From the NCBI RefSeq assembly GCF_019192965.1, contig NZ_JAHTKU010000011.1:186001-250000 (forward strand): a DNA stretch of 64,000 nt, in the 5' to 3' direction. Each line of letters begins with the position of its first letter. Position 1 is the stretch's first letter. Below, in pieces: positions 1-64,000 of this stretch. Made by a program: the position numbers and the translations under genes. Source of the stretch: Nocardioides daeguensis. GTDB taxonomy: Bacteria; Actinomycetota; Actinomycetes; Propionibacteriales; Nocardioidaceae. A model generated the notes under the pieces. That model had not been told where the DNA came from, searched no databases, and was given only the letters and a program-made list of their open reading frames with translations.

Positions 1-464
1 AGGTCCTCCTCACCGGCCGCACGTACGGCGACCGCGCCGAGATCGTCCTCGACGGCAAGGCGCGCTGGGTCACCGCGGGCCACTTCACCGACGAGAAGCC
101 CCCCACGCTCGGCGGCGCCTGCACCAACGGCACCACCGTCCCGGGTGGCGTCAGCGCGAGCATCAAGAAGGTCCACGAGGCCGTCTGCGCCAACTTCCCC
201 GACGTCAGCGTCTACGGCACGCTGCGCGGCGGCGGCGGTGACCACCCGCGCGGCAAGGCCGTCGACATCATGATCTCGGGCCCCGAGGGCTGGCGGATCG
301 CCGAGTTCGTGCGCGCCAACTACTCGGCCCTCGGCGTCGCCTACGTTATCTACGCGCAGAAGATCTGGTCGGTGGAGCGCTCCGGCGAGGGCTGGCGGGG
401 CATGCCGAACCGCGGCTCGGCCACCGCCAACCACTTCGACCACGTGCACGTGTCGGTCTACTGA
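1..464 (+). CDS. C-terminal part of a secreted SH3 / peptidase-like protein
   Basis: The 5' end lies outside the window; the frame is open from base 3. The visible 153 residues start with a short SH3-like stretch (GRTYGDRAEIVLDGKARWV), then a linker. A C-terminal domain follows with GDHPRGKAVDI and, near the end, FDHVHVSVY. The H...D...HVH spacing is that of the D-Ala-D-Ala carboxypeptidase/MepA-like fold (the ARB_07466-like C-terminal domain common in actinobacterial secreted proteins), so the residues could bind zinc. It probably acts on or binds the cell wall outside the cell; enzymatic activity is inference. The next gene, dgt, starts 37 bp downstream with its own promoter-like box, so co-transcription is not needed. 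Confidence 0.7.
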   Translation, partial: VLLTGRTYGDRAEIVLDGKARWVTAGHFTDEKPPTLGGACTNGTTVPGGVSASIKKVHEAVCANFPDVSVYGTLRGGGGDHPRGKAVDIMISGPEGWRIAEFVRANYSALGVAYVIYAQKIWSVERSGEGWRGMPNRGSATANHFDHVHVSVY

Positions 465-501
465 TCCCTCGCGGTGCCGGCGGCGCCGCTAGGGTCGCAG
501 C

Positions 502-1725
502 GTGGACCCCGTCGAGCAGCGGTACGACGCGCACGCCCGCGAGCGGATCGTGCCCGAGCCGCCCAAGCGGGTCGAGGCGCCGGAGCGGTTGCCGTTCGAG
601 CGCGACCGGGCGCGGGTGGTGCACGCGGCGTCCTTCCGGCGGCTGGCGGCCAAGACCCAGGTGGTCGGGCCGCAGAGCGACGACTTCGTCCGCAACCGGC
701 TGACCCACAGCCTGGAGGTCGCCCAGATCGCGCGGGACCTGTCGCGCGCGTTGGGCACCCATCCCGACATCACCGAGACGGCGGCGCTGGCGCATGACCT
801 CGGCCACCCGCCGTTCGGTCACAACGGCGAGCGGGCGCTGGCCGAGCTCGCCGCCGGCTGCGGCGGGTTCGAGGGCAACGCCCAGACGCTGCGGCTGCTG
901 ACCCGGCTCGAGGCCAAGACGCCCGGCGCCGGGCTCAACCTGACCCGGGCGACGCTCGACGCCTGCACGAAGTACCCCTGGGGCCGCTCGGCGGCCGCGG
1001 ACCACGCCGGCAAGTTCGGGGTGTACGACGACGACCTGCCCGCGTTCGCGTGGCTGCGGGCCGGGGCGCCGGCGGGCGCGCGCTGCCTCGAGGCGCAGGT
1101 GATGGATCTCGCCGACGACGTCGCCTACTCGGTCCACGACGTCGAGGACGGCACCGTCGCCGGCAAGGTCGACCTCGCCCGCCTCGACACCGCCGCCCTG
1201 TGGGACACGGTCCGGGTCTGGTACCGCCCCGACGCGACCGACGCCGAGCTCGACGCCGTCCTCGACCGGCTGCGTGCGGTCGGCAGCTGGCCCCGGGCGC
1301 CGTACGACGGCGGGCGGGCCGGTCTCGCCGCGCTGAAGAACCTGACCAGCGACCTGATCGGCCGGTTCTGCGGCGCGGTCCAGCAGGCCACCTTCGCCGC
1401 GGCCGAGGGACCGTTCGTGCGTTACGCCGGCGACCTCGTGATCCCGGCCGACACGTGGGCCGAGATCACCGTGCTCAAGGGGATCGCGGCGTACTACGTC
1501 ATGGAGGCCGCGGACCGGGTGGCCCTGCAGGTCCGGCAGCGCGAGCTGCTGGCGGCCCTGGTCGAGGTGCTGGTCGACCGTGCCCCGGACGCCCTCGACG
1601 ACACCTACGCCGCCGACTGGAAGGCGGCCGGCGACGACGCGGCCCGCACCCGGGTCGTCATCGACCAGGTCGCGTCGCTCACCGACGCCAGCGCCGTCGC
1701 CTGGCACCAGCGGCTGCTGGGCTGA
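502..1725 (+). CDS. dgt: deoxyguanosinetriphosphate triphosphohydrolase-like HD protein
   Basis: The 407-residue protein is a dNTP triphosphohydrolase of the dGTPase type, hydrolysing dNTPs to nucleoside and triphosphate in the cytoplasm. The HD signature is clear: RLTHSLEVAQIARDL (His69), then HDLGHPPFGHNGE (His98-Asp99), and a later DLADDVAYSVHD segment that supplies further metal ligands. Length fits the family (about 400-430). The GTG start at 502 is preceded by TAGGGT at 490-495 with a 6-nt gap and has no Shine-Dalgarno sequence, so a leaderless transcript is likely. The gene converges on the PucR gene with a 21-bp gap. In actinobacteria dgt usually sits near dnaG; here the upstream gene is unrelated. 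Confidence 0.93.
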   Translation: MDPVEQRYDAHARERIVPEPPKRVEAPERLPFERDRARVVHAASFRRLAAKTQVVGPQSDDFVRNRLTHSLEVAQIARDLSRALGTHPDITETAALAHDLGHPPFGHNGERALAELAAGCGGFEGNAQTLRLLTRLEAKTPGAGLNLTRATLDACTKYPWGRSAAADHAGKFGVYDDDLPAFAWLRAGAPAGARCLEAQVMDLADDVAYSVHDVEDGTVAGKVDLARLDTAALWDTVRVWYRPDATDAELDAVLDRLRAVGSWPRAPYDGGRAGLAALKNLTSDLIGRFCGAVQQATFAAAEGPFVRYAGDLVIPADTWAEITVLKGIAAYYVMEAADRVALQVRQRELLAALVEVLVDRAPDALDDTYAADWKAAGDDAARTRVVIDQVASLTDASAVAWHQRLLG

Positions 1726-1746
1726 CGCCTGCCTGCCGGAGGGAGC

Positions 1747-2934
1747 CTAGGAGCCTGCTGACTGCCGCCCCAGCACCAGCGCGAGCTGCAGGGTCAGGGC
1801 GTCGCGGGGGACCGACGGCGTGAGGCCGGTCAGGTCGGCGATCTGGCCGAGGCGGTAGCGCACGGTGTTGGCGTGGACGAAGAGTGCCCGGGCGGTGGCC
1901 TCGATGCCGGCGCCGTTGGCGAAGTACGCCACCAGCGTCTCGACCAGCTCGCCCCGCGACTCGGCCAGGGGGCGGTAGAGGTCGTCGATCGCCTCCCGGC
2001 GGGCGAGGTCGTCGCCGGCGAGGATCCGCTCCGGGAGCAGGTCGTGGGCCGAGACCGGACGGGGGGCGTCGGGCCAGCCGACGGCCGCGCGCAGGGCGTC
2101 GAGGGCGACCTGCGCCGAGACGTGGGCGTGGGCGAGGTCGGTGGCGGACGGCCCGACGACGACGGCGCCCTCGCCGAAGAGGTGGACGACGGTGCTCGCG
2201 TCCTTCTCGAGCTCCTTGACGCCGCCGAGGATCACCACGAGCAGGTGACCCTGGACGGCACTGAGCGCGTCGAGCCCGCCCACGCGCGCCGCCCGGCGGA
2301 CCTCCTCGAACACGCCCGTCTGGGGGCCGGAGGCCTCCGGCGGGGCGGTGCCGACGACGACGGCGACCTCACCGCGCGAGGACCAGCCGACCGCGCTGGC
2401 GCGGGAGAGCACGGCCTCGTCGGTCTCGGCGCGCAGCACCGCGTCGACCGCGAGCGCCTCGAGCCGGGCGTCCCAGCGGCCCCGGACCTCGGCCGCGCGC
2501 GCGTAGACCTCGGCGGTCGCGAAGGCGACCTCGCGGCCGTAGCGCAGGACGGCCCCGTGCACGTCCGGCAGCACCTCGGGGTCGAGCAGTCGCTCGATGT
2601 TGGCCTCGACCTCGTCGATGGTGAGCTTGATCAGGTCCACGGTCTGGTGGAGGTCGACCGTGCCGGCCATCGCCCGCGGCGCCGCGCCGAAGACCTGGCC
2701 GACCAGTGCGTGGTCCTGCAGGTCGGAGCCGCCGCCGTCGGCGAACCAGTCGACGAAGCCCTTCACGCCGGCCTGGACGATCATCGCGACGTACGAGCGC
2801 TCCTCGGCGCTCAGGTCGCGGAACCACGGCAGGTCGCTGTCCATCCGCGACGTCGCGGCGGTGCTCAGCGAGCCGGTCGCGGCGCGCAGCTGCCGGGTGG
2901 CCTCGGCTCGCTGTGCCGAACCGGTGGGGGACAT
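1747..2934 (-). CDS. PucR/CdaR-family transcriptional regulator
   Basis: This is a 395-residue cytoplasmic regulator. The last 55 residues carry the PucR C-terminal helix-turn-helix, including ATARALFVHANTVRYRLGQI. The middle part (about 150-300) resembles the GGDEF-like sensor region of this family, and the N-terminal 150 residues are helical. No ligand can be read from sequence. The ATG at 2934 is preceded on its strand by TAGGCT with a 6-nt gap, suggesting a leaderless mRNA. It is transcribed divergently from the alpha/beta hydrolase gene (136 bp between starts), which is a plausible target. It converges on dgt. PucR proteins often control catabolic or fatty-acid genes; that role is inference. 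Confidence 0.88.
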   Translation of the reverse strand: MSPTGSAQRAEATRQLRAATGSLSTAATSRMDSDLPWFRDLSAEERSYVAMIVQAGVKGFVDWFADGGGSDLQDHALVGQVFGAAPRAMAGTVDLHQTVDLIKLTIDEVEANIERLLDPEVLPDVHGAVLRYGREVAFATAEVYARAAEVRGRWDARLEALAVDAVLRAETDEAVLSRASAVGWSSRGEVAVVVGTAPPEASGPQTGVFEEVRRAARVGGLDALSAVQGHLLVVILGGVKELEKDASTVVHLFGEGAVVVGPSATDLAHAHVSAQVALDALRAAVGWPDAPRPVSAHDLLPERILAGDDLARREAIDDLYRPLAESRGELVETLVAYFANGAGIEATARALFVHANTVRYRLGQIADLTGLTPSVPRDALTLQLALVLGRQSAGS

Positions 2935-3020
2935 GACGCCAGCCTAGGGGGCGAGCCCCTGCCCGGGATGCGGAGGTGGGGTGTCCGCCGACCGGCTCCC
3001 CGTGGTTGAATCGTGCACCA

Positions 3021-3048
3021 TTGCTAGCAGAAGTAAGCGTTTGCTAGC
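3021..3048. promoter_or_regulatory. Inverted repeat, candidate operator before the hydrolase gene
   Basis: GCTAGCA (3023-3029) and TGCTAGC (3042-3048) form perfect inverted arms around a 12-bp centre. Read differently, TTGCTAGC occurs twice exactly 20 bp apart. The site lies in the only AT-richer stretch between the divergent PucR and hydrolase genes, 23-50 bp before the hydrolase start. A dimeric repressor could bind here; which regulator does so is unknown. Confidence 0.45.
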
Positions 3049-3070
3049 CCAGCGCGGAGGGAGCGCAGCG

Positions 3071-4111
3071 ATGTCGGTGGGGGTCGACGTGCAGCACGAG
3101 GTCCAGCAGGGCGTCCAGCCGGGCCAGCCGGGCCAGCAGGACGTCGAGTACGTCACGCTGCACGGCAAGCGCCGCGCGTACGTCAAGAAGGGCGCCGGTC
3201 CGGCACTGCTGCTGCTCCACGGCCTGGCCTGCGACCACACCACGTGGTCGCACGTCGTCGACGACCTGGCCGAGCGCTACACCGTGATCGCCCCCGACCT
3301 GCTCGGGCATGGGCTGTCCGACAAGCCGCGGGCCGACTACACGCTCGGCGGCTACGCCAACGGCATGCGCGACCTGCTCACCGTGCTCGGCATCGACAAG
3401 GTGACCGTCGTCGGCCACAGCTTCGGCGGCGGCGTCGCGATGCAGTTCGCCTACCAGTTCCCCGAGCGCACCCAGCGGGTGATGCTCGTCTCGACCGGCG
3501 GTCTCGGACCCGAGGTGTCGCCGATGATCCGCCTGATCCAGGCGCCCGGCTGGTTCCGCACCATCGGGCTGCTCACCCTGCCGGGCATCCGGCACGTGGA
3601 GACCGCCGCGTTGCGGGCCGCGTCCGGACACCTCACCTTCGGGCCGCTGCGCAAGTACACCCGCGACCTCGACGAGGTCGCCGACATCGTCGAGTCCTGG
3701 AAGGACCGTCGCACCCGGTTCGCCATCCGCCACCTGGTCCGCGCGGTGATCGACTGGCGCGGCCAGATCGTCACCATGGCGGACCGCGCCTACCTCAGCG
3801 AGGCCATGCCGATGGCCGTGCTGTGGGGCGCGGAGGACCAGGTGATCCCGGTCGCGCACGCGGAGAACGCGCGGGCGCTGGCTCCCGACGTCCGGGTCGA
3901 CGTGCTGGCCGACGCCGGGCACTTCCCGCACAAGGACCACCCCGAGGAGTTCGTCCGCCTGCTCGACGACTTCATCTCCACCACCGAGCCGGCGGCCTAC
4001 AACCGCGCCCGGTTCCGGCGGATGCTCAAGGCCGGTGCCTCCGCTCCGCTCGGCCCGCTCGCGGCGGCTGCCGCCGCCGAGGCGCGCGACGAGACGGTCA
4101 CCTCCGCCTGA
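3071..4111 (+). CDS. alpha/beta-fold hydrolase
   Basis: The protein has 346 residues counted from the ATG at 3071, chosen because GGAGGG lies 8 nt upstream; an in-frame start at 2981 would run through the operator region. It has the standard hydrolase parts: oxyanion region LLLLHGLACDHTTW (His50-Gly51), nucleophile elbow VVGHSFGGGVAMQF (Ser117), an Asp candidate in LWGAEDQVIP, and the His in DAGHFPHKDHPEEF. The N-terminal 25 residues are Gln/Gly/Pro-rich and unlike the fold. There is no signal peptide, so it is cytoplasmic. The fold matches fatty-acyl or ester hydrolases of mycobacteria, but substrate is unknown. It is followed by the tandem repeat and then aceE on the other strand. Confidence 0.85.
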   Translation: MSVGVDVQHEVQQGVQPGQPGQQDVEYVTLHGKRRAYVKKGAGPALLLLHGLACDHTTWSHVVDDLAERYTVIAPDLLGHGLSDKPRADYTLGGYANGMRDLLTVLGIDKVTVVGHSFGGGVAMQFAYQFPERTQRVMLVSTGGLGPEVSPMIRLIQAPGWFRTIGLLTLPGIRHVETAALRAASGHLTFGPLRKYTRDLDEVADIVESWKDRRTRFAIRHLVRAVIDWRGQIVTMADRAYLSEAMPMAVLWGAEDQVIPVAHAENARALAPDVRVDVLADAGHFPHKDHPEEFVRLLDDFISTTEPAAYNRARFRRMLKAGASAPLGPLAAAAAAEARDETVTSA

Positions 4112-4147
4112 GCCGGGCCTGCCCGTCCCCGCCGCCTTCGGCCGGCC

Positions 4148-4388
4148 CGACGTCTCGCCAGCTCGACGTCGGGGCCCTCGGGTTTCGATACGCCAGTCGT
4201 TGCCGCTCGCAGGCTCGCGCCAACGTGGCTACTCAACCTTCGGGCCCGATCCGACGTCTCGCCAGCTCGACGTCGGGGCCCTCGGGTTTCGATACGCCAG
4301 TCGTTGCCGCTCGCAGGCTCGCGCCAACGTGGCTACTCAACCTTCGGGCCCGATCCGACGTCTCGCAAGCTCGACGTCGGGGCCCTCA
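4148..4388. repeat. 104-bp tandem repeat (2.3 copies) at the aceE 3' end
   Basis: Two complete identical 104-bp units (4148-4251 and 4252-4355) and a third partial copy (4356-4387, one base change) lie between two convergent genes. Each unit contains TTTCGATACGCC ... GTGGCTACTCAACC, a self-complementary arrangement with GGGCCC boundaries. That is the same end-motif family (TCGATACG ... GGCTACTC) as the elements inside cobN and cobB in this window. The third copy runs into the aceE stop codon, so the repeat supplies two bases of the stop. It could act as a bidirectional terminator hairpin array; no coding function is seen. Confidence 0.9.
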
Positions 4389-7211
4389 CGCGTCGCCGCC
4401 CTCCTGGAGGACGCCGGCGACCGCGGTCGGGTCGTCGATCCGGTAGCGCTCGACGGCCTCCTTGACCCGGGCCGGGTCGATCTCGCCGGCGTCGGCCAGC
4501 GCGGCGAGCGCCTGCACCACGACGGACTGGGCGTCGACCTGGAAGAACCGGCGGGCAGCAGGACGGGTGTCGGCGAAGCCGAAGCCGTCGGCGCCGAGCA
4601 CGTGGTAGTCGGCGGGCACCCACTGCGCGATCTGCAGCGGCACGGCGGTCATGTAGTCGGAGACCGCGACGACCGGCGCGGCCGCGGCCGGGCCCTCGCC
4701 CAGCGCCCGGGTGACGTACGGCGTCCGGTGCGCCTCGTCGGGGTGCAGGAGGTTCCACTTGCCGGTCTCGATGCCGTCGCGGGCCAGCTCGTTCCAGGAG
4801 GTGACCGACCAGGTCTCGGCCCGGACGCCCCACTCCTCGGCGAGGATCCGCTTGGCCTCCTCGATCCAGGGGAAGCCGACGCCGGAGGCGAGCAGCCGGA
4901 CCGTCGGGCCCTCCGCGGCGCCGTCGAGCCCGGAGACCCGGTAGATGCCCTTGAGCAGGCCGGCCACGTCGAGGTCCGCGGGCTCCGCGGGCTGGGCGAC
5001 CGGCTCGTTGTAGACGGTGAGGTAGTAGATGACGTTCTCGCCGCGCGGGTGGTCCGCGCTGGCGCCGTACATCCGCTCCAGACCGGCGCGCATGATGTGC
5101 CCGACCTCGTAGCCGAAAGCGGGGTCGTAGTGGACCACCGCGGGGTTGGTGGCGGCGAGCAGCGGCGAGTGGCCGTCGGCGTGCTGCAGGCCCTCGCCGG
5201 TGAGCGTCGTACGCCCGGCGGTGGCGCCGATGAGGAAGCCGCGGGCGAGCTGGTCGGCCATCGCCCAGATCGAGTCGCCGGTGCGCTGGAAGCCGAACAT
5301 CGAGTAGAAGATGTAGAACGGGATCATCGGCTCGCCGTGGGTGGCGTAGGACGAGCCCGCGGCGATCGCCGACGCCATCGCGCCGGCCTCGGAGATGCCC
5401 TCGTGGAGCATCTGGCCGCTCGTCGACATCTTGTACTGCAGCAGCATGTTGCGGTCGACGGACTCGAACTGCTGGCCGTGCGGGTCGTAGACCTTGGCCG
5501 AGGGGAACATCGCGTCCATGCCGAAGGTGCGGTACTCGTCGGGTGCGATCGGGACGATCCGCTGCCCGATGCCCGGGTCCTTCATCCAGTCCTTGAGCAG
5601 CCGGACCGCGGCCATCGTGGTGGCCACCTTGTGGGCGCCGGCACCCTTCTTCAGCTCGGCGTAGACGCTGTCGCCGGGCAGGGTGAGCATGGCCGAGCGG
5701 TCGACGCGCTGGGGGAGCGAGCCGCCGAGCTGGCGGCGCCGCTCGAGCATGTACTCGATCTCGGGGGAGTCCGCGCCCGGGTGGAAGAAGGGAGCGGCGC
5801 CGGTGGCCTCGTAGGCCGTCTCGAGGTCCCGGTCGCTGATCGGCAGGTAGAGCCGGTCGCGGAACTTCTTGAGGTCGTCCTGGGTCAGCTTCTTCATCTG
5901 GTGGGTGGCGTTGCGGCCCTCCAGGGCGTCGATCGTCCAGCCCTTGACCGTGTGGGCCAGGATCACCGTCGGCTGGCCGACGTGCTTGGTGGCGGCGTCG
6001 AAGGCGGCGTACACCTTCCGGTAGTCGTGGCCGCCGCGCGGCAGCTTCTCGATCTGCCGGTCGGTCATGTGCTCGACCATCGCGCGCAGCCGCGGGTCGG
6101 GGCCGAAGAAGTACTCACGGTTGTAGGCGCCGGACTCGACCGAGAACGTCTGGAAGGCGCCGTCGGGCGTGGAGTTCATCTTGTTGACCAGCACGCCGTC
6201 GACGTCACGCGCGAGCATGGCGTCCCACTCGCGTCCCCACACGACCTTGATCACGTTCCAGCCGGCGCCACGGAAGTTGGCCTCGAGCTCCTGGATGATC
6301 TTGCCGTTGCCCGTCACCGGGCCGTCGAGCTGCTGCAGGTTGCAGTTGACGACCCAGGTGAGGTTGTCGAGCTCCTCGCGGGCAGCGGTCCGGATCGCGC
6401 CCAGCGACTCGGGCTCGGCCATCTCGCCGTCGCCGAGGAAGGCCCAGACGTGCTGCTGGCTGGTGTCCTTGATGCCGCGGTTGTGCAGGTAGCGGTTGAA
6501 CCGCGCCTGGTAGATCGAGTTGATGCCGGTCAGGCCCATGGAGACCGTCGGGAACTCCCAGAACTCCGGCATCAGCCGCGGGTGCGGGTACGACGACAGG
6601 CCGGCGCCCTTGCCGTGCTGGACCTCCTGGCGGAACCGGAACAGCTGCTCCTCCGACAACCGGCCCTCGAGGAACGCGCGGGCGTAGATGCCGGGGGAGG
6701 CGTGGCCCTGGATGAAGACCTGGTCACCGCCGCCCGGGTGGTCCTTGCCGCGGAAGAAGTGGTTGAAGCCGACCTCGTAGAGGCTGGCGCTCGACTGGTA
6801 GGTCGCGATGTGGCCGCCGACCTCGAGGCCCTTGCGGTTGGCGCTGGACACCATGACCGCGGCGTTCCACCGGATGAACGCCCGGATCCGGCGCTCCACG
6901 TCCTCGTCGCCGGGGAACCAGGGCTCCCGCTCCGGGGGGATGGTGTTGATGTAGTCGGTGCTGCGCAGCGCGGGCACGCCGACCTGGGCCTCGCGGGCGC
7001 GTTCGAGCAGGCGCAGCATGACGTACCGGGCCCGCTCACGCCCGCGCTCGTCGACGAGCGCGTTGAACGAGTCGATCCAGTCCTGGGTCTCGTCGGGGTC
7101 GATGTCGGGCAGCTGGGTCGGCAGGCCCTCGTGGATGACCGAGGGGGTCGACGCCGCGCGCACGGCCGGGGTGGTGCCGTCGGGGTTCGTGTCGGAGGTC
7201 ACGTCGCCCAT
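4386..7211 (-). CDS. aceE: pyruvate dehydrogenase E1 component, homodimeric type
   Basis: The 941-residue protein is the thiamine-diphosphate E1 subunit that decarboxylates pyruvate and passes the acetyl group to the E2 lipoyl domain. The TPP-binding motif begins at [10 protein letters not shown] (about residue 258) and ends with the [10 protein letters not shown] segment. The N-terminal [20 protein letters not shown] and the later [12 protein letters not shown] are typical of AceE. Length fits single-chain E1 (about 890-940) rather than the alpha/beta type. The ATG at 7211 is chosen because GGGAGAGG precedes it; the longer open frame runs back through the oppositely oriented DUF3052 gene. 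It stands alone, as usual in actinobacteria, where E2 and E3 lie elsewhere. Confidence 0.96.
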
Positions 7212-7223
7212 CGTTGCACCTCT

Positions 7224-7263
7224 CCCGAAGGCAGAAAATCTACCCATGAGTATCGACTTCGGG
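7224..7263. promoter_or_regulatory. Inverted repeat in the aceE leader
   Basis: CCCGAAG (7224-7230) and CTTCGGG (7257-7263) are perfect inverted arms enclosing an AT-richer 26-bp core, 13-52 bp upstream of the aceE start. It could be an operator or a leader hairpin for the pyruvate dehydrogenase gene. No known binding consensus can be assigned by eye. Confidence 0.3.
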
Positions 7264-7373
7264 ACCGTTGTGCAGGCGTGAGGGTTGCGCCGCGGGCCCT
7301 GACTCCGCTGGACTACTCCTCGACCCGCACCCCGCGGGACGTTCGTCGTACCCGAACCACTGGAGGACTCACC

Positions 7374-7811
7374 GTGACTTCGACCGCCACTGGCGGCACC
7401 AGCGCATCCGGCCCGACCGGACCCGCCGAGAGGATGGGACTCAAGCAGGGGCAGGTGGTCCAGGAGCTCGGCTGGGACAACGACACCGACGACCAGCTGA
7501 GGGTCGCGATCGAGGACGCCATCGACGGCGACATGGTCGACGGCGACTACGGCAACGTGGTCGACGCCGTCCTGCTGTGGTGGCGCAACGACGACGGCGA
7601 CCTCGTCGACGGCCTCGTCGACGCCCTCACCGACCTCGTCGGCGGCGGCGTGATCTGGCTGCTGACGCCCAAGATCGGGCGTCCGGGAGCGGTCGACGCC
7701 GCAGACATCGCGGAGGCGGCCCCCATCGCCGGCCTGTCGCAGACGAGCGCCGCCGCGGTCAGCAAGGACTGGGCCGCGACCCGGCTGGTGGCACCCAAGT
7801 CCGTCGCCTGA
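7374..7811 (+). CDS. DUF3052 domain-containing protein
   Basis: The 145-residue acidic cytoplasmic protein is of the DUF3052 family, found almost only in actinobacteria. The core [20 protein letters not shown] is followed by two short hydrophobic segments ([19 protein letters not shown] and [12 protein letters not shown]-type). The last 30 residues ([20 protein letters not shown]) are also typical. The GTG at 7374 follows GGAGG at 7362-7366 with correct spacing. It lies divergent to aceE, a conserved actinobacterial neighbourhood as I recall it. No biochemical function is established for the family. Confidence 0.85.
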
Positions 7812-7833
7812 CGGCGTGGGCTTGAATAGGGGT

Positions 7834-9486
7834 ATGGGGAAGCTCGCGCATCTGGTCGCCGACCGGGTCAAGGACACCGGAACAAGCCTCAAGATCCTGA
7901 CCGAGTCGGGGATCGTGCGCCCCTACTCGCCGCTCGTGATCGCCGGGATGGCGAACGCCCTGCGCCGCTGGAGCACCACGCCCGCGGGCGGGTTCAAGAG
8001 CATCGCGCTGCGCATGCCCCAGCAGGTCGCGATCATCGACGAGCGCGGCTCGCTCACCTTCGGTGAGCTCCAGGAGCGCACCAACGCGCTCGCCCACGGG
8101 CTGCGCGCCCGCGGCGTGAAGCCCGGCGACGGCGTCGCCGTCATGTGCCGCAACCACCGCGGCTTCATCGAGGCGTCCATCGCGATCAGCAAGCTCGGCG
8201 CCGACGTCCTCTACCTCAACACCGCCTTCGCCGGCCCGCAGCTGGCCGAGGTCATCGGGCGGGAGAAGCCGCGCGTCGTCGTCCACGACGAGGAGTTCAC
8301 CGGACTGCTCGCCGGCGCCGACATCGCCGACCGCGTGCTCGGCTGGACCGACGGCGAGGCGGGCGACGACAGCCTCGAGGGCATGATCTCCGCCGGCCTC
8401 GCGGCCGGCCGTACCGCGGACCTCGCGCCCCCGGGCACCAAGGGCCGGACCATCATCCTGACGTCCGGCACCACGGGCACGCCGAAGGGCGCGCCGCGCC
8501 CCCAGGGCGGCCTGCCGGCGGCGATCTCGCTGCTGTCGCGGATGCCGCTCAAGAGCGGCTGGAAGTGCCACGTGGCCGCGCCGCTGTTCCACACCTGGGG
8601 TTTTGCCCACTACCAGCTCGCGATGATGCTCGGCACCACGCTCGTGCTCACCCGCAGGTTCGACCCCGCTGACGCGCTGCGCATCCTCCACGAGGAGGAG
8701 TGCGACTCGTTCGCGGTGATCCCGGTCATGCTGCAGCGGATCCTCGCGTTGCCGCAGGAGACCCTCGACCGCTACCCGCTGCCGCACCTCAAGGCCGTCG
8801 CGTCCTCCGGCTCCGCCCTGCCCGGCGACCTGCCGACGCAGTGGATGGACCGGTTCGGCGACAACCTGTACTCGGTCTACGGCTCCACCGAGGTCGCCTG
8901 GGCCTCGATCGCCTCCCCGCAGGACCTGCGCGAGGCGCCGGGCTGCGCCGGGCGGCTGCCGCACCAGACCGTCGTCCGGATCCTCGACGCCGAGGGCCGT
9001 GAGCTGCCGGTGGGGCAGTCGGGCCGGATCTTCGTCGGCAACAGCCTGCAGATCGACGGCTACACCGGCGGCGGCGGCAAGGAGATGGTCGACGGCCTGA
9101 TGTCCTCCGGCGACGTCGGCCGCTTCGACCACGAGGGTCGGCTCTACGTCGAGGGTCGCGACGACGAGATGATCGTCTCCGGTGGCGAGAACGTCTTCCC
9201 CAAGGAGGTCGAGGACTGCCTCGCCGCCGACGACCGGGTCGCGGAGGTCGCCGCCATCGGCGTGGAGGACCCCGACTTCGGCAAGCGGCTGCGCGCCTTC
9301 GTGGTCCGCGTCCCCGACGGGGAGCCGGTCTCGGCCGACGAGCTCAAGGACCTGGTCAAGCAGAACCTGGCCCGGTACAAGGTGCCGCGCGAGATCGTCT
9401 TCCTCGACGAGCTGCCCCGCAACGCCACTGGCAAGGTCCTCAAGCGCGAGCTGGCCGCCATCGCCCCGACGGACACCGCCCCGTGA
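7834..9486 (+). CDS. acyl-CoA synthetase (ANL superfamily)
   Basis: The 550-residue protein is an adenylate-forming ligase that activates a carboxylic acid, probably a fatty acid, with ATP and CoA. The sequence shows the P-loop-like [15 protein letters not shown], the [10 protein letters not shown] motif, the hinge [22 protein letters not shown] (broken here for reading), and the A10-type lysine in [11 protein letters not shown]. Start at ATG 7834 is preferred (GGGG-rich upstream) over the GTG six codons earlier. Its stop overlaps the peroxiredoxin start as GTGA, so the two are translationally coupled. Substrate cannot be read from sequence. Confidence 0.88.
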
Positions 9487-9983
9487 GGCCGGACGTGGCA
9501 GGGCCGCCCAGCGCCGCGACCGGCATCGAGCTCGGGGGACTCGCCCCCGACTTCACGCTGCGCGACCAGTTCGGCCAGGACACCACCCTGTCGTCGTACC
9601 GCGGGGTCAAGGCGGTCGCGCTCGTGTTCTACCCGTTCGCGTTCAGCGGCGTGTGCAGCGGTGAGATGCACGGCATCCGCACCCGCCTCGACGAGTTCCT
9701 CACCTTCGACACCGAGGTGCTGGCGATCTCCTGCGACCCGGTCTACGCGCTGCGGGCGTTCAGCGACGCCGACGGCCTGAACTTCGGCCTGCTCAGCGAC
9801 TTCTGGCCGCACGGCGAGGTCGCGCGGGCCTACGGCGTGTTCGACGAGCGTGGAGGCAGCGCCGAGCGGTCGTCGTACGTCGTCGACAAGGCGGGCCGGC
9901 TGACCTGGTCGGTGCACAACCCCAAGCCCGCTGCCCGCAGCGCCGACGAGCTGCTCGCCGCCCTGCGTGCGGCCGCTGTCTAG
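9483..9983 (+). CDS. AhpE-like peroxiredoxin
   Basis: A 166-residue thiol peroxidase that reduces hydroperoxides. The active-site box FYPFAFSGVCSGEM has Pro51, Ser55 and peroxidatic Cys58, the arrangement of actinobacterial AhpE. A second cysteine, Cys84 (LAISCDP), is present, so a resolving role is possible. No signal peptide, so cytoplasmic. It overlaps the acyl-CoA ligase by 4 bp (GTGA) and is probably co-transcribed. The ligase-peroxiredoxin pairing might protect lipid metabolism; that is inference. Confidence 0.88.
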   Translation: MRPDVAGPPSAATGIELGGLAPDFTLRDQFGQDTTLSSYRGVKAVALVFYPFAFSGVCSGEMHGIRTRLDEFLTFDTEVLAISCDPVYALRAFSDADGLNFGLLSDFWPHGEVARAYGVFDERGGSAERSSYVVDKAGRLTWSVHNPKPAARSADELLAALRAAAV

Positions 9984-10079
9984 ACGTTCGACCGGGCGGC
10001 ATAGTCCATTTGAGTCATTTTTCAACCAATTTTGCGCGACCGGTTGGAGCGACGGCGGCTGGCCGCTATTGTTCTACTC

Positions 10080-10117
10080 GTTGAACCGCTGGTGACCCGA
10101 GACGCCGGCGGTTCAAC
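10080..10117 (+). terminator. Hairpin followed by T-run
   Basis: GTTGAACCGC (10080-10089) and GCGGTTCAAC (10108-10117) are perfect 10-bp arms around an 18-nt loop, followed by TCATTTTTG. It ends the ligase-peroxiredoxin unit and lies 84 bp before tRNA-Val. The whole 9984-10140 stretch is markedly more AT-rich than the rest of the window and otherwise contains no gene. Confidence 0.55.
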
Positions 10118-10201
10118 TCATTTTTGCCGCGTGCTGCAGGTCGGCGGCACTGGGCGTTTCGGTCCTGTGGTGCGCTCTTCGGTACGCTGTCCCGGCTTTC
10201 C

Positions 10202-10273
10202 GGGCGTATAGCTCAGCGGTAGAGCCCCTCGCTTACAACGAGGTGGTCGGGGGTTCGATCCCCTCTGCGCCCA
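10202..10273 (+). tRNA. tRNA-Val (anticodon TAC)
   Basis: A 72-nt cloverleaf: acceptor GGGCGTA pairs with TGCGCCC (one G-U), D arm GCTC...GAGC, anticodon stem CCTCG/CGAGG with loop CTTACAA (anticodon TAC), and T arm GGGGGTTCGATCCCC. Discriminator A73. The CCA tail is not encoded. It reads GUA valine codons, rare in this genome. No integrase or duplicated 3' end follows, so there is no sign of an integrated element here. Confidence 0.95.
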
Positions 10274-10328
10274 CCGGCCCAAGCGGTTTTGGTGACGAGT
10301 CATCGACAACTGTGCGAGGGTGAGCGCC

Positions 10329-10940
10329 ATGTCGATCTCGATGACGCGGGCCGTTCCCGCCGTCCTGCTGTCCGTCCTCCTCTCCGGGAGCACGCTCGCG
10401 CTCGCCGCGCCGGCACACGCCGACCGGTGGACGTACGACGACGCCGCGGGCGACGTGACCCGCACCGTCGAGACCGACACCTCGATCTCGCTCGAGACGC
10501 TGCCGGAGCAGGCGAACGGCGACATCACCCAGGTCGTCGTGGAGCATCGCCGGACGAAGGTGGTCCTCGAGCTGCGGACCCGCGCCCGGGTCACCGGGTT
10601 CTTCGGCGTCAGCGCGGTGCTGCGCACGCCCGGTCATCCCTTCATGATGATGTCGATGCGGGCGCCCGGGTTGGGTGGGACGGACCTGATGGACTTCAGC
10701 CCGCACAGCAAGGACGGCACGGTCCGGTGCCCCGGACTGAAGCGCAAGTTGCTGGCCGGACACACGACCATCCGGTTCGCGATCCCGCGCTCGTGCCTCG
10801 GTCACCCGCGCTGGGTCCGGGTCGGGGTGTCGATGGTGGCGGGCAGCATGTTCTCCGCGGAGATCAACGAGGACGACGGCCTGCGCACCGCGATGACGCT
10901 GAGTGGCATGCCCGCGATGTCGCCGAAGATCAGGCGCTGA
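10329..10940 (+). CDS. secreted protein of unknown function
   Basis: The 203-residue protein has a clear Sec signal peptide: charged start, hydrophobic VPAVLLSVLLSGSTLALA, and AxA cleavage near APAHA-D. The mature part is beta-rich, repeats short blocks such as RWTYDDAAGDVT and VVVEHRRTKVVLELRTRARV, and has two cysteines (CPGLKRK and SCLGHPR) that could form a disulfide. I do not recognise the family; the layout is that of many actinobacterial 'DDPAGDV' secreted proteins. ATG 10329 is preferred; GTG 10320 is the in-frame alternative. It lies just upstream of the two-component operator. Confidence 0.65.
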   Translation: MSISMTRAVPAVLLSVLLSGSTLALAAPAHADRWTYDDAAGDVTRTVETDTSISLETLPEQANGDITQVVVEHRRTKVVLELRTRARVTGFFGVSAVLRTPGHPFMMMSMRAPGLGGTDLMDFSPHSKDGTVRCPGLKRKLLAGHTTIRFAIPRSCLGHPRWVRVGVSMVAGSMFSAEINEDDGLRTAMTLSGMPAMSPKIRR

Positions 10941-10971
10941 CCAGCTCGACGGCCATGGCCGCACCCTAGGA

Positions 10972-11000
10972 GATGAGAACCCTCTCATCGCGGACTCATG
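10972..11000 (+). promoter_or_regulatory. OmpR-type operator 1 (before Asp-rich protein/STK operon)
   Basis: GATGAGA (10972-10978), four bases, TCTCATC (10983-10989), four bases, ACTCATG (10994-11000). The first two boxes are a perfect inverted repeat. The second and third are direct repeats at the 11-bp period typical of OmpR/PhoB-family binding sites. It ends 71 bp before the start at 11072. The same three-box pattern occurs at 14957-14985 before the divergent partner operon, so both are probably bound by the response regulator encoded between them (inference). Confidence 0.7.
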
Positions 11001-11071
11001 CCTGCCTCACCCCGGTTCGGGAGGGTGGCTGCGTCGACGGACGTCGACGTCCACCGATCGAGGAGGTACCC

Positions 11072-11476
11072 ATGCACAAGCCCCTGATGGTCGCGATCAG
11101 CAGCCTGGCCGGCGTCACGGCGGCCGGCGTCGCCGTGAGCGTGCTCGCCTGGCCGGCCCAGGCCAGCGGCGACGACACGCAGCTGGCGTTCAAGCGCGAG
11201 CAGGACACGCCCGACGTCGTCCTCGTCGACGACGACGACCCGGACGACGACCCCACCGGCGCCGACACCGGCACCCGTACCCGCACCGGCACCAGCACCG
11301 GCGCGGTCACCAACACCCGCGGCGACGACAGCCGCACCGGCGCCCGCAGCGGCCGGGACGACAGCCGCACCGGCCGGGCGGTGCGGGACTGGACCAACGA
11401 CGGGCCTGGCCCGAAGGTGCGGGACTGGACCCGGAACCACACCAACGACAACAGCCGCCACAACACGCGCGGCTGA
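11072..11476 (+). CDS. small secreted Asp/Arg/Thr-rich protein
   Basis: The 134-residue protein starts with a signal peptide (MHKPLMVAISSLAGVTAAGV, cleavage near AQA-SG). A charged low-complexity chain follows: an acidic run VDDDDPDDDP, then Thr/Arg repeats (TGTRTRTGTSTG), RDDSRTGR, and two WT-containing repeats (VRDWTNDGPG and VRDWTRNHTND). It has no cysteines and no recognised domain. ATG 11072 has a strong GAGGAGG site. It is 3 bp from the Ser/Thr kinase gene and surely co-transcribed with it. Its composition resembles the Asp-rich protein at the other end of the module. A cation-binding or envelope-sensing role is inference. Confidence 0.75.
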   Translation: MHKPLMVAISSLAGVTAAGVAVSVLAWPAQASGDDTQLAFKREQDTPDVVLVDDDDPDDDPTGADTGTRTRTGTSTGAVTNTRGDDSRTGARSGRDDSRTGRAVRDWTNDGPGPKVRDWTRNHTNDNSRHNTRG

Positions 11477-11479
11477 GCG

Positions 11480-12358
11480 ATGAGCACCCCGCTGTCCTCC
11501 TGGGGCTTCGCCGAGGGTGACGCGATCACCCCCGAGCTGACCGCGCTGCGGTCGCTCGGGGGTGGCTCGGCGTACGAGGCCGTCCTCGCCTTCGACGAGG
11601 TCACCTACGGACCCGTCGTCGTCAAGGTGGTCCGCCCCGCCGAGGTCGACGACGAGCACACCCTGGCCGGCCTGCTGCGGGAGGCGACGGCGCTCGACGT
11701 GGCGCACCACCCGGTCACGGTGCGATGCCTGCGGCACGACGTCGCCGGGCCGCGACCGCACCTGGTGCTCGAGCACGTGGAGGGCCCCAGCCTGTCCCGG
11801 CTGATCCGCCGGCACCGACGGCTCTCGCCGCAGCAGTACCTGCCGCTCGCGGTCGACCTCGCCTCCGCGCTGCACTTCTTCCGGCACGCCGACGTGTGCC
11901 ACCTCGACGTCAAGCCCAGCAACGTGATCATGGGCGCGCCCGCCCGGCTGATCGACTTCTCGGTCGCGCGCCAGGCCGCCCACGCCGCCGAGCTGACCGG
12001 GCACATCGGCACCGATGCCTACATGGCGCCCGAGCAGGCCGCTCCCGGAGGCGCGTACGGCGTGCCCGGCCACGCGAGCGACGTCTGGGGTCTCGGGACG
12101 ACCCTGTTCCACGCGATCGCCGGCTACCGCCCGTTCCGCGACGGCGTCCCGAACGCCGCCGAGCCCGCCGACCGGTTCCCGCAGCTCGTGGACCCGCCGG
12201 CGGAGCTGCCGGGCGACGTACCCGCGGCCGTGGCGAAGCTCGTGCACGCGTTGCTGGAGCCCGACCCCACCGACCGGCCGCTGCCGCGCGAGGTCGCCGA
12301 GGCGCTCGAACCCGAGCTCGCCGCCCTGCCCGCGCCGCGCCTGCACTGGAAGGGTTGA
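11480..12358 (+). CDS. soluble serine/threonine protein kinase
   Basis: The 292-residue Hanks-type kinase is a bare catalytic domain without a transmembrane segment. Visible parts: glycine loop SLGGGSAYEAV, the VVVKVV lysine, catalytic loop CHLDVKPSNVIM (HRD is HLD), LIDFSVARQ in place of DFG (Gly to Ser), and GTDAYMAPEQA. The remaining core residues (Lys, catalytic Asp, Asn, metal-binding Asp) are kept, so it is probably active. It follows the Asp-rich secreted protein by 3 bp and converges on the response regulator with a 19-bp gap. It may phosphorylate a member of the same signalling module; this is inference. Confidence 0.87.
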   Translation: MSTPLSSWGFAEGDAITPELTALRSLGGGSAYEAVLAFDEVTYGPVVVKVVRPAEVDDEHTLAGLLREATALDVAHHPVTVRCLRHDVAGPRPHLVLEHVEGPSLSRLIRRHRRLSPQQYLPLAVDLASALHFFRHADVCHLDVKPSNVIMGAPARLIDFSVARQAAHAAELTGHIGTDAYMAPEQAAPGGAYGVPGHASDVWGLGTTLFHAIAGYRPFRDGVPNAAEPADRFPQLVDPPAELPGDVPAAVAKLVHALLEPDPTDRPLPREVAEALEPELAALPAPRLHWKG

Positions 12359-12377
12359 GCTTCCCGTTCCTGGCAGG

Positions 12378-13055
12378 TCAACGTTCGAAGCGGTAGCCCA
12401 TCCCGCGCACCGTGGTGATCGAGCGGGCGCCGAGCTTGCGGCGCAGGTAGCCGACGTACACGTCGACGACGTTGGAGCCGGGGTCGAAGTCCAGGCCCCA
12501 GACGTGGTCGAGGAGCTGCTCGCGGGAGAGGACCTGGCCGGCGTTGCTCAAGAAGATCTCGGCGAGCGCGAACTCCCGTGCCGAGAGCTCCACCTCGCGC
12601 CCGGACACGGTGGCCCGGCGGGTGCGCAGGTCGAGCTCGACACCACCGGAGACCAGCGGCTCGGCCGCGCCGTTCGACGCGGTCGCCCGGGTCGCGGCCT
12701 GCCGCAGCCGCAGGCGGACCCGGGCGCTCAGCTCGGCGAACCGGAACGGCTTGGGCATGTAGTCGTCCGCGCCGCCCTCGAGCGCGGAGACCGTGTCGGT
12801 GACCGAGTCGCGGGCGGTGAGCACGATGACCGGGATCCGCGAGCCCTGCGAGCGCAGCTGGTCGAGCAGCTCGAAGCCGTCGATGCCGGGCAGGCCGATG
12901 TCGAGGACCACGAGGTCGACGTCCCCGGCCAGGGCGTGGTCGAGGCCGGTCGTGCCGTCGGCGGCGACGGTGGTGCGGTGCCCCTCCGCGCGCAGGCCCT
13001 TGGCCACGAACGAGGCGATCCGCTCCTCGTCCTCGACGATCAGGATGTGGGCCAC
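12378..13055 (-). CDS. OmpR-family response regulator
   Basis: A 225-residue DNA-binding regulator. The receiver domain (about 1-115) has acidic pocket EDE (residues 8-10), phospho-acceptor Asp in LVVLDIGLPGIDG, and Lys in GADDYMPKPFRF. The winged-helix domain (about 130-225) ends with VGYLRRKLGARSITTVRGMG. GTG start at 13055 lies inside the histidine kinase gene (16-bp overlap), so the two are translationally coupled. The 11-bp-spaced boxes at 10972 and 14957 fit this family's binding mode and suggest autoregulation. Confidence 0.95.
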   Translation of the reverse strand: MAHILIVEDEERIASFVAKGLRAEGHRTTVAADGTTGLDHALAGDVDLVVLDIGLPGIDGFELLDQLRSQGSRIPVIVLTARDSVTDTVSALEGGADDYMPKPFRFAELSARVRLRLRQAATRATASNGAAEPLVSGGVELDLRTRRATVSGREVELSAREFALAEIFLSNAGQVLSREQLLDHVWGLDFDPGSNVVDVYVGYLRRKLGARSITTVRGMGYRFER

Positions 13056-14584
13056 GTCAGCACCTGGGTCTGCTCGGCATCGCCGGGGGGCGCGCCGGGG
13101 GAGGCCGGCGGGACGGGGGTCGGGAGGACCGCGGGTACGTCGAGCACGAACCGCGCGCCGGACCGCGCGTCGGACCCGGCGCCGCTGCGGTCGACGTACA
13201 CGGTGCCGCCGTGGGCCTGCGCGATCGCGTTGACGATGGACAGCCCGAGCCCGAAGCCCTCGTCGCCGTCCGGGACCGCGGCGCGGCCGAACCGCCCGAA
13301 GATCCGGGCCTCGTCGCCGGGCGCCACACCGGCCCCGTCGTCGTGCACCCAGCAGCGCAGGGTGGAGCCGACGACGGCCGCGCCGATCGCGATCCGGCCG
13401 CGCGGCGCGGTGTGCTTGACCGCGTTGTCGGCGAGCGCGAGCAGCGCCTGGGTGATCCGCTGGCCGTCGAGGACCAGCTCGGCCGGCAGCTGCGGCGACG
13501 CCTCGAGGACCCAGGTCCGCTCGCCGAGGGCGCTGGCCTTGGTGAGGACGGCGGCGAGCAGCGCGGACGGGTCGGTGGGGCTGGGGGCGAGGAAGTCGGG
13601 CCGGTCGCTCTTGGCGAGCACGATCAGGTCGCCGACCAGGCGCGCCATCCGGTCGACCTCGTCGAGCAGCAGCGCCCGGGTCTCGGCGACCTCCTGCGGA
13701 TCGCCGGTGTCGAGCAGCTCGAGGTGGCCGCGCAGCACGGTGAGCGGGGTCCGCAGCTCGTGGCCGGCGTCGTCGAGGAACTGCCGCTGGCCGGCGAAGG
13801 CGTGCTCGAGACGGTCCAGCATCCCGTTGACCGTGCGGGTGAGGGCCGTGATGTCGTCGTTGCCGCGTTCCGGCAGCCGCCGCGCCAGGTCGGTCGCGGT
13901 GATCGAGTCCGCAGCGAGGTGCAGGGTGCGCAGCGGCCGCAGCAGCCGCCCCGAGACCCAGGCCGCGGTCGCGGTGACCAGCACGGCGGAGAGCAGGGCG
14001 ACCACCAGGTAGGTCCGCATGGTCTGGCCGAGCTCGCTGCGGTCCTCGGCGAGGTAGGTGACCACGAGCAGCGCGCCGCGCTGGCTGCCCTGCGCGACCG
14101 GCTGCCCGGTGATCCGGACCTCGCCGCGGTCGGTGTCGAGGTAGGTCGTCCCGCCGTCGACGACCACGGGCGCCACCGCCTCGCGGAAGGCGGGGTCGTC
14201 GACCAGGTCGTCCGCCGGGAACTGCACGAGCGTCCCGTCGCCCACCCAGCCGACGAGGAGCTCGTCGTCGTCGGGCACGTTGCGGGTCAAGAAGCCCTCG
14301 AGCAGGTCGCGGACGGTGGCGAAGTCGCCGGTGCGCTGCAGGGCGACGAACTCGTCGAGCTCCTGCTCGACCTCGCGCTGCATGGTGTCGGCGAGTGCGT
14401 GGCCCTCGACCCAGTAGACGATCAGGCCGGCGCCCGCGAGGGCAGCGGTGACCAGGACCGCGACGGCCGCGGTGATCCGGGTCCGGACGGACAGGCCGGC
14501 CCGGCCCGGTGGGTCGGTCGCGGGACCAGGCGCGGGACCAGGCGCGGGACCAGGCGCGGGAACGGTCGGCGGATCAGTCGTCAT
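13040..14584 (-). CDS. sensor histidine kinase
   Basis: The 514-residue membrane kinase has a Pro/Ala/Gly-rich cytoplasmic N-terminus with a 12-nt tandem repeat (PAPGPAPG units). Then comes TM1 (ITAAVAVLVTAALAGAGLIV), an extracellular sensor of about 150 residues, and TM2 (TYLVVALLSAVLVTATAAWV). HAMP, HisKA (FLDDAGHELRTPLTVLRGHL, phospho-His in GHELR) and HATPase_c (DNAVKH, DDGAGV, GFGLGLSIV) complete it. The ATG at 14584 overlaps the stop of the Asp-rich gene by 11 bp; an upstream in-frame start at 14671 would lie inside that gene. The extracellular part keeps the charged theme (GDGTLVQFPADDLVDDP). The signal sensed is unknown. Confidence 0.94.
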   Translation of the reverse strand: MTTDPPTVPAPGPAPGPAPGPATDPPGRAGLSVRTRITAAVAVLVTAALAGAGLIVYWVEGHALADTMQREVEQELDEFVALQRTGDFATVRDLLEGFLTRNVPDDDELLVGWVGDGTLVQFPADDLVDDPAFREAVAPVVVDGGTTYLDTDRGEVRITGQPVAQGSQRGALLVVTYLAEDRSELGQTMRTYLVVALLSAVLVTATAAWVSGRLLRPLRTLHLAADSITATDLARRLPERGNDDITALTRTVNGMLDRLEHAFAGQRQFLDDAGHELRTPLTVLRGHLELLDTGDPQEVAETRALLLDEVDRMARLVGDLIVLAKSDRPDFLAPSPTDPSALLAAVLTKASALGERTWVLEASPQLPAELVLDGQRITQALLALADNAVKHTAPRGRIAIGAAVVGSTLRCWVHDDGAGVAPGDEARIFGRFGRAAVPDGDEGFGLGLSIVNAIAQAHGGTVYVDRSGAGSDARSGARFVLDVPAVLPTPVPPASPGAPPGDAEQTQVLTWPTS

Positions 14585-14924
14585 CGTGGCCGCGGTCGCC
14601 CCGGTCGTCGTCGCCGTCGTCCCCGCTGTGACCGCGCCGGTCGTCGCCGTCCTCGTCGCGGCCGTCGTCATCGTCGTCGTCGTCGAGGTCCGGCTGGGGC
14701 GTGATCACCTCGGCCTGCGGGGTGGTCGGCTGCTCCGCCGGCGTCGGGGGCGCCGCGGGTGTGGTGGGGGTCGTCGCTGTCTCGCCGGGGGGCACCGAGC
14801 CGAGTTCGATGGGCGCCCGCGCGGGCGGCTCCTCGGCACCCGCGCCGACCACGGCACCGGCCGCGAAGCCGGCCAGCACCATCAGCGCTGCGACCGGCAG
14901 CAGGATCTTCCACGCGCGACTCAT
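14574..14924 (-). CDS. small membrane-anchored or secreted Asp-rich protein
   Basis: The 116-residue protein starts with a signal or anchor helix (WKILLPVAALMVLAGFAAGA). A Pro/Thr-rich spacer (about 45-75) follows. The tail of about 40 residues is almost only Asp with Arg, Gly and His (LDDDDDDDGRDEDGDDRRG). No domain is recognised. ATG 14924 is chosen since it begins a proper signal sequence; 14984 would lie in the operator. It is first in a three-gene unit with the histidine kinase and regulator. The Asp-rich tail outside the membrane could bind Ca2+, Mg2+ or cationic peptides and hand this to the sensor; that is a hypothesis. Confidence 0.75.
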   Translation of the reverse strand: MSRAWKILLPVAALMVLAGFAAGAVVGAGAEEPPARAPIELGSVPPGETATTPTTPAAPPTPAEQPTTPQAEVITPQPDLDDDDDDDGRDEDGDDRRGHSGDDGDDDRGDRGHDDD

Positions 14925-14956
14925 GACCGGATCATCCTGCCCGATCGTGGACGCTG

Positions 14957-14985
14957 CGTGAGAGGTGGATGAGAGTCCTCTCATC
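14957..14985 (-). promoter_or_regulatory. OmpR-type operator 2 (before Asp-rich protein/HK/RR operon)
   Basis: Read on the minus strand: GATGAGA (14985-14979), four bases, TCTCATC (14974-14968), four bases, TCTCACG (14963-14957). It matches operator 1 in all three boxes, spacing and orientation relative to its gene, which starts 33 bp downstream at 14924. A separate hairpin (CCCCCT 14993-14998 / AGGGGG 15006-15011) lies on the far side towards the acyl-CoA ligase. Confidence 0.7.
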
Positions 14986-15095
14986 CGGGCGACCCCCTCT
15001 TTCGAAGGGGGCGCGAGGAGGGACGGGGGCCTAGGGTGGTGACAGTCACATCCGGGTCACTCGCTGACCCGCGTCCGAGCCCTGGGAGGCCCCGC

Positions 15096-16649
15096 GTGTT
15101 CGTCCCGTTCAGCGTCAACGACTTCCTTGCCCGAGCCGTCCAGGTGTACGGCGAGCGGGTGGGTGTCGTCGACGAGCCGACCCAGCCCGCCCCGAGCCAG
15201 GGCGAGCTCACCTATGCGCAGATCGGCGAGCTCGCCCGCCGCCAGGCCGCGAAGCTCGACGAGCTCGGCATCGGCGTGGGGGAGCGGGTCGCGATCGTCA
15301 GCCACAACAGCAGCCGCCTGTTGACCTCGTTCTTCGGCGTCAGCGGCTGGGGCCGGGTCCTGGTGCCGGTGAACTTCCGGCTCAGCCCCGAGGAGGTGCA
15401 GTACATCGTCGACCAGTCCGGGTCCCGGGTGCTGTACGTCGACCCCGAGATCGCCGAGCACCTCGCGGGCGTCACCTGCGAGCACAAGTTCCTCCTCGGC
15501 GACGACGAGGACCTCTACGCGGCCCCGGGTGCCGAGCCGCGGGCGTGGGAGCACGACGAGACGGCGACCGCCACGATCAACTACACCTCGGGTACGACCG
15601 CCCGACCCAAGGGCGTGCAGATCACGCACCGCAACATCTGGACCAACGCGCTGACCTTCGGTCTGCACGCGCAGGCCAACGACCGTGACGTCTACCTGCA
15701 CACCCTGCCGATGTTCCACGCGAACGGGTGGGGCTGGCCGTTCATCGCCACCGGTGTCGGCGCCAAGCACGTGGTGATCCGCAAGATCGACGGCGCCGAG
15801 ATCCTGCGCCGGGTGCGCGACCACGGCGTGACCGTGATGTGTGCGGCGCCCGCGGTCGCCGCGGCGGTCCTCGAGGCCGCGCAGACCTGGGAGGGCGAGA
15901 TCCCCGGCCGGGACCGGGTGCGGATCATCATGGCCGGCGCCCCGCCGCCGACGAAGACCGTGATCCGGGTCCAGGAGGAGCTCGGCTGGGAGTTCATCCA
16001 GATCTACGGCCTCACCGAGACCTCGCCGCTGCTCACCTTCAACCGCACCCGCGCCGAGTGGGACGACCTGAGCGCCGAGGACCGAGCCGGGAAGCTGACC
16101 CGCGCGGGGGCGCCGGCGATCGGCGTCACCCTGCGCATCGACGAGTCCGAGGAGGGTGCCGGCGAGGTGCTGGCCCGCTCGAACGTGATCCTCGAGGGCT
16201 ACTGGGAGAAGCCGGAGGAGACCGACGCCGCGCTGTCCGGCGGCTGGTTCCACACCGGCGACGGTGGCGTGCTCGGTGACGACGGCTACCTCACCATCGC
16301 CGACCGCAAGAAGGACGTCATCATCACCGGCGGCGAGAACGTCACCTCGATCGAGGTGGAGGACACGCTCTTCTCCCACCCGGCGGTGGCCGAGGTCGCC
16401 GTCATCGGCGTCCCGAGCGAGAAGTGGGGCGAGACCATCAAGGCGCTCGTCGTGCTCACCGCCGAGTCGAGCGCCGACGCGGAGATGGAGGCCGAGCTGA
16501 TCCGCTGGTGCAAGGACCGGCTCGCCGGCTACAAGTCACCGACGTCGATCGAGTTCCGCACCGAGCTGGCCCGCACCGCGACCGGCAAGCTGCAGAAGTT
16601 CAAGCTGCGTGCGCCCTACTGGGAGGGCTACAGCCGCCAGGTGAACTGA
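15096..16649 (+). CDS. acyl-CoA synthetase (ANL superfamily)
   Basis: A 517-residue adenylate-forming ligase, distinct from the one at 7834. Motifs: YTSGTTARPKGVQITHRN, the IYGLTETSPLL box, IADRKKDVIITGGENVTSIE at the hinge, and ARTATGKLQKFKL near the end. These are typical of medium/long-chain acyl-CoA ligases. The GTG at 15096 follows GGGAGG (15084-15089); the in-frame upstream ATG-like starts are in the promoter region. Its 3' end overlaps the convergent gene by 22 bp. Substrate is not readable from sequence. Confidence 0.88.
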   Translation: MFVPFSVNDFLARAVQVYGERVGVVDEPTQPAPSQGELTYAQIGELARRQAAKLDELGIGVGERVAIVSHNSSRLLTSFFGVSGWGRVLVPVNFRLSPEEVQYIVDQSGSRVLYVDPEIAEHLAGVTCEHKFLLGDDEDLYAAPGAEPRAWEHDETATATINYTSGTTARPKGVQITHRNIWTNALTFGLHAQANDRDVYLHTLPMFHANGWGWPFIATGVGAKHVVIRKIDGAEILRRVRDHGVTVMCAAPAVAAAVLEAAQTWEGEIPGRDRVRIIMAGAPPPTKTVIRVQEELGWEFIQIYGLTETSPLLTFNRTRAEWDDLSAEDRAGKLTRAGAPAIGVTLRIDESEEGAGEVLARSNVILEGYWEKPEETDAALSGGWFHTGDGGVLGDDGYLTIADRKKDVIITGGENVTSIEVEDTLFSHPAVAEVAVIGVPSEKWGETIKALVVLTAESSADAEMEAELIRWCKDRLAGYKSPTSIEFRTELARTATGKLQKFKLRAPYWEGYSRQVN

Positions 16650-17158
16650 TCGGCGGCGACCAGCGTGGCGGCCCAGCCTGCGGCCTGCCACGCGGTCGCC
16701 GTCGCCTCCGCCCAGCCGGGGGCCGTCGACGCGACGACGTCGACCGCGGTGTCTGCCGGCGCAGATGGGGGCGCGGCCAGCGGCCGCCCGCTGATCGGGT
16801 CGACGAGGTCGGCTGCGCCGTCGACGCAGGTCACCCGGCGCAGGCCGATGCCGAGGCGCCGCTGGTGCTGGGCCAGGCTGAGCGCCGCGATCCCGGCGGC
16901 GCCGTACCCGACGACGGAGAGCTGGTCCGGCGGGTGCACCGCCGATCCCCGGGCGTAGCGCACGGAGCGGAGCAGGTCGCGCCCGTCCTCCCACGTCGGT
17001 ACGACGACCCGGATCCCGCTGCGGGTGGCGATCCGGCTCGCCAGCGCGCCGACGGCGTCGGCGTCCGTGCGGACCGCCGGGTGCCACAGGAGGAGGGTGT
17101 CCAGGTTGGGGTGACCGTGCACGGCCACGGGGAGGCCGGGCGCCTGCTGATCCTGCAT
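16628..17158 (-). CDS. alpha/beta-hydrolase-like protein lacking the nucleophile
   Basis: The 176-residue protein has the layout of a small hydrolase: TLLLWHPAVRTDADAVGALA at the start, RVVVPTWEDGRDLLRS, then the elbow position VVGYGAAGIAALSLA. There the usual GxSxG serine is Gly86, so classic esterase activity is unlikely. A C-terminal Asp/Trp-rich part follows. ATG 17158 is preceded by TACGGT with a 6-nt gap (leaderless). It is divergent from the cobN riboswitch (27 bp between). A role linked to cobalamin is possible only by position. It may be a degenerate hydrolase or a non-enzymatic relative. Confidence 0.6.
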   Translation of the reverse strand: MQDQQAPGLPVAVHGHPNLDTLLLWHPAVRTDADAVGALASRIATRSGIRVVVPTWEDGRDLLRSVRYARGSAVHPPDQLSVVGYGAAGIAALSLAQHQRRLGIGLRRVTCVDGAADLVDPISGRPLAAPPSAPADTAVDVVASTAPGWAEATATAWQAAGWAATLVAADQFTWRL

Positions 17159-17184
17159 GCCACCACCGTAGGCTGAGCCTCCAC

Positions 17185-17292
17185 AGGTCCGCGGCCCAGG
17201 AACCCGGTGTGAGACCGGGGCGGTTCCGCCACTGTGATCCCTGCCGCGACCAGCGGTGGGGAGAGCCAGACACTGGCCGCGGACGACACCTA
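17185..17292 (+). ncRNA. cobalamin riboswitch 1 (cobN operon)
   Basis: The closing stem TCCGCGGCC (17188-17196) / GGCCGCGGA (17275-17283) encloses the conserved core. That core includes GGAACCCGGTGTGAGACCGG, CCGCCACTGTGAT (B12 box region) and GGGGAGAGCCAGACACTGG. It matches the AdoCbl-sensing class in actinobacteria. The expression platform runs to the GAGGAGG and start at 17332. High cobalamin should lower expression of cobN, cobF, the ferredoxin-like gene, cobQ and cobK. Confidence 0.93.
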
Positions 17293-17331
17293 CCGATGAG
17301 GGGCGCGAACCCCGAGGAGGCCTTGAGCGTC

Positions 17332-20300
17332 ATGGCGCGCATCGCACTGCTGTCCACGTCCGACACCGACCTGCTGTCCGCGCGCACGAGTGGTGCCGAC
17401 TACCGCTGGGCCAACCCGAGTCGTACGGACCGCGACGGCCTCGTCGCCCTGGCCACGGACGCCGACCTGGTGCTCGTCCGGCTGCTGGGCTCCCCGCAGC
17501 AGTACGACGCCGAGCTGGCCGCGCTGCGCGGCACCGGCCGTCCGCTCGTGGTGCTCGGCGGCGAGCTGACGCCCAGCGCCGAGCTGATGGAGGCCTCGAG
17601 CGTGCCGGTCGGGATCGCCGCGCAGGCGCACCGCTACCTGGCCGAGGGAGGTCCGCGCAACCTCGCCGAGCTGCACCGGTTCCTGTCCGACACCGTGCTG
17701 TTGACCGGCGAGGGCTTCGAGGCGCCCGAGGTGATCCCGGCGTGGGGGATCGTGGAGCGGGAGCGTCTCGATACGCCGTCGCTCGTTCCTCACGACGGCT
17801 ACTCGACGAGCTCGGGTACGGCGAAGGTCGGCGTGCTGTTCTACCGGGCCCACCAGGCCAGCGGGAACACGGCCTTCGTGCACGCGCTGTGCGACGCGAT
17901 CGACGCGACCGGCGAGGCCGTCGGCGTGCCGATCTTCGCCGGCTCCCTGCGTTCCGCGCCCGACGAGCTGTTCACTGCGCTCGGCGACCTCGACGCGCTG
18001 GTCGTGACCGTGCTGGCCGCCGGGGGCTCGACGCCCGCCTCGGTCAGCGCCGGCGGAGAGGACGAGACCTGGGACGTGGAGCGGATCGCCGCGCTCGACA
18101 TCCCGGTGCTGCAGGGCCTGTGCCTGACCAGCAGCCGCGCGGAGTGGGAGGAGTCGGACGACGGCGTCACGCCGCTCGACTACGCCAACCAGGTGGCGAT
18201 CCCCGAGTTCGACGGGCGGATCAGCACGGCGCCGTTCTCGTTCAAGGAGATCGACCCCCGTGATCCCGCCGGGCTGCCGTCGTACGTCGCCGACCCCGAG
18301 CGCGCGGCGCGCGTCGCCGGGCTCGCGGTCGGCTACGCCCGGCTGCGGAAGGTGCCGAACGCCGAGAAGCGGATCGCGCTGATGCTCTCGGCGTACCCGA
18401 CCAAGCACTCCCGGATCGGCAACGCCGTCGGCCTCGACACCCCGGTCTCCGCGGTGCGGATGCTGCGCCGGCTGCGCGATGCCGGGTACGACGTCGGCGA
18501 CGGCTTCGGCGTGCTGGACCTCGACGACGACACCGTCGCCGGCGACACCCTGATCCACGCACTGATCGCCGCCGGCGGCCAGGACGAGGAGTGGCTGACG
18601 TCGGTGCAGCTCACGGACGCGCACGTGCGGATCTCGGCCGAGGACTACGCGACCTGGACCGCCGACCTGCCCGACGACCTGCGCGACGCGATGGTCGAGG
18701 CGTGGGGGCCCGCGCCGGGCCGGCTGTTCGTCAACGACAGCGACGAGATCGTGCTCGCCACCCTGCAGGCCGGCAACGTCGTGCTGATGATCCAGCCGCC
18801 CCGGGGCTTCGGGGAGAACCCGGTCGCGATCTACCACGACCCCGACCTGGCGCCCTCGCACCACTACCTGGCGGCGTACCGCTGGGTGGAGCACGGCTTC
18901 GGCGCCCACGCGGTCGTGCATCTCGGCAAGCACGGCTCGATGGAGTGGCTGCCCGGCAAGAACGCCGCCCTGTCGGCGTCGTGTGCCACCGACGCGGCGA
19001 TCGGCAGCATGCCGTTGATCTACCCGTTCCTCGTCAACGACCCCGGTGAGGGCGCGCAGGCCAAGCGCCGCGCGCATGCGACGATCATCGACCACCTGGT
19101 GCCGCCGATGGCGCGCGCGGAGGCGTACGGCGACATCGCGCGCCTCGAGGGCCTGCTCGAGGAGTACGACAAGATCTCCGCGATGGACCCGGCCAAGCTC
19201 GCCGCGATCCGCGGTGAGATCTGGCAGCTGATGCACGCCGCCGAGCTGCACCGCGACCTCGGTCTGGACGAGCAGCCCGAGGACGACGACTTCGACGACT
19301 TCCTGCTCCACGTCGACGGCTGGCTGTGCGAGATCAAGGACGTCCAGATCCGCGACGGGCTGCACGTCCTCGGCCAGGCGCCGGAGGGGGAGGCGCGGGT
19401 CAACCTGGTGCTCGCCATCCTGCGGGCAGCGCAGGTGTGGGGCGGGCAGGCGCAGGCCGTGCCGGGCCTGCGCACCGCGCTGGGACTGGCGCCGGACGCC
19501 CCGACCGTCGAGGTCGACCGGGTCGAGGCCGAGGCGCGGGCCCTGGTCGAGGCGATGGAGAAGTCCGGCTGGGACCCGGCCCGTGTCGCGGACCTGCACC
19601 AGGATGCCGACGTACGGCGGGTGCTGGCCTTCGCCGCCACCGAGGTGGTGCCGCGGCTGTCGCGGACCACCGACGAGCTCGACCACACGCTGCACGCGCT
19701 GGCCGGCGGCTTCGTGCCCGCCGGCCCGTCGGGCTCGCCGCTGCGTGGCCTGGTCAACGTGCTGCCGACCGGACGGAACTTCTACACGGTCGACCCGCGT
19801 GCGGTGCCCTCGCGCCTCGCGTGGCAGACGGGCCAGGCGATGGCCGACTCCCTGCTCGAGCGCTACGTGTCGGACGAGGGCGCCTACCCCGAGTCGGTGG
19901 GCCTCTCGGTGTGGGGAACCTCGGCGATGCGTACCTCCGGTGACGACGTGGCCGAGGTGCTTGCGCTGCTCGGCGTGCGCCCCGAGTGGGACGAGGCCTC
20001 CAAGCGGGTGCACGCGCTGAGCGTCGTACCTCTCGAGGAGCTCGGCCGGCCGCGGATCGACGTGACGGTGCGGATCTCCGGCTTCTTCCGCGACGCCTTC
20101 CCGCACGTGGTGGCGATGCTCGACGACGCAGTCCGGATGGTCGCCGAGCTCGACGAGCCGCTCGAGGCCAACTTCGTGCGCGCCCACGCGCAGGCCGACC
20201 TGGCCGAGCACGGCGACGCCCGGCGCGCCACCACCCGGATCTTCGGCTCCAAGCCGGGCTCCTACGGCGCCGGCATCCTGCAGGCCGTCGAGTCCGGCTC

Positions 20301-20952
20301 CTGGCGCGACGACGCCGACCTCGCCGAGGTCTACACCGCCTGGGGCGGCTTCGCCTACGGACGCGGCCTCGACGGCGTACCCGCCTCCGACGACATGCGG
20401 GCCAACTACCGCCGGATCAAGGTCGCCGCCAAGAACATCGACACCCGCGAGCACGACATCGCCGACAGTGACGACTACTTCCAGTACCACGGCGGCATGG
20501 TCGCCACGATCCGCGCGCTGACCGGCACTGCCCCCCGCGCCTACGTGGGGGACTCCACGACGCCGGACGCCGTGCGCACCCGGACCCTGCAGGAGGAGAC
20601 CAACCGGGTCTTCCGCGCCCGCGTCGTCAACCCGCGCTGGATCGGCGCGATGCAGCGCCACGGCTACAAGGGCGCCTTCGAGCTGGCCGCGACCGTCGAC
20701 TACCTGTTCGGCTTCGACGCCACCGCCGGGGTCGTGCACGACTGGATGTACGAGTCGCTGGCCAAGGAGTACGTGCTCGACGAGACCAACCAGGAGTTCC
20801 TGCGCCGGTCGAACCCGTGGGCGCTGCGCAGCATCGTCGAGCGGCTGCACGAGGCGAAGGACCGTGGGCTGTGGGCGGCTCCTGATCCCGACGTGCTGGC
20901 CGCCCTCCAGGCGGCGTACCTCGAGGTCGAGGGCGACCTGGAGGACCGATGA
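17332..20952 (+). CDS. cobN: cobaltochelatase subunit CobN
   Basis: The 1,206-residue large subunit inserts Co2+ into hydrogenobyrinic acid a,c-diamide in the aerobic B12 route, with an AAA/VWA partner (here the fused I/D protein at 44084-46057). Family marks: GVLFYRAHQASGNTAFVHAL, the AVVHLGKHGSMEWLPGK block (about 528-545), and RVVNPRWIGAMQRHGYKGAF. Length is normal (1,200-1,280). ATG 17332 is used, 11 nt after GAGGAGG; the frame stays open into the riboswitch. Residues 146-161 (LDTPSLVPHDGYSTSS) come from an in-frame repeat element (17767-17814) in a linker before the GVLFYRAH domain. Confidence 0.96.
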   Translation: MARIALLSTSDTDLLSARTSGADYRWANPSRTDRDGLVALATDADLVLVRLLGSPQQYDAELAALRGTGRPLVVLGGELTPSAELMEASSVPVGIAAQAHRYLAEGGPRNLAELHRFLSDTVLLTGEGFEAPEVIPAWGIVERERLDTPSLVPHDGYSTSSGTAKVGVLFYRAHQASGNTAFVHALCDAIDATGEAVGVPIFAGSLRSAPDELFTALGDLDALVVTVLAAGGSTPASVSAGGEDETWDVERIAALDIPVLQGLCLTSSRAEWEESDDGVTPLDYANQVAIPEFDGRISTAPFSFKEIDPRDPAGLPSYVADPERAARVAGLAVGYARLRKVPNAEKRIALMLSAYPTKHSRIGNAVGLDTPVSAVRMLRRLRDAGYDVGDGFGVLDLDDDTVAGDTLIHALIAAGGQDEEWLTSVQLTDAHVRISAEDYATWTADLPDDLRDAMVEAWGPAPGRLFVNDSDEIVLATLQAGNVVLMIQPPRGFGENPVAIYHDPDLAPSHHYLAAYRWVEHGFGAHAVVHLGKHGSMEWLPGKNAALSASCATDAAIGSMPLIYPFLVNDPGEGAQAKRRAHATIIDHLVPPMARAEAYGDIARLEGLLEEYDKISAMDPAKLAAIRGEIWQLMHAAELHRDLGLDEQPEDDDFDDFLLHVDGWLCEIKDVQIRDGLHVLGQAPEGEARVNLVLAILRAAQVWGGQAQAVPGLRTALGLAPDAPTVEVDRVEAEARALVEAMEKSGWDPARVADLHQDADVRRVLAFAATEVVPRLSRTTDELDHTLHALAGGFVPAGPSGSPLRGLVNVLPTGRNFYTVDPRAVPSRLAWQTGQAMADSLLERYVSDEGAYPESVGLSVWGTSAMRTSGDDVAEVLALLGVRPEWDEASKRVHALSVVPLEELGRPRIDVTVRISGFFRDAFPHVVAMLDDAVRMVAELDEPLEANFVRAHAQADLAEHGDARRATTRIFGSKPGSYGAGILQAVESGSWRDDADLAEVYTAWGGFAYGRGLDGVPASDDMRANYRRIKVAAKNIDTREHDIADSDDYFQYHGGMVATIRALTGTAPRAYVGDSTTPDAVRTRTLQEETNRVFRARVVNPRWIGAMQRHGYKGAFELAATVDYLFGFDATAGVVHDWMYESLAKEYVLDETNQEFLRRSNPWALRSIVERLHEAKDRGLWAAPDPDVLAALQAAYLEVEGDLEDR
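17767..17814 (+). repeat. REP-like element inserted in frame in cobN
   Basis: The 48-bp stretch begins CTCGATACGCC, has a GCTCGTTCCTCACGACGG hairpin part, and ends CTACTCGACGAGCTCG. It is one arm of the same element present as a full palindrome in cobB (42008-42125). Its length is a multiple of three, so cobN stays in frame. Confidence 0.85.
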
Positions 20953-20967
20953 GTGCCGCTCGGGATG

Positions 20968-21030
20968 TTGCGGTTTGGGACCAAACCGCAACGACACGCC
21001 GTACGAGGCTGCGGTTTGTGCCCAATCGGC
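20968..21030. repeat. TGCGGTTTGG palindrome pair between cobN and cobF
   Basis: TGCGGTTTGG and CCAAACCGCA separated by two bases form a perfect palindrome (20969-20990, with one further pairing base each side). A second, degenerate copy starts exactly 41 bp later at 21010. The same pair, also 41 bp apart, occurs inside the cobIJ gene at 48762-48824. It fills most of the 97-bp gap between cobN and cobF and may form an mRNA hairpin. Confidence 0.88.
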
Positions 21031-21049
21031 GCCTTGCCGGAGCAGCCCG

Positions 21050-21799
21050 GTGACCGCCGCCGAGGTCCGCATCGTCGGCTTCGGGATGGGGCCGCAGCAC
21101 GTCACGCCGGAGGCCGCCGCGGCCCTGGCGGGCTGCGACTACGCGCTGGCCGTGGCCAAGAGCGCCGCGGATCCGCTGCTGGCCGTCCGGCGGGCGGTGG
21201 CGTCCGAGCACGGGCTGGAGCTGGTCGTCGTACCGGACCCGGAGCGGGACCGCTCCCCGGGCCTGGACCGCGCGGGGTATCAGGGCGCCGTCGCCGACTG
21301 GTACGCCGCCCGGCTGGCCGCCTACCGCGACGTGCTGTCGGCGCGGGGCGGCGTGTGCGCCTTCCTGGTGTGGGGCGACCCGTCGCTGTACGACGGTGCG
21401 ATCCGGGTCTTCCAGGAGCTCGGCGTCGCGTACGACGTGCTGCCCGGGATCAGCGCGCCGCAGGTGCTGGCCGCCCGGCACGGCATCGTGCTGCACGAGG
21501 TCGGACAGCCGGTGCACGTCACGACCGCGCGCCGGCTGCGGTCCGACGTCGCTTCGGGGCAGCGCAACCTGGTCGTCATGCTGACCGCGGGGGTCGACCT
21601 CGACGGCTTCGAGGACTGGACGATCTGGTGGGGCGCCAACCTGGGCGGCGTGGGGGAGCGGCTCGTGTCCGGTCGGGTCGGCGCGGTGGTCGCGGAGATC
21701 GAGGCGGCGCGGGCCGCGGCGAAGGCCGAGGCCGGCTGGGTGATGGACCTGTTCCTGCTGCGGGCGCCGGCGACCGGGGGCGACGATGGCGCTGCCTGA
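21050..21799 (+). CDS. cobF: precorrin-6A synthase (deacetylating)
   Basis: A 249-residue tetrapyrrole methylase that methylates C1 and removes the acetyl group from precorrin-5, a step specific to the aerobic route. Marks: N-terminal VRIVGFGMGPQHVTPEAAAA, FLVWGDPSLYDGAIRVFQEL, VLPGISAPQVLAARHGI, and the CobF-type DWTIWWGANLGG. GTG 21050 fits the usual N-terminus; the open frame upstream is repeat sequence. It overlaps the [2Fe-2S] gene by 14 bp and belongs to the riboswitch 1 operon. Confidence 0.93.
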   Translation: MTAAEVRIVGFGMGPQHVTPEAAAALAGCDYALAVAKSAADPLLAVRRAVASEHGLELVVVPDPERDRSPGLDRAGYQGAVADWYAARLAAYRDVLSARGGVCAFLVWGDPSLYDGAIRVFQELGVAYDVLPGISAPQVLAARHGIVLHEVGQPVHVTTARRLRSDVASGQRNLVVMLTAGVDLDGFEDWTIWWGANLGGVGERLVSGRVGAVVAEIEAARAAAKAEAGWVMDLFLLRAPATGGDDGAA

Positions 21800-22148
21800 G
21801 CGTGACGTGCTGCTGTGCCGCGACTGCTGCTGCGGCACCACGAAGAAGCACCCGGACGCCGACCACCGCGGCCAGCGCGACGAGATCGAGGCGCTCGACG
21901 ACCCGGCCGGGCGGCGGGGGCCGCGGGTGCGGGTGCGGGTGGTCGACTGCCTCGACGAGTGCGACCGGTCGAACGTCGTCCTCGTCCGGGACTTCACCTG
22001 GTTCCCCGGTGGCCGGCGGCCGAAGGACACCTGGCTCGGCGGCGTGCTGTCGCCGTCGGCCACGGATGCGGTCGTCGACTGGGTGCGCGAGGGTGGGCCG
22101 GTGCCGACCACGCTGCAGCGCCACGTCTTCCGGGGGAAGCGCGGATGA
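21786..22148 (+). CDS. (2Fe-2S) ferredoxin-domain protein in the B12 operon
   Basis: The 120-residue thioredoxin-fold [2Fe-2S] type protein has cysteines at 11, 14, 15 and 16 (CRDCCCGTTKKH) and at 55 and 59 (DCLDECDRSN), in the CX3-4C ... CX3C pattern. It is often found next to actinobacterial cobalamin genes. A likely role is electron supply for a corrin step, such as cobalt reduction or the CobG-type reaction; that is inference. ATG 21786 starts inside cobF. A palindromic repeat follows its stop before cobQ. Confidence 0.8.
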   Translation: MALPERDVLLCRDCCCGTTKKHPDADHRGQRDEIEALDDPAGRRGPRVRVRVVDCLDECDRSNVVLVRDFTWFPGGRRPKDTWLGGVLSPSATDAVVDWVREGGPVPTTLQRHVFRGKRG

Positions 22149-22180
22149 GTCCCACGGGCCCCACGCGTCACCGCCGGGAT

Positions 22181-22247
22181 GCGATTCCTGCGCTTGTCAG
22201 GTGTTGCAACCCCCGACAAGCGCATGAATCCCCGGATGTCCGGGGAT
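22181..22247. repeat. double hairpin repeat between ferredoxin gene and cobQ
   Basis: CGCTTGTC (22191-22198) and GACAAGCG (22215-22222) form one stem. ATCCCCGGA and TCCGGGGAT around TG (22228-22247) form a second perfect stem. Outer bases GGGATGCGATTC and TGAATCCC extend the first imperfectly. The element fills the gap (22149-22272) upstream of cobQ and looks like a third REP family, distinct from the others here. Confidence 0.75.
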
Positions 22248-22272
22248 CCATGCAGCTCCCCGGGAGCGCGCG

Positions 22273-23664
22273 ATGAGCGGCCGCGCACTCCTCGTCGCGG
22301 GGATGACCTCCGACGCGGGCAAGAGCGTGCTGACGACCGGGCTGTGCCGGGCGTTCGCGCGGCGGGGGATCCGGGTCGCGCCGTACAAGGCGCAGAACAT
22401 GTCGAACAACTCGATGGTGGTCCGCGGGCCCGGCGGTGAGGCCGGCGAGATCGGGCGCGCCCAGTGGGCGCAGGCGATCGCGGCCGGGGCCGAGCCCGAG
22501 GTCGCGATGAACCCGGTCCTGCTCAAGCCGGGCAGCGACCGGCGCAGCCACGTCGTGCTGATGGGGCAGCCCGACGGCGAGGTGTCGGCGCGCAACTGGC
22601 ACGACGGCCGGGCGCGGCTGGCCGCCACCGCCTTCGAGGCGTTCGACGACCTGCGCTCCCGCTACGACCTCGTCGTGGCCGAGGGCGCCGGCAGCCCGGC
22701 GGAGATCAACCTGCGCGCCACCGACTACGTCAACATGGGTCTGGCGCGGCACGGCGACGTGCCGACGATCGTGGTCGGCGACATCGACCGCGGCGGCTGG
22801 TTCGCCGCGGCCTACGGCACGCTGATGCTGCTCGACCCGGAGGACCGGGCGCTGATCAGGGGGTACGTCGTCAACAAGTTCCGCGGCGACGTCGACCTGC
22901 TCCGGCCGGGTCTCGCCGACCTCGAGCAGCGCACCGGCCGGCCGACGTACGGCGTGCTGCCGTGGCACCCCGACCTGTGGCTGGACTCCGAGGACGCGCT
23001 CGACCTTGCCGGCCGCCGGGCCGAGGTGGGGGCCGGCGTGCGGAGGGTCGCGGTGGTGCGGCTGCCGCGGATCAGCAACTTCACCGACGTCGACGCGCTG
23101 GGGCTGGAGCCGGCGCTGGACGTCGAGTTCGTCTCCGACCCGGCGCGGCTCGCCGACGCCGACCTGGTCGTGCTGCCGGGGTCGCGTGCGACGCTCGCCG
23201 ACCTGGCGTGGGTCCGCGAGCGCGGGCTCGACGCCGCGATCCTGCGTCACGCCCGGGCCGGCCGCCCGGTGCTGGGGATCTGCGGGGGCTGCCAGATGTT
23301 GGGCCGGCGGATCGAGGACCCCGACGGCATCGAGGGCACGGCCGGCGCCGGCGCCGACGGGCTCGGCCTGCTGGACCTGACCACGCGGTTCGGTGCGGAG
23401 AAGCGGCTGGTGCTGCACGAGCCGGCGGGCTACGAGATCCACCACGGCCGGATCAGCGGCGAGACCACGGCGGGAGCGGTGACCGGGACGATGGTGCACG
23501 GCAGCCTGGAGGACGACGCCACCCGGGCGGCGTACCTCGCCCAGAGCCTCGGTGTCGCGAGCGGCGCCTCCTTCCCGGCGGCGCGCGCGGCCCGCCTGGA
23601 CCTGCTCGGTGACCTCGTCGAGGAGCACCTCGACCTCGACGCGATCGTGGAGCTGACCCGGTGA
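22273..23664 (+). CDS. cobQ: cobyric acid synthase
   Basis: The 463-residue glutamine-dependent amidotransferase adds amides at b, d, e and g of adenosylcobyrinic a,c-diamide. The N-terminal ATPase part shows [17 protein letters not shown] and [15 protein letters not shown], the CobQ signature. [19 protein letters not shown] follows. The C-terminal glutaminase has nucleophile Cys in [12 protein letters not shown] and His in GYEIHHGRI. Length slightly below the usual 480-490. Its stop overlaps the cobK GTG (GTGA). Confidence 0.96.
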
Positions 23665-24392
23665 GCGGGCCGCGGGTGCTGCTGCTGGGCGGCACGGGGG
23701 AGGCCCGTGAACTCGCCACGCGGCTGGTCGACGCCGGCGTCCCCGTCGTGTCGTCGCTGGCCGGCCGGGTCGCCCGGCCCCGGCTGCCCCTCGGTGAGGT
23801 CCGGATCGGCGGCTTCGGTGGCGTCGCCGGCCTGCAGGCGGCGCTGGCCGACTTCGACCTGGTCGTCGACGCCACCCACCCGTTCGCGGCCGGCATCTCG
23901 CGCAACGCCGCGGCCGCCTGCGCCGCGTCGGGAAAGCCGCTGATCCGGCTGCAGCGGCCGGGCTGGGCCGACCGCGCCACCCCGTCCTGGATCTGGGTCC
24001 ACACCCACGAGCAGGCTGCGACCGTCGCCGGCGAGCTCGGCAGCCGCCCGTTCCTCACCGTCGGGCGCCAGGAGCTCGCCCGGTTCGTGCCGGCGCTCGC
24101 CGAGCGCCAGGTGCTCGCCCGGGTCGTCGACCCGCCCGACGTCGAGATCCCGCCCGCGTGGGAGCTGCTGACCTCACGCGGGCCCTACACGCTCGCGCGC
24201 GAGCTGGACCTGATGGCCGACCGGGACGTCCTCGTCACGAAGGACTCCGGCGGCGAGCACACGTGGCCCAAGATGGAGGCCGCCGCCGAGCTGGGCATCC
24301 CCGTGGTCGTCGTACGCCGGCCGGCCGCGCCGGAGGGCGTCAGGACGGTGCCCGACGTCGACGCGGCGATGGCCTGGCTCGTCGAGGTGTAG
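23661..24392 (+). CDS. cobK: precorrin-6A reductase
   Basis: A 243-residue NAD(P)H-dependent reductase converting precorrin-6A to dihydro-precorrin-6B. Marks: [20 protein letters not shown] at the N-terminus, [29 protein letters not shown], the [14 protein letters not shown] block and [17 protein letters not shown]. Last gene of the riboswitch 1 operon, coupled to cobQ by GTGA. A hairpin repeat follows directly. Confidence 0.94.
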
Positions 24393-24395
24393 CCG

Positions 24396-24440
24396 GAGGT
24401 TTCGAGGCTCGGCGCTGGCGCGCCTCGCACCTCAACCACC
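24396..24440. repeat. GGTTTCGAGGC hairpin repeat after cobK
   Basis: GGTTTCGAGGC ... GCCTCGCACCTCAACC forms an interrupted stem around TCGGCGCTGGCGC. It lies between two convergent genes, slightly overlapping the end of the minus-strand gene. The pattern resembles dispersed repeats of Nocardioides-type genomes and could act as a terminator for both genes. Confidence 0.65.
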
Positions 24441-24869
24441 GGCAGCGTCGGGCCTGCGCTCGTGGCCGGGCCGGCCGTGGGTACGCCGGTCCTCCTTCAT
24501 CTCAGCTTCGTAGAGGTGCCGGCGGCCCGCGACGAGCGCGTCGCGGGCCTCCTGCTCGAGCTGCTTGAAGTCGGCGTAGTAGCCGTCGTCGTACTCCTCG
24601 ACGACCTGGAAGGTCCACCGGCCGTGCAGCACGTTGCGGCCGACGAGCGCGGTCTGCAGCCGGTCGGCGAGCTCGGTGTGGCCGGCCTCCCGGAGCTGGT
24701 CGACACCCTTGCCGAGGGTGAGGTCGGCGGTGCCGCTCATCCGGTGGAACGCGTAGAGGTGCCCGCGGGCGACCTCGACGGCCTCCAGCGCCTCGGAGAT
24801 GTTGCCGAGCGCCTCGACCGTCAGGTCGTCGACGCCGTCGGGACGGACGTGCTCCTCATCGATCGCCAT
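24432..24869 (-). CDS. conserved hypothetical protein (145 aa)
   Basis: A 145-residue helical cytoplasmic protein. ATG 24869 gives MAIDEEHVRPDGVDDLTVEA; the frame is open 11 codons further up. Recognisable stretches: GNISEALEAVEVARGHLYAF, ADLTLGKGVDQLREAGHTEL and LHGRWTFQVVEEYDDGYYAD. It ends in a basic tail. I have seen similar unnamed proteins in actinobacteria but know no function. The tail overlaps the hairpin repeat. Confidence 0.7.
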   Translation of the reverse strand: MAIDEEHVRPDGVDDLTVEALGNISEALEAVEVARGHLYAFHRMSGTADLTLGKGVDQLREAGHTELADRLQTALVGRNVLHGRWTFQVVEEYDDGYYADFKQLEQEARDALVAGRRHLYEAEMKEDRRTHGRPGHERRPDAAGG

Positions 24870-24914
24870 GCATCGGTGATGCCCGCGACCGAGGAGGAGC
24901 ACACGCCCAGGATC

Positions 24915-25763
24915 TCAGCGGGCTGCGCGCAACGCCTCGGCGAGCGAGGTCGCCGGGCGGCCGAGCAGCTCCGCGAGGTCGGTGGGCTCGACGTACAGCT
25001 CGCCCCGGCCCAGGCCCAGGTCGGCGTCGGCGAGGGTGGCGGCGAAGGGCTCCGGCAGGCCGGCGGCGACCAGGACCTTCGTCAGCTCGGCGGCCGGGAG
25101 GTCGGTGTAGGTGACGTCCTTGCCGAGGACCTCGCCGAGCGTCGCGGCGAGCTCCTTGAGGCTGAACGCGGCGCCGCCGAGCTCGTAGACCTCCTTCGGC
25201 TGCTCGAGCAGCAGCGCTGCGGCCGCCGCCTCGGCGAGGTCGGCGCGCGTGGCGGCGCTGACCTGACCGTCGCCGGCGGCCCCGAGGACGGTGCCGTGCT
25301 CGGCGTACGTCGCGAGCTGGTCGGTGTAGTTCTCGAGGTACCAGCTGTTGCGCAGGAAGGTGTGCGGCAGCCCCGAGGCGAGGATCGCCTCCTCGGTCGC
25401 CCGATGCTCGGCGGCGAGCGCGAGGCCGCTGGTGTCGGCGTGCGGGATGCTCGTGTAGGCGAGCAGGCCGACGCCGGCGGCCTGCGCCGCGTCGATGACG
25501 TTCTGGTGCTGGGGCAGACGGTGGCCGACCTCGCTGCCGGAGATCAGCAGCACGCGGTCGGCGCCCTCGAACGCGGCGGCGAGGGCGGCGGTGTCCGCGT
25601 AGTCGACCTTGCGGGTGGTGACGCCGAGCGCGGCGAGACCGGCGAGGCGCTCCTCGTCGCGGCCCAGCGCGACGACCTGGTCGGCCGGGACGCCCTTGGC
25701 GAGGAGGGACGCGACGACGTGGCGGCCGAGCTGGCCGGTGGCTCCGGTGACGACGAGGGACAT
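24915..25763 (-). CDS. qorB: NmrA/QorB-type NAD(P)H-dependent oxidoreductase
   Basis: The 282-residue atypical short-chain dehydrogenase starts with the Rossmann motif VVTGATGQLGRHVVASLLAK. Further family marks are KVDYADTAALAAAFEGADRV, YTSIPHADTSGLALAAEHRA, and LRNSWYLENYTDQLATY. These match quinone oxidoreductase QorB (YtfG). ATG 25763 has GGAAGGA upstream. It is divergent from an HxlR regulator, the same arrangement as qorB/qorR in E. coli and Corynebacterium, so the pair probably responds to quinone or thiol-reactive electrophiles. Confidence 0.85.
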   Translation of the reverse strand: MSLVVTGATGQLGRHVVASLLAKGVPADQVVALGRDEERLAGLAALGVTTRKVDYADTAALAAAFEGADRVLLISGSEVGHRLPQHQNVIDAAQAAGVGLLAYTSIPHADTSGLALAAEHRATEEAILASGLPHTFLRNSWYLENYTDQLATYAEHGTVLGAAGDGQVSAATRADLAEAAAAALLLEQPKEVYELGGAAFSLKELAATLGEVLGKDVTYTDLPAAELTKVLVAAGLPEPFAATLADADLGLGRGELYVEPTDLAELLGRPATSLAEALRAAR

Positions 25764-25846
25764 GGTGGGGTTCCTTCCGGGAACGGGGTGGGGTCGTGCT
25801 TGTCGACGTCCTCAACGGGCCGTTCGGGAAGTTACTTCCCATTGGT

Positions 25847-25873
25847 TAGTACGCACTTTGAAGTAAGGTACTA
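25847..25873. promoter_or_regulatory. candidate QorR operator
   Basis: TAGTAC (25847-25852) and GTACTA (25868-25873) are inverted arms in an AT-rich stretch ending just before the regulator's start. GAAGTTACTTC (about 25829-25839) is a second near-palindrome. Both lie in the 112-bp gap between the divergent qorB and qorR genes, so one repressor could control both. Confidence 0.55.
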
Positions 25874-25875
25874 CC

Positions 25876-26283
25876 GTGGCGGAAAGTACCGAGACGATCT
25901 TCGAGCAGGTCCCCGGCGGCGTGTTCCCGGCCGCCTGCTCGAGCCGGGTGCTGCTCGACCACGTGATGAGCAAGTGGGGCGTGCTGGTGCTCGTCTCGCT
26001 CACCGACGGGCCGCAGCGCTGGAGCGACCTGCGCCGCCGGGCGCAGGGGATCAGCGAGAAGATGCTGGCCCAGACCCTGAGGACCCTCGAGGCCGACGGC
26101 CTGGTCCACCGCGAGCAGCAGCCGGTGATGCCGCCGCGGGTCGACTACAGCCTGACCCCGCTCGGCGAGGAGCTGGCCGAGGTGCTGGTCCCGCTGCTGC
26201 GCTGGGTGGGCCGCAACGCCGAGGCGATCATCGACGGCCCCGCAGGGACGCCGGGGCCGGTCGCCCCGGCCGACGCCGGCTGA
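25876..26283 (+). CDS. qorR: HxlR-family redox-sensing regulator
   Basis: A 135-residue winged-helix protein of the HxlR/DUF24 group. Core: DHVMSKWGVLVLVSLTDGPQ, then WSDLRRRAQGISEKMLAQTL and SLTPLGEELAEVLVPLLRWV. It has one cysteine, Cys21 (FPAACSSRVLL), in the N-terminal position used by QorR for thiol sensing. GTG 25876 has AAGG 8 nt upstream. The 3' end overlaps cobD by 56 bp, tail to tail. Pairing with qorB supports the name; actual ligand is inference. Confidence 0.85.
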   Translation: MAESTETIFEQVPGGVFPAACSSRVLLDHVMSKWGVLVLVSLTDGPQRWSDLRRRAQGISEKMLAQTLRTLEADGLVHREQQPVMPPRVDYSLTPLGEELAEVLVPLLRWVGRNAEAIIDGPAGTPGPVAPADAG

Positions 26284-27184
26284 GGAGCGCTGCCACCACG
26301 ACCGCCGCGGCGCCGACCCGCCGGGCCAGCACGCGGGCCCGCTCCAGGTCGGCCCGGTCGGGCGCCGGTCCGCTGCCCAGCACCGCACGGTGCTCGATCC
26401 GGCCGGCGTAGTCGTTGGTGCCGCCGAGCCGGACACCCAACGAGCCGGCGAAGGCGGCCTCGACCGGCCCGGCGTTGGGGCTCGGGTGGGCCGCGGCGTC
26501 ACGACGCCAGGCCCGAAGCGCGCCGCGCCGGTCGGGGCCCAGGACCGTGGCGAGCGCGGCCGCCAGTCGCGAGCCGGGCAGGTTGAGCAGGTCGTCGAGG
26601 CGCGCCGCCGCCCAGCCGAAGCGCTCGTAGCGGGCGCTGCGGTGCCCGACCATGGCGTCGAGGGTGTTGGCGGCGCGGTAGCCGAGCAGGCCCGGTAGGC
26701 CGGCGACAGCACCCCACACCAGCGGCGCCACCACCGCGTCGGAGGTGTTCTCGGCCAGCGACTCGAGGGTCGCCCGGACGACCTCCGACTCGTCGAGCTC
26801 CCGGGTGTCGCGGCCGACCAGGTGGGTGAGCTGCACCCGCGCCTGTGGCAGGTGGCCGGCCGCGAGCAGGCGGGAGACCTCCGCGGCCTCCCGGTCCAGG
26901 GAGGTGCCGCCGAGCACCGCCCAGGTCGCGACGGCTGTACCGAACGTGCGGGGAAGCGGCCCCGGGAGGGCCCGCTGCGCCGCGACGCCGAGGACGACGG
27001 CACCGCCGACCAGGACGCCGACGTGGACGACTCCCGCGGAGCGGGCGTCGCGCCACAGGCGTCTCTCCAACGCCGACGCCAGGTGGCCGAAGCCCGCCAC
27101 CGGATGACCCCGCCGCGGATCGGCGAGGAGCCGATCCGCGGCGTATCCGAGCAGGAGACCCGCAGCCCTCGCGCCGGCCCTCAC
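26228..27184 (-). CDS. cobD: adenosylcobinamide-phosphate synthase (CbiB/CobD)
   Basis: The 318-residue membrane protein attaches aminopropanol (phosphate) to cobyric acid. Family marks: LLADPRRGHPVAGFGHLASA, VGRDTRELDESEVVRATLES, the conserved LAENTSDAVVAPLVWGAVAG, YRAANTLDAMVGHRS and WRRDAAAHPSPNAGPVEAAF. Several hydrophobic spans (VHVGVLVGGAVVLGVAAQ). GTG 27184 overlaps the cbtA stop (GTGA), so translation is coupled; the 32 codons before this in the open frame belong to cbtA. Last gene of riboswitch 2 operon. Confidence 0.93.
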   Translation of the reverse strand: MRAGARAAGLLLGYAADRLLADPRRGHPVAGFGHLASALERRLWRDARSAGVVHVGVLVGGAVVLGVAAQRALPGPLPRTFGTAVATWAVLGGTSLDREAAEVSRLLAAGHLPQARVQLTHLVGRDTRELDESEVVRATLESLAENTSDAVVAPLVWGAVAGLPGLLGYRAANTLDAMVGHRSARYERFGWAAARLDDLLNLPGSRLAAALATVLGPDRRGALRAWRRDAAAHPSPNAGPVEAAFAGSLGVRLGGTNDYAGRIEHRAVLGSGPAPDRADLERARVLARRVGAAAVVVAALLSRRRPGRPAPASLRGRR

Positions 27185-27999
27185 AGGCTGGCGGCGAGCT
27201 CGCGCCGGGCGAGGTCCGCCGCCGCACGGTCGTGCATCCGGCCGACCAGGACGGTCAGGCCGACGCCGATGCTCGCCCACAGCGCGGCCAGCGTGACCAG
27301 CGAGGAGCGGCGGAAGTACCAGAGCGTGTCGGCCGGGAAGTCGCCGAGCTCGTTGACCGTCGGCAGCAGGAGGCCGGTGCCGGTCACGACCACCAGGTAG
27401 ACCCCGGCGCCCACGAAGGCGGCCGTCCAGCCGTCGTACCGGGCCCGGAGCCGGTTGGCCAGCACGACCACCGCGATCGCGGCGAGCACGGAGACCAGCA
27501 GCAGGGCGAAGTACGACGCCGTGCGGCCGCCGATCGTCTCGCCGCTGCCGACCGCGGGCGGCGTGGCGGGGTACTTCGTGAACGGCACGAGGGTGACCGC
27601 CACGAACCCGACCAGCGCCACCAGCGCGGTGGATCCGCGTGCCGACAGACCGAGCCGGCCGAGCACGGCGGCCGCGGCCAGCGCGGCCAGGCCGCCGAGG
27701 GCCGCACCGATGGCGAGGGTGCCGGTCAGCAGCCCCCAGCTCTTCTGGTTCTCGCGCGAGATCTCGACCATGCCGTCCTGGCCGGCCGGCTCCTGCGCTT
27801 CCTCGGCGTGCTCGGGGTGCTCGGCGGGCGGCTGCGCGGCCGCCGCCTCCTCGAGCGCGATGGCGTCGTCGACGTACGGCTCACCGAGGGCGAACGCCAC
27901 GACGAAGGCGATCAGGCCGGCCGCCAGCCCCACCGCGAGCCCGCGGAGGAGGAAGGCAGCCGGGCTGAGGACAGACCTGTCCCTGGGAACGGTGCCCAC
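27181..27999 (-). CDS. cbtA: cobalt transporter subunit CbtA
   Basis: A 272-residue inner-membrane protein with about six hydrophobic spans, beginning LLRGLAVGLAAGLIAFVVAF. Between the first two lies a His/Glu-rich loop (AEHPEHAEEAQEP) that could bind metal. LVPFTKYPATPPAVGSGETI and RTASYFALLLVSVLAA are CbtA marks. Works with CbtB in cobalt uptake in organisms with B12 riboswitch control. It lies 13 bp after cbtB. Confidence 0.92.
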   Translation of the reverse strand: MGTVPRDRSVLSPAAFLLRGLAVGLAAGLIAFVVAFALGEPYVDDAIALEEAAAAQPPAEHPEHAEEAQEPAGQDGMVEISRENQKSWGLLTGTLAIGAALGGLAALAAAAVLGRLGLSARGSTALVALVGFVAVTLVPFTKYPATPPAVGSGETIGGRTASYFALLLVSVLAAIAVVVLANRLRARYDGWTAAFVGAGVYLVVVTGTGLLLPTVNELGDFPADTLWYFRRSSLVTLAALWASIGVGLTVLVGRMHDRAAADLARRELAASL

Positions 28000-28012
28000 G
28001 AGGGGATCCGGC

Positions 28013-28249
28013 TCAGTGGCAGGGGTAGCCGAGCAGGTGCCGCGCGTCGTGGACCCACTCGTGCACCGCGTTGCCGGCGAACAGCGAGAGGGCGCCCTGG
28101 TCGGCGCTCACGAAGAAGATCGCCAGCATGGCGAGCAGGCCGAAGAAGACGACCCAGGTGCCGAGCTGCAGCAGCGGGACGGCCGGGACCTGGATGGCCG
28201 GGACCTGGATGGCCGGCGCGGCGAGAGGGGTGGCAGAGGACTGCGACAT
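28013..28249 (-). CDS. cbtB: cobalt transporter subunit CbtB
   Basis: A 78-residue protein with one membrane span (LGTWVVFFGLLAMLAIFFVS) and the diagnostic His-rich C-terminus HEWVHDARHLLGYPCH that binds cobalt. The N-terminus contains a tandem AIQVPAIQVPAV repeat (15-nt DNA repeat). AGGAGG lies 6 nt before ATG 28249. First gene after riboswitch 2. Confidence 0.94.
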   Translation of the reverse strand: MSQSSATPLAAPAIQVPAIQVPAVPLLQLGTWVVFFGLLAMLAIFFVSADQGALSLFAGNAVHEWVHDARHLLGYPCH

Positions 28250-28300
28250 TGTTGCCTCCTCAGGGATTCAGCGTCCCTGGTCAATGGGTGTGAGGTGTGT

Positions 28301-28415
28301 GCAGACACTCGTTCCTGACTTCACCGCACCCGATCCCTGCTGTGGTTGCTGGGGGCGGAGGCGGTGTCACAGTAGCGCGACTGTGCCGGAGTCTCACCGG
28401 CTTCCTCGTGCCTGC
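28301..28415 (-). ncRNA. cobalamin riboswitch 2 (cbtB-cbtA-cobD)
   Basis: On the minus strand, P1 GCAGGCAC/GTGTCTGC encloses GAGGAAGCCGGTGAGACTCC, GCGCTACTGTGACACC and AGTCAGGAACGAGTG. These are the AdoCbl aptamer marks. A hairpin (CAGGGA/TCCCTG) just before the cbtB AGGAGG looks like the expression platform. The rest of the 28250-28581 gap holds a short GGGAGG/CCTCCC stem (28488-28502) and the promoter of the lipoprotein gene. Confidence 0.9.
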
Positions 28416-28581
28416 TCGAAGGACTCTAGGGCATCGCGCGTCCTCGTGGCGGGAGTGACCGGATCGCGTCGGGGTCCACGTGTTCGCGGGAGGTGTCCTC
28501 CCAAAGGACTATTGCGGTCGCGGAGACGCCTCTGGGATCGTCTGACCGGCACTTGCCGGACACCATGGGGGACAACACAAC

Positions 28582-29226
28582 ATGCGTGCGTGGGGACTCA
28601 TCTGTGTGCTTTCGATCGGCCTGTCCTTGGGTGTGTTGTCCGGCTGCGGCGAGGGCGAACCGGACCCCGACCGGCCGACGGCGGCGACCGCCTCGGACGG
28701 AAGTGATGCCGGAGCCCCTGTCCCTGAGACGCCGGATGTGAGCGCGTCGGACGCGGGCACACCAGGCGCCGAGGACCCCGTGCCCGACGAGATCCGGCTT
28801 CGGGCCAGTCCCGAGGCACGGGTGGTCCAGGAATGGGCGGCGGCGTACGCCGAGATCGTCAACGCGGGCGACGGGACGCAGTCGGCGGCCAAGAAGGTCA
28901 TGACGCGCGAGGGCCTGGAGCGGATGAGGTTCTACACCCAGCAGGACTGGGGTCGGTACTTCCCGGGGCCGCTTCCCATCACCGTGACCAAGATCGGCAA
29001 GCCGTCGGGCGACGGGGTGACCTGGGTCCAGGCCTGCGCCTGGATGCGGGGGTGGTCGCAGAGGTCCGCGACCGACCCGCAACGCGACGAGCGCGAGATC
29101 ACGCCGGTCAGGCTGGGCCTGAAGCGGAAGGGCGACGCCTGGCTCGTCGACGGCATGAGCAATGGCAAGGCGGGCACGTGCGCGGGCGTGCGGGTCGAGG
29201 GTCGGGCCGAAGAACAGGCAGGGTGA
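28582..29226 (+). CDS. lipoprotein of unknown function
   Basis: A 214-residue protein with a lipoprotein signal: ICVLSIGLSLGVLSGC, lipobox LSGC (Cys22). A Pro/Asp/Ser-rich spacer (about 25-70) follows. Then comes a globular domain, EARVVQEWAAAYAEIVNAGD through VRLGLKRKGDAWLVDGMSNG, with the look of an NTF2-like or DUF4878-type fold; that assignment is weak. Its stop overlaps the start of the giant secreted protein by one base (TGATG), so they form one unit. It may help export or anchor the giant protein; inference. Confidence 0.72.
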   Translation: MRAWGLICVLSIGLSLGVLSGCGEGEPDPDRPTAATASDGSDAGAPVPETPDVSASDAGTPGAEDPVPDEIRLRASPEARVVQEWAAAYAEIVNAGDGTQSAAKKVMTREGLERMRFYTQQDWGRYFPGPLPITVTKIGKPSGDGVTWVQACAWMRGWSQRSATDPQRDEREITPVRLGLKRKGDAWLVDGMSNGKAGTCAGVRVEGRAEEQAG

Positions 29227-32200
29227 TGACGCCCACGTCGGTCGTCCGCCGCCTCAGGTGGGTCCTCGCTCTCGCGCTGGTGGCCGGCGTGCTGGCCATC
29301 AGCCCCGGCGCGCTCGCCGCGGACGGCGACGGTGTCGTCTCTGGGACGGTGACCGAGGCCGGGGCGGGAACCCCCGTCGGCGGGGTCCGGGTGACCCTGG
29401 AGTGCGAGTACGTCGAGGACGCCGGCACCGAGTACGAGTACTCCTACTGGGGCTGGTGCGAGGACGCGTCAGGAGAGCCGGCCGGCCAGACCACGACCGG
29501 TCCCGACGGCAGCTACTCGCTGACGGTCGTGCCCGGGACCTACCGCCTGTGGTTCGACACGGACGAGGTCGACGACGAGGGCGACTCCACCAACGGTCCG
29601 TACGCCAGCCACGAGAGCGGGACCGTCACCGTCACGGCGGGAGGCACGACGTCGGGGGTCGACGCCGCGCTGACCAGACGAGGCTCTCTCTCCGGCACGG
29701 TCCAGGCGGCGGGCGGGGCACCGCTCGGCGGCGTCCTGGTGTGCGCCTACCTCCACGACAGCGACGACGACTGGTACTGCGAGGCATCGACGCGGACGAG
29801 TCCCACCGGGGCGTACCGCCTCTACGTCGCCCCGGGGGAGTACCGGGTCCGCTTCTCGCACGACGCCTGGAAGACCAGGTTCTACGACGGCGCCGACACC
29901 CTGGCGCAGGCGCAGACCCTCACCGTCGCGGGCTCCGCGGGCCTCACCGGGATCGACGCCACGCTCAGCCTGCGCGGCTCGATCCGCGGCCACGTGCAGG
30001 CCGCGGGCGGCACGCCTCTCGAGGGCGTCGAGGTGCGGGCCTACCGGCGCTACGTCGAGGAGTACGACGGCGAGACCTACTCCTACTGGGACTACGACGG
30101 CAACGTGGTCACCGACGACCAGGGCGACTACACCCTCGGCGTCGACGCCGGTGAGTGGCGGGTCGGGTTCTTCGACCCCGCCTGGAAGCCCGAGTACTAC
30201 GACGACGCGACGACGGTGGAGGACGGCCAGACCCTGACCGTCGCGGACGGTGTCGCGACCTCGGCCATCGACGCCACGCTCGCGCCACGAGGGGCGATCG
30301 AGGGATCCGTCACGAACGTCGAGGGCCAGCAGTTGGAGGACATCCTCGTCCGCGCCTACGGGGACGAGGACTCCGAGTGGGAGAGCTCGTTCTCCACCTA
30401 CACCGACAGCGACGGGAACTATCGGCTGCCCGTCGACGACGGCACGTGGCGCGTGGGCTTCTCCGACGACGACGGCACCCATGCCACGGAGTTCTACGAC
30501 GACGCGGCGATCCTCGACGAGGGCGCCGACCTCACCGTCGCGGATGCGGCCACGGTCCCCGGCATCGATGCCGTGCTGGGGCCGGCAGCGCGGATCAGCG
30601 GCACGGTGACGGACCACGACGGCACGGCGGTCCGGTGGGCCGACGTCGCGGTCTACCAGCTCAGGCCAGACGGAGCCTGGAACTGGGTCACGGACGACTC
30701 CACGGACGCCGCCGGGGCCTACGCGGTCGGTGGCCTCGCCCCCGGCACGTATCGAGTGCGGTTCTCCGACTACGACACCAATCCGGAGCGGATCCGCTGG
30801 TTCGGCGGCGGTTCGACCCTCGAGTCCGCCACCGACATCGTGCTCGAGGCGGGCGAGGCGTTCACGGCCGACCAGGCCTTCACGCTGGGCACCGGGATCG
30901 CGGGCACGGTCACGGGCGCTGACGGGTCCCCGCTCAGCGGTGTGGACGTCACCCTCTACTACCGCTACACCAGCGGGTCCTACTCCTACTGGGCGTACAC
31001 GGACTCGCGGACGACGGGTGCCGACGGCAGGTACGCCTTCGGCAACCTCGCCGCAGGCACCCCCTACCGGCTGCAGTACCAGCCGCAGGGCGCCGGCGAC
31101 ACCGTCTCCGAGTACTACGACGACGCGGCGAGCCAGGACACGGCGACGACCATCGTCCCGGTCCTGGACGAGGTCACCACCGCCGACGCCGTGCTCGACA
31201 CCGGCGGATCGATCACCGGCACCGTCACCGGCGCCGACGGCCAGGCGCTCAGCGGCGTCTACGTCACCGCCTACCGGTTCGGGGCGAACGAGTCGTGGAC
31301 CACCGAGCGGTCGGCGACCACCGACGAGTCCGGCGGCTACACGGTGCGTGGCCTGCGCGCGGGCTCCTACCGCCTCTACTTCCAGCCGCAGGGCGGCGTC
31401 CACCACGACACCTACTTCGGCGGCACCACCGACTTCTACGAGTCGGGGACCCTGAGCGTGGTGGTCGGGCAGTCCACATCGGCCGACCAGCAGCTGGCGC
31501 TCGCGGGGTCGATCTCCGGGACGATCACCGCTGCCGACGGCACGCCACTGAGCGACGTGATCGCCCATGCCTCTCCGGTCGAGTCGGGGACCGGCCGGAG
31601 CGCGTACACCGACGCAGCGGGCCACTACACGATCGACGGACTCGCCCCGGGCGACTACCGGCTCCAGTTCACGCCGCCCTACGACACGGCCTACCTCGAT
31701 GAGTACTACGACAACGTCCGGTCCTGGGAGGACGCCGCCACGCTCACCGTGACGTCGGGGGGAAGCACCACGGCCGACGCCGCTCTCGGGACCGGCGGCA
31801 CGATCTCGGGCACGGTCACCGACGGCGACGGCAACCCGGCCTCGGACGCCTGGATCTCGGTGTACGACGAAAGCGGGGCGCAGGTCGCGAACGCGTATGT
31901 CCTCAACGACGGGACCTACTCCGTCAACGTGCTGCCCGGCACCTATCGCGTCGGCTTCAACGGGTACGTCGACGGGGTCCACCTGGACGAGTACCACCCG
32001 GCAGCCACGACCCTGGCCGACGCGACCCCTGTCGAGGTCGCGGACGGCGCGACGGTGACCATCGACCACCAGCTGGGGGTCCCCGGCACGATCTCGGGTC
32101 TGGTGACGAGTGCCGGAGGCGAGCCCCTGGCCGATGTCCGGGTCCTCGTGGGCACGGGTTCGTCGGACGACTACCGCTCGTTCCTGGTGACGACCGGCAC

Positions 32201-35200
32201 CGACGGGCGCTACTCCGTCTCGCTGGCTCCCGGCACCTACTGGCTGACCTTCGAGTCCACCGACGGACGCTACGAGGACGGCACCGCCGACGCCGTCGCA
32301 GTGACGGCGGGCACCACGGTCACCGTCGACAACGCGCTGACCATGCAGTACGGCCGGATCACCGGCACCCTCACGGGTCTCGACGACGGACCGGTCGCCA
32401 ACGTGTGGGTGTACGCCTACCGCCAGACCGGCGCCGACAGTTGGACCTACGCGACGGCGACCAGCACCGACAGCGGTGGAGCGTACGTCCTCGGCAAGCT
32501 GGCGGCCGGTAGCTACCGGGTCAGGTTCGACACCTCCAACGAGGACTTCCACACCGGCGAGTACTTCGACGACACCCAGGACGCGGCCAGCGCCTCCCCG
32601 ATCACCGTCGCCGTCGGCGACTCGGCCACCGCCGACGCCGCACTCGCCGCGACCGGTGGCGTCGTCGCCGGCACCATCACGTTGCCCGGATCGCAGGCCT
32701 CGACCGGCACCTACGGATACGCCTACCTCTACCGGGAAATGGGCGACGGAGAGTGGAGCCATGCCCACACGGCGTCGTTCTACCGATCCACCGGCCAGAC
32801 CACCGCGAGCTACCGCTTCCGGCACGTCGAGCCGGGCAGCTACCGGCTGCACGTCGTCCCGGACGACGGCACCCACGTCGAGCGCTACTACCCGGCGAGC
32901 AGCACGCTCGCCGACGGGTCGGACGTCGAGGTCACGATCGGTCACGTCACGACGGCCGACGTCACGACACCGGTCGGCGCGTCCATCAGCGGGTCGGTGA
33001 CCGGCACCGACGGTGCTCCGGCGGTCAGCCTGTACGCCCACGTCCACCGGGTGGACCCGCTGACCGGGATCGACACGTACGTCGGCGGCGACTACACGGA
33101 CGCCCAGGGCAGCTACCGGGTGGGCGGTCTCCCGGCAGGAATGTACGTCGTCCAGTTCAGCTCGACCTCCGTGCACGTCGGCGAGTACTTCGACGACGCT
33201 GCCACGCAAGCGGAGGCACACCGATTCAGCCTGACCCTCGGCGACTCGGTGACCGCGGACGCCGAGCTCGATCTCCAGCTCGCCAACACCTCAGCGCCGA
33301 CCATCACCGGCGAGCTGCGTGTCGGCGAGGAGCTGAGCGCCGACCCGGGGACCTGGACGTATCCGGACGCGACGTTCACGTATCGGTGGATCCGCGGCTC
33401 CAGCTACATCTGGGGAGCCACCTCCCCGACATACGCGACCGTCGCGGCCGACCTGAACCAGCAGATCCGCGTCGAGGTGACGGCCTCGAGGCTGCGACAC
33501 AACGACCGGGCCGCCCAGTCGGCAGCCGTCGGTCCGATCGACTACGGTGTCATCGCCAACCCGACCCCGCCGGCGATCTCGGGAACGGCGCGGGTGGGCG
33601 AGACGCTCTCCGTCAGCGCGGGCACCTGGAAGCCGTCGTCCCCGTCGCTGACCTACCAGTGGCTGCGTGACGGCGAGCCGATCGAGGGCGCCACCGCGAC
33701 GACGTACCGCCTCGGCGCAGCCGACCTGGACGGACGCATCTCGGTCCGCGTCGACGCAGCCCAGACCGGCTACCACCCGACGACCGTCACGACGACGCCG
33801 ACCGACCAGGTCGGGCTCGGCGTCATCGACAACCTGAGCCCACCGACCATCGAGGGCACTCCCCGGGCGGGCGAGACCCTCACCGCGAGCAGTGACCGGT
33901 GGCTGGCCGCCGGCTTCACCGAGCAGCAGTCCCAGGTGGACGTCGCCTACCAGTGGCTGCGCGACGGCACCCCCATCGCCGGCGCGACCGGGCAGACCCA
34001 TCAGCTCACCGTCGACGACGCGACCCACCGCATCTCGGTGGTGGCCACGGCGACGAAGGCCGGGTACGCCCCGACCGAGGCGATTTCCGGGGCGAGCGAG
34101 AAGGTCACCTACGGCCTGGTCGCCAACACGGCGGCCGCGACGGTGAAGGGAACGCCGCAGGTCGGGAAGGCGCTCAGCGTCGACCTGGGCGACTGGAACA
34201 CGACAGGCATCGACTTCTGGTACACCTGGCTCCGCGACGACGGGACGACGCTGGGCTCGGGCGCCACCTACACGCCGGGGCCCGACGACATCGACCACCT
34301 GGTGTCGGTGCGCGTGCGGGGCACGAAGCCCGACTGGGACCCGGGGGAGACGACCACCGGACAGGTCGGTCCGGTGCTCGTCGGTCAGTTCGACAACCGG
34401 ACCGCACCCAGCATCGCGGGCACCTCGCAGGTCGGAGTCGCGCTCGAGGTGTCCACGGGTGACTGGGAGCCGAGCCCGGCGGACACGACCTATCGGTGGC
34501 TCAGCGACGGGGAGCCGATCGCCGACGCGACCACCAGCCGGTTCACGCCGGGGGCCGAGCACGTCGGTACGACGATCTCGGTCGAGATGACGCTGTCGCG
34601 CAGCGGGTACGAGTCGACGACGGCCACGGCCGCGACGTCGGCCCCCGTGGCGCCGGGCGTGATCGTGAACGAGCAGCGTCCGGTGATCTCGGGCCCCACC
34701 CGCGTCGGTGAGACCCTGACGACCGACGGCGGCTCCTGGGACCTCGACGACGTGGACCTCGGCTACCAGTGGCGACGCGACGGGGAGGCCATCGCCGACG
34801 CCACCGGCCCGAGCTACGTCCTGGTCCCCGCCGACGCACAGGCGGCGATCTCCGTGGTCGTGACGGCTGCGAAGGCCGGGTACGCGCCCACGTCCCGCGC
34901 CTCCGTGGCGACCGATCCGATCACCTACGACGTCGTCCACAACGTCACCCCACCCACCGTCAGCGGCGACGCCACGGTGGGGGAGACCCTGGTGGCCACC
35001 GCGGGCGAGTGGGACCAGGACGACGTTGCCGTGACCTGGCAGTGGCTCCGTGACGGCGAGGTCGTCGCCGGAGCCACCGGGCCCTCCCGCACCCTGGTCG
35101 CCGCCGATCTCGGCACGCGGATCAGCGTGCGGGCCACGGCGGCCAAGGCGACCTACGACTCCGGCAGCGCCGACTCCGGCGAGACGGACGCCGTCGTCGA

Positions 35201-38200
35201 GGGCTACCTCGCCAACACCGCGCTCCCGGCCGTGTCGGGATCCGTGCGGGTCGGCGAGACGCTGAGCGCGACGCGCGGCGGCTGGAGCCCGGAGCCGACC
35301 GCGTTCGGCTACGAGTGGCTCCGCGACGGGACGCCCGTCGACGGGGCGACGTCCTCGACGTACACCCTGACCGAGAGCGACCTCGGCGCCCGGCTCTCCG
35401 TCACGGTCACGGCCAGCAGCGACGGCTATCACCCGGCCACCGCGACTTCGGAGCCCACGGGCGCCGTCGCCGGGCCCAACCACGCCCCCGTGCTGACGGT
35501 CGACATCTCGCCCACGACGACGGGGGCCGCACCCTTCGACGTCGGTCTGCTGTTCGGCGCGACCGACGACGACGGGGACACCCTGTCCTACAAGGTCGAG
35601 TACGGCGACGGCTCGCCCGTCATGACCGGCTCGCAGCCGCCGGTCACGCCGCTGCCCCACACCTACGGCCAGCCCGGCACGTACCAGCTGAAGGTGTCGG
35701 TTACCGACGGCATCCGGACCGTCGCCAGGACGACCACCATCTCCGCCGTGCTCCCCGAGCCGGTGGCCGCCAACGCCGGAGATGACCAGGTCGCCGTCGA
35801 GGGCGAGGCGGTCGCGTTCGACGGCTCCGGGTCACGGCCGGTCGGCATGATCGCGTCGTACCACTGGGACTTCGGGGACGGCACCACCGGCTCCGGCCCC
35901 CGGCCCAGCCACACCTACGGTGCGCCGGGCGACTACGTGGTGACGTTGACCGCCGAGGTCGCGGGCGAGTCGAGCACCGACGAGGCGGCGGTGTCGGTCA
36001 CCGCCGAGCCGCCGTTCGAGGGCATCGTCGCCACGGTCACCGGCGCCGGCGCGGTCCCGTTGGCCAGCGCGACGGTCCTCCTGATCAACGGTGACGGGTC
36101 CCGGCTCACGGCGCGGTCGGACGCCGACGGCGAAGCACGGCTGCGCGGCCTCGACGACGGCCAGTACACCGTGTTCGCGGTCGCTGACGGCTTCCGTCCC
36201 GGCCAGGCGGTCGCCGAGGTCTCCGGGGGGAGCGCCGAGGTGACGATCGAGCTGGAGGAGGGGCCGGCCGCCACGGCCGAGGTGAGCACCGAGCGGATGA
36301 CGCCCGAGCAGATCGAGGCCGTGGGCATCGACCCCGCCGACCCGGCCAACCAGAACGTCGTGGAGTTCGAGATCCACCTGCCGTTCCGGCCGACCGGCGA
36401 GGCACCGCCTCCGGTCACCGGTGTCGCCAACTCCTCGGGCTTCATCGGCTGCCCCGCCATCGACGGCATCCAGGTGACCTGCGGTGGCGGCTGGGGCGGC
36501 GGCGGTGGCGGCGGTGGCGCGTGCACCTGCACCGGGTCGTTCTCGGCCGGTGGGTACGACTACGAGTTCTGGGGCACCAGCGAGTACCTCGTGTGGCTGG
36601 TCATCCCCGGCCGCGCGTCGTGGCTGAAGGAGTTCTTCGACGTCTCGCTCATGGTGACGAACCTCAGCGAGGGCGCGGACTTCGTGCTGACCGACGGTGC
36701 CGCCAGCCTGGAGCTGCCGAGCGGCCTGGCCCTCGCGCCGACGTCCTTCGCGCAGTCGACGACCGCCGACTTCCCCGACATCCCCGCAGGGGAGAGCCGC
36801 ACGATCCACTGGTACGTGCGCGGTGACGTCGAGGGTGAGTACCCGATCAAGGCGTCGTACGCCGGCTTCCTCCAGCCCTTCGACCTGCCGATCAACATCA
36901 CGGCGCTCGCCAAGAACCCGATCAAGGTGTGGGGCGGGTCGGCGTTCAAACTCAAGGTGCACGCCGACAAGTACGTCACCAGAGACCACCCGTACCACGT
37001 CCGCGTCGGCATCGAGAACGTCGCCGACGTGCCGATGTACAACGTCACCTTGGAGCTGCTGACCGGCGGTGCCCAGCTCAACTACATCTACCAGCCACGT
37101 GAGCAGCTGGCCCACACCAAGGCGGTGGTCGCCGCCGGCGAGACGCTGGAGTACGACTACATCCTGGTGCCCCGGATCACCGGGACCCTCGTGCTCGACA
37201 AGGCCTTCGTCGCCTACACGACCGGCCTCGAGCTCGACAGCGCCGTGATCACCCAGAACGACGTCGAGCGCGATCGGCCCGACATCGAGCCGGCGGCGCT
37301 GAACCACAAGGTCGGGCTGATCTTCGAGAACGTGCCGGGGTCCTCGGACCTCCAGGTGTTCAGCACGCCCGACGAGGCCACCGAGTTCCCCGCGGAGTCG
37401 GAGGGCGTCACCTGGGTGCGCGACACGGCCGACGGACGCAAGCGCGGGTTCGTGTCCGACGTCGATCCTGCCGACGAGAGGTACTTCGCGGTCAGCCCGA
37501 TCGTGGCGGCGAAGCCCGAGATGAGCCATGCCATGGTGCTGGCGCGCTCGAACTCGCTCCCGTCGTCCGTCATCGCCGGCGCGAGCTACTCGACGAAGAG
37601 CGGGCAGCCCCACTCCTGCGGCGAGACCGGGCCCTTCGCGGCCACGGTCAGCGCCTCGGACGACTTCGGGCTGGAGTGGGTGGAGTACGAGGTCACCGAC
37701 GCGACCGGCACGCACCCCGTCGAGCGCGTGGTCGTCCCGGCGGATGCCGACGACACCGCGTTCGCGAAGGAGATCTCCGTCGAGCTGGTCGACGGCTCGA
37801 CCGTCTCGATCAGGGTGCGGGCGAAGAACCTCGCCGGTGACGTCGGTGAGTGGACCGGGCCGATCACCCTCGACCAGCTGTGTCCCGTGCACCGGGCCGT
37901 GGTCCTCGCCGCCGGCCTCACCTCCTCGCTTGACGACAACTCCTCGGTGGTCACCGGCTCCGACTGCGCCCTCGACGGCGACGAGCGGGACGGTTGGAAC
38001 AAGACCTGGGCGGCAAACGCCTGCGACGAGTCGGGCAGCAAGGGCTACGGCCCGGGCGCGGGCGTGAAGGGCAACGTCCTGGCCCAGCTGGAGGACGCCG
38101 GCTACGACCCCGGCCAGGCCCGAGGCTCCTTCTTCCGTGACGTGCTGGAGTTCTCCTACACGGGCGCCATCAGCGACGGGCAGAACGGGCAGTGCTGGTT

Positions 38201-40385
38201 CATCCCGCAGGACTACGCCGCCTGGAACACCGTCGTCGAGCTCACCGAGGTGGGGACCCGGATGACGGAGGCGGCCAACGAGTTCTACGACGAGCTGGTC
38301 AAGTACAGCAACTGCTGGCGTGAGCAGCGCGGCGAGATCCTCGACTTCGCCTTTGTCGGACACTCGGAGGGCGGCTACGAGTCGTTGGCCCTGGCGAGGA
38401 TCGCGGCAGGCAAGGCGCAGAACGACGACCCCACGGACGACGTCCGGGTGTCCGGCGTCCTCACGGTCGACGGGGCCGTCCACGGGGCGACCATCCTCAC
38501 CCAGTTCGCGCTCCAGGACTGCGCGCTGCCGCTCGTCGGGATCCCCCGTGACGTCATCAAGGCGTCGATGGCGGTCAACAGCGTCACGGTCCCCACGGTC
38601 GTGGCGGCAGCCACCCGTGGCCAGACCCTGCAGCTGATGCTCGCCGACCAGCTCGCGGCAGCGGCGGATATCGCGACCATCCGGGCCAACGGGACCTACG
38701 TCATGAACGTGACCAACGCCTACGACGGCTGCCTGAAGTCGCAGGCCACGATCAGCGGCGCCGCCAGCGACAGTCACATCTACGAGGTCTGGGGCGACGG
38801 CTGGAGCGGCATCAACGCGCATGGGGCCCTCAACAAGCAGCGGGTGGACCCGGCCGGGCCGGATGCCGGCTACCCGCTGGTCGAGGTCGTCGGTGGAGTC
38901 TCGCCCGCGCCGCTCCCACGCATCCTGGGCCATGGCCCTGATCTGCTCGGCGCCGACGGACGTCCGCTCCCGCCGGAGCCGACCGCGCGCAGCGGCGGAT
39001 CGGCTCGCTCCCGGGCCGCCGCCCCGGAGACCGCCACCGCTCCGGCCGGAGTGGGCGCGAGCCTGCGAGTGCTCGTCGGTGACGACACCGGCCAGCCGCT
39101 GCCGCACACGCAGGCGGCCCTCGTGGACGCTCTCGGGAACGTCCGGAGCATCGCCGTGTCCGACGACGCGGGGTGGCTGGAGCTGGCTGCCGACCCCGGT
39201 GACTACGCCCTGGTGACGGCCGCGGACGGGTACCAGGGTGGCGAGCGGCAAATCACCCTGGACGAGGGCGCCAACGTCGACGTGACGGTGTCCCTCGCGC
39301 CGGGCGCGGTGATCACCTCGGTCCTGAAGGACGCCGCGGGTGCCCCGAAGCCGAACGCCATCGCGGCCCTGTACGACGGCAACACGCTGGTGGCTGCCAC
39401 GTTCACCGACGGGAGCGGCCGGGCCGTGTTCGTCGTTCCGCCCGACAAGTACGGGCTGCGCTACTTCGACCCGGTGCAGGACGACGAGGTCGGCCCGGGG
39501 GCGCTCCCGGTGACGCCCGAGATCGGCAACCCCGCCGCGGGTGAGATCACCTACTTGGTCGGCTCGCCGCTGCCTCCGACGATCACCTCCGGGGCGCCGC
39601 CTGCGACGGCGACGGTCGGGACGCCGTACGCCTTCCAGGTCACGGCCACCGGCTCACCGCAGCTGTCGGTCGTCGGCGACCTGCCGCCGGGGCTCTCCCT
39701 CTCGGCCGCCGGCCTGCTGGGTGGCACCCCGAGCGCGGCAGGGGTCTTCGAGTTCAAGATCCGGGCGACCAATGCCGGTGGCGCGGTGGACTCCTCGACC
39801 TACGCCGTGACCGTGGCGGAGGGGCCGGACGGCGGCACTCCCGCGCCGACGATCACCTCCGCGGCCCCACCCGCGACGGCACAGTGCGGCGTTCCCTACA
39901 CGTTCCAGGTGACAGGGACCGGCGACCCGACGTACTCGGTCCAGGGCAGCCTGCCGCCGGGACTGACCCTGTCCCCGAACGGTCTGCTGAGCGGCTCGCC
40001 GACCAGCGCCGGCACCTACGACTTCGGGGTGCGCGCGGCCAACGCAGGCGGACACGTGGACTCGCCGGCCTACCGGATCGTCGTCTCCGCGCCGCCGGGG
40101 AGCCCGGGCCCGAAGCAGTTCACGACCACGGTCCTGCCGAGGCTCAAGGGCAAGGCGCGGGTCGGGGCGAAGCTGCGGGTCACCCACCCGGCGGGGCTGC
40201 CGGCCGGGTGGACGGCGACCTACGTCTGGCTGCGGAACGGGAAGACCATCAAGGGGGCCAAGAAGGCGGCCTACAAGGTCTCCCGGTCGGACCGGGGGAA
40301 GCAGCTGTCGGTGCGGATCGTCTACACCGCGTCGGCGTACCTGCCGTGGACGGTGACGACGGCGGGGTCGAAGAAGGTCAGGTAG
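29226..40385 (+). CDS. giant secreted multidomain protein with lipase-like domain
   Basis: A 3,719-residue protein with a signal peptide (RWVLALALVAGVLAIS, cleavage near residue 31). Order: 13 carboxypeptidase-regulatory-like beta repeats (about 36-1350; each like GTVTGADGSPLSGVDV); 8 Ig-like repeats (about 1353-2080; VGETLS...W...YQWLRDG); two PKD domains (2085-2260, second with WDFGDGTTGSG); a further regulatory-like domain; a Gly-rich hinge; a unique beta region (2440-2880); an alpha/beta hydrolase-like domain (2886-3224) with nucleophile elbow FVGHSEGGYES (Ser3047); two more regulatory-like domains; two putative-Ig domains (PPGLSLSAAGLL); and a ninth Ig-like C-terminus. No LPXTG and no C-terminal membrane helix, so it is probably released or held non-covalently. 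ATG 29226 overlaps the lipoprotein stop. Its end overlaps cobC by 8 bp. Adhesin, matrix or esterase role is inference. Confidence 0.85.
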   Translation: MTPTSVVRRLRWVLALALVAGVLAISPGALAADGDGVVSGTVTEAGAGTPVGGVRVTLECEYVEDAGTEYEYSYWGWCEDASGEPAGQTTTGPDGSYSLTVVPGTYRLWFDTDEVDDEGDSTNGPYASHESGTVTVTAGGTTSGVDAALTRRGSLSGTVQAAGGAPLGGVLVCAYLHDSDDDWYCEASTRTSPTGAYRLYVAPGEYRVRFSHDAWKTRFYDGADTLAQAQTLTVAGSAGLTGIDATLSLRGSIRGHVQAAGGTPLEGVEVRAYRRYVEEYDGETYSYWDYDGNVVTDDQGDYTLGVDAGEWRVGFFDPAWKPEYYDDATTVEDGQTLTVADGVATSAIDATLAPRGAIEGSVTNVEGQQLEDILVRAYGDEDSEWESSFSTYTDSDGNYRLPVDDGTWRVGFSDDDGTHATEFYDDAAILDEGADLTVADAATVPGIDAVLGPAARISGTVTDHDGTAVRWADVAVYQLRPDGAWNWVTDDSTDAAGAYAVGGLAPGTYRVRFSDYDTNPERIRWFGGGSTLESATDIVLEAGEAFTADQAFTLGTGIAGTVTGADGSPLSGVDVTLYYRYTSGSYSYWAYTDSRTTGADGRYAFGNLAAGTPYRLQYQPQGAGDTVSEYYDDAASQDTATTIVPVLDEVTTADAVLDTGGSITGTVTGADGQALSGVYVTAYRFGANESWTTERSATTDESGGYTVRGLRAGSYRLYFQPQGGVHHDTYFGGTTDFYESGTLSVVVGQSTSADQQLALAGSISGTITAADGTPLSDVIAHASPVESGTGRSAYTDAAGHYTIDGLAPGDYRLQFTPPYDTAYLDEYYDNVRSWEDAATLTVTSGGSTTADAALGTGGTISGTVTDGDGNPASDAWISVYDESGAQVANAYVLNDGTYSVNVLPGTYRVGFNGYVDGVHLDEYHPAATTLADATPVEVADGATVTIDHQLGVPGTISGLVTSAGGEPLADVRVLVGTGSSDDYRSFLVTTGTDGRYSVSLAPGTYWLTFESTDGRYEDGTADAVAVTAGTTVTVDNALTMQYGRITGTLTGLDDGPVANVWVYAYRQTGADSWTYATATSTDSGGAYVLGKLAAGSYRVRFDTSNEDFHTGEYFDDTQDAASASPITVAVGDSATADAALAATGGVVAGTITLPGSQASTGTYGYAYLYREMGDGEWSHAHTASFYRSTGQTTASYRFRHVEPGSYRLHVVPDDGTHVERYYPASSTLADGSDVEVTIGHVTTADVTTPVGASISGSVTGTDGAPAVSLYAHVHRVDPLTGIDTYVGGDYTDAQGSYRVGGLPAGMYVVQFSSTSVHVGEYFDDAATQAEAHRFSLTLGDSVTADAELDLQLANTSAPTITGELRVGEELSADPGTWTYPDATFTYRWIRGSSYIWGATSPTYATVAADLNQQIRVEVTASRLRHNDRAAQSAAVGPIDYGVIANPTPPAISGTARVGETLSVSAGTWKPSSPSLTYQWLRDGEPIEGATATTYRLGAADLDGRISVRVDAAQTGYHPTTVTTTPTDQVGLGVIDNLSPPTIEGTPRAGETLTASSDRWLAAGFTEQQSQVDVAYQWLRDGTPIAGATGQTHQLTVDDATHRISVVATATKAGYAPTEAISGASEKVTYGLVANTAAATVKGTPQVGKALSVDLGDWNTTGIDFWYTWLRDDGTTLGSGATYTPGPDDIDHLVSVRVRGTKPDWDPGETTTGQVGPVLVGQFDNRTAPSIAGTSQVGVALEVSTGDWEPSPADTTYRWLSDGEPIADATTSRFTPGAEHVGTTISVEMTLSRSGYESTTATAATSAPVAPGVIVNEQRPVISGPTRVGETLTTDGGSWDLDDVDLGYQWRRDGEAIADATGPSYVLVPADAQAAISVVVTAAKAGYAPTSRASVATDPITYDVVHNVTPPTVSGDATVGETLVATAGEWDQDDVAVTWQWLRDGEVVAGATGPSRTLVAADLGTRISVRATAAKATYDSGSADSGETDAVVEGYLANTALPAVSGSVRVGETLSATRGGWSPEPTAFGYEWLRDGTPVDGATSSTYTLTESDLGARLSVTVTASSDGYHPATATSEPTGAVAGPNHAPVLTVDISPTTTGAAPFDVGLLFGATDDDGDTLSYKVEYGDGSPVMTGSQPPVTPLPHTYGQPGTYQLKVSVTDGIRTVARTTTISAVLPEPVAANAGDDQVAVEGEAVAFDGSGSRPVGMIASYHWDFGDGTTGSGPRPSHTYGAPGDYVVTLTAEVAGESSTDEAAVSVTAEPPFEGIVATVTGAGAVPLASATVLLINGDGSRLTARSDADGEARLRGLDDGQYTVFAVADGFRPGQAVAEVSGGSAEVTIELEEGPAATAEVSTERMTPEQIEAVGIDPADPANQNVVEFEIHLPFRPTGEAPPPVTGVANSSGFIGCPAIDGIQVTCGGGWGGGGGGGGACTCTGSFSAGGYDYEFWGTSEYLVWLVIPGRASWLKEFFDVSLMVTNLSEGADFVLTDGAASLELPSGLALAPTSFAQSTTADFPDIPAGESRTIHWYVRGDVEGEYPIKASYAGFLQPFDLPINITALAKNPIKVWGGSAFKLKVHADKYVTRDHPYHVRVGIENVADVPMYNVTLELLTGGAQLNYIYQPREQLAHTKAVVAAGETLEYDYILVPRITGTLVLDKAFVAYTTGLELDSAVITQNDVERDRPDIEPAALNHKVGLIFENVPGSSDLQVFSTPDEATEFPAESEGVTWVRDTADGRKRGFVSDVDPADERYFAVSPIVAAKPEMSHAMVLARSNSLPSSVIAGASYSTKSGQPHSCGETGPFAATVSASDDFGLEWVEYEVTDATGTHPVERVVVPADADDTAFAKEISVELVDGSTVSIRVRAKNLAGDVGEWTGPITLDQLCPVHRAVVLAAGLTSSLDDNSSVVTGSDCALDGDERDGWNKTWAANACDESGSKGYGPGAGVKGNVLAQLEDAGYDPGQARGSFFRDVLEFSYTGAISDGQNGQCWFIPQDYAAWNTVVELTEVGTRMTEAANEFYDELVKYSNCWREQRGEILDFAFVGHSEGGYESLALARIAAGKAQNDDPTDDVRVSGVLTVDGAVHGATILTQFALQDCALPLVGIPRDVIKASMAVNSVTVPTVVAAATRGQTLQLMLADQLAAAADIATIRANGTYVMNVTNAYDGCLKSQATISGAASDSHIYEVWGDGWSGINAHGALNKQRVDPAGPDAGYPLVEVVGGVSPAPLPRILGHGPDLLGADGRPLPPEPTARSGGSARSRAAAPETATAPAGVGASLRVLVGDDTGQPLPHTQAALVDALGNVRSIAVSDDAGWLELAADPGDYALVTAADGYQGGERQITLDEGANVDVTVSLAPGAVITSVLKDAAGAPKPNAIAALYDGNTLVAATFTDGSGRAVFVVPPDKYGLRYFDPVQDDEVGPGALPVTPEIGNPAAGEITYLVGSPLPPTITSGAPPATATVGTPYAFQVTATGSPQLSVVGDLPPGLSLSAAGLLGGTPSAAGVFEFKIRATNAGGAVDSSTYAVTVAEGPDGGTPAPTITSAAPPATAQCGVPYTFQVTGTGDPTYSVQGSLPPGLTLSPNGLLSGSPTSAGTYDFGVRAANAGGHVDSPAYRIVVSAPPGSPGPKQFTTTVLPRLKGKARVGAKLRVTHPAGLPAGWTATYVWLRNGKTIKGAKKAAYKVSRSDRGKQLSVRIVYTASAYLPWTVTTAGSKKVR

Positions 40386-41397
40386 CCAGTCGCCGACGGG
40401 GGTGGACGGCGGCGAGTGCGGCCAGCAACTGGTCCGTCGTCTCCGGTGGCCGGACCGCGACCCGCACCCAGCTGCCGTCGAGGCCGGGGAAGGTGTCGGC
40501 CCGGCGGACCGCGATGCCGCGCTCCCGCAGCCGGGCGTGCACGCCGTCGCCGACCCGGGCGAGCACGAACGACGCCGCCGACGGCAGGTGGGGGATGCCG
40601 AGGTCGGCGAGGCCCTTCTCGAGGTTCTCGCGCCAGTCCCGGATCTGCTCGGCCCTGCGGCGCGCCTCCTGCGCGGCCTCGGCGCCGGTGCAGGCGACGA
40701 CGGCCGCCGAGGCGGTGGTGCCGACCGACCACGGGGTCTGCGCCTGCGCCAGGCCGGCCACGACGCGCGGGTCGCCGACGACGTAGCCGGCGCGGATGCC
40801 GGGGATTCCCCAGTGCTTGGTGAGGGAGCGCAGCACCACCAGTCCGTCGAGGGGTACGCCGGCCAGCGACTCCGGCTCACCCGGGACGCAGTCCATGAAC
40901 GCCTCGTCGACCACCACCAGCCGCCCGGGCCGGCGCAGCGCCGCCAGGACGGCGGCGGGGTGCAGGACGCCCGTCGGGTTGGTGGGGTTGCCCACGACCA
41001 CCAGATCGGCGTCCGCCGGGACCAGGGCCGGGTCGAGGGTGAACGGCTCGCGCAGCACGACCGGGGTCACGTCTTGGCCGGCCTGCTCCAGCGCGGCGTG
41101 CGGCTCGGTGAACTGCGGGTGCACGACCACCGGGCGCCGCCACGGTCGCAGCCGCGCGACCAGGGTGAATGCCTCCGCCGCGCCCGCGGTCACGAGCACC
41201 TCGTCCTCGGCGCGCCCGTGGTGGGCGGCGACGGCCGTGGTCGCCGCGGTCGGGTCCGGGTAGGCGCCAACCGCGTCCAGGGAGGCGCGCAGGGCTGCGT
41301 CGAGCCAGGGCGGTCGCGGGCCGTCGTACACGTTGACGGCGAGGTCGATCATCCCGCGGGCCTCGACGTCGCCGTGGTGGCGCAGCGGGTCAGCCAC
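40378..41397 (-). CDS. cobC: CobC-like PLP-dependent aminotransferase/decarboxylase
   Basis: The 339-residue fold-type I PLP enzyme is related to histidinol-phosphate aminotransferase and threonine-phosphate decarboxylase. The PLP lysine is in VLRSLTKHWGIPGIRAGYVV, and DLVVVGNPTNPTGVLHP supplies the Asn. Its place at the end of the B12 operon points to making aminopropanol phosphate for cobD. GTG 41397 overlaps the cobB stop by 8 bp. Final gene of the riboswitch 3 operon. Confidence 0.86.
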   Translation of the reverse strand: MADPLRHHGDVEARGMIDLAVNVYDGPRPPWLDAALRASLDAVGAYPDPTAATTAVAAHHGRAEDEVLVTAGAAEAFTLVARLRPWRRPVVVHPQFTEPHAALEQAGQDVTPVVLREPFTLDPALVPADADLVVVGNPTNPTGVLHPAAVLAALRRPGRLVVVDEAFMDCVPGEPESLAGVPLDGLVVLRSLTKHWGIPGIRAGYVVGDPRVVAGLAQAQTPWSVGTTASAAVVACTGAEAAQEARRRAEQIRDWRENLEKGLADLGIPHLPSAASFVLARVGDGVHARLRERGIAVRRADTFPGLDGSWVRVAVRPPETTDQLLAALAAVHPRRRLAT

Positions 41398-42844
41398 GGT
41401 GCACCGCGTCCGCGAAGCGCGCGGCCAGCTGGGGGTGGCCGGCCCAGTGCGTGTGGAGGTACGACGCGTGCAGGGTCTCCGACGCGAAGCCGACCGGGTC
41501 GCCGTCGATCTCCCAGGCGGGGGTGCCGGTGAGGGCAGGGGTGACGGTGGTGCGGTGGAACTCGTGCCCGGTCACCTCCTCGCCGGCGCGCGTCAGCAGG
41601 GTGTCGGCGGGCGCGGTGGCGACGGGGTAGCGCAGCGTGAGCCGCTGGGTCATCGTGGCGTCGGCGGCGAGGACCCCGGCCATGGGGGCGCCGTCGAGGG
41701 TGCGGCACAGGTAGAGCAGGCCCGCGCACTCGGCGACCGTGGGCAGCCCGTCGAGGACGGCCTCCCTGACCTGGCCGAGCAGGGCGGTGTTGGCGGCCAG
41801 GTCGGCGGCGTGCACCTCCGGGAAGCCGCCGCCGAGGTACAGGCCGGCCGTGCCCGCCGGCAGGGCGGGATCCACTGCTGGGTCGAACGGCACGACGTCG
41901 CAGCCGTGCGCGGCGAGGAGCTCGGCGGTCTCGGCGTAGCGGAAGGTGAAGGCGCGGCCGGCCGCGACGGCCACTCTGCGCCGGGTCGGCGGGATCGCGG
42001 AGTCCCCGAGCTCGTCGAGTAGCTCCGTCGCGAGGAACGAGCGACGGGGCGTATCGAGACGTGGTGAGGCGCCTCGATACGCCCCCTCCGCTCGTTCCTC
42101 GCTCCGGCGGCTACTCGACGAGCTCGACGGACCGGGCGACCACGGGTGGGCGTCGAGTGCGGGAGCCGACCGGGCGATCGCCAGCACCGCGTCGAGGTCG
42201 ACGTGCTCCGCCACGACCGAGGCCAGCCGCGCGACGACCGCCTCGGACTCGCCGCGCTCGGCGGCGGTGACCAGGCCGAGGTGCCGCGAGGGGGTGGCGA
42301 TGGACGCGTCGCGGGGGATCACGCCCAGCACGGGCAGGGCGATGGACGAGCGGACCTCCTCGGCGTGCCGTGCCGACCCGGCCTGGTTGAGGATCACGCC
42401 CGCCACCGTCACGGTCGGGTCCCAGGTCGCCATCCCGTGCACGACCGCGCCGATCGAGCGCGAGGCGCGGGAGATGTCGACCACGAGCACGACCGGGGTG
42501 CGGGTCAGCGCCGCGACGTGCGCGGTGGAGGAGAACCCGTGGCCGCCGATCCGGCCGTCGTAGAGGCCCATCACGCCCTCGACGACAGCGACGTCCGCGC
42601 CCCGCGCGCCGTGCAGCAGCAGCGGGGCGACCAGCGACTCGCCGACCAGGTGCGGGTCCAGGTTGCGGCCCGGGCGCCCGCAGGCGAGCGCGTGGTAGCC
42701 GGGGTCGATGTAGTCGGGACCGACCTTGTGCCCGCTCACCGCGTGCCCCGCGGCCGCCAGCGCGGCCATCAGTCCGGTGGCGACGGTGGTCTTGCCCTGC
42801 CCGGTGGCGGGCGCGGCGACGACGACCCGGGGGAGGTCACCCAT
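41390..42844 (-). CDS. cobB: hydrogenobyrinate a,c-diamide synthase
   Basis: A 484-residue glutamine amidotransferase acting on the a and c carboxylates. P-loop VVAAPATGQGKTTVATGLMA at the start, KVGPDYIDPGYHALACGRPG, DISRASRSIGAVVHGMATWD. The C-terminal glutaminase has Cys in TVAECAGLLYLC and GHEFHRTTV. Residues about 240-279, rich in Ser/Arg (GPSSSSSSRRSEERAEGAYR), are coded by a 118-bp palindromic repeat inserted in the linker between the two domains. This makes the protein longer than typical (about 440-460). Start ATG 42844; 6 bp after cobO. Confidence 0.94.
   Translation of the reverse strand: MGDLPRVVVAAPATGQGKTTVATGLMAALAAAGHAVSGHKVGPDYIDPGYHALACGRPGRNLDPHLVGESLVAPLLLHGARGADVAVVEGVMGLYDGRIGGHGFSSTAHVAALTRTPVVLVVDISRASRSIGAVVHGMATWDPTVTVAGVILNQAGSARHAEEVRSSIALPVLGVIPRDASIATPSRHLGLVTAAERGESEAVVARLASVVAEHVDLDAVLAIARSAPALDAHPWSPGPSSSSSSRRSEERAEGAYRGASPRLDTPRRSFLATELLDELGDSAIPPTRRRVAVAAGRAFTFRYAETAELLAAHGCDVVPFDPAVDPALPAGTAGLYLGGGFPEVHAADLAANTALLGQVREAVLDGLPTVAECAGLLYLCRTLDGAPMAGVLAADATMTQRLTLRYPVATAPADTLLTRAGEEVTGHEFHRTTVTPALTGTPAWEIDGDPVGFASETLHASYLHTHWAGHPQLAARFADAVHRG
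42008..42125. repeat. 118-bp palindromic REP-like element inside cobB
   Basis: The left arm starts GAGCTCGTCGAGTAG and runs to GGGGCGTATCGAG. The right arm is its near-complete inverse, CTCGATACGCCCC ... CTACTCGACGAGCTC, with a 14-bp spacer. About 45 of 51 bases pair. One arm matches the element in cobN and the end motifs match the tandem repeat near aceE. The reading frame passes through it intact. Confidence 0.92.
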
Positions 42845-42850
42845 GAGCGC

Positions 42851-43432
42851 TCACCACTCGATGCCTTTCTGGCCCTTCTGCCCGACGTCCATCGGGTGCT
42901 TGACCTTGGTCATCTCGGTGACGAGGTCGGCGAGCTCGACCAGCTTGGGGTCCGCGCGACGCCCGGTGATGACCACGTGCTGGTGTCCCGGGCGGTTCGC
43001 GAGGGTCTCGACGACGTCGTCGACGTCGACCCAGCCCCAGTTGATCGGGTACGTGAACTCATCGAGCAGGTACAGGTCGTGCTGCTCGGCCGCGATCCGC
43101 CGCTTGATCTCCGCCCAGCCCTCGGCGGCGTCGGCGGCGTGGTCCTCCTCGGACCCGGCCTTGCGCGACCACGACCAGCCGGAGCCCATCTTGTGCCACT
43201 CGATGCCGAGCTTCTCGAACGCGGTCTGCTCGCCGAGGCGCCACTTCGCGGACTTCACGAACTGGAACACCCCGATGTCCCAGCCCTGGTTCCAGCCGCG
43301 CAGCGCCAGCCCGAAGGCCGCGGTCGACTTCCCCTTGCCGTCGCCGGTGTGCACCATCACGAGGGGGCGGTTGCGACGCTGGCGGGTGGTGAGCCCGTCG
43401 TCCGGTACGACGAGCGGCTGGCCCTCAGGCAC
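42851..43432 (-). CDS. cobO: cob(I)yrinic acid a,c-diamide adenosyltransferase
   Basis: A 193-residue ATP:corrinoid adenosyltransferase of the BtuR/CobA type. P-loop VMVHTGDGKGKSTAAFGLAL, then GWDIGVFQFVKSAKW, DLYLLDEFTYPINWGW and VVITGRRADPKLVELADLVT. All are diagnostic. GTG 43432; overlaps bluB by 8 bp. It forms the Co-C bond after cobalt insertion. Confidence 0.96.
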   Translation of the reverse strand: MPEGQPLVVPDDGLTTRQRRNRPLVMVHTGDGKGKSTAAFGLALRGWNQGWDIGVFQFVKSAKWRLGEQTAFEKLGIEWHKMGSGWSWSRKAGSEEDHAADAAEGWAEIKRRIAAEQHDLYLLDEFTYPINWGWVDVDDVVETLANRPGHQHVVITGRRADPKLVELADLVTEMTKVKHPMDVGQKGQKGIEW

Positions 43433-44087
43433 GGTTGGTCTCCTTCATCTGCCAGGTGTCCTGGTGGACGGCGTCGGCGAGCGGACGGCGTGAGCGCCAG
43501 CCGTGCCGCTCCAGGTCGGGCACGGTCTCCAGGTGGCTGACGGTGCCGAGGCACAGCCAGGCGACGGGCCGCACGTCGGTGGGGATCCCCAGCAGCTGCT
43601 GGAGGAAGTCCTCGTGGTAGAAGGAGACCCAGCCCAGGCCGAGCCCCTCCGCGGTGGCGGCCAGCCAGAGGTTCTGGATCGCCAGCACGGTGGAGTAGAG
43701 GCCGGCGTCGGCGATCGCGTGCCGGCCGAGCACGTGGGTGCCGCCGCGGGACTGGCTGTGGGTGACCACGACGCCGAGCGACGACTCGCAGATCCCCTCG
43801 ACCTTGATCCGGTCGAAGGTCGTGCGCCGCTCGGGTGGGAGCGAGGCCGCGAAGGTGTCCCGTTCGGTGGCGACGTGGTCGCGGAAGGCGCGCCGCAGCG
43901 CGGGGTCGCGTACCAGCACGAAGTCCCACGGCTGGCTCATCCCGACGCTCGGGGCGCGGTGCGCGGCCTCGAGCACGCGGTGCAGCACGTCGTCGGGAAC
44001 GGGGGAGCCGGTGAACTCGGCCCGAACGTCGCGGCGGCGCGCGATGACGTCGTACAGGCCGGCGGCGACGGTGGACGTGGTGCTCAT
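43425..44087 (-). CDS. bluB: 5,6-dimethylbenzimidazole synthase
   Basis: A 220-residue nitroreductase-fold flavoenzyme that cleaves reduced FMN with O2 to make DMB, the lower ligand of B12. BluB marks: [40 protein letters not shown], the [18 protein letters not shown] block, and [20 protein letters not shown]. Start ATG 44087 overlaps the chelatase stop (ATGA). Its presence agrees with an aerobic pathway. Confidence 0.94.
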
Positions 44088-46057
44088 GCGGCCCTCCGGG
44101 TCACGTCGACCAGCGCCTCGGCGCTGACCTCGCCGATCGGGACGTGCTCGGCGCCGAGGTGCGCGGCCAGCGTGGCGGCCAGGCCCATCCGCATCGGGCC
44201 GGACTCGCAGTCGACGACGACGCTGGCGATGCCGGCCTCGGCCAGCAGGCCCGCGGCCAGCCGGGAGCGGACCACCGCGTCGGCCCCCGCGGTCGCGCGG
44301 CCGTCGGTGACCACGACGAGCAGGGCTCGGCGCTGGGGGTCCCGGGTGCGCTCGACGGCGAGCAGGTGGGCGGCCTCCAGGAGTCCCTCGGCGAGCGGCG
44401 TCCGGCCGCCGGACGGCAGGTCCTCGAGCCGCTGGGCCGCCGCGTCGACGGAGTGCGTCGGCGGCAGCGCCACCTCGGCGCCGGTGCCGCGGAAGGTGAC
44501 CAGCCCGACCTTGTCGCGGCGCTGGTAGGCGTCGAGCAGCAGGCTCAGCACGGCGGTCTTCACCTGCTCCATCCGCCGCCGCGCAGCCATCGACCCGGAG
44601 GCGTCGACGCAGAAGAGGACCAGGTTCGACTCCCGGCCCTCCCGTACGGCGACCCGCAGGTCGGCCGGCTCCAGCAGCAGCCGGCCCTCGGTCCGTCCGC
44701 GAGCGACCTGGTGGCGCGCCGCGGCCCGGATGGTCTCGGTCAGGTGGATCGCGCCGCCGCTCCCGCCCTGTCGATCGGGGGTGGTGGCGCCGACCCGGCG
44801 GCCGTTGCTGGTGCGCGCCCGGCTGCGGCGTCCCGCCGTGCCGGTGCCGACGCCGCGCACGCTCAGCAGCCGGGTGCGGTACGCCGGCCCGGTCCCCGCC
44901 ACGCTCGACCCACCCCCCGGTGACGACTCAACGGGAGTCTGTGACGACTCAACCGAAGTTTGTGACGACTCAACGGTTGAGTCGTCACTTTCTCCGGTTG
45001 AGTCGTCGGATCCTTCGGTCGAGTTGCCGGGGCCGTCGTTGCCGGGGCCGTCGTTGCCGGGGCCGTCGTCGTCCGGGCCCTCCGGCTCGGGCGGCTCCGG
45101 TGGCAGCTCGTCGTCGCCGAGCACCTGGTCGAGCAGGTCCTCGTCCAGCCCGGGCGCGTCGAACGGCTTGCGGCGCCGCCGGTGCGGCAGTGCGAGCCGG
45201 GCGGCCACCCGGATGTCGTCGAGGGTCACCTGCGAGCGGCCGGACCAGGCGGCGTGGGCGAGCGCGGTGCGGGCGGTGACGATGTCGGCGCGCAGGCCGT
45301 CGACGTCGAAGGCCGCGCAGACCTCGGCGATCTTGAGCAGCCCGGCGTCGGTGAGCCGGACCTCGCCGACGAGCCCACGGGCGGCGGCGATCCGTGCCTG
45401 CAGCGCCTCCTCGGCGGCGGCGTAGCGGGCGGCGAACCCGGCCGGGTCGGCGTCGTACGCCATCCGCCGGCGGACCACCTCGGCGCGCAGCGCCGGGTCG
45501 CGGGGTGCGGCGACCTCGACGGTCAGGCCGAACCGGTCGAGCAGCTGCGGGCGCAGCTCGCCCTCCTCGGGGTTCATCGTGCCGACGAGCACGAACCGCG
45601 CCTCGTGCGTCATCGAGACCCCGTCGCGCTCGACGGTCGCGCGGCCCATCGCGGCCGCGTCGAGGAGGAGGTCGACCAGGTGGTCGTGGAGCAGGTTGAC
45701 CTCGTCGACGTACAGGATCCCGCGGTGCGCCTTGGCCAGCAGCCCGGGCTCGTACTCCGCCTTTCCCTCCGCCAGCGCGCTCTCGAGGTTGATCGAGCCG
45801 GTGACCCGGTCCTCGGTGGCGCCGATCGGCAGCTCGACGAGGGGCACCGGCCGGTCGTCGACGGGCGGCAGCACGGCGGCCAGCGCCCGCACGATCGTCG
45901 ACTTTGCGGTCCCCTTCTCGCCGCGGACCAGTACGCCGCCGACGTCGGGGGCGATGGTGGTGAGGATCAGGGCGAGGGCCATCGGGTCCGGTCCCTCGGG
46001 GCCGTCGGCGCCGACCACGGCGCTGAACGGGAAGTGGTGGCTCTGGGGCGAGCTCAT
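44084..46057 (-). CDS. fused Mg/Co-chelatase ATPase I and VWA D subunits
   Basis: A 657-residue protein: AAA+ module (about 1-300) with Walker [17 protein letters not shown] and Walker [21 protein letters not shown]; a Ser/Asp/Pro-rich linker (about 316-450) full of short repeats; and a VWA domain with [19 protein letters not shown]. It resembles ChlI/ChlD of magnesium chelatase joined in one chain. In this operon it most likely partners CobN as the cobaltochelatase motor, replacing CobS and CobT; that is family knowledge plus context. ATG 46057 overlaps the cobM stop (ATGA); the upstream open frame is cobM in another register. Confidence 0.88.
44922..45008. repeat. 21-nt periodic repeat in the chelatase linker
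   Basis: GACGACTCAAC occurs three times (44922, 44944, 44965) and its inverse GTTGAGTCGTC twice (44977, 44998), about 21-22 bp apart within each group. The central pair makes a perfect 23-bp palindrome (44965-44987). The next bases carry three GTTGCCGGGGCCGTC-type repeats. They encode Ser/Asp/Thr/Glu and GPGND units. Confidence 0.85.
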
Positions 46058-46821
46058 CGGAGGCGCTCCTTCCGGGCGACGCGTTCGGGGGAGTAGAGGT
46101 AGGACTCGGCGGCCCGGGGGTCGGCGGTCGACGCCAGCGCGGGGCCGATCAGGATGACCGCGGCCTGACGCAGGCCCGCGTCCTCGACGAGTCCGGCGAC
46201 GGTGGCGACGGTGCCGCGCAGCACCAGCTCCTCGGGCTGGGAGGCGCGGGAGACCACGGCGACCGGGCAGTCCTCGCCGTAGAACGGCGCCAGCTCGGCC
46301 ATCAGCGTGCGGGTGCGGGTGATCGCGAGGTGGAGCACGAGGGTCGCGCCCGTCGCCGCGTACGCCGCCAGCGACTCGCGCTGCGGCATCGCCGTCGAGC
46401 GGGCCTGCGTGCGGGTCAGCACCACCGACTGCGCGACCAGCGGCACGGTGAGCTCGCGGCCCACGATCGCGGCCGCGGCGGCGTACGCCGGCACGCCGGG
46501 CGTGACGTCCCACGGCACGCCGGCCGCATCGAGCCTCCGGGTCTGCTCGTGCAGGGCGGAGTAGAGCGACGGGTCGCCCGAGGTCAGCCGCACGACCTCG
46601 CGCCCGGCGACGTGCGCCTCGACCATGACCGCGCTGATCCGGTCGAGGTCGAGGTCCTGGGTGTCGACCCGCTGCACGTCCGCGCGGCAGTGCGAGAGGA
46701 CCTCGGCATCGATGTAGGTGCCGGGGAAGAGCACGACGTCCGCACTGCCCAGCAGGGAGGCGGCCCGCAGGGTGATCAGGTCGGCCGCGCCCGGCCCGGC
46801 GCCGACGAAGTGCACCGTCAT
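46054..46821 (-). CDS. cobM: precorrin-4 C11-methyltransferase
   Basis: A 255-residue SAM-dependent tetrapyrrole methylase. Marks: [80 protein letters not shown] and [18 protein letters not shown] 46821 overlaps the cobL stop by 4 bp (ATGA). It methylates C11 of precorrin-4. Confidence 0.94.
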
Positions 46822-48020
46822 CGCGTGGCTCCCTCGGTCGACCTGGTCCAGGCCCACTGCACGACGGCGCGGGCCGGCGTCCATCCGGTGAACCGCCCGC
46901 CCAGCGGGGTCGCCTGCTCGACGGCCAGCCGGGTCAGCTCGCCGCCGTAGGTGTGCCAGGCGCCGACGAGCAGCCGCTCGGTCTCCAGGGTCACGCCGTG
47001 CGCGACCAACCGGCCGCCGGGTGCGAGGGCGTCGCGGCACCGGTCGAGCAGGCCGTCGGCGGTCGCGCCGCCGCCGACGAAGACCGCGTCCGGCGTGGGC
47101 AGTCCGGCCAGCGCCTCGGGGGCGCGGCCGATGACGACCTCGAGGCGGGGTACGCCGAGGCGGCTCGCGTTGCGGCGGATCCGGGCGGCACGGTCCTCGT
47201 CGCCCTCGACGGCGACCGCGGTGGTGAGCGGGTGCGCGCGCAGCCACTCGATCGCGACCGATCCGGCGCCGGCGCCGACGTCCCAGAGGTGGTCGCCGGG
47301 CCGCGGCGCGAGCCGGGCCAGGGCGCTGGCGCGGACGTCGCGCTTGGTGAGCTGGCCGTCGTGCTCGAAGGCGTCGTCGGGCAGCCCGGTCGCCCAGGAC
47401 GCGGTTCCGGTTCCGGCGACCTCGAGGGCGAGGAGGTGCAGCCGCGGCACCGGACAGGGGTACACGGCGTGGGTCTCCGCGCCGCCCGGGCCGCCCAGGT
47501 CGCCGAGGACGTGGATCGCGGTCGCGCCGAAGCCGGCGTCCTCCAGCAGCGTGGCGACGGCCGCGGGCGTGGTCTCGTCCGAGGACAGCACGAGCAGCCG
47601 GCGCCCGGGCGCGAGCTCGCGGCGCAGCGCGTCGACGTCGCGGCCGACCAGCGTGACGACCGTGGACTCCTCGGCCGACCAGCCCATCCGGGCCCTCGCG
47701 AGGGACACCGAGGACACGGCCGGCACGACGTCGACGGCGTCGGCGCCGAGCAGCCGGATCAGCGTCGTACCGATGCCGGAGACCAGGGGGTCGCCCGACG
47801 CCAGTGCGACGATGCTGTGGCCGTCGTGCTCTGACAGCACGCCGGGCAGTGCGGACAGCGGGCGCGGCCACGGGCGGCGAACCTGGCCGGGGACGGCGGG
47901 CACCAGGGCGAGGTGCCGCTCACCCCCGAGCAGCACCTCGGCGCCGCCCACCAGGGTGCGCGCCGCGGGCGGGAGGTGACCGTCGGCGCCGATGCCGACG
48001 ACGGTGATCACGGCGCCCAT
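46818..48020 (-). CDS. cobL: precorrin-6Y C5,15-methyltransferase (decarboxylating)
   Basis: The 400-residue two-domain enzyme: N-terminal tetrapyrrole methylase (about 1-200; [40 protein letters not shown]) and C-terminal SAM methyltransferase/decarboxylase (about 225-400; [39 protein letters not shown]). It methylates C5 and C15 and removes the C12 acetate carboxyl. Full length for the fused CobL type. ATG 48020 overlaps the cobIJ stop by one base. Confidence 0.95.
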
Positions 48021-49585
48021 CAGTCGACCCACCGTGGCGTCCAGACAATGCCGTTCGGCTCCACCCGCGTCGACGAGGCGCCCACGAGCAGGAGGCACTT
48101 CATGTCGATGCCGTCGGTGTCGAGCGCGCCGAGGGTGGTGACCGTCAGCGACTCCTCGGCCCGGCCGACGTCGCGGCCGACGACGACCACCGTGTCGGGG
48201 GAGCGGTGCTCCAGCAGGATCTTCTGCATCTCCACCACCTGGTCCCGGCGCGAGCGGGAGGCCGGGTTGTAGACGCCCAGCACCAGGTCGGCCTCGGCGA
48301 TCGCCCGGAGCCGGCGCTCGACGACCGGCCACGGCTTGAGGCGGTCCGAGAGGCTCACCACGGCGAAGTCGGCGCCGATCGGGGCGCCCGCCCGGGCCGC
48401 GACGGCCTGGACCGCGCTGACGCCGGGCAGCACCCGCACGGGCACGGTGGCGTGCTCCGGGTGGGCCGGGTCGGCGGTGGCCTCGAACACCGCCGCCGCC
48501 ATGCCGAAGACCCCCGCGTCGCCGCCGGACACCACGGCCACCCGCTCGCCGCGCAGCGCGAGGTCGAGCGCGAACCGGGCCCGGTCCACCTCCACCGTGT
48601 TGCCCGACGCGTGCCGCTGGAGACCGGGACGCTGCGGCACCCGGTTGACGTACGGCGCGTAGCCGACCACGTGCTCCACCTCGGCCAGCGCGGCCGACGC
48701 CTCCGGGGTCAGCCAGCCGTCCGGGCCGGGGCCGAGACCGACGACGAGCAGCTCCGCGGGTTGCGGTTTGGTCCCAAACCGCACGTTTTCGGGCTCAGAA
48801 CCTGCGGTTTGGGACCAAACCGCAGACCCACGCATCCGCTCGGGGGAAGCCGGCCGGGCGGTGTCGCCGGGCACCACGATGAGCGAGAAGTACGGCACCG
48901 AGTCGGCGTCGACGTCGGCGACGGGCAGCCAGCGCTCCTCGGGCTGGGAGGCGCGCTCGACGTACAGCGCGCCCTCGAGCCGTCCCGCGGCGGCGAGGGC
49001 GGACCGGACGGCGGGGAAGGTCCGGCCGAGCTTCATGATGATCGCGCCGTCGGTGTCGGCGAGGCGGCGGGCCAGCTCCGGCTCCGGGAGGGTGCCGGGG
49101 AGCACGGTGAGCACGTCGGTCTGTCGGACCAGGGGCGCCGGGATGGTGGCGGTGGCGGCGGCGAAGGCCGGGATGCCGGGGACCACCTCGACCGGGAACC
49201 GGTCGCGGAAGCGGTCGACGAGGTACATCGACGAGCCGTAGAACAGCGGGTCGCCCTCGGCGAGGAGGACGACGTCGCGGCCGGCGTCGAGGTGGACGGC
49301 GAGCCGGGCCTCGCACTCGTCGTAGAAGGCGGCCAGTGCGCCGACGTACCCACCCGGGTGGTCGGTGGTCCCGGTGGTGACCGGGTAGCGCAGCTCCTCC
49401 TCGATCGCGTCGGCCGGGATCAGCTCGGCGGCGATCCGGCGCGCGTGGGACTCCTTGCGGACGCCGGCGTGGAACGCGACGACGGAGGCCGCGCCGATCA
49501 GCCGCTCGGCCTTGCGGGTGATCAGCTCGGGGTCGCCGGGGCCGATGCCGACGACGGAGAAGCTGCCGGTGGTCGTGGTGGTCAC
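48020..49585 (-). CDS. cobIJ: fused precorrin-2 C20- and precorrin-3B C17-methyltransferase
   Basis: A 521-residue fusion. CobI half (about 1-245): VVGIGPGDPELITRKAERLI, LLAEGDPLFYGSSMYLVDRF, VVPGIPAFAAATATIPAPLV. CobJ half (about 276-521): VVGLGPGPDGWLTPEASAAL, VVSGGDAGVFGMAAAVFEA, VLPGVSAVQAVAARAGAPIG, VLGVYNPASRSRRDQV. Such fusions are known in mycobacteria (CobIJ). The linker (about 255-275, WSQTAGSEPENVRFGTK) is coded by an inserted palindrome pair (48762-48824). GTG 49585 overlaps the cobH stop (GTGA). Confidence 0.95.
   Translation of the reverse strand: MTTTTTGSFSVVGIGPGDPELITRKAERLIGAASVVAFHAGVRKESHARRIAAELIPADAIEEELRYPVTTGTTDHPGGYVGALAAFYDECEARLAVHLDAGRDVVLLAEGDPLFYGSSMYLVDRFRDRFPVEVVPGIPAFAAATATIPAPLVRQTDVLTVLPGTLPEPELARRLADTDGAIIMKLGRTFPAVRSALAAAGRLEGALYVERASQPEERWLPVADVDADSVPYFSLIVVPGDTARPASPERMRGSAVWSQTAGSEPENVRFGTKPQPAELLVVGLGPGPDGWLTPEASAALAEVEHVVGYAPYVNRVPQRPGLQRHASGNTVEVDRARFALDLALRGERVAVVSGGDAGVFGMAAAVFEATADPAHPEHATVPVRVLPGVSAVQAVAARAGAPIGADFAVVSLSDRLKPWPVVERRLRAIAEADLVLGVYNPASRSRRDQVVEMQKILLEHRSPDTVVVVGRDVGRAEESLTVTTLGALDTDGIDMKCLLLVGASSTRVEPNGIVWTPRWVD
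48762..48824. repeat. TGCGGTTTGG palindrome pair inside cobIJ linker
   Basis: Two perfect copies of TGCGGTTTGG / CCAAACCGCA with a 2-nt centre (48762-48783 and 48803-48824), 41 bp apart. The total of 63 bp is a multiple of three. It is the same pair as at 20968-21030 between cobN and cobF; the 19 bases between palindromes differ. Confidence 0.93.
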
Positions 49586-50247
49586 TCCGCCTCCTGGGCC
49601 AGCGCGTTGACGGCCGACGACGCCATCGCGGAGCCGCCGCGGCGGCCGCGGACGGTGACGAACGGGAGGTCGATGCCGTGCTCGTCGGCGAAGGAGGCGA
49701 GCGCGTCCTTGGACTCGGCGGCCCCGATGAACCCGACCGGACAGCCGATGACCGCGGCGGGCCGCGGGCCGCCGGCGAGGATCATCTCGAGCAGGTGGAA
49801 GAGCGCCGTGGGGGCGTTGCCGATCGCCACGACCGCACCGTCGAGCAGCGGCTCCCACAGCGACACCGCGGCCGCGGTGCGGGTCGTCGACCACGCGGCC
49901 GCCAGCGCCGGGACCCGCTCGTCGGTGAGGAAGCAGTGCACCGGGTTGTCGGCGGGCAGCCGGCCGGCGGTGATGCCCATCGCGACCATCCGGGCGTCGC
50001 ACAGGATCGGGGCGCCCGCGTTCAGCGCCGCGCGGGCGGCAGGGACCAGCCGCGGGTGGATGACCAGGTCTTGCACGAGGTCGGTCTGCCCGCTGCCGTG
50101 GATCATCCGGACCGCGACCTTCTCGGCCTCGGGAGGGACCGCGGACAGGTCGGACTCGCGGCGGATGGTCGCGAACGAGTCGAGGTAGATCGCCGGTCCG
50201 TCGGCGATGTAGTCGTAGCGGCGCGGGGGAGCGGTGAGTTCGGTCAT
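49582..50247 (-). CDS. cobH: precorrin-8X methylmutase
   Basis: A 221-residue isomerase that moves the methyl from C11 to C12, giving hydrogenobyrinic acid. The catalytic His is His50 in AVRMIHGSGQTDLV. Also ILCDARMVAMGITAGR, LWEPLLDGAVVAIGNAPTAL and VIGCPVGFIGAAESKDAL. ATG 50247 overlaps the cobG stop (ATGA). Second gene of the riboswitch 3 operon. Confidence 0.96.
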   Translation of the reverse strand: MTELTAPPRRYDYIADGPAIYLDSFATIRRESDLSAVPPEAEKVAVRMIHGSGQTDLVQDLVIHPRLVPAARAALNAGAPILCDARMVAMGITAGRLPADNPVHCFLTDERVPALAAAWSTTRTAAAVSLWEPLLDGAVVAIGNAPTALFHLLEMILAGGPRPAAVIGCPVGFIGAAESKDALASFADEHGIDLPFVTVRGRRGGSAMASSAVNALAQEAE

Positions 50248-51101
50248 GCGCCCTTCCTCGGGGATTCAGGCTCGGGGACGAGCACGCCCTGCCAGGGCGT
50301 CACGATCACGGTCGGTGCGGCCCAGGCCGCGATGGTGGTCAGGTCCAGCCCGTCGTCGGGTACGGCGACGTGCCGGCCGCCGGCGACCGGGCCGAGGGGG
50401 AGCGGCCCGGTCGCGACGGCGGCGCCGGGGGCGGGCGGAGCCGCGGCGACGAGGGGACGTTCGAGCTCGGGCACGTGCCAGGGCGCTTCCGGCCCGGTCC
50501 CGCGGGCGTCCAGGAACGCCCGGGCCAGGGCGGCGAGCGCGGCCGGGGCGTCGGTCAGGGCGACCACCTCGCCCCACGCCGAGCCGACCCGGAGCTGCGC
50601 GGTGGCGTCGTCGAGCGCCACCAGACCGAGGTCGAGGTGCTTGTCGGCGAGGTCGCCGCGGCCGTCGTCGAGGGTGAACAGGAACCGGCCCGGCAGGTCC
50701 GCCAGGGCGGGGTCGGCCAGCAGCAGCGCGTCCAGCGCCGCGAGCACCGGCCGCAGGTCGGCTCGGCCGCCGGCGAGCCCGGTCTGCGGCGAGACCAGCA
50801 CGTTGCGGACCCGGTCGTGGGCCCGGGACGGCAGCAGCCCGGTGGCCTCCAGGGCCGCCAGCGCCGCCTCGTCGAGCAGGCCGGAGGGCGCGAGCGGCAT
50901 CGCGCGCAGCTGCAGGTTGGCGCGGCCCGTCACGCGGACCCGCCCGTCGCCGTACTCCTCGGCGACCGCGGCCAGCGCCCTCAGCGCGGTGATCGGCACC
51001 CGGCCGCCGGGCACCCGGATCCGGACCAGTCCGCCGTCGTCGGCCGGCCAGGGGTGCACGACACCGGGGCACCGGTCGGGTCGGGTGCGCATCCGCGCCA
51101 T
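50244..51101 (-). CDS. cobG: CobG-like precorrin-3B synthase, short form
   Basis: A 285-residue member of the nitrite/sulfite reductase ferredoxin-like group. RCPGVVHPWPADDGGLVRIR and YGDGRVRVTGRANLQLRAMP are CobG marks; a second copy of the half-domain follows (about 120-190). CobG adds the C20-hydroxyl and gamma-lactone of precorrin-3B, using a [4Fe-4S] cluster in Pseudomonas. Here only one Cys (Cys11) is present and the C-terminal cluster-binding half is missing (the classical protein has about 460 residues). It is first in its operon, right after the riboswitch. Whether it is catalytically complete is uncertain. Confidence 0.82.
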   Translation of the reverse strand: MARMRTRPDRCPGVVHPWPADDGGLVRIRVPGGRVPITALRALAAVAEEYGDGRVRVTGRANLQLRAMPLAPSGLLDEAALAALEATGLLPSRAHDRVRNVLVSPQTGLAGGRADLRPVLAALDALLLADPALADLPGRFLFTLDDGRGDLADKHLDLGLVALDDATAQLRVGSAWGEVVALTDAPAALAALARAFLDARGTGPEAPWHVPELERPLVAAAPPAPGAAVATGPLPLGPVAGGRHVAVPDDGLDLTTIAAWAAPTVIVTPWQGVLVPEPESPRKGA

Positions 51102-51170
51102 CGGGGGTCCTTCGAGGCCGGGGCTCCTCGCGATCGCCCCTCATCGACCTCGCGACGGATGGCCGCAAGG

Positions 51171-51323
51171 GCCAGCAGGTCTTCGGACTCGGGATCACCC
51201 GGCTCGGAGCGTCTTCCCAGACCCCGGAGGGTCCAGTGACATGTCCTGATCTCTCAGGGCTCCGGCCGTCACCCACACCGCTGCGCGTCAGTCCCGGACT
51301 CTCACCGGGTTCCCTTCGCTGGC
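51171..51323 (-). ncRNA. cobalamin riboswitch 3 (cobG-cobC operon)
   Basis: On the minus strand, P1 GCCAGC/GCTGGC encloses AAGGGAACCCGGTGAGAGTC, CGCGCAGCGGTGTGGGTGAC and GAGTCCGAAGACCTGCTGGC. The core is that of the AdoCbl class, with a long variable arm in the middle. It lies 70 bp upstream of cobG and likely controls the ten-gene operon. The opposite side of the gap (51324-51381) holds the leaderless promoter of the Nif3-like gene. Confidence 0.92.
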
Positions 51324-51381
51324 ACCGGCACCCTAGCAACCTCCGCCCCCGGGCTCGGCACCCGTCGGTAGCCTGACCGCC

Positions 51382-52503
51382 ATGGCCACGCTCAAGGACG
51401 TCGTCGACCTGGTCCACGGTTGGTACCCGCCCGCGACCGCAGACAGCTGGGACGCCGTCGGGCTCGTGTACGGCGACCCCGAGCAACCCGTGAAGAGGAT
51501 CCTGCTGGCGGTCGACCCCACCCCGCAGGTCGCGGCGGAGGCTGCCGAGTGGAAGGCCGACCTGCTGCTCGTGCACCACCCGCTCTTCCTCAAGGGCGTG
51601 CACGGCGTCGCGGCGACCACCCCCAAGGGCCGGACCCTGCACACGCTGGCGAAGGCCGACTGCGCGCTGCTCACCGCCCACACCAACGCCGACCAGGCGG
51701 TCGGCGGCGTGTCCGAGGCGTTCGCCGTCGCGCTCGGCCTCAAGGACCTGCGTCCCATCGTCCCGGCGCCGAGCGAGCCCCTCGACAAGCTCACCGTCTT
51801 CGTCCCGGCCGACGCCGCCGCCCCGGTCCGGGCCGCGGTCGCGGAGGCCGGTGCCGGCCGGATCGGCGACTACGACTTCGCCTCCTTCACCAGCGCGCCC
51901 GGCGAGGGCAGGTTCCGCCCCCTCGACGGCGCGACCCCGATGATCGGGACCGTCGGCGAGCTGGCGACCGTCGAGGAGGTCCGGGTCGAGGTGGTCCTCC
52001 CACGGTCGCGGCGGGCGGGCGTCGTCCGGGCGATGCTGAGCGCCCATCCCTACGAGGAGCCGGCGTACGACGTCGTCGAGGTCGCCGACCCGCAGCTCGT
52101 CGAGGTCGGGACCGGGCGGATCGGCAGCGTCGAGCCGACGACGCTGGCGGGGTTCGCCGAGGTGGTGGCCGCCGCGCTGCCGTCGACCCACCACGGGGTC
52201 CGGGTGGCCGGCGACCCCGAGCGCCCGGTGCGGCGGGTCGCGGTCTGCGGCGGCGCCGGCGACTTCCTGCTCGACCGGCTCGCCGGGTCCGACGCCGATG
52301 TCTACGTGACCAGCGACCTGCGCCACCATCCGGCCGCGGAGTTCCTCGAGAAGGGCGGCCCGGCGCTGGTCGACGTGGCCCACTGGGCGGCGGAGTGGAC
52401 CTGGCTGCCGGTGGTCGACGGGTTGCTCCGCGATGCCCTCGGCGACGCGGTCGAGACCCGGGTGAGTGCGATCTCCACCGATCCTTGGACAATGCACCTG
52501 TGA
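51382..52503 (+). CDS. Nif3-like dinuclear metal centre protein (YbgI/YqfO type)
   Basis: A 373-residue protein of the NIF3 family, often called GTP cyclohydrolase I type 2 homologue. The metal site shows LLLVHHPLFLKGVHGV and, near the C-terminus, VDVAHWAAEWTWLP. A PII-like insert (about 125-230) gives the long form found in Gram-positives. ATG 51382 is 7 nt after TAGCCT (leaderless). It overlaps the next gene as GTGA. Function unsettled in the family. Confidence 0.9.
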   Translation: MATLKDVVDLVHGWYPPATADSWDAVGLVYGDPEQPVKRILLAVDPTPQVAAEAAEWKADLLLVHHPLFLKGVHGVAATTPKGRTLHTLAKADCALLTAHTNADQAVGGVSEAFAVALGLKDLRPIVPAPSEPLDKLTVFVPADAAAPVRAAVAEAGAGRIGDYDFASFTSAPGEGRFRPLDGATPMIGTVGELATVEEVRVEVVLPRSRRAGVVRAMLSAHPYEEPAYDVVEVADPQLVEVGTGRIGSVEPTTLAGFAEVVAAALPSTHHGVRVAGDPERPVRRVAVCGGAGDFLLDRLAGSDADVYVTSDLRHHPAAEFLEKGGPALVDVAHWAAEWTWLPVVDGLLRDALGDAVETRVSAISTDPWTMHL

Positions 52504-53243
52504 ACGCCGATCCCGCCGCCCAGCTCCGCCTGCTCGACCTGCAGGCCCTCGACGCCCAGGTCGACCAGCTGCGCCACCAGCGCAACAACCCGGCCGAGGC
52601 CGCGGAGATCAAGGACCTGCTCGGCAAGCGGGTCGACGTCGACGGGCGGCTGCGCGACCAGCGCATCGTCGTCGACGACCTCGCCGCCGCCCAGGCGAAG
52701 GCCGACGCCGACGTGGAGCAGGTCAAGGCCCGCCGTACCCGTGATCGGGAGCGGATGGACTCCGGCGCCGTCGGCGACCCCAAGGCCCTCGAGCGGATGC
52801 AGCACGAGCTGGAGTCCCTGGAGCGCCGGATCGCGACCCTGGAGGACGAGGAGCTCGAGGTGATGGAGCAGCTCGAGGAGGCGCAGTCCGCGCTCGCCGA
52901 GCTCACCTCCGCCATCGAGGACATCGACGCCCGGCTCGGCGCCCTGACCACCTCGCGCGACGAGAAGGTCGCCGCCCTCGACGCCGAGATCTCCTCCGTG
53001 AGCGCCGGCCGAGGCGACATCGCAGGCGCGATCCCCGACGACCTGCTCGCCCTCTACGAGAAGCTCCGGGCGAGCAAGGGCGGGATCGGCGTCGGCGCCC
53101 TGCGCGCCCGCCAGTGCGGCGGCTGCCAGCTCACCCTCGACGCCGGCGAGCTCGCCGAGATCCGGGCCACGCCCGCCGACACGGTGCTGCGCCACGAGGA
53201 GTGCCAGCGGATCCTGGTCCGCACTGCCGAGAGCGGCCTGTGA
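52500..53243 (+). CDS. coiled-coil / C4-type zinc-ribbon protein
   Basis: A 247-residue protein: long coiled coil (about 10-170, e.g. RMQHELESLERRIATLEDEE) and a C-terminal zinc ribbon (ARQCGGCQLTLDAG ... RHEECQRILV). It matches the conserved actinobacterial protein beside Nif3 and RNase H genes (Rv2229c-like). GTG 52500 overlaps Nif3 and the gene ends overlapping the RNase H gene. Cytoplasmic; function unknown, perhaps nucleic-acid related. Confidence 0.85.
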   Translation: MNADPAAQLRLLDLQALDAQVDQLRHQRNNPAEAAEIKDLLGKRVDVDGRLRDQRIVVDDLAAAQAKADADVEQVKARRTRDRERMDSGAVGDPKALERMQHELESLERRIATLEDEELEVMEQLEEAQSALAELTSAIEDIDARLGALTTSRDEKVAALDAEISSVSAGRGDIAGAIPDDLLALYEKLRASKGGIGVGALRARQCGGCQLTLDAGELAEIRATPADTVLRHEECQRILVRTAESGL

Positions 53244-54415
53244 CCGCTGCGACCGGCCCGGTCGACCGGGTCGTCGTCGAGGCCGACGGCGGCTCGCGGG
53301 GCAACCCCGGGCCGGCGGCGTACGGCGCCGTGCTGCGCGACGCCGCGACCGGGGCCGTCCTCGCCGAGGACGCCCGCACCCTGGGGATCGCGACCAACAA
53401 CGTCGCGGAGTACTCCGGCCTCGTCGCCGGCCTCGCCCTGGCGGCCGAGCACGCGCCCGGCGCGCTCGTCGAGGTGCGGATGGACTCCAAGCTGGTCGTC
53501 GAGCAGATGTCCGGGCGCTGGAAGATCAAGCACCCCGACATGGCGGTGCTCGCCGCGCAGGCGCGCGACCTCGCGCCCGCCGGTACGACGTACACCTGGG
53601 TGCCGCGCGCCCGCAACGCCCACGCCGACCGGCTTGCCAACGAGGCCCTCGACGGCAGGCGGTCGGGCGTCAGCGTCCCCGGGGACCACGTCCCCGACGA
53701 GCCGGAGTCCGCGGTCGAGGAGGCCGAGTCGCCCTCCTTCGTCCCCGGGCAGCCGACGACGATCGTGCTGGTGCGCCACGGCGTCACCGTGCACACGACC
53801 GGCCGCCGGTTCTCCGGGGGGCTCGGCGGCGACAACCCGCCGCTCTCGGAGGAGGGTCGCGCCCAGGCCGCCGAGGTCGCCGCGTGGCTCACCGAGCTCA
53901 AGGACAGCGTCGACGTCGTCGTGGCGTCACCGGTCCGCCGTACCCGCGAGACGGCCGACATCGTCGCCACCGCCCTCGGCCTCGCGGTCGAGGAGGAGCC
54001 CGCCTTCGCCGAGATGGAGTTCGGCGAGTGGGACGGCCTGAGCTTCACCGAGGTCGCCGAGCGGGACCGCGAGCGGTTGGACGCCTGGTTCGCGGACATG
54101 TCCGCCGCACCGCCGGGCGGCGAGTCGTTCGTCGTCGTGCGGGAGCGGGTGCTGGCCGGCCTGGCCCGGCTGCTCGAGACCCATGCCGGGCGCACCGTCG
54201 TCCTGGTCAGCCACGTCACGCCGATCAAGACCCTGGTCGCCCACGCCCTGGACGCTCCGCTGGAGACGCTGTTCCGGATGGAGCTCGCACCCGCCGCCGT
54301 CTCGGTGCTCGCGTTCTACCCCGACCCCGGAACCGGTGAGCAGAAGGGGTCGATGAGGTTCTTCAACGCCCTCGCCCCCGGCCGCCGGACCCTGCGCGAC
54401 ACCGGCCGCTGGTAG
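53240..54415 (+). CDS. bifunctional RNase H / acid phosphatase (alpha-ribazole phosphatase-like)
   Basis: A 391-residue fusion. RNase HI-like domain (about 1-145): VVVEADGGSRGNPGPAAYGA, NNVAEYSGLVAGL, RMDSKLVVEQM and ARNAHADRLANEAL give the acidic site. Linker, then histidine-phosphatase domain (about 170-391) with VLVRHGVTVHTTGRRF, ASPVRRTRETADIV and LVSHVTPIKTLV. The homologue is mycobacterial Rv2228c, whose phosphatase half acts like CobC on alpha-ribazole phosphate. This fits the B12 setting with cobU, cobS and cobT nearby. GTG 53240 (GTGA overlap). Confidence 0.92.
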   Translation: MTAATGPVDRVVVEADGGSRGNPGPAAYGAVLRDAATGAVLAEDARTLGIATNNVAEYSGLVAGLALAAEHAPGALVEVRMDSKLVVEQMSGRWKIKHPDMAVLAAQARDLAPAGTTYTWVPRARNAHADRLANEALDGRRSGVSVPGDHVPDEPESAVEEAESPSFVPGQPTTIVLVRHGVTVHTTGRRFSGGLGGDNPPLSEEGRAQAAEVAAWLTELKDSVDVVVASPVRRTRETADIVATALGLAVEEEPAFAEMEFGEWDGLSFTEVAERDRERLDAWFADMSAAPPGGESFVVVRERVLAGLARLLETHAGRTVVLVSHVTPIKTLVAHALDAPLETLFRMELAPAAVSVLAFYPDPGTGEQKGSMRFFNALAPGRRTLRDTGRW

Positions 54416-54424
54416 TCGCGGACC

Positions 54425-55204
54425 TCAGAGCTCGCCGACCACCACGTCCAGCTGCGTGCCGGTCCTGCCGGGCGCGCCGACCTCGACGGTCCAGCCGAGC
54501 CGGCGCAGCGTGTCGGCGAACGCGGCGGGGGTGCGCGGGTCGGCGCCGTCCTCGAGCAGCGCCCGCACGATGCGGCCCTTGGTGGCCTTGTTGAAGTGGC
54601 TGACCACCTTGCGGGTGCCGTTGTGCTCGTGCAGCACCCGCACCGTCGCGACCCGGGTGGCCAGCTCGGGGCCGGGCCGCCAGAAGTTGGCATACATGCC
54701 CGAGCGCAGGTCGACCAGCAGCCCGCGCCCCAGCGCCTCGGTCATCACCGTGGGCAGGGCCTCGCGCCACAGCGCGGCCACGGGGCCGACGCCGGGCAGG
54801 GACGCGTCGCCCGAGAGCCGGTACGACGGGATCCGGTCGCCGAGCCGCACCGTCCCGAACAGGCTGGACGCGACGGCGACCCGCGCGCTCGCGCGACGCT
54901 TGGCGGCGGCCGAGAGCGTGGCGACGTCGAGGGCGTCGTACAGGACGCCGGTGTAGATCCGGTCCGCCCGCGCGCTCGGCGCGTCCGGCAGGCCGGCGTT
55001 GCGCTCGACGAGGTCGGCCTGGCCGGCCGACAGGCCGAGCACCTCGGCCGCCTTGGCCGGGTCCTCGCGGCACAGCGTGACCAGGGCGTCGAGCACCTCG
55101 CGGCGCGCGCCGGTCAGGGCGGGGGAGGACAGCGCGGCGAGGTCGAGCGGCTGGCCCCGCCGCGGAACGGCCTTGCCCTCGCTCGGCGGCAACAGGATCA
55201 GCAC
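54425..55204 (-). CDS. yaaA: peroxide stress protein YaaA (DUF328)
   Basis: A 259-residue protein of the YaaA/UPF0246 family, linked in E. coli to lower free iron under peroxide stress. Diagnostic LILLPPSEGKAVPRRG at the start, RIYTGVLYDALDV, LFGTVRLGDRIPSYRLSG, and VVSHFNKATKGRIVRALLED. GTG 55204 follows TATCGT with a 7-nt gap (leaderless), divergent from the RNB gene. Converges on the RNase H fusion, 9 bp apart. Confidence 0.92.
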   Translation of the reverse strand: MLILLPPSEGKAVPRRGQPLDLAALSSPALTGARREVLDALVTLCREDPAKAAEVLGLSAGQADLVERNAGLPDAPSARADRIYTGVLYDALDVATLSAAAKRRASARVAVASSLFGTVRLGDRIPSYRLSGDASLPGVGPVAALWREALPTVMTEALGRGLLVDLRSGMYANFWRPGPELATRVATVRVLHEHNGTRKVVSHFNKATKGRIVRALLEDGADPRTPAAFADTLRRLGWTVEVGAPGRTGTQLDVVVGEL

Positions 55205-55228
55205 GGGGCCAACGATAAAGTCACGGGC
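55205..55228. promoter_or_regulatory. 24-bp divergent promoter for two leaderless genes
   Basis: Only 24 bp separate the yaaA GTG and the RNB ATG. TATCGT (minus strand) and TAAAGT (55216-55221, plus strand) overlap almost fully, each 7 nt from its start. No Shine-Dalgarno fits. The two promoters must compete for polymerase. Confidence 0.65.
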
Positions 55229-56662
55229 ATGCCGAGCAACCTCGTGGTCCGGGTCAGGGCGAGCTCCCCCGTGATCGGGGTGGGCCTGGCAGCCATCGCG
55301 AAGGAGCTCGAGCTCCCCGGCGAGTTCCCGGCGGACGTGACGGCCGCTGCCGAGCACGCGGCCTCCGGCGTCGAGCTCCCTGCGTTGGACCGCACCGACC
55401 TCGCGTTCGTCACCATCGACCCCGCCGGCTCGATGGACCTCGACCAGGCCGTCCACATCGAGCGCGACGGCGACGGGTTCGTCGTGCACTACGCGATCGC
55501 CGACGTCGCGGCGTTCGTGCGGCCCGGCGACCCGATCGACGTCGAGGCCAACAAACGCGGCGAGACGCTGTACGGCGCGGGCACCCGGATCCCGTTGCAC
55601 CCGCCGGCCCTCTCCGAGGGGGCTGCCTCGTTGCTGCCCGACCAGGTGCGCCCGGCCCTGCTGTGGACGATCCGTGTCGACGGGCGCGGCGCCACCACCG
55701 ACGTCCGCGTCGAGCGGGCGCGGGTGCGCTCGACCGCCCGGTGGTCGTACGTCGACGCGCAGGCCGCGCTCGACGACGGCACCGCCGGTGAGGTGCTCGA
55801 GCTGCTCCGCGAGGTCGGCACGCTGCGCGAGCAGCAGGAGGTCGCCCGCGGCGGCATCTCGCTGCCGCTGCCCGAGCAGGAGGTCGACGAGTCCGACGGC
55901 GGCTTCGAGCTGGTGTTCCGCGAGCAGCTGCCGGTGGAGCTCTGGAACGCCCAGATCTCGCTGCTGACCGGGATGGGCGCGGCGTCGCTCATGGTCGACG
56001 CGAAGGTCGGCATGCTGCGCACCCTGCCGCCCGCCGACGCGCGTGACGTGGCCCGGCTGCGACGCATCGCCAAGGGCCTGCGGATCTCGTGGCCGCCGGA
56101 CCTGGACTACCCGGCGTTCGTCCGCTCGCTCGACCCGACGCTGTCGCGACACCAGGCGATGGTCGTGGCCTGCACCCGGCTGCTGCGCGGCAGCGGGTAT
56201 GCCGCCTTCGACGGCGAGCTCCCCGAGCAGACCCGGCACTCGGCGATCGCCGCCGAGTACGCCCACGTCACCGCGCCCCTGCGCCGCCTCGGCGACCGGT
56301 ACGCCGGCGAGGTCTGCCTCGCGATCTGTGCCGGCACGCCGGTTCCGGACTGGGTCGCCGCGGCTCTTCCGGGGCTGCCCAAGACGCTCCAGGACTCCGC
56401 GCGTCGCGCCGGCTCCTACCAGCGTGCGGTGCTCGACCTGGTCGAGGCCGCGGTGCTCGCCGACCGGGTCGGCCAGCAGTTCGCGGGCGTCGTCACCAGC
56501 GTCCGCGACGACGAGGCGACCTCCGGCGTCGTGGTCCTCGCCGATGTCGGCGTCGAGGCGCCGGTCACCTCCGCCCGGCCGCTGCCCCTCGGCGAGGAGG
56601 TCGCCGTCACCCTCGCCGCCGCCGACCTCGCGGCCCGCAAAGTCGCCTTCACGCTCCCGTGA
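55229..56662 (+). CDS. RNB-domain ribonuclease
   Basis: A 477-residue RNase II/R-type exonuclease in short form. The RNB catalytic segment is FVTIDPAGSMDLDQAVHIER followed by YAIADVAAFVRPGDPIDVEA, and the C-terminal ITAxY-like part is AIAAEYAHVTAPLRRLGDRY. Cold-shock and S1 domains of full RNase II/R are not evident, but about 60 C-terminal residues could form a small beta domain. ATG 55229 is 7 nt after TAAAGT. It overlaps cobU as GTGA. Confidence 0.9.
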   Translation: MPSNLVVRVRASSPVIGVGLAAIAKELELPGEFPADVTAAAEHAASGVELPALDRTDLAFVTIDPAGSMDLDQAVHIERDGDGFVVHYAIADVAAFVRPGDPIDVEANKRGETLYGAGTRIPLHPPALSEGAASLLPDQVRPALLWTIRVDGRGATTDVRVERARVRSTARWSYVDAQAALDDGTAGEVLELLREVGTLREQQEVARGGISLPLPEQEVDESDGGFELVFREQLPVELWNAQISLLTGMGAASLMVDAKVGMLRTLPPADARDVARLRRIAKGLRISWPPDLDYPAFVRSLDPTLSRHQAMVVACTRLLRGSGYAAFDGELPEQTRHSAIAAEYAHVTAPLRRLGDRYAGEVCLAICAGTPVPDWVAAALPGLPKTLQDSARRAGSYQRAVLDLVEAAVLADRVGQQFAGVVTSVRDDEATSGVVVLADVGVEAPVTSARPLPLGEEVAVTLAAADLAARKVAFTLP

Positions 56663-57192
56663 ACGCACCCGTGAAGGTCCTCGTCACCGGTGGCGTCCGG
56701 TCCGGCAAGTCCCGGCACGCCGAGTTGCTGCTCGCCGACGCCTCGGGCGTCACCTACGTCGCCGCCGGACCGGTGTACGACGACGCCGACTGGGCCGCGC
56801 GCATCGAGGTCCACCGAGCCCGCCGGCCGGACACCTGGTCCACCGAGGAGACCCGCGACGTGGCGGGCGTGCTCGCCACCGCCGCGGAGCCCGTCCTCGT
56901 CGACTGCCTCGGGACCTGGCTCACCGGCGTCATCGACGACGCCGGGCTGTGGGAGGCCCCGGTCGAGCAGGTCGAGGCCCACGTCCTCGGACATCTCGAC
57001 GCGCTCCTTGTGGCCCTCACAGGCACGGCGGAGCAGGTCGTGCTGGTCACGAACGAGGTCGGCCTGGGCGTCGTACCGGAGCACCGGTCGGCGCGCCTCT
57101 TCCGCGACCTGCTCGGCACCATCAACCAGCGGGTGGCGGCGGCCTGCGACGAGGTGCACCTGGTGATCGCCGGCCGGGTCCTGCGGCTCTAG
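56659..57192 (+). CDS. cobU: adenosylcobinamide kinase / guanylyltransferase
   Basis: A 177-residue nucleotide-loop enzyme that phosphorylates adenosylcobinamide and transfers GMP. P-loop VLVTGGVRSGKSRHAELLLA, the guanylylated-His region VHRARRPDTWSTEET, VLVDCLGTWLTGVI, and LVTNEVGLGVVPEHRSARLF. GTG 56659 overlaps RNB. cobT and cobS lie just beyond, on the other strand, after a hairpin repeat. Confidence 0.95.
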   Translation: MNAPVKVLVTGGVRSGKSRHAELLLADASGVTYVAAGPVYDDADWAARIEVHRARRPDTWSTEETRDVAGVLATAAEPVLVDCLGTWLTGVIDDAGLWEAPVEQVEAHVLGHLDALLVALTGTAEQVVLVTNEVGLGVVPEHRSARLFRDLLGTINQRVAAACDEVHLVIAGRVLRL

Positions 57193-57217
57193 CGGCCTCG
57201 ACCTGCGCGGGACTCAA

Positions 57218-57324
57218 GTAACACGCTGTCCACCCGTCTGGTCGGCGGTTGTCAGCGGGATCGGGCCGATATTGCGGGCGAATCTGCTGACCAGCGACAA
57301 GTAGTCGGGTGGACAGCGTGTTAC
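57218..57324. repeat. 107-bp hairpin element with perfect 19-bp ends
   Basis: GTAACACGCTGTCCACCCG (57218-57236) and its exact inverse (57306-57324) enclose 69 bp that also pair in part (TGGTCGGCG / TGCTGACCA). It sits between the stops of convergent cobU and cobS. No open frame inside. Possibly a two-way terminator or a mobile palindromic element. Confidence 0.85.
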
Positions 57325-57332
57325 AGCGACGC

Positions 57333-58100
57333 CTACGCTCCGGCCAGCCCGACGAGCAGGACCGCGAGCGCGAGCTCGATCCCGGCGCCGAACACGTCGC
57401 CGGTGACCCCGCCGAACCGACGCACGGCGTGGGCGGTCAGGGCGGCGACGACGAGGGCGGCCGCGGCGACGCTCACCGGTCCGCGGACCGGGTCGACCAG
57501 CGCGGCCAGCGCGGCCAGGCCCGCCCAGCCGACGACCGTGACCACCACCGGCACCCGGCGGGTGAAGGTGACGCCCAGCCCGTCGGGCCGGGCCGGGGGA
57601 GCCAGCGTGCAGGCCGTGATCCACAGCGCGGCCCGCGACGCACACACGGCGGAGCCGGCGACGACGGCGGAGCGCACCTCGCCGCCGGAGGACACCGACG
57701 AGGCGAGCGCGGCGGCCTGGGCCCCGAGCACGAGGACGAGGGCGGCGACGCCCGCCGGACCCGCCGTACCGCTCTTCATGACGGCCAGCGACCGCTCCCG
57801 GTCGTACGACGACGTGAGGCCGTCCGCGACGTCGGAGAGCCCGTCGAGGTGGAGCGCGCGGCTGCCGACGGCGAGCACGGCCAGCGCGGCGAAGGCGAGG
57901 GCCAGCGCGGGCAGGTCGAGGCGGCCACCGGCCCACACGACGAGCCCGACCAGCGCACCCAGCGGCAGGACGGCGAGGGGAGCGAGCAGCATCGCGCCGG
58001 TCGCCACCGCGGGGGAGACCTTCAGCACCGCGGGGACCCGCAGCGCCGTCAGCATCCCGATCGACAGCCGCAGGCTGCGGCCGACGACCGCGACGCTCAC
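57333..58100 (-). CDS. cobS: adenosylcobinamide-GDP ribazoletransferase (cobalamin synthase)
   Basis: A 255-residue membrane enzyme joining adenosylcobinamide-GDP and alpha-ribazole(-phosphate). Marks: ALHLDGLSDVADGLTSSYDR with the metal-binding Asp residues, RSLAVMKSGTAGPAGVAALV, and several hydrophobic spans. GTG 58100 overlaps the cobT stop (GTGA), so both are coupled. It ends 8 bp from the hairpin element. Confidence 0.94.
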   Translation of the reverse strand: MSVAVVGRSLRLSIGMLTALRVPAVLKVSPAVATGAMLLAPLAVLPLGALVGLVVWAGGRLDLPALALAFAALAVLAVGSRALHLDGLSDVADGLTSSYDRERSLAVMKSGTAGPAGVAALVLVLGAQAAALASSVSSGGEVRSAVVAGSAVCASRAALWITACTLAPPARPDGLGVTFTRRVPVVVTVVGWAGLAALAALVDPVRGPVSVAAAALVVAALTAHAVRRFGGVTGDVFGAGIELALAVLLVGLAGA

Positions 58101-59137
58101 GACTCCTCGGGCGGCATCAGGTCGGCGAGCAGGGCGACGTCGCGCAGCAGCGCGACCGCCGAGCGCAGCACCGGGACGGCAGCCACGGCTCCGGATCCCT
58201 CGCCGAGGCGAAGCCCGAGGTCGAGGACCGGCTCCAGGCCGAGCTTCTCCAGCGCCAGGGCCTGCGCCGGCTCGGTCGAGCGGTGGCCGGCCGCGAACCA
58301 GGCGGCGGCGCCGGGCACGATCCGGTCGGCGTAAAGCGCGCAGGCGACGGACATCAGGCCGTCGAGCAGCACGGGGACGCCGCTCTCGGCGGCCTGGACG
58401 AGGTAGCCGACCGTCGCGGCCAGGTCGGCGCTGCTGAGCGCGGTGAGGGCGTCCATCGGGTCGGCGACCCGGTCGCCGGCGCGGTCGAGCGCCTGCTGGA
58501 CGACGACCTGCTTGTGGCGCAGCGCGGCGTCGTCGACGCCGGTGCCACGACCGGTCACCTCGGCGGCGGGCAGGCCGAGCGCGGCCGCGACCATGGCGGC
58601 GGCGGGCGTGGTGTTTCCGATCCCCATGTCGCCGGACAGCAGCAGCTGGGCGCCCGCTGCGATCTCCTCGCGGGCGACGGTGCGGCCGACCTCGAACGCC
58701 TGGGCGGCCTCGTCGGCGCTCAGCGCGTCCTCGACGTGGATGGCGCCGCTGCTGCGCCGCACCTTGTGGGCCCGGACGTCGGCCGGGACGCCGTCGAGGT
58801 CGTCGTCGACACCGAGGTCGAGCACCCGGACATGGACGCCGTGGGCGGCCGCGAGCGCCGAGACGCCGGCCTTGCCCATCACGAACGTGCGCACCATCGC
58901 CGGCGTGATGGCCGGCGGGTAGGCGGAGACGCCGTGCTGCGCCACGCCGTGGTCGCCCGCGAAGATCACCAGCCGCACGTTGTCCAGCGGCCGCGGCGGC
59001 ACCACGCCCTGGGTGGCGGCCACCCACACGCCGAGCTCGCCGAGGCGGCCCAGCGCCCCGGTCGGGGTGGCCAGCCCGGCCAGGCGCTCGGCAGCGGCCG
59101 AGCGGACGTCGGGGTCGGGTACGGCGAGGGCGCTCAT
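58097..59137 (-). CDS. cobT: nicotinate-nucleotide-DMB phosphoribosyltransferase
   Basis: A 346-residue enzyme making alpha-ribazole phosphate from DMB and nicotinate mononucleotide. Marks: VIFAGDHGVAQHGVSAYPPA, LLSGDMGIGNTTPAAAMVAA, DPMDALTALSSADLAATVG and the C-terminal LDLGLRLGEGSGAVAAVPVL with the general-base Glu. ATG 59137 is 8 nt after TAGCGT. First of the cobT-cobS pair; no riboswitch seen before it. Confidence 0.96.
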   Translation of the reverse strand: MSALAVPDPDVRSAAAERLAGLATPTGALGRLGELGVWVAATQGVVPPRPLDNVRLVIFAGDHGVAQHGVSAYPPAITPAMVRTFVMGKAGVSALAAAHGVHVRVLDLGVDDDLDGVPADVRAHKVRRSSGAIHVEDALSADEAAQAFEVGRTVAREEIAAGAQLLLSGDMGIGNTTPAAAMVAAALGLPAAEVTGRGTGVDDAALRHKQVVVQQALDRAGDRVADPMDALTALSSADLAATVGYLVQAAESGVPVLLDGLMSVACALYADRIVPGAAAWFAAGHRSTEPAQALALEKLGLEPVLDLGLRLGEGSGAVAAVPVLRSAVALLRDVALLADLMPPEES

Positions 59138-59181
59138 GGGGCCGAACGCTACCGCCGTCGGGTCCGCCCGCCGTCGTCCGC

Positions 59182-59295
59182 TCAGGTGAAGAGCATCACC
59201 AGCAGCCCGGCCAGCGCGAGCATCGTGAGCACGAGCACCAGGCCCGCCCACTCATGCTCCTCGGTGTCCTCCAGGTCGTGCGGGTGCGCGGTCAT
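59182..59295 (-). CDS. 37-aa single-span membrane peptide
   Basis: ATG 59295 follows GGGGGAA 5 nt upstream. The peptide has an acidic, His-containing N-terminus (MTAHPHDLEDTEEHEWAG) and one hydrophobic helix (LVLVLTMLALAGLLVMLF), ending in Thr. N-out or N-in cannot be told. It lies just upstream of cobT on the same strand (44 bp). The gene is too short for usual gene calls but start, ribosome site and composition fit a real small membrane protein. Confidence 0.6.
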   Translation of the reverse strand: MTAHPHDLEDTEEHEWAGLVLVLTMLALAGLLVMLFT

Positions 59296-59386
59296 GGTTC
59301 CCCCAGGTGGCGTCCGAGTGTCGCTAGGGCTCCAGCGAGCCGGCGCCGGGAACCGCACGCGCTCGGAGCGCCACTAGTGTCCGCGT

Positions 59387-59932
59387 GTGGCCCACACCGT
59401 GCTCGTCGTCCCGGTACCCGCGCTGGAGAGCTACATCCGCGGCCGGTGGGAGCACTACGACGCCGCCTGGGTCTCCCGCGACCCGGCCTTCACCCATGCC
59501 CACATCACGGCGCTGGCGCCGTTCCTGCCGACGCCGTCCGAGGAGGACCTCGCCCGGGTGGCCGCGATCGCCCGCGCCACGGCGGCCTTCGAGTTCGACC
59601 TCGACGAGGTCACCGCGTTCCCGGACGGCATCGTCCACGTCGTGCCCGAGCCCGCCGCGCCCTTCGCCGCGCTCACCGCGGCGCTGTGGCAGGCCTTCCC
59701 GGACTGCCCGCCGTACGCCGGGGAGTACGCGGACGTCGTACCCCACCTCACGCTGGACCGCCTCGCCCGCGACGTGTCGATCGCGTCCGTGACCGCGGAC
59801 CTCGCCGGGACCCTGCCGCTGCGGACCCGGGCCGAGCGCCTCGAGCTGCACCGGTACGCCGAGGGCGACTGCCGCGTCCTGGCGACCTGGTCGCTGACCG
59901 GCGCGGCGGCGCCGGTCAGTGCGCCAGCTTGA
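59387..59932 (+). CDS. 2'-5' RNA ligase family (2H phosphoesterase) protein
   Basis: A 181-residue protein with both HxT motifs of the 2H family: AFTHAHITALAPFL and VVPHLTLDRLARDV. The fold would cleave or ligate 2',3'-cyclic or 2'-5' phosphodiesters; in bacteria the role is unclear. GTG 59387 is 6 nt after TAGTGT (leaderless). Its 3' end overlaps gdx by 17 bp, tail to tail. Confidence 0.87.
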   Translation: MAHTVLVVPVPALESYIRGRWEHYDAAWVSRDPAFTHAHITALAPFLPTPSEEDLARVAAIARATAAFEFDLDEVTAFPDGIVHVVPEPAAPFAALTAALWQAFPDCPPYAGEYADVVPHLTLDRLARDVSIASVTADLAGTLPLRTRAERLELHRYAEGDCRVLATWSLTGAAAPVSAPA

Positions 59933-60230
59933 GCCCGATCACGCACCCGACCAGCCCGACCAGCAGCAGGATCCGCACCACGCTCACCGGCTCCTCGCCG
60001 CCCACCATCGCGATCGCGACGGTCAGTGCGGCGCCGACCCCGACCCACACGGCGTACGCCGTCCCGACCGGCAGGGTGCGCATCGCGTACGCCAGTCCGG
60101 CCATGCTGGCCCCCAGCGCGACGAAGAAGACCACCGACGGAACCAGCCTGCTGAACCCCTCGGACCGCGCCAGGGCCGTCGCCCACGCCGCCTCGAGGAC
60201 CCCGGAGAGCACCAGCACCAACCACGCCAT
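59916..60230 (-). CDS. gdx: guanidinium exporter Gdx (SugE-type SMR protein)
   Basis: A 104-residue four-helix small multidrug resistance protein. [20 protein letters not shown] carries the essential Glu14, and [20 protein letters not shown] is the Gdx signature; sequence is close to E. coli SugE. It exports guanidinium in exchange for protons. ATG 60230 is chosen because the riboswitch and GAAGGA lie right upstream; the longer frame runs through the riboswitch. Its control by guanidine supports the function. Confidence 0.92.
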
Positions 60231-60249
60231 CACGGCCACATCCTTCGTG

Positions 60250-60288
60250 GCCGTCTTGTCGCGCACCGGGTACGGCTCCCTCGTCCGG
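60250..60288 (-). ncRNA. guanidine-III riboswitch (ykkC-III)
   Basis: On the minus strand 60288-60250 reads CCGGACGAGG, a short loop, GCCGTACCCGGT, GCGC, then GACAAGACGGC. From memory, this is almost the Thermobifida fusca guanidine-III aptamer: P1 CCGG...CCGG and the pseudoknot of GACAAGACGGC with GCCGT. It ends 20 nt before gdx with GAAGGA in between, so it likely opens the ribosome site when guanidine is bound. Confidence 0.9.
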
Positions 60289-60529
60289 CAACCGGTCACC
60301 GGTTGTATCCCGATCGTACGCCGCGTCGATCCACACCGGTCGCCTGCACACTGCTAGTGTTGGTCTCGTTGAAGAGTGCTCCGCATGGAGCGCTCCTGCT
60401 CTCTCGGTGGGGGCAGAACATCTTGTCGCTCTTGGTATTCGGTTCAGCTGGGCATCAGGCAAGGGATGTCTTCAGCACCATCGGCCCAGCAGCTCGCCGG
60501 GTCGGAACTCGAAAACCAAGGAGAAAATC

Positions 60530-60733
60530 ATGGCTCAGGGCACCGTCAAGTGGTTCAACAGCGAGAAGGGCTTCGGCTTCATCGCCCCGGCCGACGGCAC
60601 CCCGGACGTCTTCGTCCACTTCTCGGCCATCCAGGGCAACGGCTACAAGTCGCTCGACGAGAACCAGCAGGTCGAGTTCGACGTCACCCAGGGCCCGAAG
60701 GGCCCGCAGGCGGAGAACGTCCGCGCGATCTGA
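60530..60733 (+). CDS. cold-shock protein
   Basis: A 67-residue single cold-shock domain: [20 protein letters not shown] with RNP1 (KGFGFI) and [11 protein letters not shown] with RNP2 (VFVHF). Binds single-stranded RNA/DNA. AAGGAG (60518-60523) precedes ATG. The leader is long: a TAGTGT box at 60355-60360 gives about 160 nt of untranslated RNA with a GCTCC/GGAGC hairpin (60378-60391), as usual for csp genes. No gene is seen in 60289-60529. Confidence 0.95.
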
Positions 60734-60757
60734 CGATCATCGTCTGAACGCCTCGCG

Positions 60758-60787
60758 AGGCCCCCGGCACTTCGGTGCCGGGGGCCT
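60758..60787 (+). terminator. strong hairpin terminator after csp
   Basis: A perfect 13-bp stem, AGGCCCCCGGCAC and its inverse, closed by a TTCG tetraloop. No T-run follows, as is common in actinobacteria. It serves csp and may also serve the convergent 79-aa gene ending at 60806. Confidence 0.85.
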
Positions 60788-60805
60788 TCGTGCGTCCAGA
60801 CCTGC

Positions 60806-61045
60806 CTACCAGCGGGGCAGGACCGCTGTCGGCATCCCGCCGTGCACCGCGGTGGCCAGGTTGGCGGCCACCTCGTAGGCGTCTGCGAACCGCGGGAACT
60901 CCGCCCGCGACAGCAGCACCCGGCTGTGCACCCGGGCCAGGCGCCCGGCCTGGACGTCGTCGTGGCGGCTGGTGAACACGTCGAAGGCGTAGACGTCGTA
61001 GTCCTCGCGCTCCGCCACCTCGGCCACCTCCGCCACCTCCGCCAC
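60806..61045 (-). CDS. conserved small protein (79 aa)
   Basis: The core DYDVYAFDVFTSRHDDVQAG, RVLLSRAEFPRFADAYEVAA and TAVHGGMPTAVLPRW looks like a folded cytoplasmic domain. The N-terminus is a 9-nt tandem repeat (GTGGCGGAG units; VAEVAEVAEVAE). It offers GTG starts at 61045, 61036 and 61027, so the exact start is open. No family recognised. Divergent from the 40-aa zinc peptide, with a shared palindrome between. Confidence 0.6.
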   Translation of the reverse strand: MAEVAEVAEVAEREDYDVYAFDVFTSRHDDVQAGRLARVHSRVLLSRAEFPRFADAYEVAANLATAVHGGMPTAVLPRW

Positions 61046-61050
61046 GTCCC

Positions 61051-61064
61051 GCAGCCTAGGCTGC
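61051..61064. promoter_or_regulatory. 14-bp perfect palindrome between divergent small genes
   Basis: GCAGCCTAGGCTGC lies centrally between the starts at 61045 and 61085. TACCCT (61073-61078), 6 nt before GTG 61085, is a leaderless-type box. The palindrome overlaps where the minus-strand promoter would be, so it could be an operator for both. Confidence 0.5.
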
Positions 61065-61084
61065 CGCTGGCCTACCCTCGGACC

Positions 61085-61207
61085 GTGGCCGACCTGACCG
61101 ACCCCTGTCCGAACTGCGGCACCCTGATGCGGTGGGAGACGTCCCACGAGCGGTGCGACGGCTGCGGCTACATCCGGCCCTGCTGCGAGGGCGCGCCCTG
61201 CCACTGA
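61085..61207 (+). CDS. 40-aa cysteine-rich zinc-ribbon-like peptide
   Basis: The peptide has CPNCGTLMRW near the start, ERCDGCGYIRPCC in the middle and CEGAPCH at the end: eight cysteines (including two CXXC pairs) in 40 residues. Two or more metal sites or a ribbon are likely. GTG 61085 is the start, 6 nt after TACCCT. Too short for usual gene calling, but composition and promoter support it. Function unknown; nucleic-acid or metal binding is inference. Confidence 0.65.
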   Translation: MADLTDPCPNCGTLMRWETSHERCDGCGYIRPCCEGAPCH

Positions 61208-61237
61208 GCCCCGCCGAGGTGTCGGCCAGGCGGCGGC

Positions 61238-62035
61238 TCAGACGTGGCCGCTGAGCTGTGCCAGCCGGGTGGCGAGCCTGTCCACCAAGGCGTTCGCCTG
61301 CTTCGTGGTCAGCTGGGCGCTGTCGCCGACGCTCGACACGGGCAGCACGTCGACTGAGAGCCGGGCACCGCCCGCGAGGGCGCGCAGCTCGTCGACCTTG
61401 TCGCCGAACGGTGACCCGCTGCCGGGGGAGTAGGAGCGGACCACCTCGTCGAGGTCCTCGGCGAACAGGTCCGCCTTGGTCACGGCGATGACCAGCCAGA
61501 CCGGCTTCGGGCGGCGTACGGCCATCGAGGCGATCCGGTGGGCGGTGATCGTCCAGTCCTCGAGCTCGGCGGCCAGCTGGTCGGCCCGCGACGCGGTCGC
61601 CGACCCCGTCGTTCCACCGGCACGCCGGGGCGTCGCGTAGCCGTTGGCCACCACGTGGATCACCCCGTCGACCGGCTCGTCGTGGAACACCTCGTCGAGC
61701 GCACCCAGGCGGGTCGCGGCGTTGTCGCCGGGAACGACGAGGAACCGGAAGCCGTGCAGCCGGCGCGAGCGACGGGTACGGCGCTCCAGCACCGCCGAGC
61801 CCACCTCCGCCGCGTCGGCGGCCGGGCTGCGGCGTGCGAGCCGGTCGGCCAGCTGGGTCTTCCCGACCCCCGTCATCCCCGTCACGGCCACCGTCGGGTA
61901 GCGGCGGCGCAGGGCACGGTTCACCCGCTCGGGCGCGGCGGCCAGCGCGCCGAGCACGCCGGTCGCGACGGTGGCGCTGAGGGCGGCCAGCCCCGGCTTG
62001 GGCAGGACCGGGCGGGAAGGACCACTCGGCGACAC
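61238..62035 (-). CDS. GTPase-like P-loop protein
   Basis: A 265-residue protein: N-terminal hydrophobic stretch (LAALSATVATGVLGALAA) that may touch the membrane; P-loop VAVTGMTGVGKTQLADRLAR; a G3-like VVPGDNA; G4 motif VIAVTKADLFAEDL; and VLPVSSVGDSAQLTTKQANA at the end. Nucleotide binding is clear, GTP preference follows from TKAD. GTG 62035 has GAGGAGG 4 nt upstream. Divergent from the ACT protein. Cellular role unknown. Confidence 0.75.
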   Translation of the reverse strand: MSPSGPSRPVLPKPGLAALSATVATGVLGALAAAPERVNRALRRRYPTVAVTGMTGVGKTQLADRLARRSPAADAAEVGSAVLERRTRRSRRLHGFRFLVVPGDNAATRLGALDEVFHDEPVDGVIHVVANGYATPRRAGGTTGSATASRADQLAAELEDWTITAHRIASMAVRRPKPVWLVIAVTKADLFAEDLDEVVRSYSPGSGSPFGDKVDELRALAGGARLSVDVLPVSSVGDSAQLTTKQANALVDRLATRLAQLSGHV

Positions 62036-62140
62036 GACGCCTCCTCGGGTGCGGACGTTGGGTGCTCCTGAGCCTACGTTCCGCGGCACAGGGCGCCGAG
62101 GGGGTGCCGCGCGGCCCCTTCCTTCTCCTAGCCTCGGTCC

Positions 62141-62689
62141 ATGGCCACCTTCACGCTCACCTGCATCGGCGACGACCGGCCCGGTCTCGTCTCCGACCTC
62201 TCGGCCCGCCTCCACGCGCACGGCGCGAGCTGGAACCGCAGCCAGATGGCGCGGCTGGCCGGGAAGTTCGCCGGGATCCTGCTGCTGGAGGTCCCGGACG
62301 CGCGCGCCGACGAGCTGGTCGCCGAGCTGGCGGACCTGGAGGGCGTCGGCCTGCAGGTGACCCTCGCCCGGACCGACGCCCCGGCCGACGGGCCCGGGCT
62401 CCGGTTCAGCCTGGACCTGCTCGGCGCCGACCGCCCCGGCATCGTCGCCGAGATCTCCGCCGTGCTCGCCCGCGAGCAGGTGAGCATCCGGGACCTGGTC
62501 ACCGACGTCCGGGACGCGCCGATGGCCGGGGGGCACCTGTTCGAGGCGCAGGCGCTGCTCGAGGCACCACTGGGGAGCCGGATCGAGGACCTGCGCGCCA
62601 CCCTCGAGGCGATCGCGGACGAGCTGATGGTCGAGGTGACCCTCTCGGAGTCCGACAGCCCGGACCGGGGCTCGGCTGAGGCGCACTGA
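62141..62689 (+). CDS. ACT-domain protein (GcvR-like)
   Basis: A 182-residue protein of two ACT domains: TLTCIGDDRPGLVSDLSARL (about 4-80) and FSLDLLGADRPGIVAEISAV (about 90-170). It resembles the glycine-cleavage repressor GcvR, which senses amino acids. ATG 62141 is 6 nt after TAGCCT (leaderless). Followed 4 bp later by a membrane protein gene. Confidence 0.87.
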   Translation: MATFTLTCIGDDRPGLVSDLSARLHAHGASWNRSQMARLAGKFAGILLLEVPDARADELVAELADLEGVGLQVTLARTDAPADGPGLRFSLDLLGADRPGIVAEISAVLAREQVSIRDLVTDVRDAPMAGGHLFEAQALLEAPLGSRIEDLRATLEAIADELMVEVTLSESDSPDRGSAEAH

Positions 62690-62693
62690 TCGC

Positions 62694-62963
62694 ATGCCCT
62701 TCTGGTCGCTCCGTCCCGACACCACGCTCGACTGGGCGCTGTGGACGCTCGGGGCCGCGTTCGTGGTGCTGACCGTCATGGTCATCGCGCGTGACACCCG
62801 CGGGCGGAAGGTCACCGGGTGGGACGGCCTGGCCGTGGCGTTCGTCGTGCTCGGCGGACCGGGAGCGGCCTTCCTGTTCCTGTCGGTCTACTGGGTGCTC
62901 GCCGGTCGAGCGGACCGGCGAGCCCGGCGGGCCCGACTCAGCCCGCGAGACGGGGGCGCCTGA
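62694..62963 (+). CDS. small two-span membrane protein
   Basis: An 89-residue protein with spans ALWTLGAAFVVLTVMVIA and GLAVAFVVLGGPGAAFLFLS, and a basic tail (RADRRARRARLSPR). No family is recognised. Only 4 bp after the ACT gene, so likely co-transcribed. ATG 62694. Confidence 0.6.
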   Translation: MPFWSLRPDTTLDWALWTLGAAFVVLTVMVIARDTRGRKVTGWDGLAVAFVVLGGPGAAFLFLSVYWVLAGRADRRARRARLSPRDGGA

Positions 62964-63039
62964 TCTGGGGGCGAGCCCGAGCAACGCTCCCCGCGAGGCC
63001 GATGGCTCCGGCCCGGCTCGTCGCCTCGTGGCGACCGGG

Positions 63040-64000
63040 TCAGGCGAACTGGGTGGCGGTGACGCGCCCGTCCTGGACCTGCCAGCGCTGGTCGAGTCGG
63101 ACGTTGTCGAGCAGCCGACGGTCGTGGGTGACGAGCAGCAGCGCGCCGTCGTACGACTCGAGGGCCTGCTCGAGCTGTTCGATCGCCGGCAGGTCGAGGT
63201 GGTTGGTGGGCTCGTCGAGGACGAGCAGGTTGACCCCGCGGGCCTGCAGGAGCGCCATCGCGGCGCGGGTGCGCTCGCCGGGGGACAGGCGCCCGACGAG
63301 GCTGGTGACCTGGTCGGCCTTGAGGCCGAACTTCGCCAGCAGGGTGCGGACGTCGGCCGGCGCCAGGTCAGGCATGGCGGCCTCGAACGCGGCTCCGAGC
63401 GGCAGGTCGTCGTCCAGGCCGGTGCGGGTCTGGTCGATCTCGCCGATCGCGACCGAGGCGCCGAGGCCCGACCTGCCGGTGGCCGGGGCGAGACGACCGA
63501 GGAGGAGCCGTAGCAGCGTCGTCTTGCCTGCCCCGTTGGGGCCGACGATGCCGATGCGGTCGCCGGCGCTGACCTGGAGCGAGGCCGGTCCGAACGTGAA
63601 GTCGCCGAGTCGGGCGGTGGCCTCGTCGAGCGTGGCGACGACCGAGCTGGACCGCGGCGCCGCGGCGATCGAGAACCGCAGCTCCCACTCCTTGCGCGGC
63701 TCCTCGACCTCCTCCAGGCGCGCGATCCGCGACTCCATCTGCCGAACCTTCTGGGCCTGCTTCTCCGAGGACTCCGACTGCGCCCGCCGTCGGATCTTGT
63801 CGTTGTCGGGGGACTTCCGCATCGCGTTCCGCACGCCCTGCGAGCTCCACTCCCGCTGCACCCGCGCGCGGCTGACCAGGTCGGCCTTCTTGTCGGCGAA
63901 CTCCTCGTAGGCCTCCCGCGCGTGCCGCCGCGCGATGGCCCGCTCCTCCAGGAAGGCGTCGTAGCCGCCGTCGTACACGGCCACCTGGTGCTGGGCGAGG
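63040..64000 (-). CDS. ABC-F family ATPase (5' part beyond window)
   Basis: The visible 319 C-terminal residues are the second half of an ABC-F protein: the linker with coiled coil (RRRAQSESSEKQAQKVRQME), second ATPase with Walker A VGPNGAGKTTLLRLLLG, signature RLSPGERTRAAMALLQ, and Walker B LLVLDEPTNHLDLPAIEQLE. ABC-F proteins act on the ribosome (antibiotic protection or translation factors). The frame stays open past base 64000, so the start and first ATPase lie outside. The stop is 76 bp from the membrane-protein gene. Confidence 0.93.
   Translation of the reverse strand, partial: LAQHQVAVYDGGYDAFLEERAIARRHAREAYEEFADKKADLVSRARVQREWSSQGVRNAMRKSPDNDKIRRRAQSESSEKQAQKVRQMESRIARLEEVEEPRKEWELRFSIAAAPRSSSVVATLDEATARLGDFTFGPASLQVSAGDRIGIVGPNGAGKTTLLRLLLGRLAPATGRSGLGASVAIGEIDQTRTGLDDDLPLGAAFEAAMPDLAPADVRTLLAKFGLKADQVTSLVGRLSPGERTRAAMALLQARGVNLLVLDEPTNHLDLPAIEQLEQALESYDGALLLVTHDRRLLDNVRLDQRWQVQDGRVTATQFA

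Follow-up and report, generated by a model that had tools for sequence, protein, structure and literature searches.

Why does a gene for a cobaltochelatase subunit carry, in frame, a piece of DNA that recurs elsewhere in the same genome? We investigated this question in a window of 64,000 nucleotides from Nocardioides daeguensis (the whole stretch of DNA analyzed; unprefixed positions refer to it), where an earlier note had described the repeat at 17767-17814 as the half-copy of a mobile element shared with cobB. The answer that we consider highly probable is that a REP-like DNA palindrome, one of a kind dispersed in Nocardioidaceae, was inserted in frame in a surface linker of CobN and is tolerated there by selection.

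The repeat and its host gene

The cobN gene (17332-20952, + strand) encodes an uninterrupted cobaltochelatase subunit of 1206 amino acids (CobN/Mg-chelatase family), with PF02514 matched over residues 100-1186 and 7c6o as a solved relative (E = 1e-130). A cobalamin riboswitch (RF00174, 17175-17295, + strand) lies directly upstream and is the sole match to Rfam. Codons 146-161 (17767-17814, + strand), which encode the element-derived peptide RLDTPSLVPHDGYSTS, fall almost wholly within the repeat. The linker that holds them is predicted to be disordered over residues 147-161, where AlphaFold2 returned pLDDT < 50, between flanking strands E138-140 and E164-171.

The sequence CTACTCGACGAGCTCG has three exact matches in the window (17799-17814, + strand; 42007-42022, - strand; 42111-42126, + strand), against a chance expectation of 0.14 matches per shuffle of the window with two mismatches allowed. 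The 48 bases at 17767-17814 read TCGATAC-GCCGTCG-CTCGTTCCTCA-CGACGGC-TACTCGAC, with short conserved flanks. They belong to an imperfect palindrome that is dispersed in the genome, of the form TCGATACGCC-stem-loop-stem-GGCTACTCGAC, which we denoted family A. Its pattern, TCGATACGN{8,38}CTACTCGAC, has 39 matches in the genome of 4.66 Mb, and the reversed control returned 0. The consensus of 37 of these copies defines a conserved unit of about 51 bp, [G][C]GTC-TCGATACG...CTACTCGAC-GANCTC, which in cobN spans approximately 17763-17813 (+ strand). The in-frame repeat is thus confirmed by the letters and by the genome search; the boundaries first proposed lie almost wholly inside the unit, which is longer, and "half-copy" proved wrong, the cobN site being one complete unit and the cobB site two units in inverted orientation.

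Within the cobN copy, the inner stem has its left arm GCCGTCG at 17775-17781 and its right arm CGACGGC at 17793-17799, enclosing a loop (CTCGTTCCTCA, 17782-17792, all on the + strand) of a type common to many copies. We counted Watson-Crick pairs over the outer seven arm positions of 38 distinct inner segments: their own arms form 197 pairs and swapped arms 142 on average (0 of 5000 permutations reach 197). Since own arms pair better than swapped ones, the ends of the element are conserved while the stem varies with compensation; the inner stem covaries. Five of the six reading frames through the cobN copy are free of stops.

Two tandem arrangements belong beside this description. Seven element copies stand head to tail with a 53-bp period at G000:C33:316654-317008, and tandem 104-bp repeats at 4142-4349 of the window each contain TTCGATACGCC...GGCTACTCAACC, a variant of the element A family, and sit just 3' of position 4111, where an alpha/beta-hydrolase-like gene ends.

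The window also holds other repeats. A second palindrome, TGCGGTTTGGGACCAAACCGCA, unrelated to element A, is found at 20969-20999, just after cobN, and again at 48762-48792 and 48803-48833. Long inverted repeats at 57218-57324 (46-nt arms starting GTAACACGCTGTCCACCCG) and 44922-45007 (34-nt arms GACGACTCAACGG...) are possibly more palindromic families. At 33652-35401 a unit of about 94 bp recurs six times in divergent form, several copies being spaced by 273 bp; it probably reflects domain repeats in a large protein.

Copies in cobB and elsewhere in the genome

The pair in cobB/cbiA (41390-42844, - strand; 484 amino acids) lies in the linker between the CbiA domain (residues 7-188) and the GATase_3 domain (residues 290-470), as placed by a domain search. 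Sequence matches and the genome pattern search locate one copy in coding-strand orientation at 42008-42062 (- strand) and an inverted second copy at 42070-42125 (+ strand), which is read in the opposite orientation. The claim that cobN and cobB read the element in different frames stands for the right ends of the coding-strand cobB and cobN copies (YSTSS vs. LLDEL), which differ because the inner arm length differs; it fails for the left ends, which encode RLDTP alike. The cobB site is empty in close relatives, whereas in four congeners (G193, G001, G042, and G112) it is occupied by elements of their own.

Seven of the 39 copies, at five loci, lie in an open frame with coding base composition on both sides: CobN, CobB (two copies), a GcvT-like protein, and two read-through domain junctions. 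The other 32 have no spanning coding frame, and several inverted pairs occur among the 39. One junction (L004 2-3037, - strand) has an inverted element pair at about 1441-1537 between GNAT acetyltransferase and IucA/IucC siderophore synthetase domains, without a stop, and represents a gene fusion or else an open junction. At the other (L006 6-2309, + strand), an element at about 1501-1547 separates amine-oxidase-like and DUF1365 domains in a single open frame, a possible gene fusion through the repeat. The GcvT-like folate-binding protein (L013 1329-2603, - strand) contains two repeat-derived stretches (VVEVRGALATS repeated, and GRVAAEERGGVSRP). In a further reading frame, L002 814-1932 (- strand), named by eye as sirohydrochlorin-chelatase-like, the N-terminal stretch VRRVAASASERRIETP is read from an element at 1501-1538.

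The CobN linker across the genus

We found CobN in 148 of 216 congeneric genomes and read the linker in 116 of them, of which 115 were counted after one misanchored row was left out; the linkers listed are open throughout. In about half of the congeners the linker is short (about 11-16 residues), and otherwise it is mostly filled, always in frame. An element motif is present in 1 of the 46 short linkers (33-45 nt) and in 46 of the 65 long ones (at least 51 nt), vs. 11% of length-matched windows taken from flanking gene sequence. Some of the 19 long linkers without a recognized motif are simple tandem expansions.

The fillings belong to at least six sequence families: A (TCGATACG...CTACTCGAC), B (GGTTTCGAGAC...TCCTCAACCACC), C (GGTTTCGAGGCTCG...CGCACCTCAACCACC), D (GGTTTCGACACGCTCG...), E (a near-perfect inverted repeat, GCGATAGTCCCTG...CAGGGACTATCGC), and F (CCGTCGTACCGGAC...GTCCGGTACGACGG). 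Similar outer ends suggest that A to D may form one superfamily, to which E and F have no sequence relation. The insertion point inside the linker varies among sequences, and copies within genes occur in both orientations. Predicted RNA folds set E and F apart (z from -5.5 to -10), most inserts of families A, C, and D do not stand out, and the window's own cobN linker, with its A insert, folds no better than its shuffles (z = -0.4); fold energy is therefore not our main evidence.

Insertions of at least 5 amino acids over 431 aligned CobN residues are concentrated at two places, the linker (47 sequences) and a second loop near fragment residues 368-375 (about 15 sequences), with two further single sequences adjoining or inside the linker. 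In several species the second loop carries families A, B, and C (L036, L078, L108, L134, L153, and L155).

Genome-wide counts, made for families A, B, and E, show each of them to be a dispersed repeat. The family A pattern is present in 71 of the 216 genomes (maximum 288 copies; 1 control match overall), family B in 72 (no control matches), and family E, with a unit of about 63-67 bp, in 37 (no control matches); for G105 and G109, the E matches include those inside cobN. In an order-wide sample of 343 genomes, element A was confined to the window's own taxonomic family (genera g1, g9, and g11) and two genomes elsewhere, both of one other family; named relatives are Nocardioides and Pimelobacter.

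Recurrence and turnover at the linker

Filled and empty states of the linker are phylogenetically scattered. On a tree of 115 CobN fragments with the linker removed, a minimum of 30 switches from filled to short or back is required, and a minimum of 46 when families are distinguished; the tree is a quick one with moderate branch support (37 of 112 forks open), and if cobN had passed between species, these counts would be inflated and the true number of insertions lower. Replacement is seen most closely in two congeners with family C (G007 and G167) and one with a tandem of family A (G095), in which 240 nt of flank on each side are 96-98% identical.

The nearest relatives of the window's genome, G154 and G155, retain the left end of element A but have lost 27 bases in frame. 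The insertion in cobN therefore probably predates the split from them; inserts would then decay by in-frame deletion, the direction of this change being inferred. Clean short linkers appear in slightly more distant relatives. The search for empty sites suggested by the earlier note thus succeeded further out, and the closest genomes yielded a remnant. Comparison of filled and empty sites left any target-site duplication unreadable, the clean empty sites being too diverged and the nearest relatives holding the deleted remnant. Mobility, as the note had claimed it, is inferred from recurrence, and neither a mobilizing enzyme nor a clean target duplication was found.

Search for a mobilizer

A profile search for the Y1 transposase of REP elements (PF01797, RAYT) found none in the window's own genome. 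It was absent from 215 of the 216 congeners, the sole carrier being G149 (86% complete, 200 contigs), and none scored above cut-off in 15 high-copy genomes, with control genomes scoring positive. Having been sought at these three levels, RAYT was rejected as the helper. No transposase lies between two element copies at L002, the single case examined, and a literature search on REP elements in Nocardioides returned nothing relevant. A diverged or different nuclease, a lost helper, and a replication-based route are candidates for the spreading activity.

Alternative explanations

Four rival explanations were weighed against a tolerated insertion of dispersed DNA. If CobN, CobB, and other proteins shared a motif or small domain, the likeness of their DNA would follow from the protein, and the common RLDTP of cobN and one cobB copy, as well as RLDTPTLVPRDGYST encoded by the CobN of G098, would fit. 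We give this almost no credence: most copies in the genome lie outside coding frames, which we take to refute it, the right ends differ in frame, both orientations occur within genes, and the peptide is missing from distant CobN proteins, including 7c6o. That last comparison was the one by which the earlier note had proposed to test its own claim of a DNA-level repeat, a claim that holds on this ground, on the 39 genomic copies, and on the unrelated palindrome families that occupy the same CobN site in other species. The linker might instead have grown locally, by slippage or tandem duplication without dispersed elements, as tandem-expanded linkers (L142, L146, L151, L155, and L087) suggest. 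In these the first unit mostly matches a dispersed family, so that tandem growth seems secondary; near-identical genes hold different families, and recognized family motifs account for most long linkers (46 of 65), which makes purely local growth very unlikely.

A true hotspot, in which the mobilizer prefers the linker DNA or loops are favored targets beyond what tolerance allows, would explain why one linker in a 431-residue fragment has insertions in 47 sequences and why unrelated families use the same place. However, CobB and the second CobN loop are filled too, as tolerance predicts, the exact point within the linker varies, and only survivors are visible; we regard a hotspot as rather unlikely. 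The insert might also serve a function, as an mRNA hairpin tuning translation or as a loop altering chelatase assembly. Its recurrence over the genus and the stable mRNA palindromes of families E and F speak for this, but presence is erratic between sisters, inserts decay by deletion, their sequence, orientation, and length are unconstrained, and the A insert in the window has no fold beyond that of its shuffles, so that we strongly doubt it.

We therefore prefer insertion of a dispersed element tolerated by selection, and the events behind it can be pictured as follows. A trans-acting activity would copy the elements, CobN itself playing no role, and the elements would be selfish or neutral DNA landing in many places. 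Purifying selection would keep those insertions that are intergenic, or in frame and stop-free in tolerant loops; survivors in coding sequence would need a length that preserves the frame and a protein that tolerates 10-70 extra residues. The high GC content and near absence of stops in the elements would make such survivors common, and the inserts would later decay by in-frame deletion, as in G154 and G155.

More tentatively, and with somewhat less than even confidence, we suggest that Nocardioidaceae hold an unrecognized, Y1-independent activity that copies REP-type palindromes of multiple families and repeatedly seeds coding loops. If so, CobN and CobB would be natural recorders of element insertion and turnover, and the growth of loops from selfish DNA would be a routine source of protein variation in Nocardioidaceae.

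Comparison with known systems

Rickettsia and Wolbachia are the best-known hosts of in-frame palindromic insertions (PMC10969869, PMC3767692), and we now find such insertions in free-living, GC-rich actinobacteria. The palindromic elements of those genera (RPE/WPE) form several families, lie in frame in genes for housekeeping enzymes where they add peptide loops, and have noncoding copies too (PMC10969869, PMC3767692, with Ogata et al. 2000, 2002 cited therein). Like RPEs, the repeat studied here lies in frame within unrelated genes (CobN, CobB, and GcvT-like). Its units are shorter (about 50-65 bp vs. 100-150 bp) and its hosts belong to another phylum than the rickettsial ones and differ from them in base composition, the comparison being one of description, with no sequence kinship claimed. 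Rickettsia orthologs have been reported with the insert at the same locus (PMC3767692), whereas here the linker differs between sisters, and unrelated families take each other's place at a single site. The wider pattern is the more notable finding: a single CobN loop has been colonized by six or more families and shows a minimum of 30 filled/empty changes across the genus. It makes a question raised for Rickettsia testable: whether inserts are neutral, selected, or targeted.

MITEs are sometimes fused in frame to ORFs (PMC10969869), and the elements resemble them as small nonautonomous repeats with inverted-repeat ends (near-perfect in E and F); unlike for MITEs, neither an autonomous parent nor a target-site duplication was identified here.

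REPs are defined by GTRG plus a palindrome and are found almost exclusively between genes (PMC3686654). The minus strand of element A reads GTCGA-GTAG-stem-loop-stem, with GTAG at the 5' foot of the stem; the outer positions of family A are fixed and the inner pairs covary. The number of copies (39 in this genome, up to 288 in the genus), the inverted doublets, and the 32 of 39 copies outside a spanning coding frame agree with REPs as well. In contrast to REPs, insertions into coding sequence are recurrent, and GTRG at the stem is not seen in every one of families B-F. A cognate RAYT is missing from the window's own genome and from 215 of 216 congeners, and none scored above cut-off in the 15 high-copy genomes. 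As family A matches REPs in two sequence features and lacks RAYT, we call it REP-like and do not file it as a RAYT-REP; REP-like elements thus occur in many copies in genomes that lack the known REP transposase. By analogy, the element acts like RPEs and looks like REPs.
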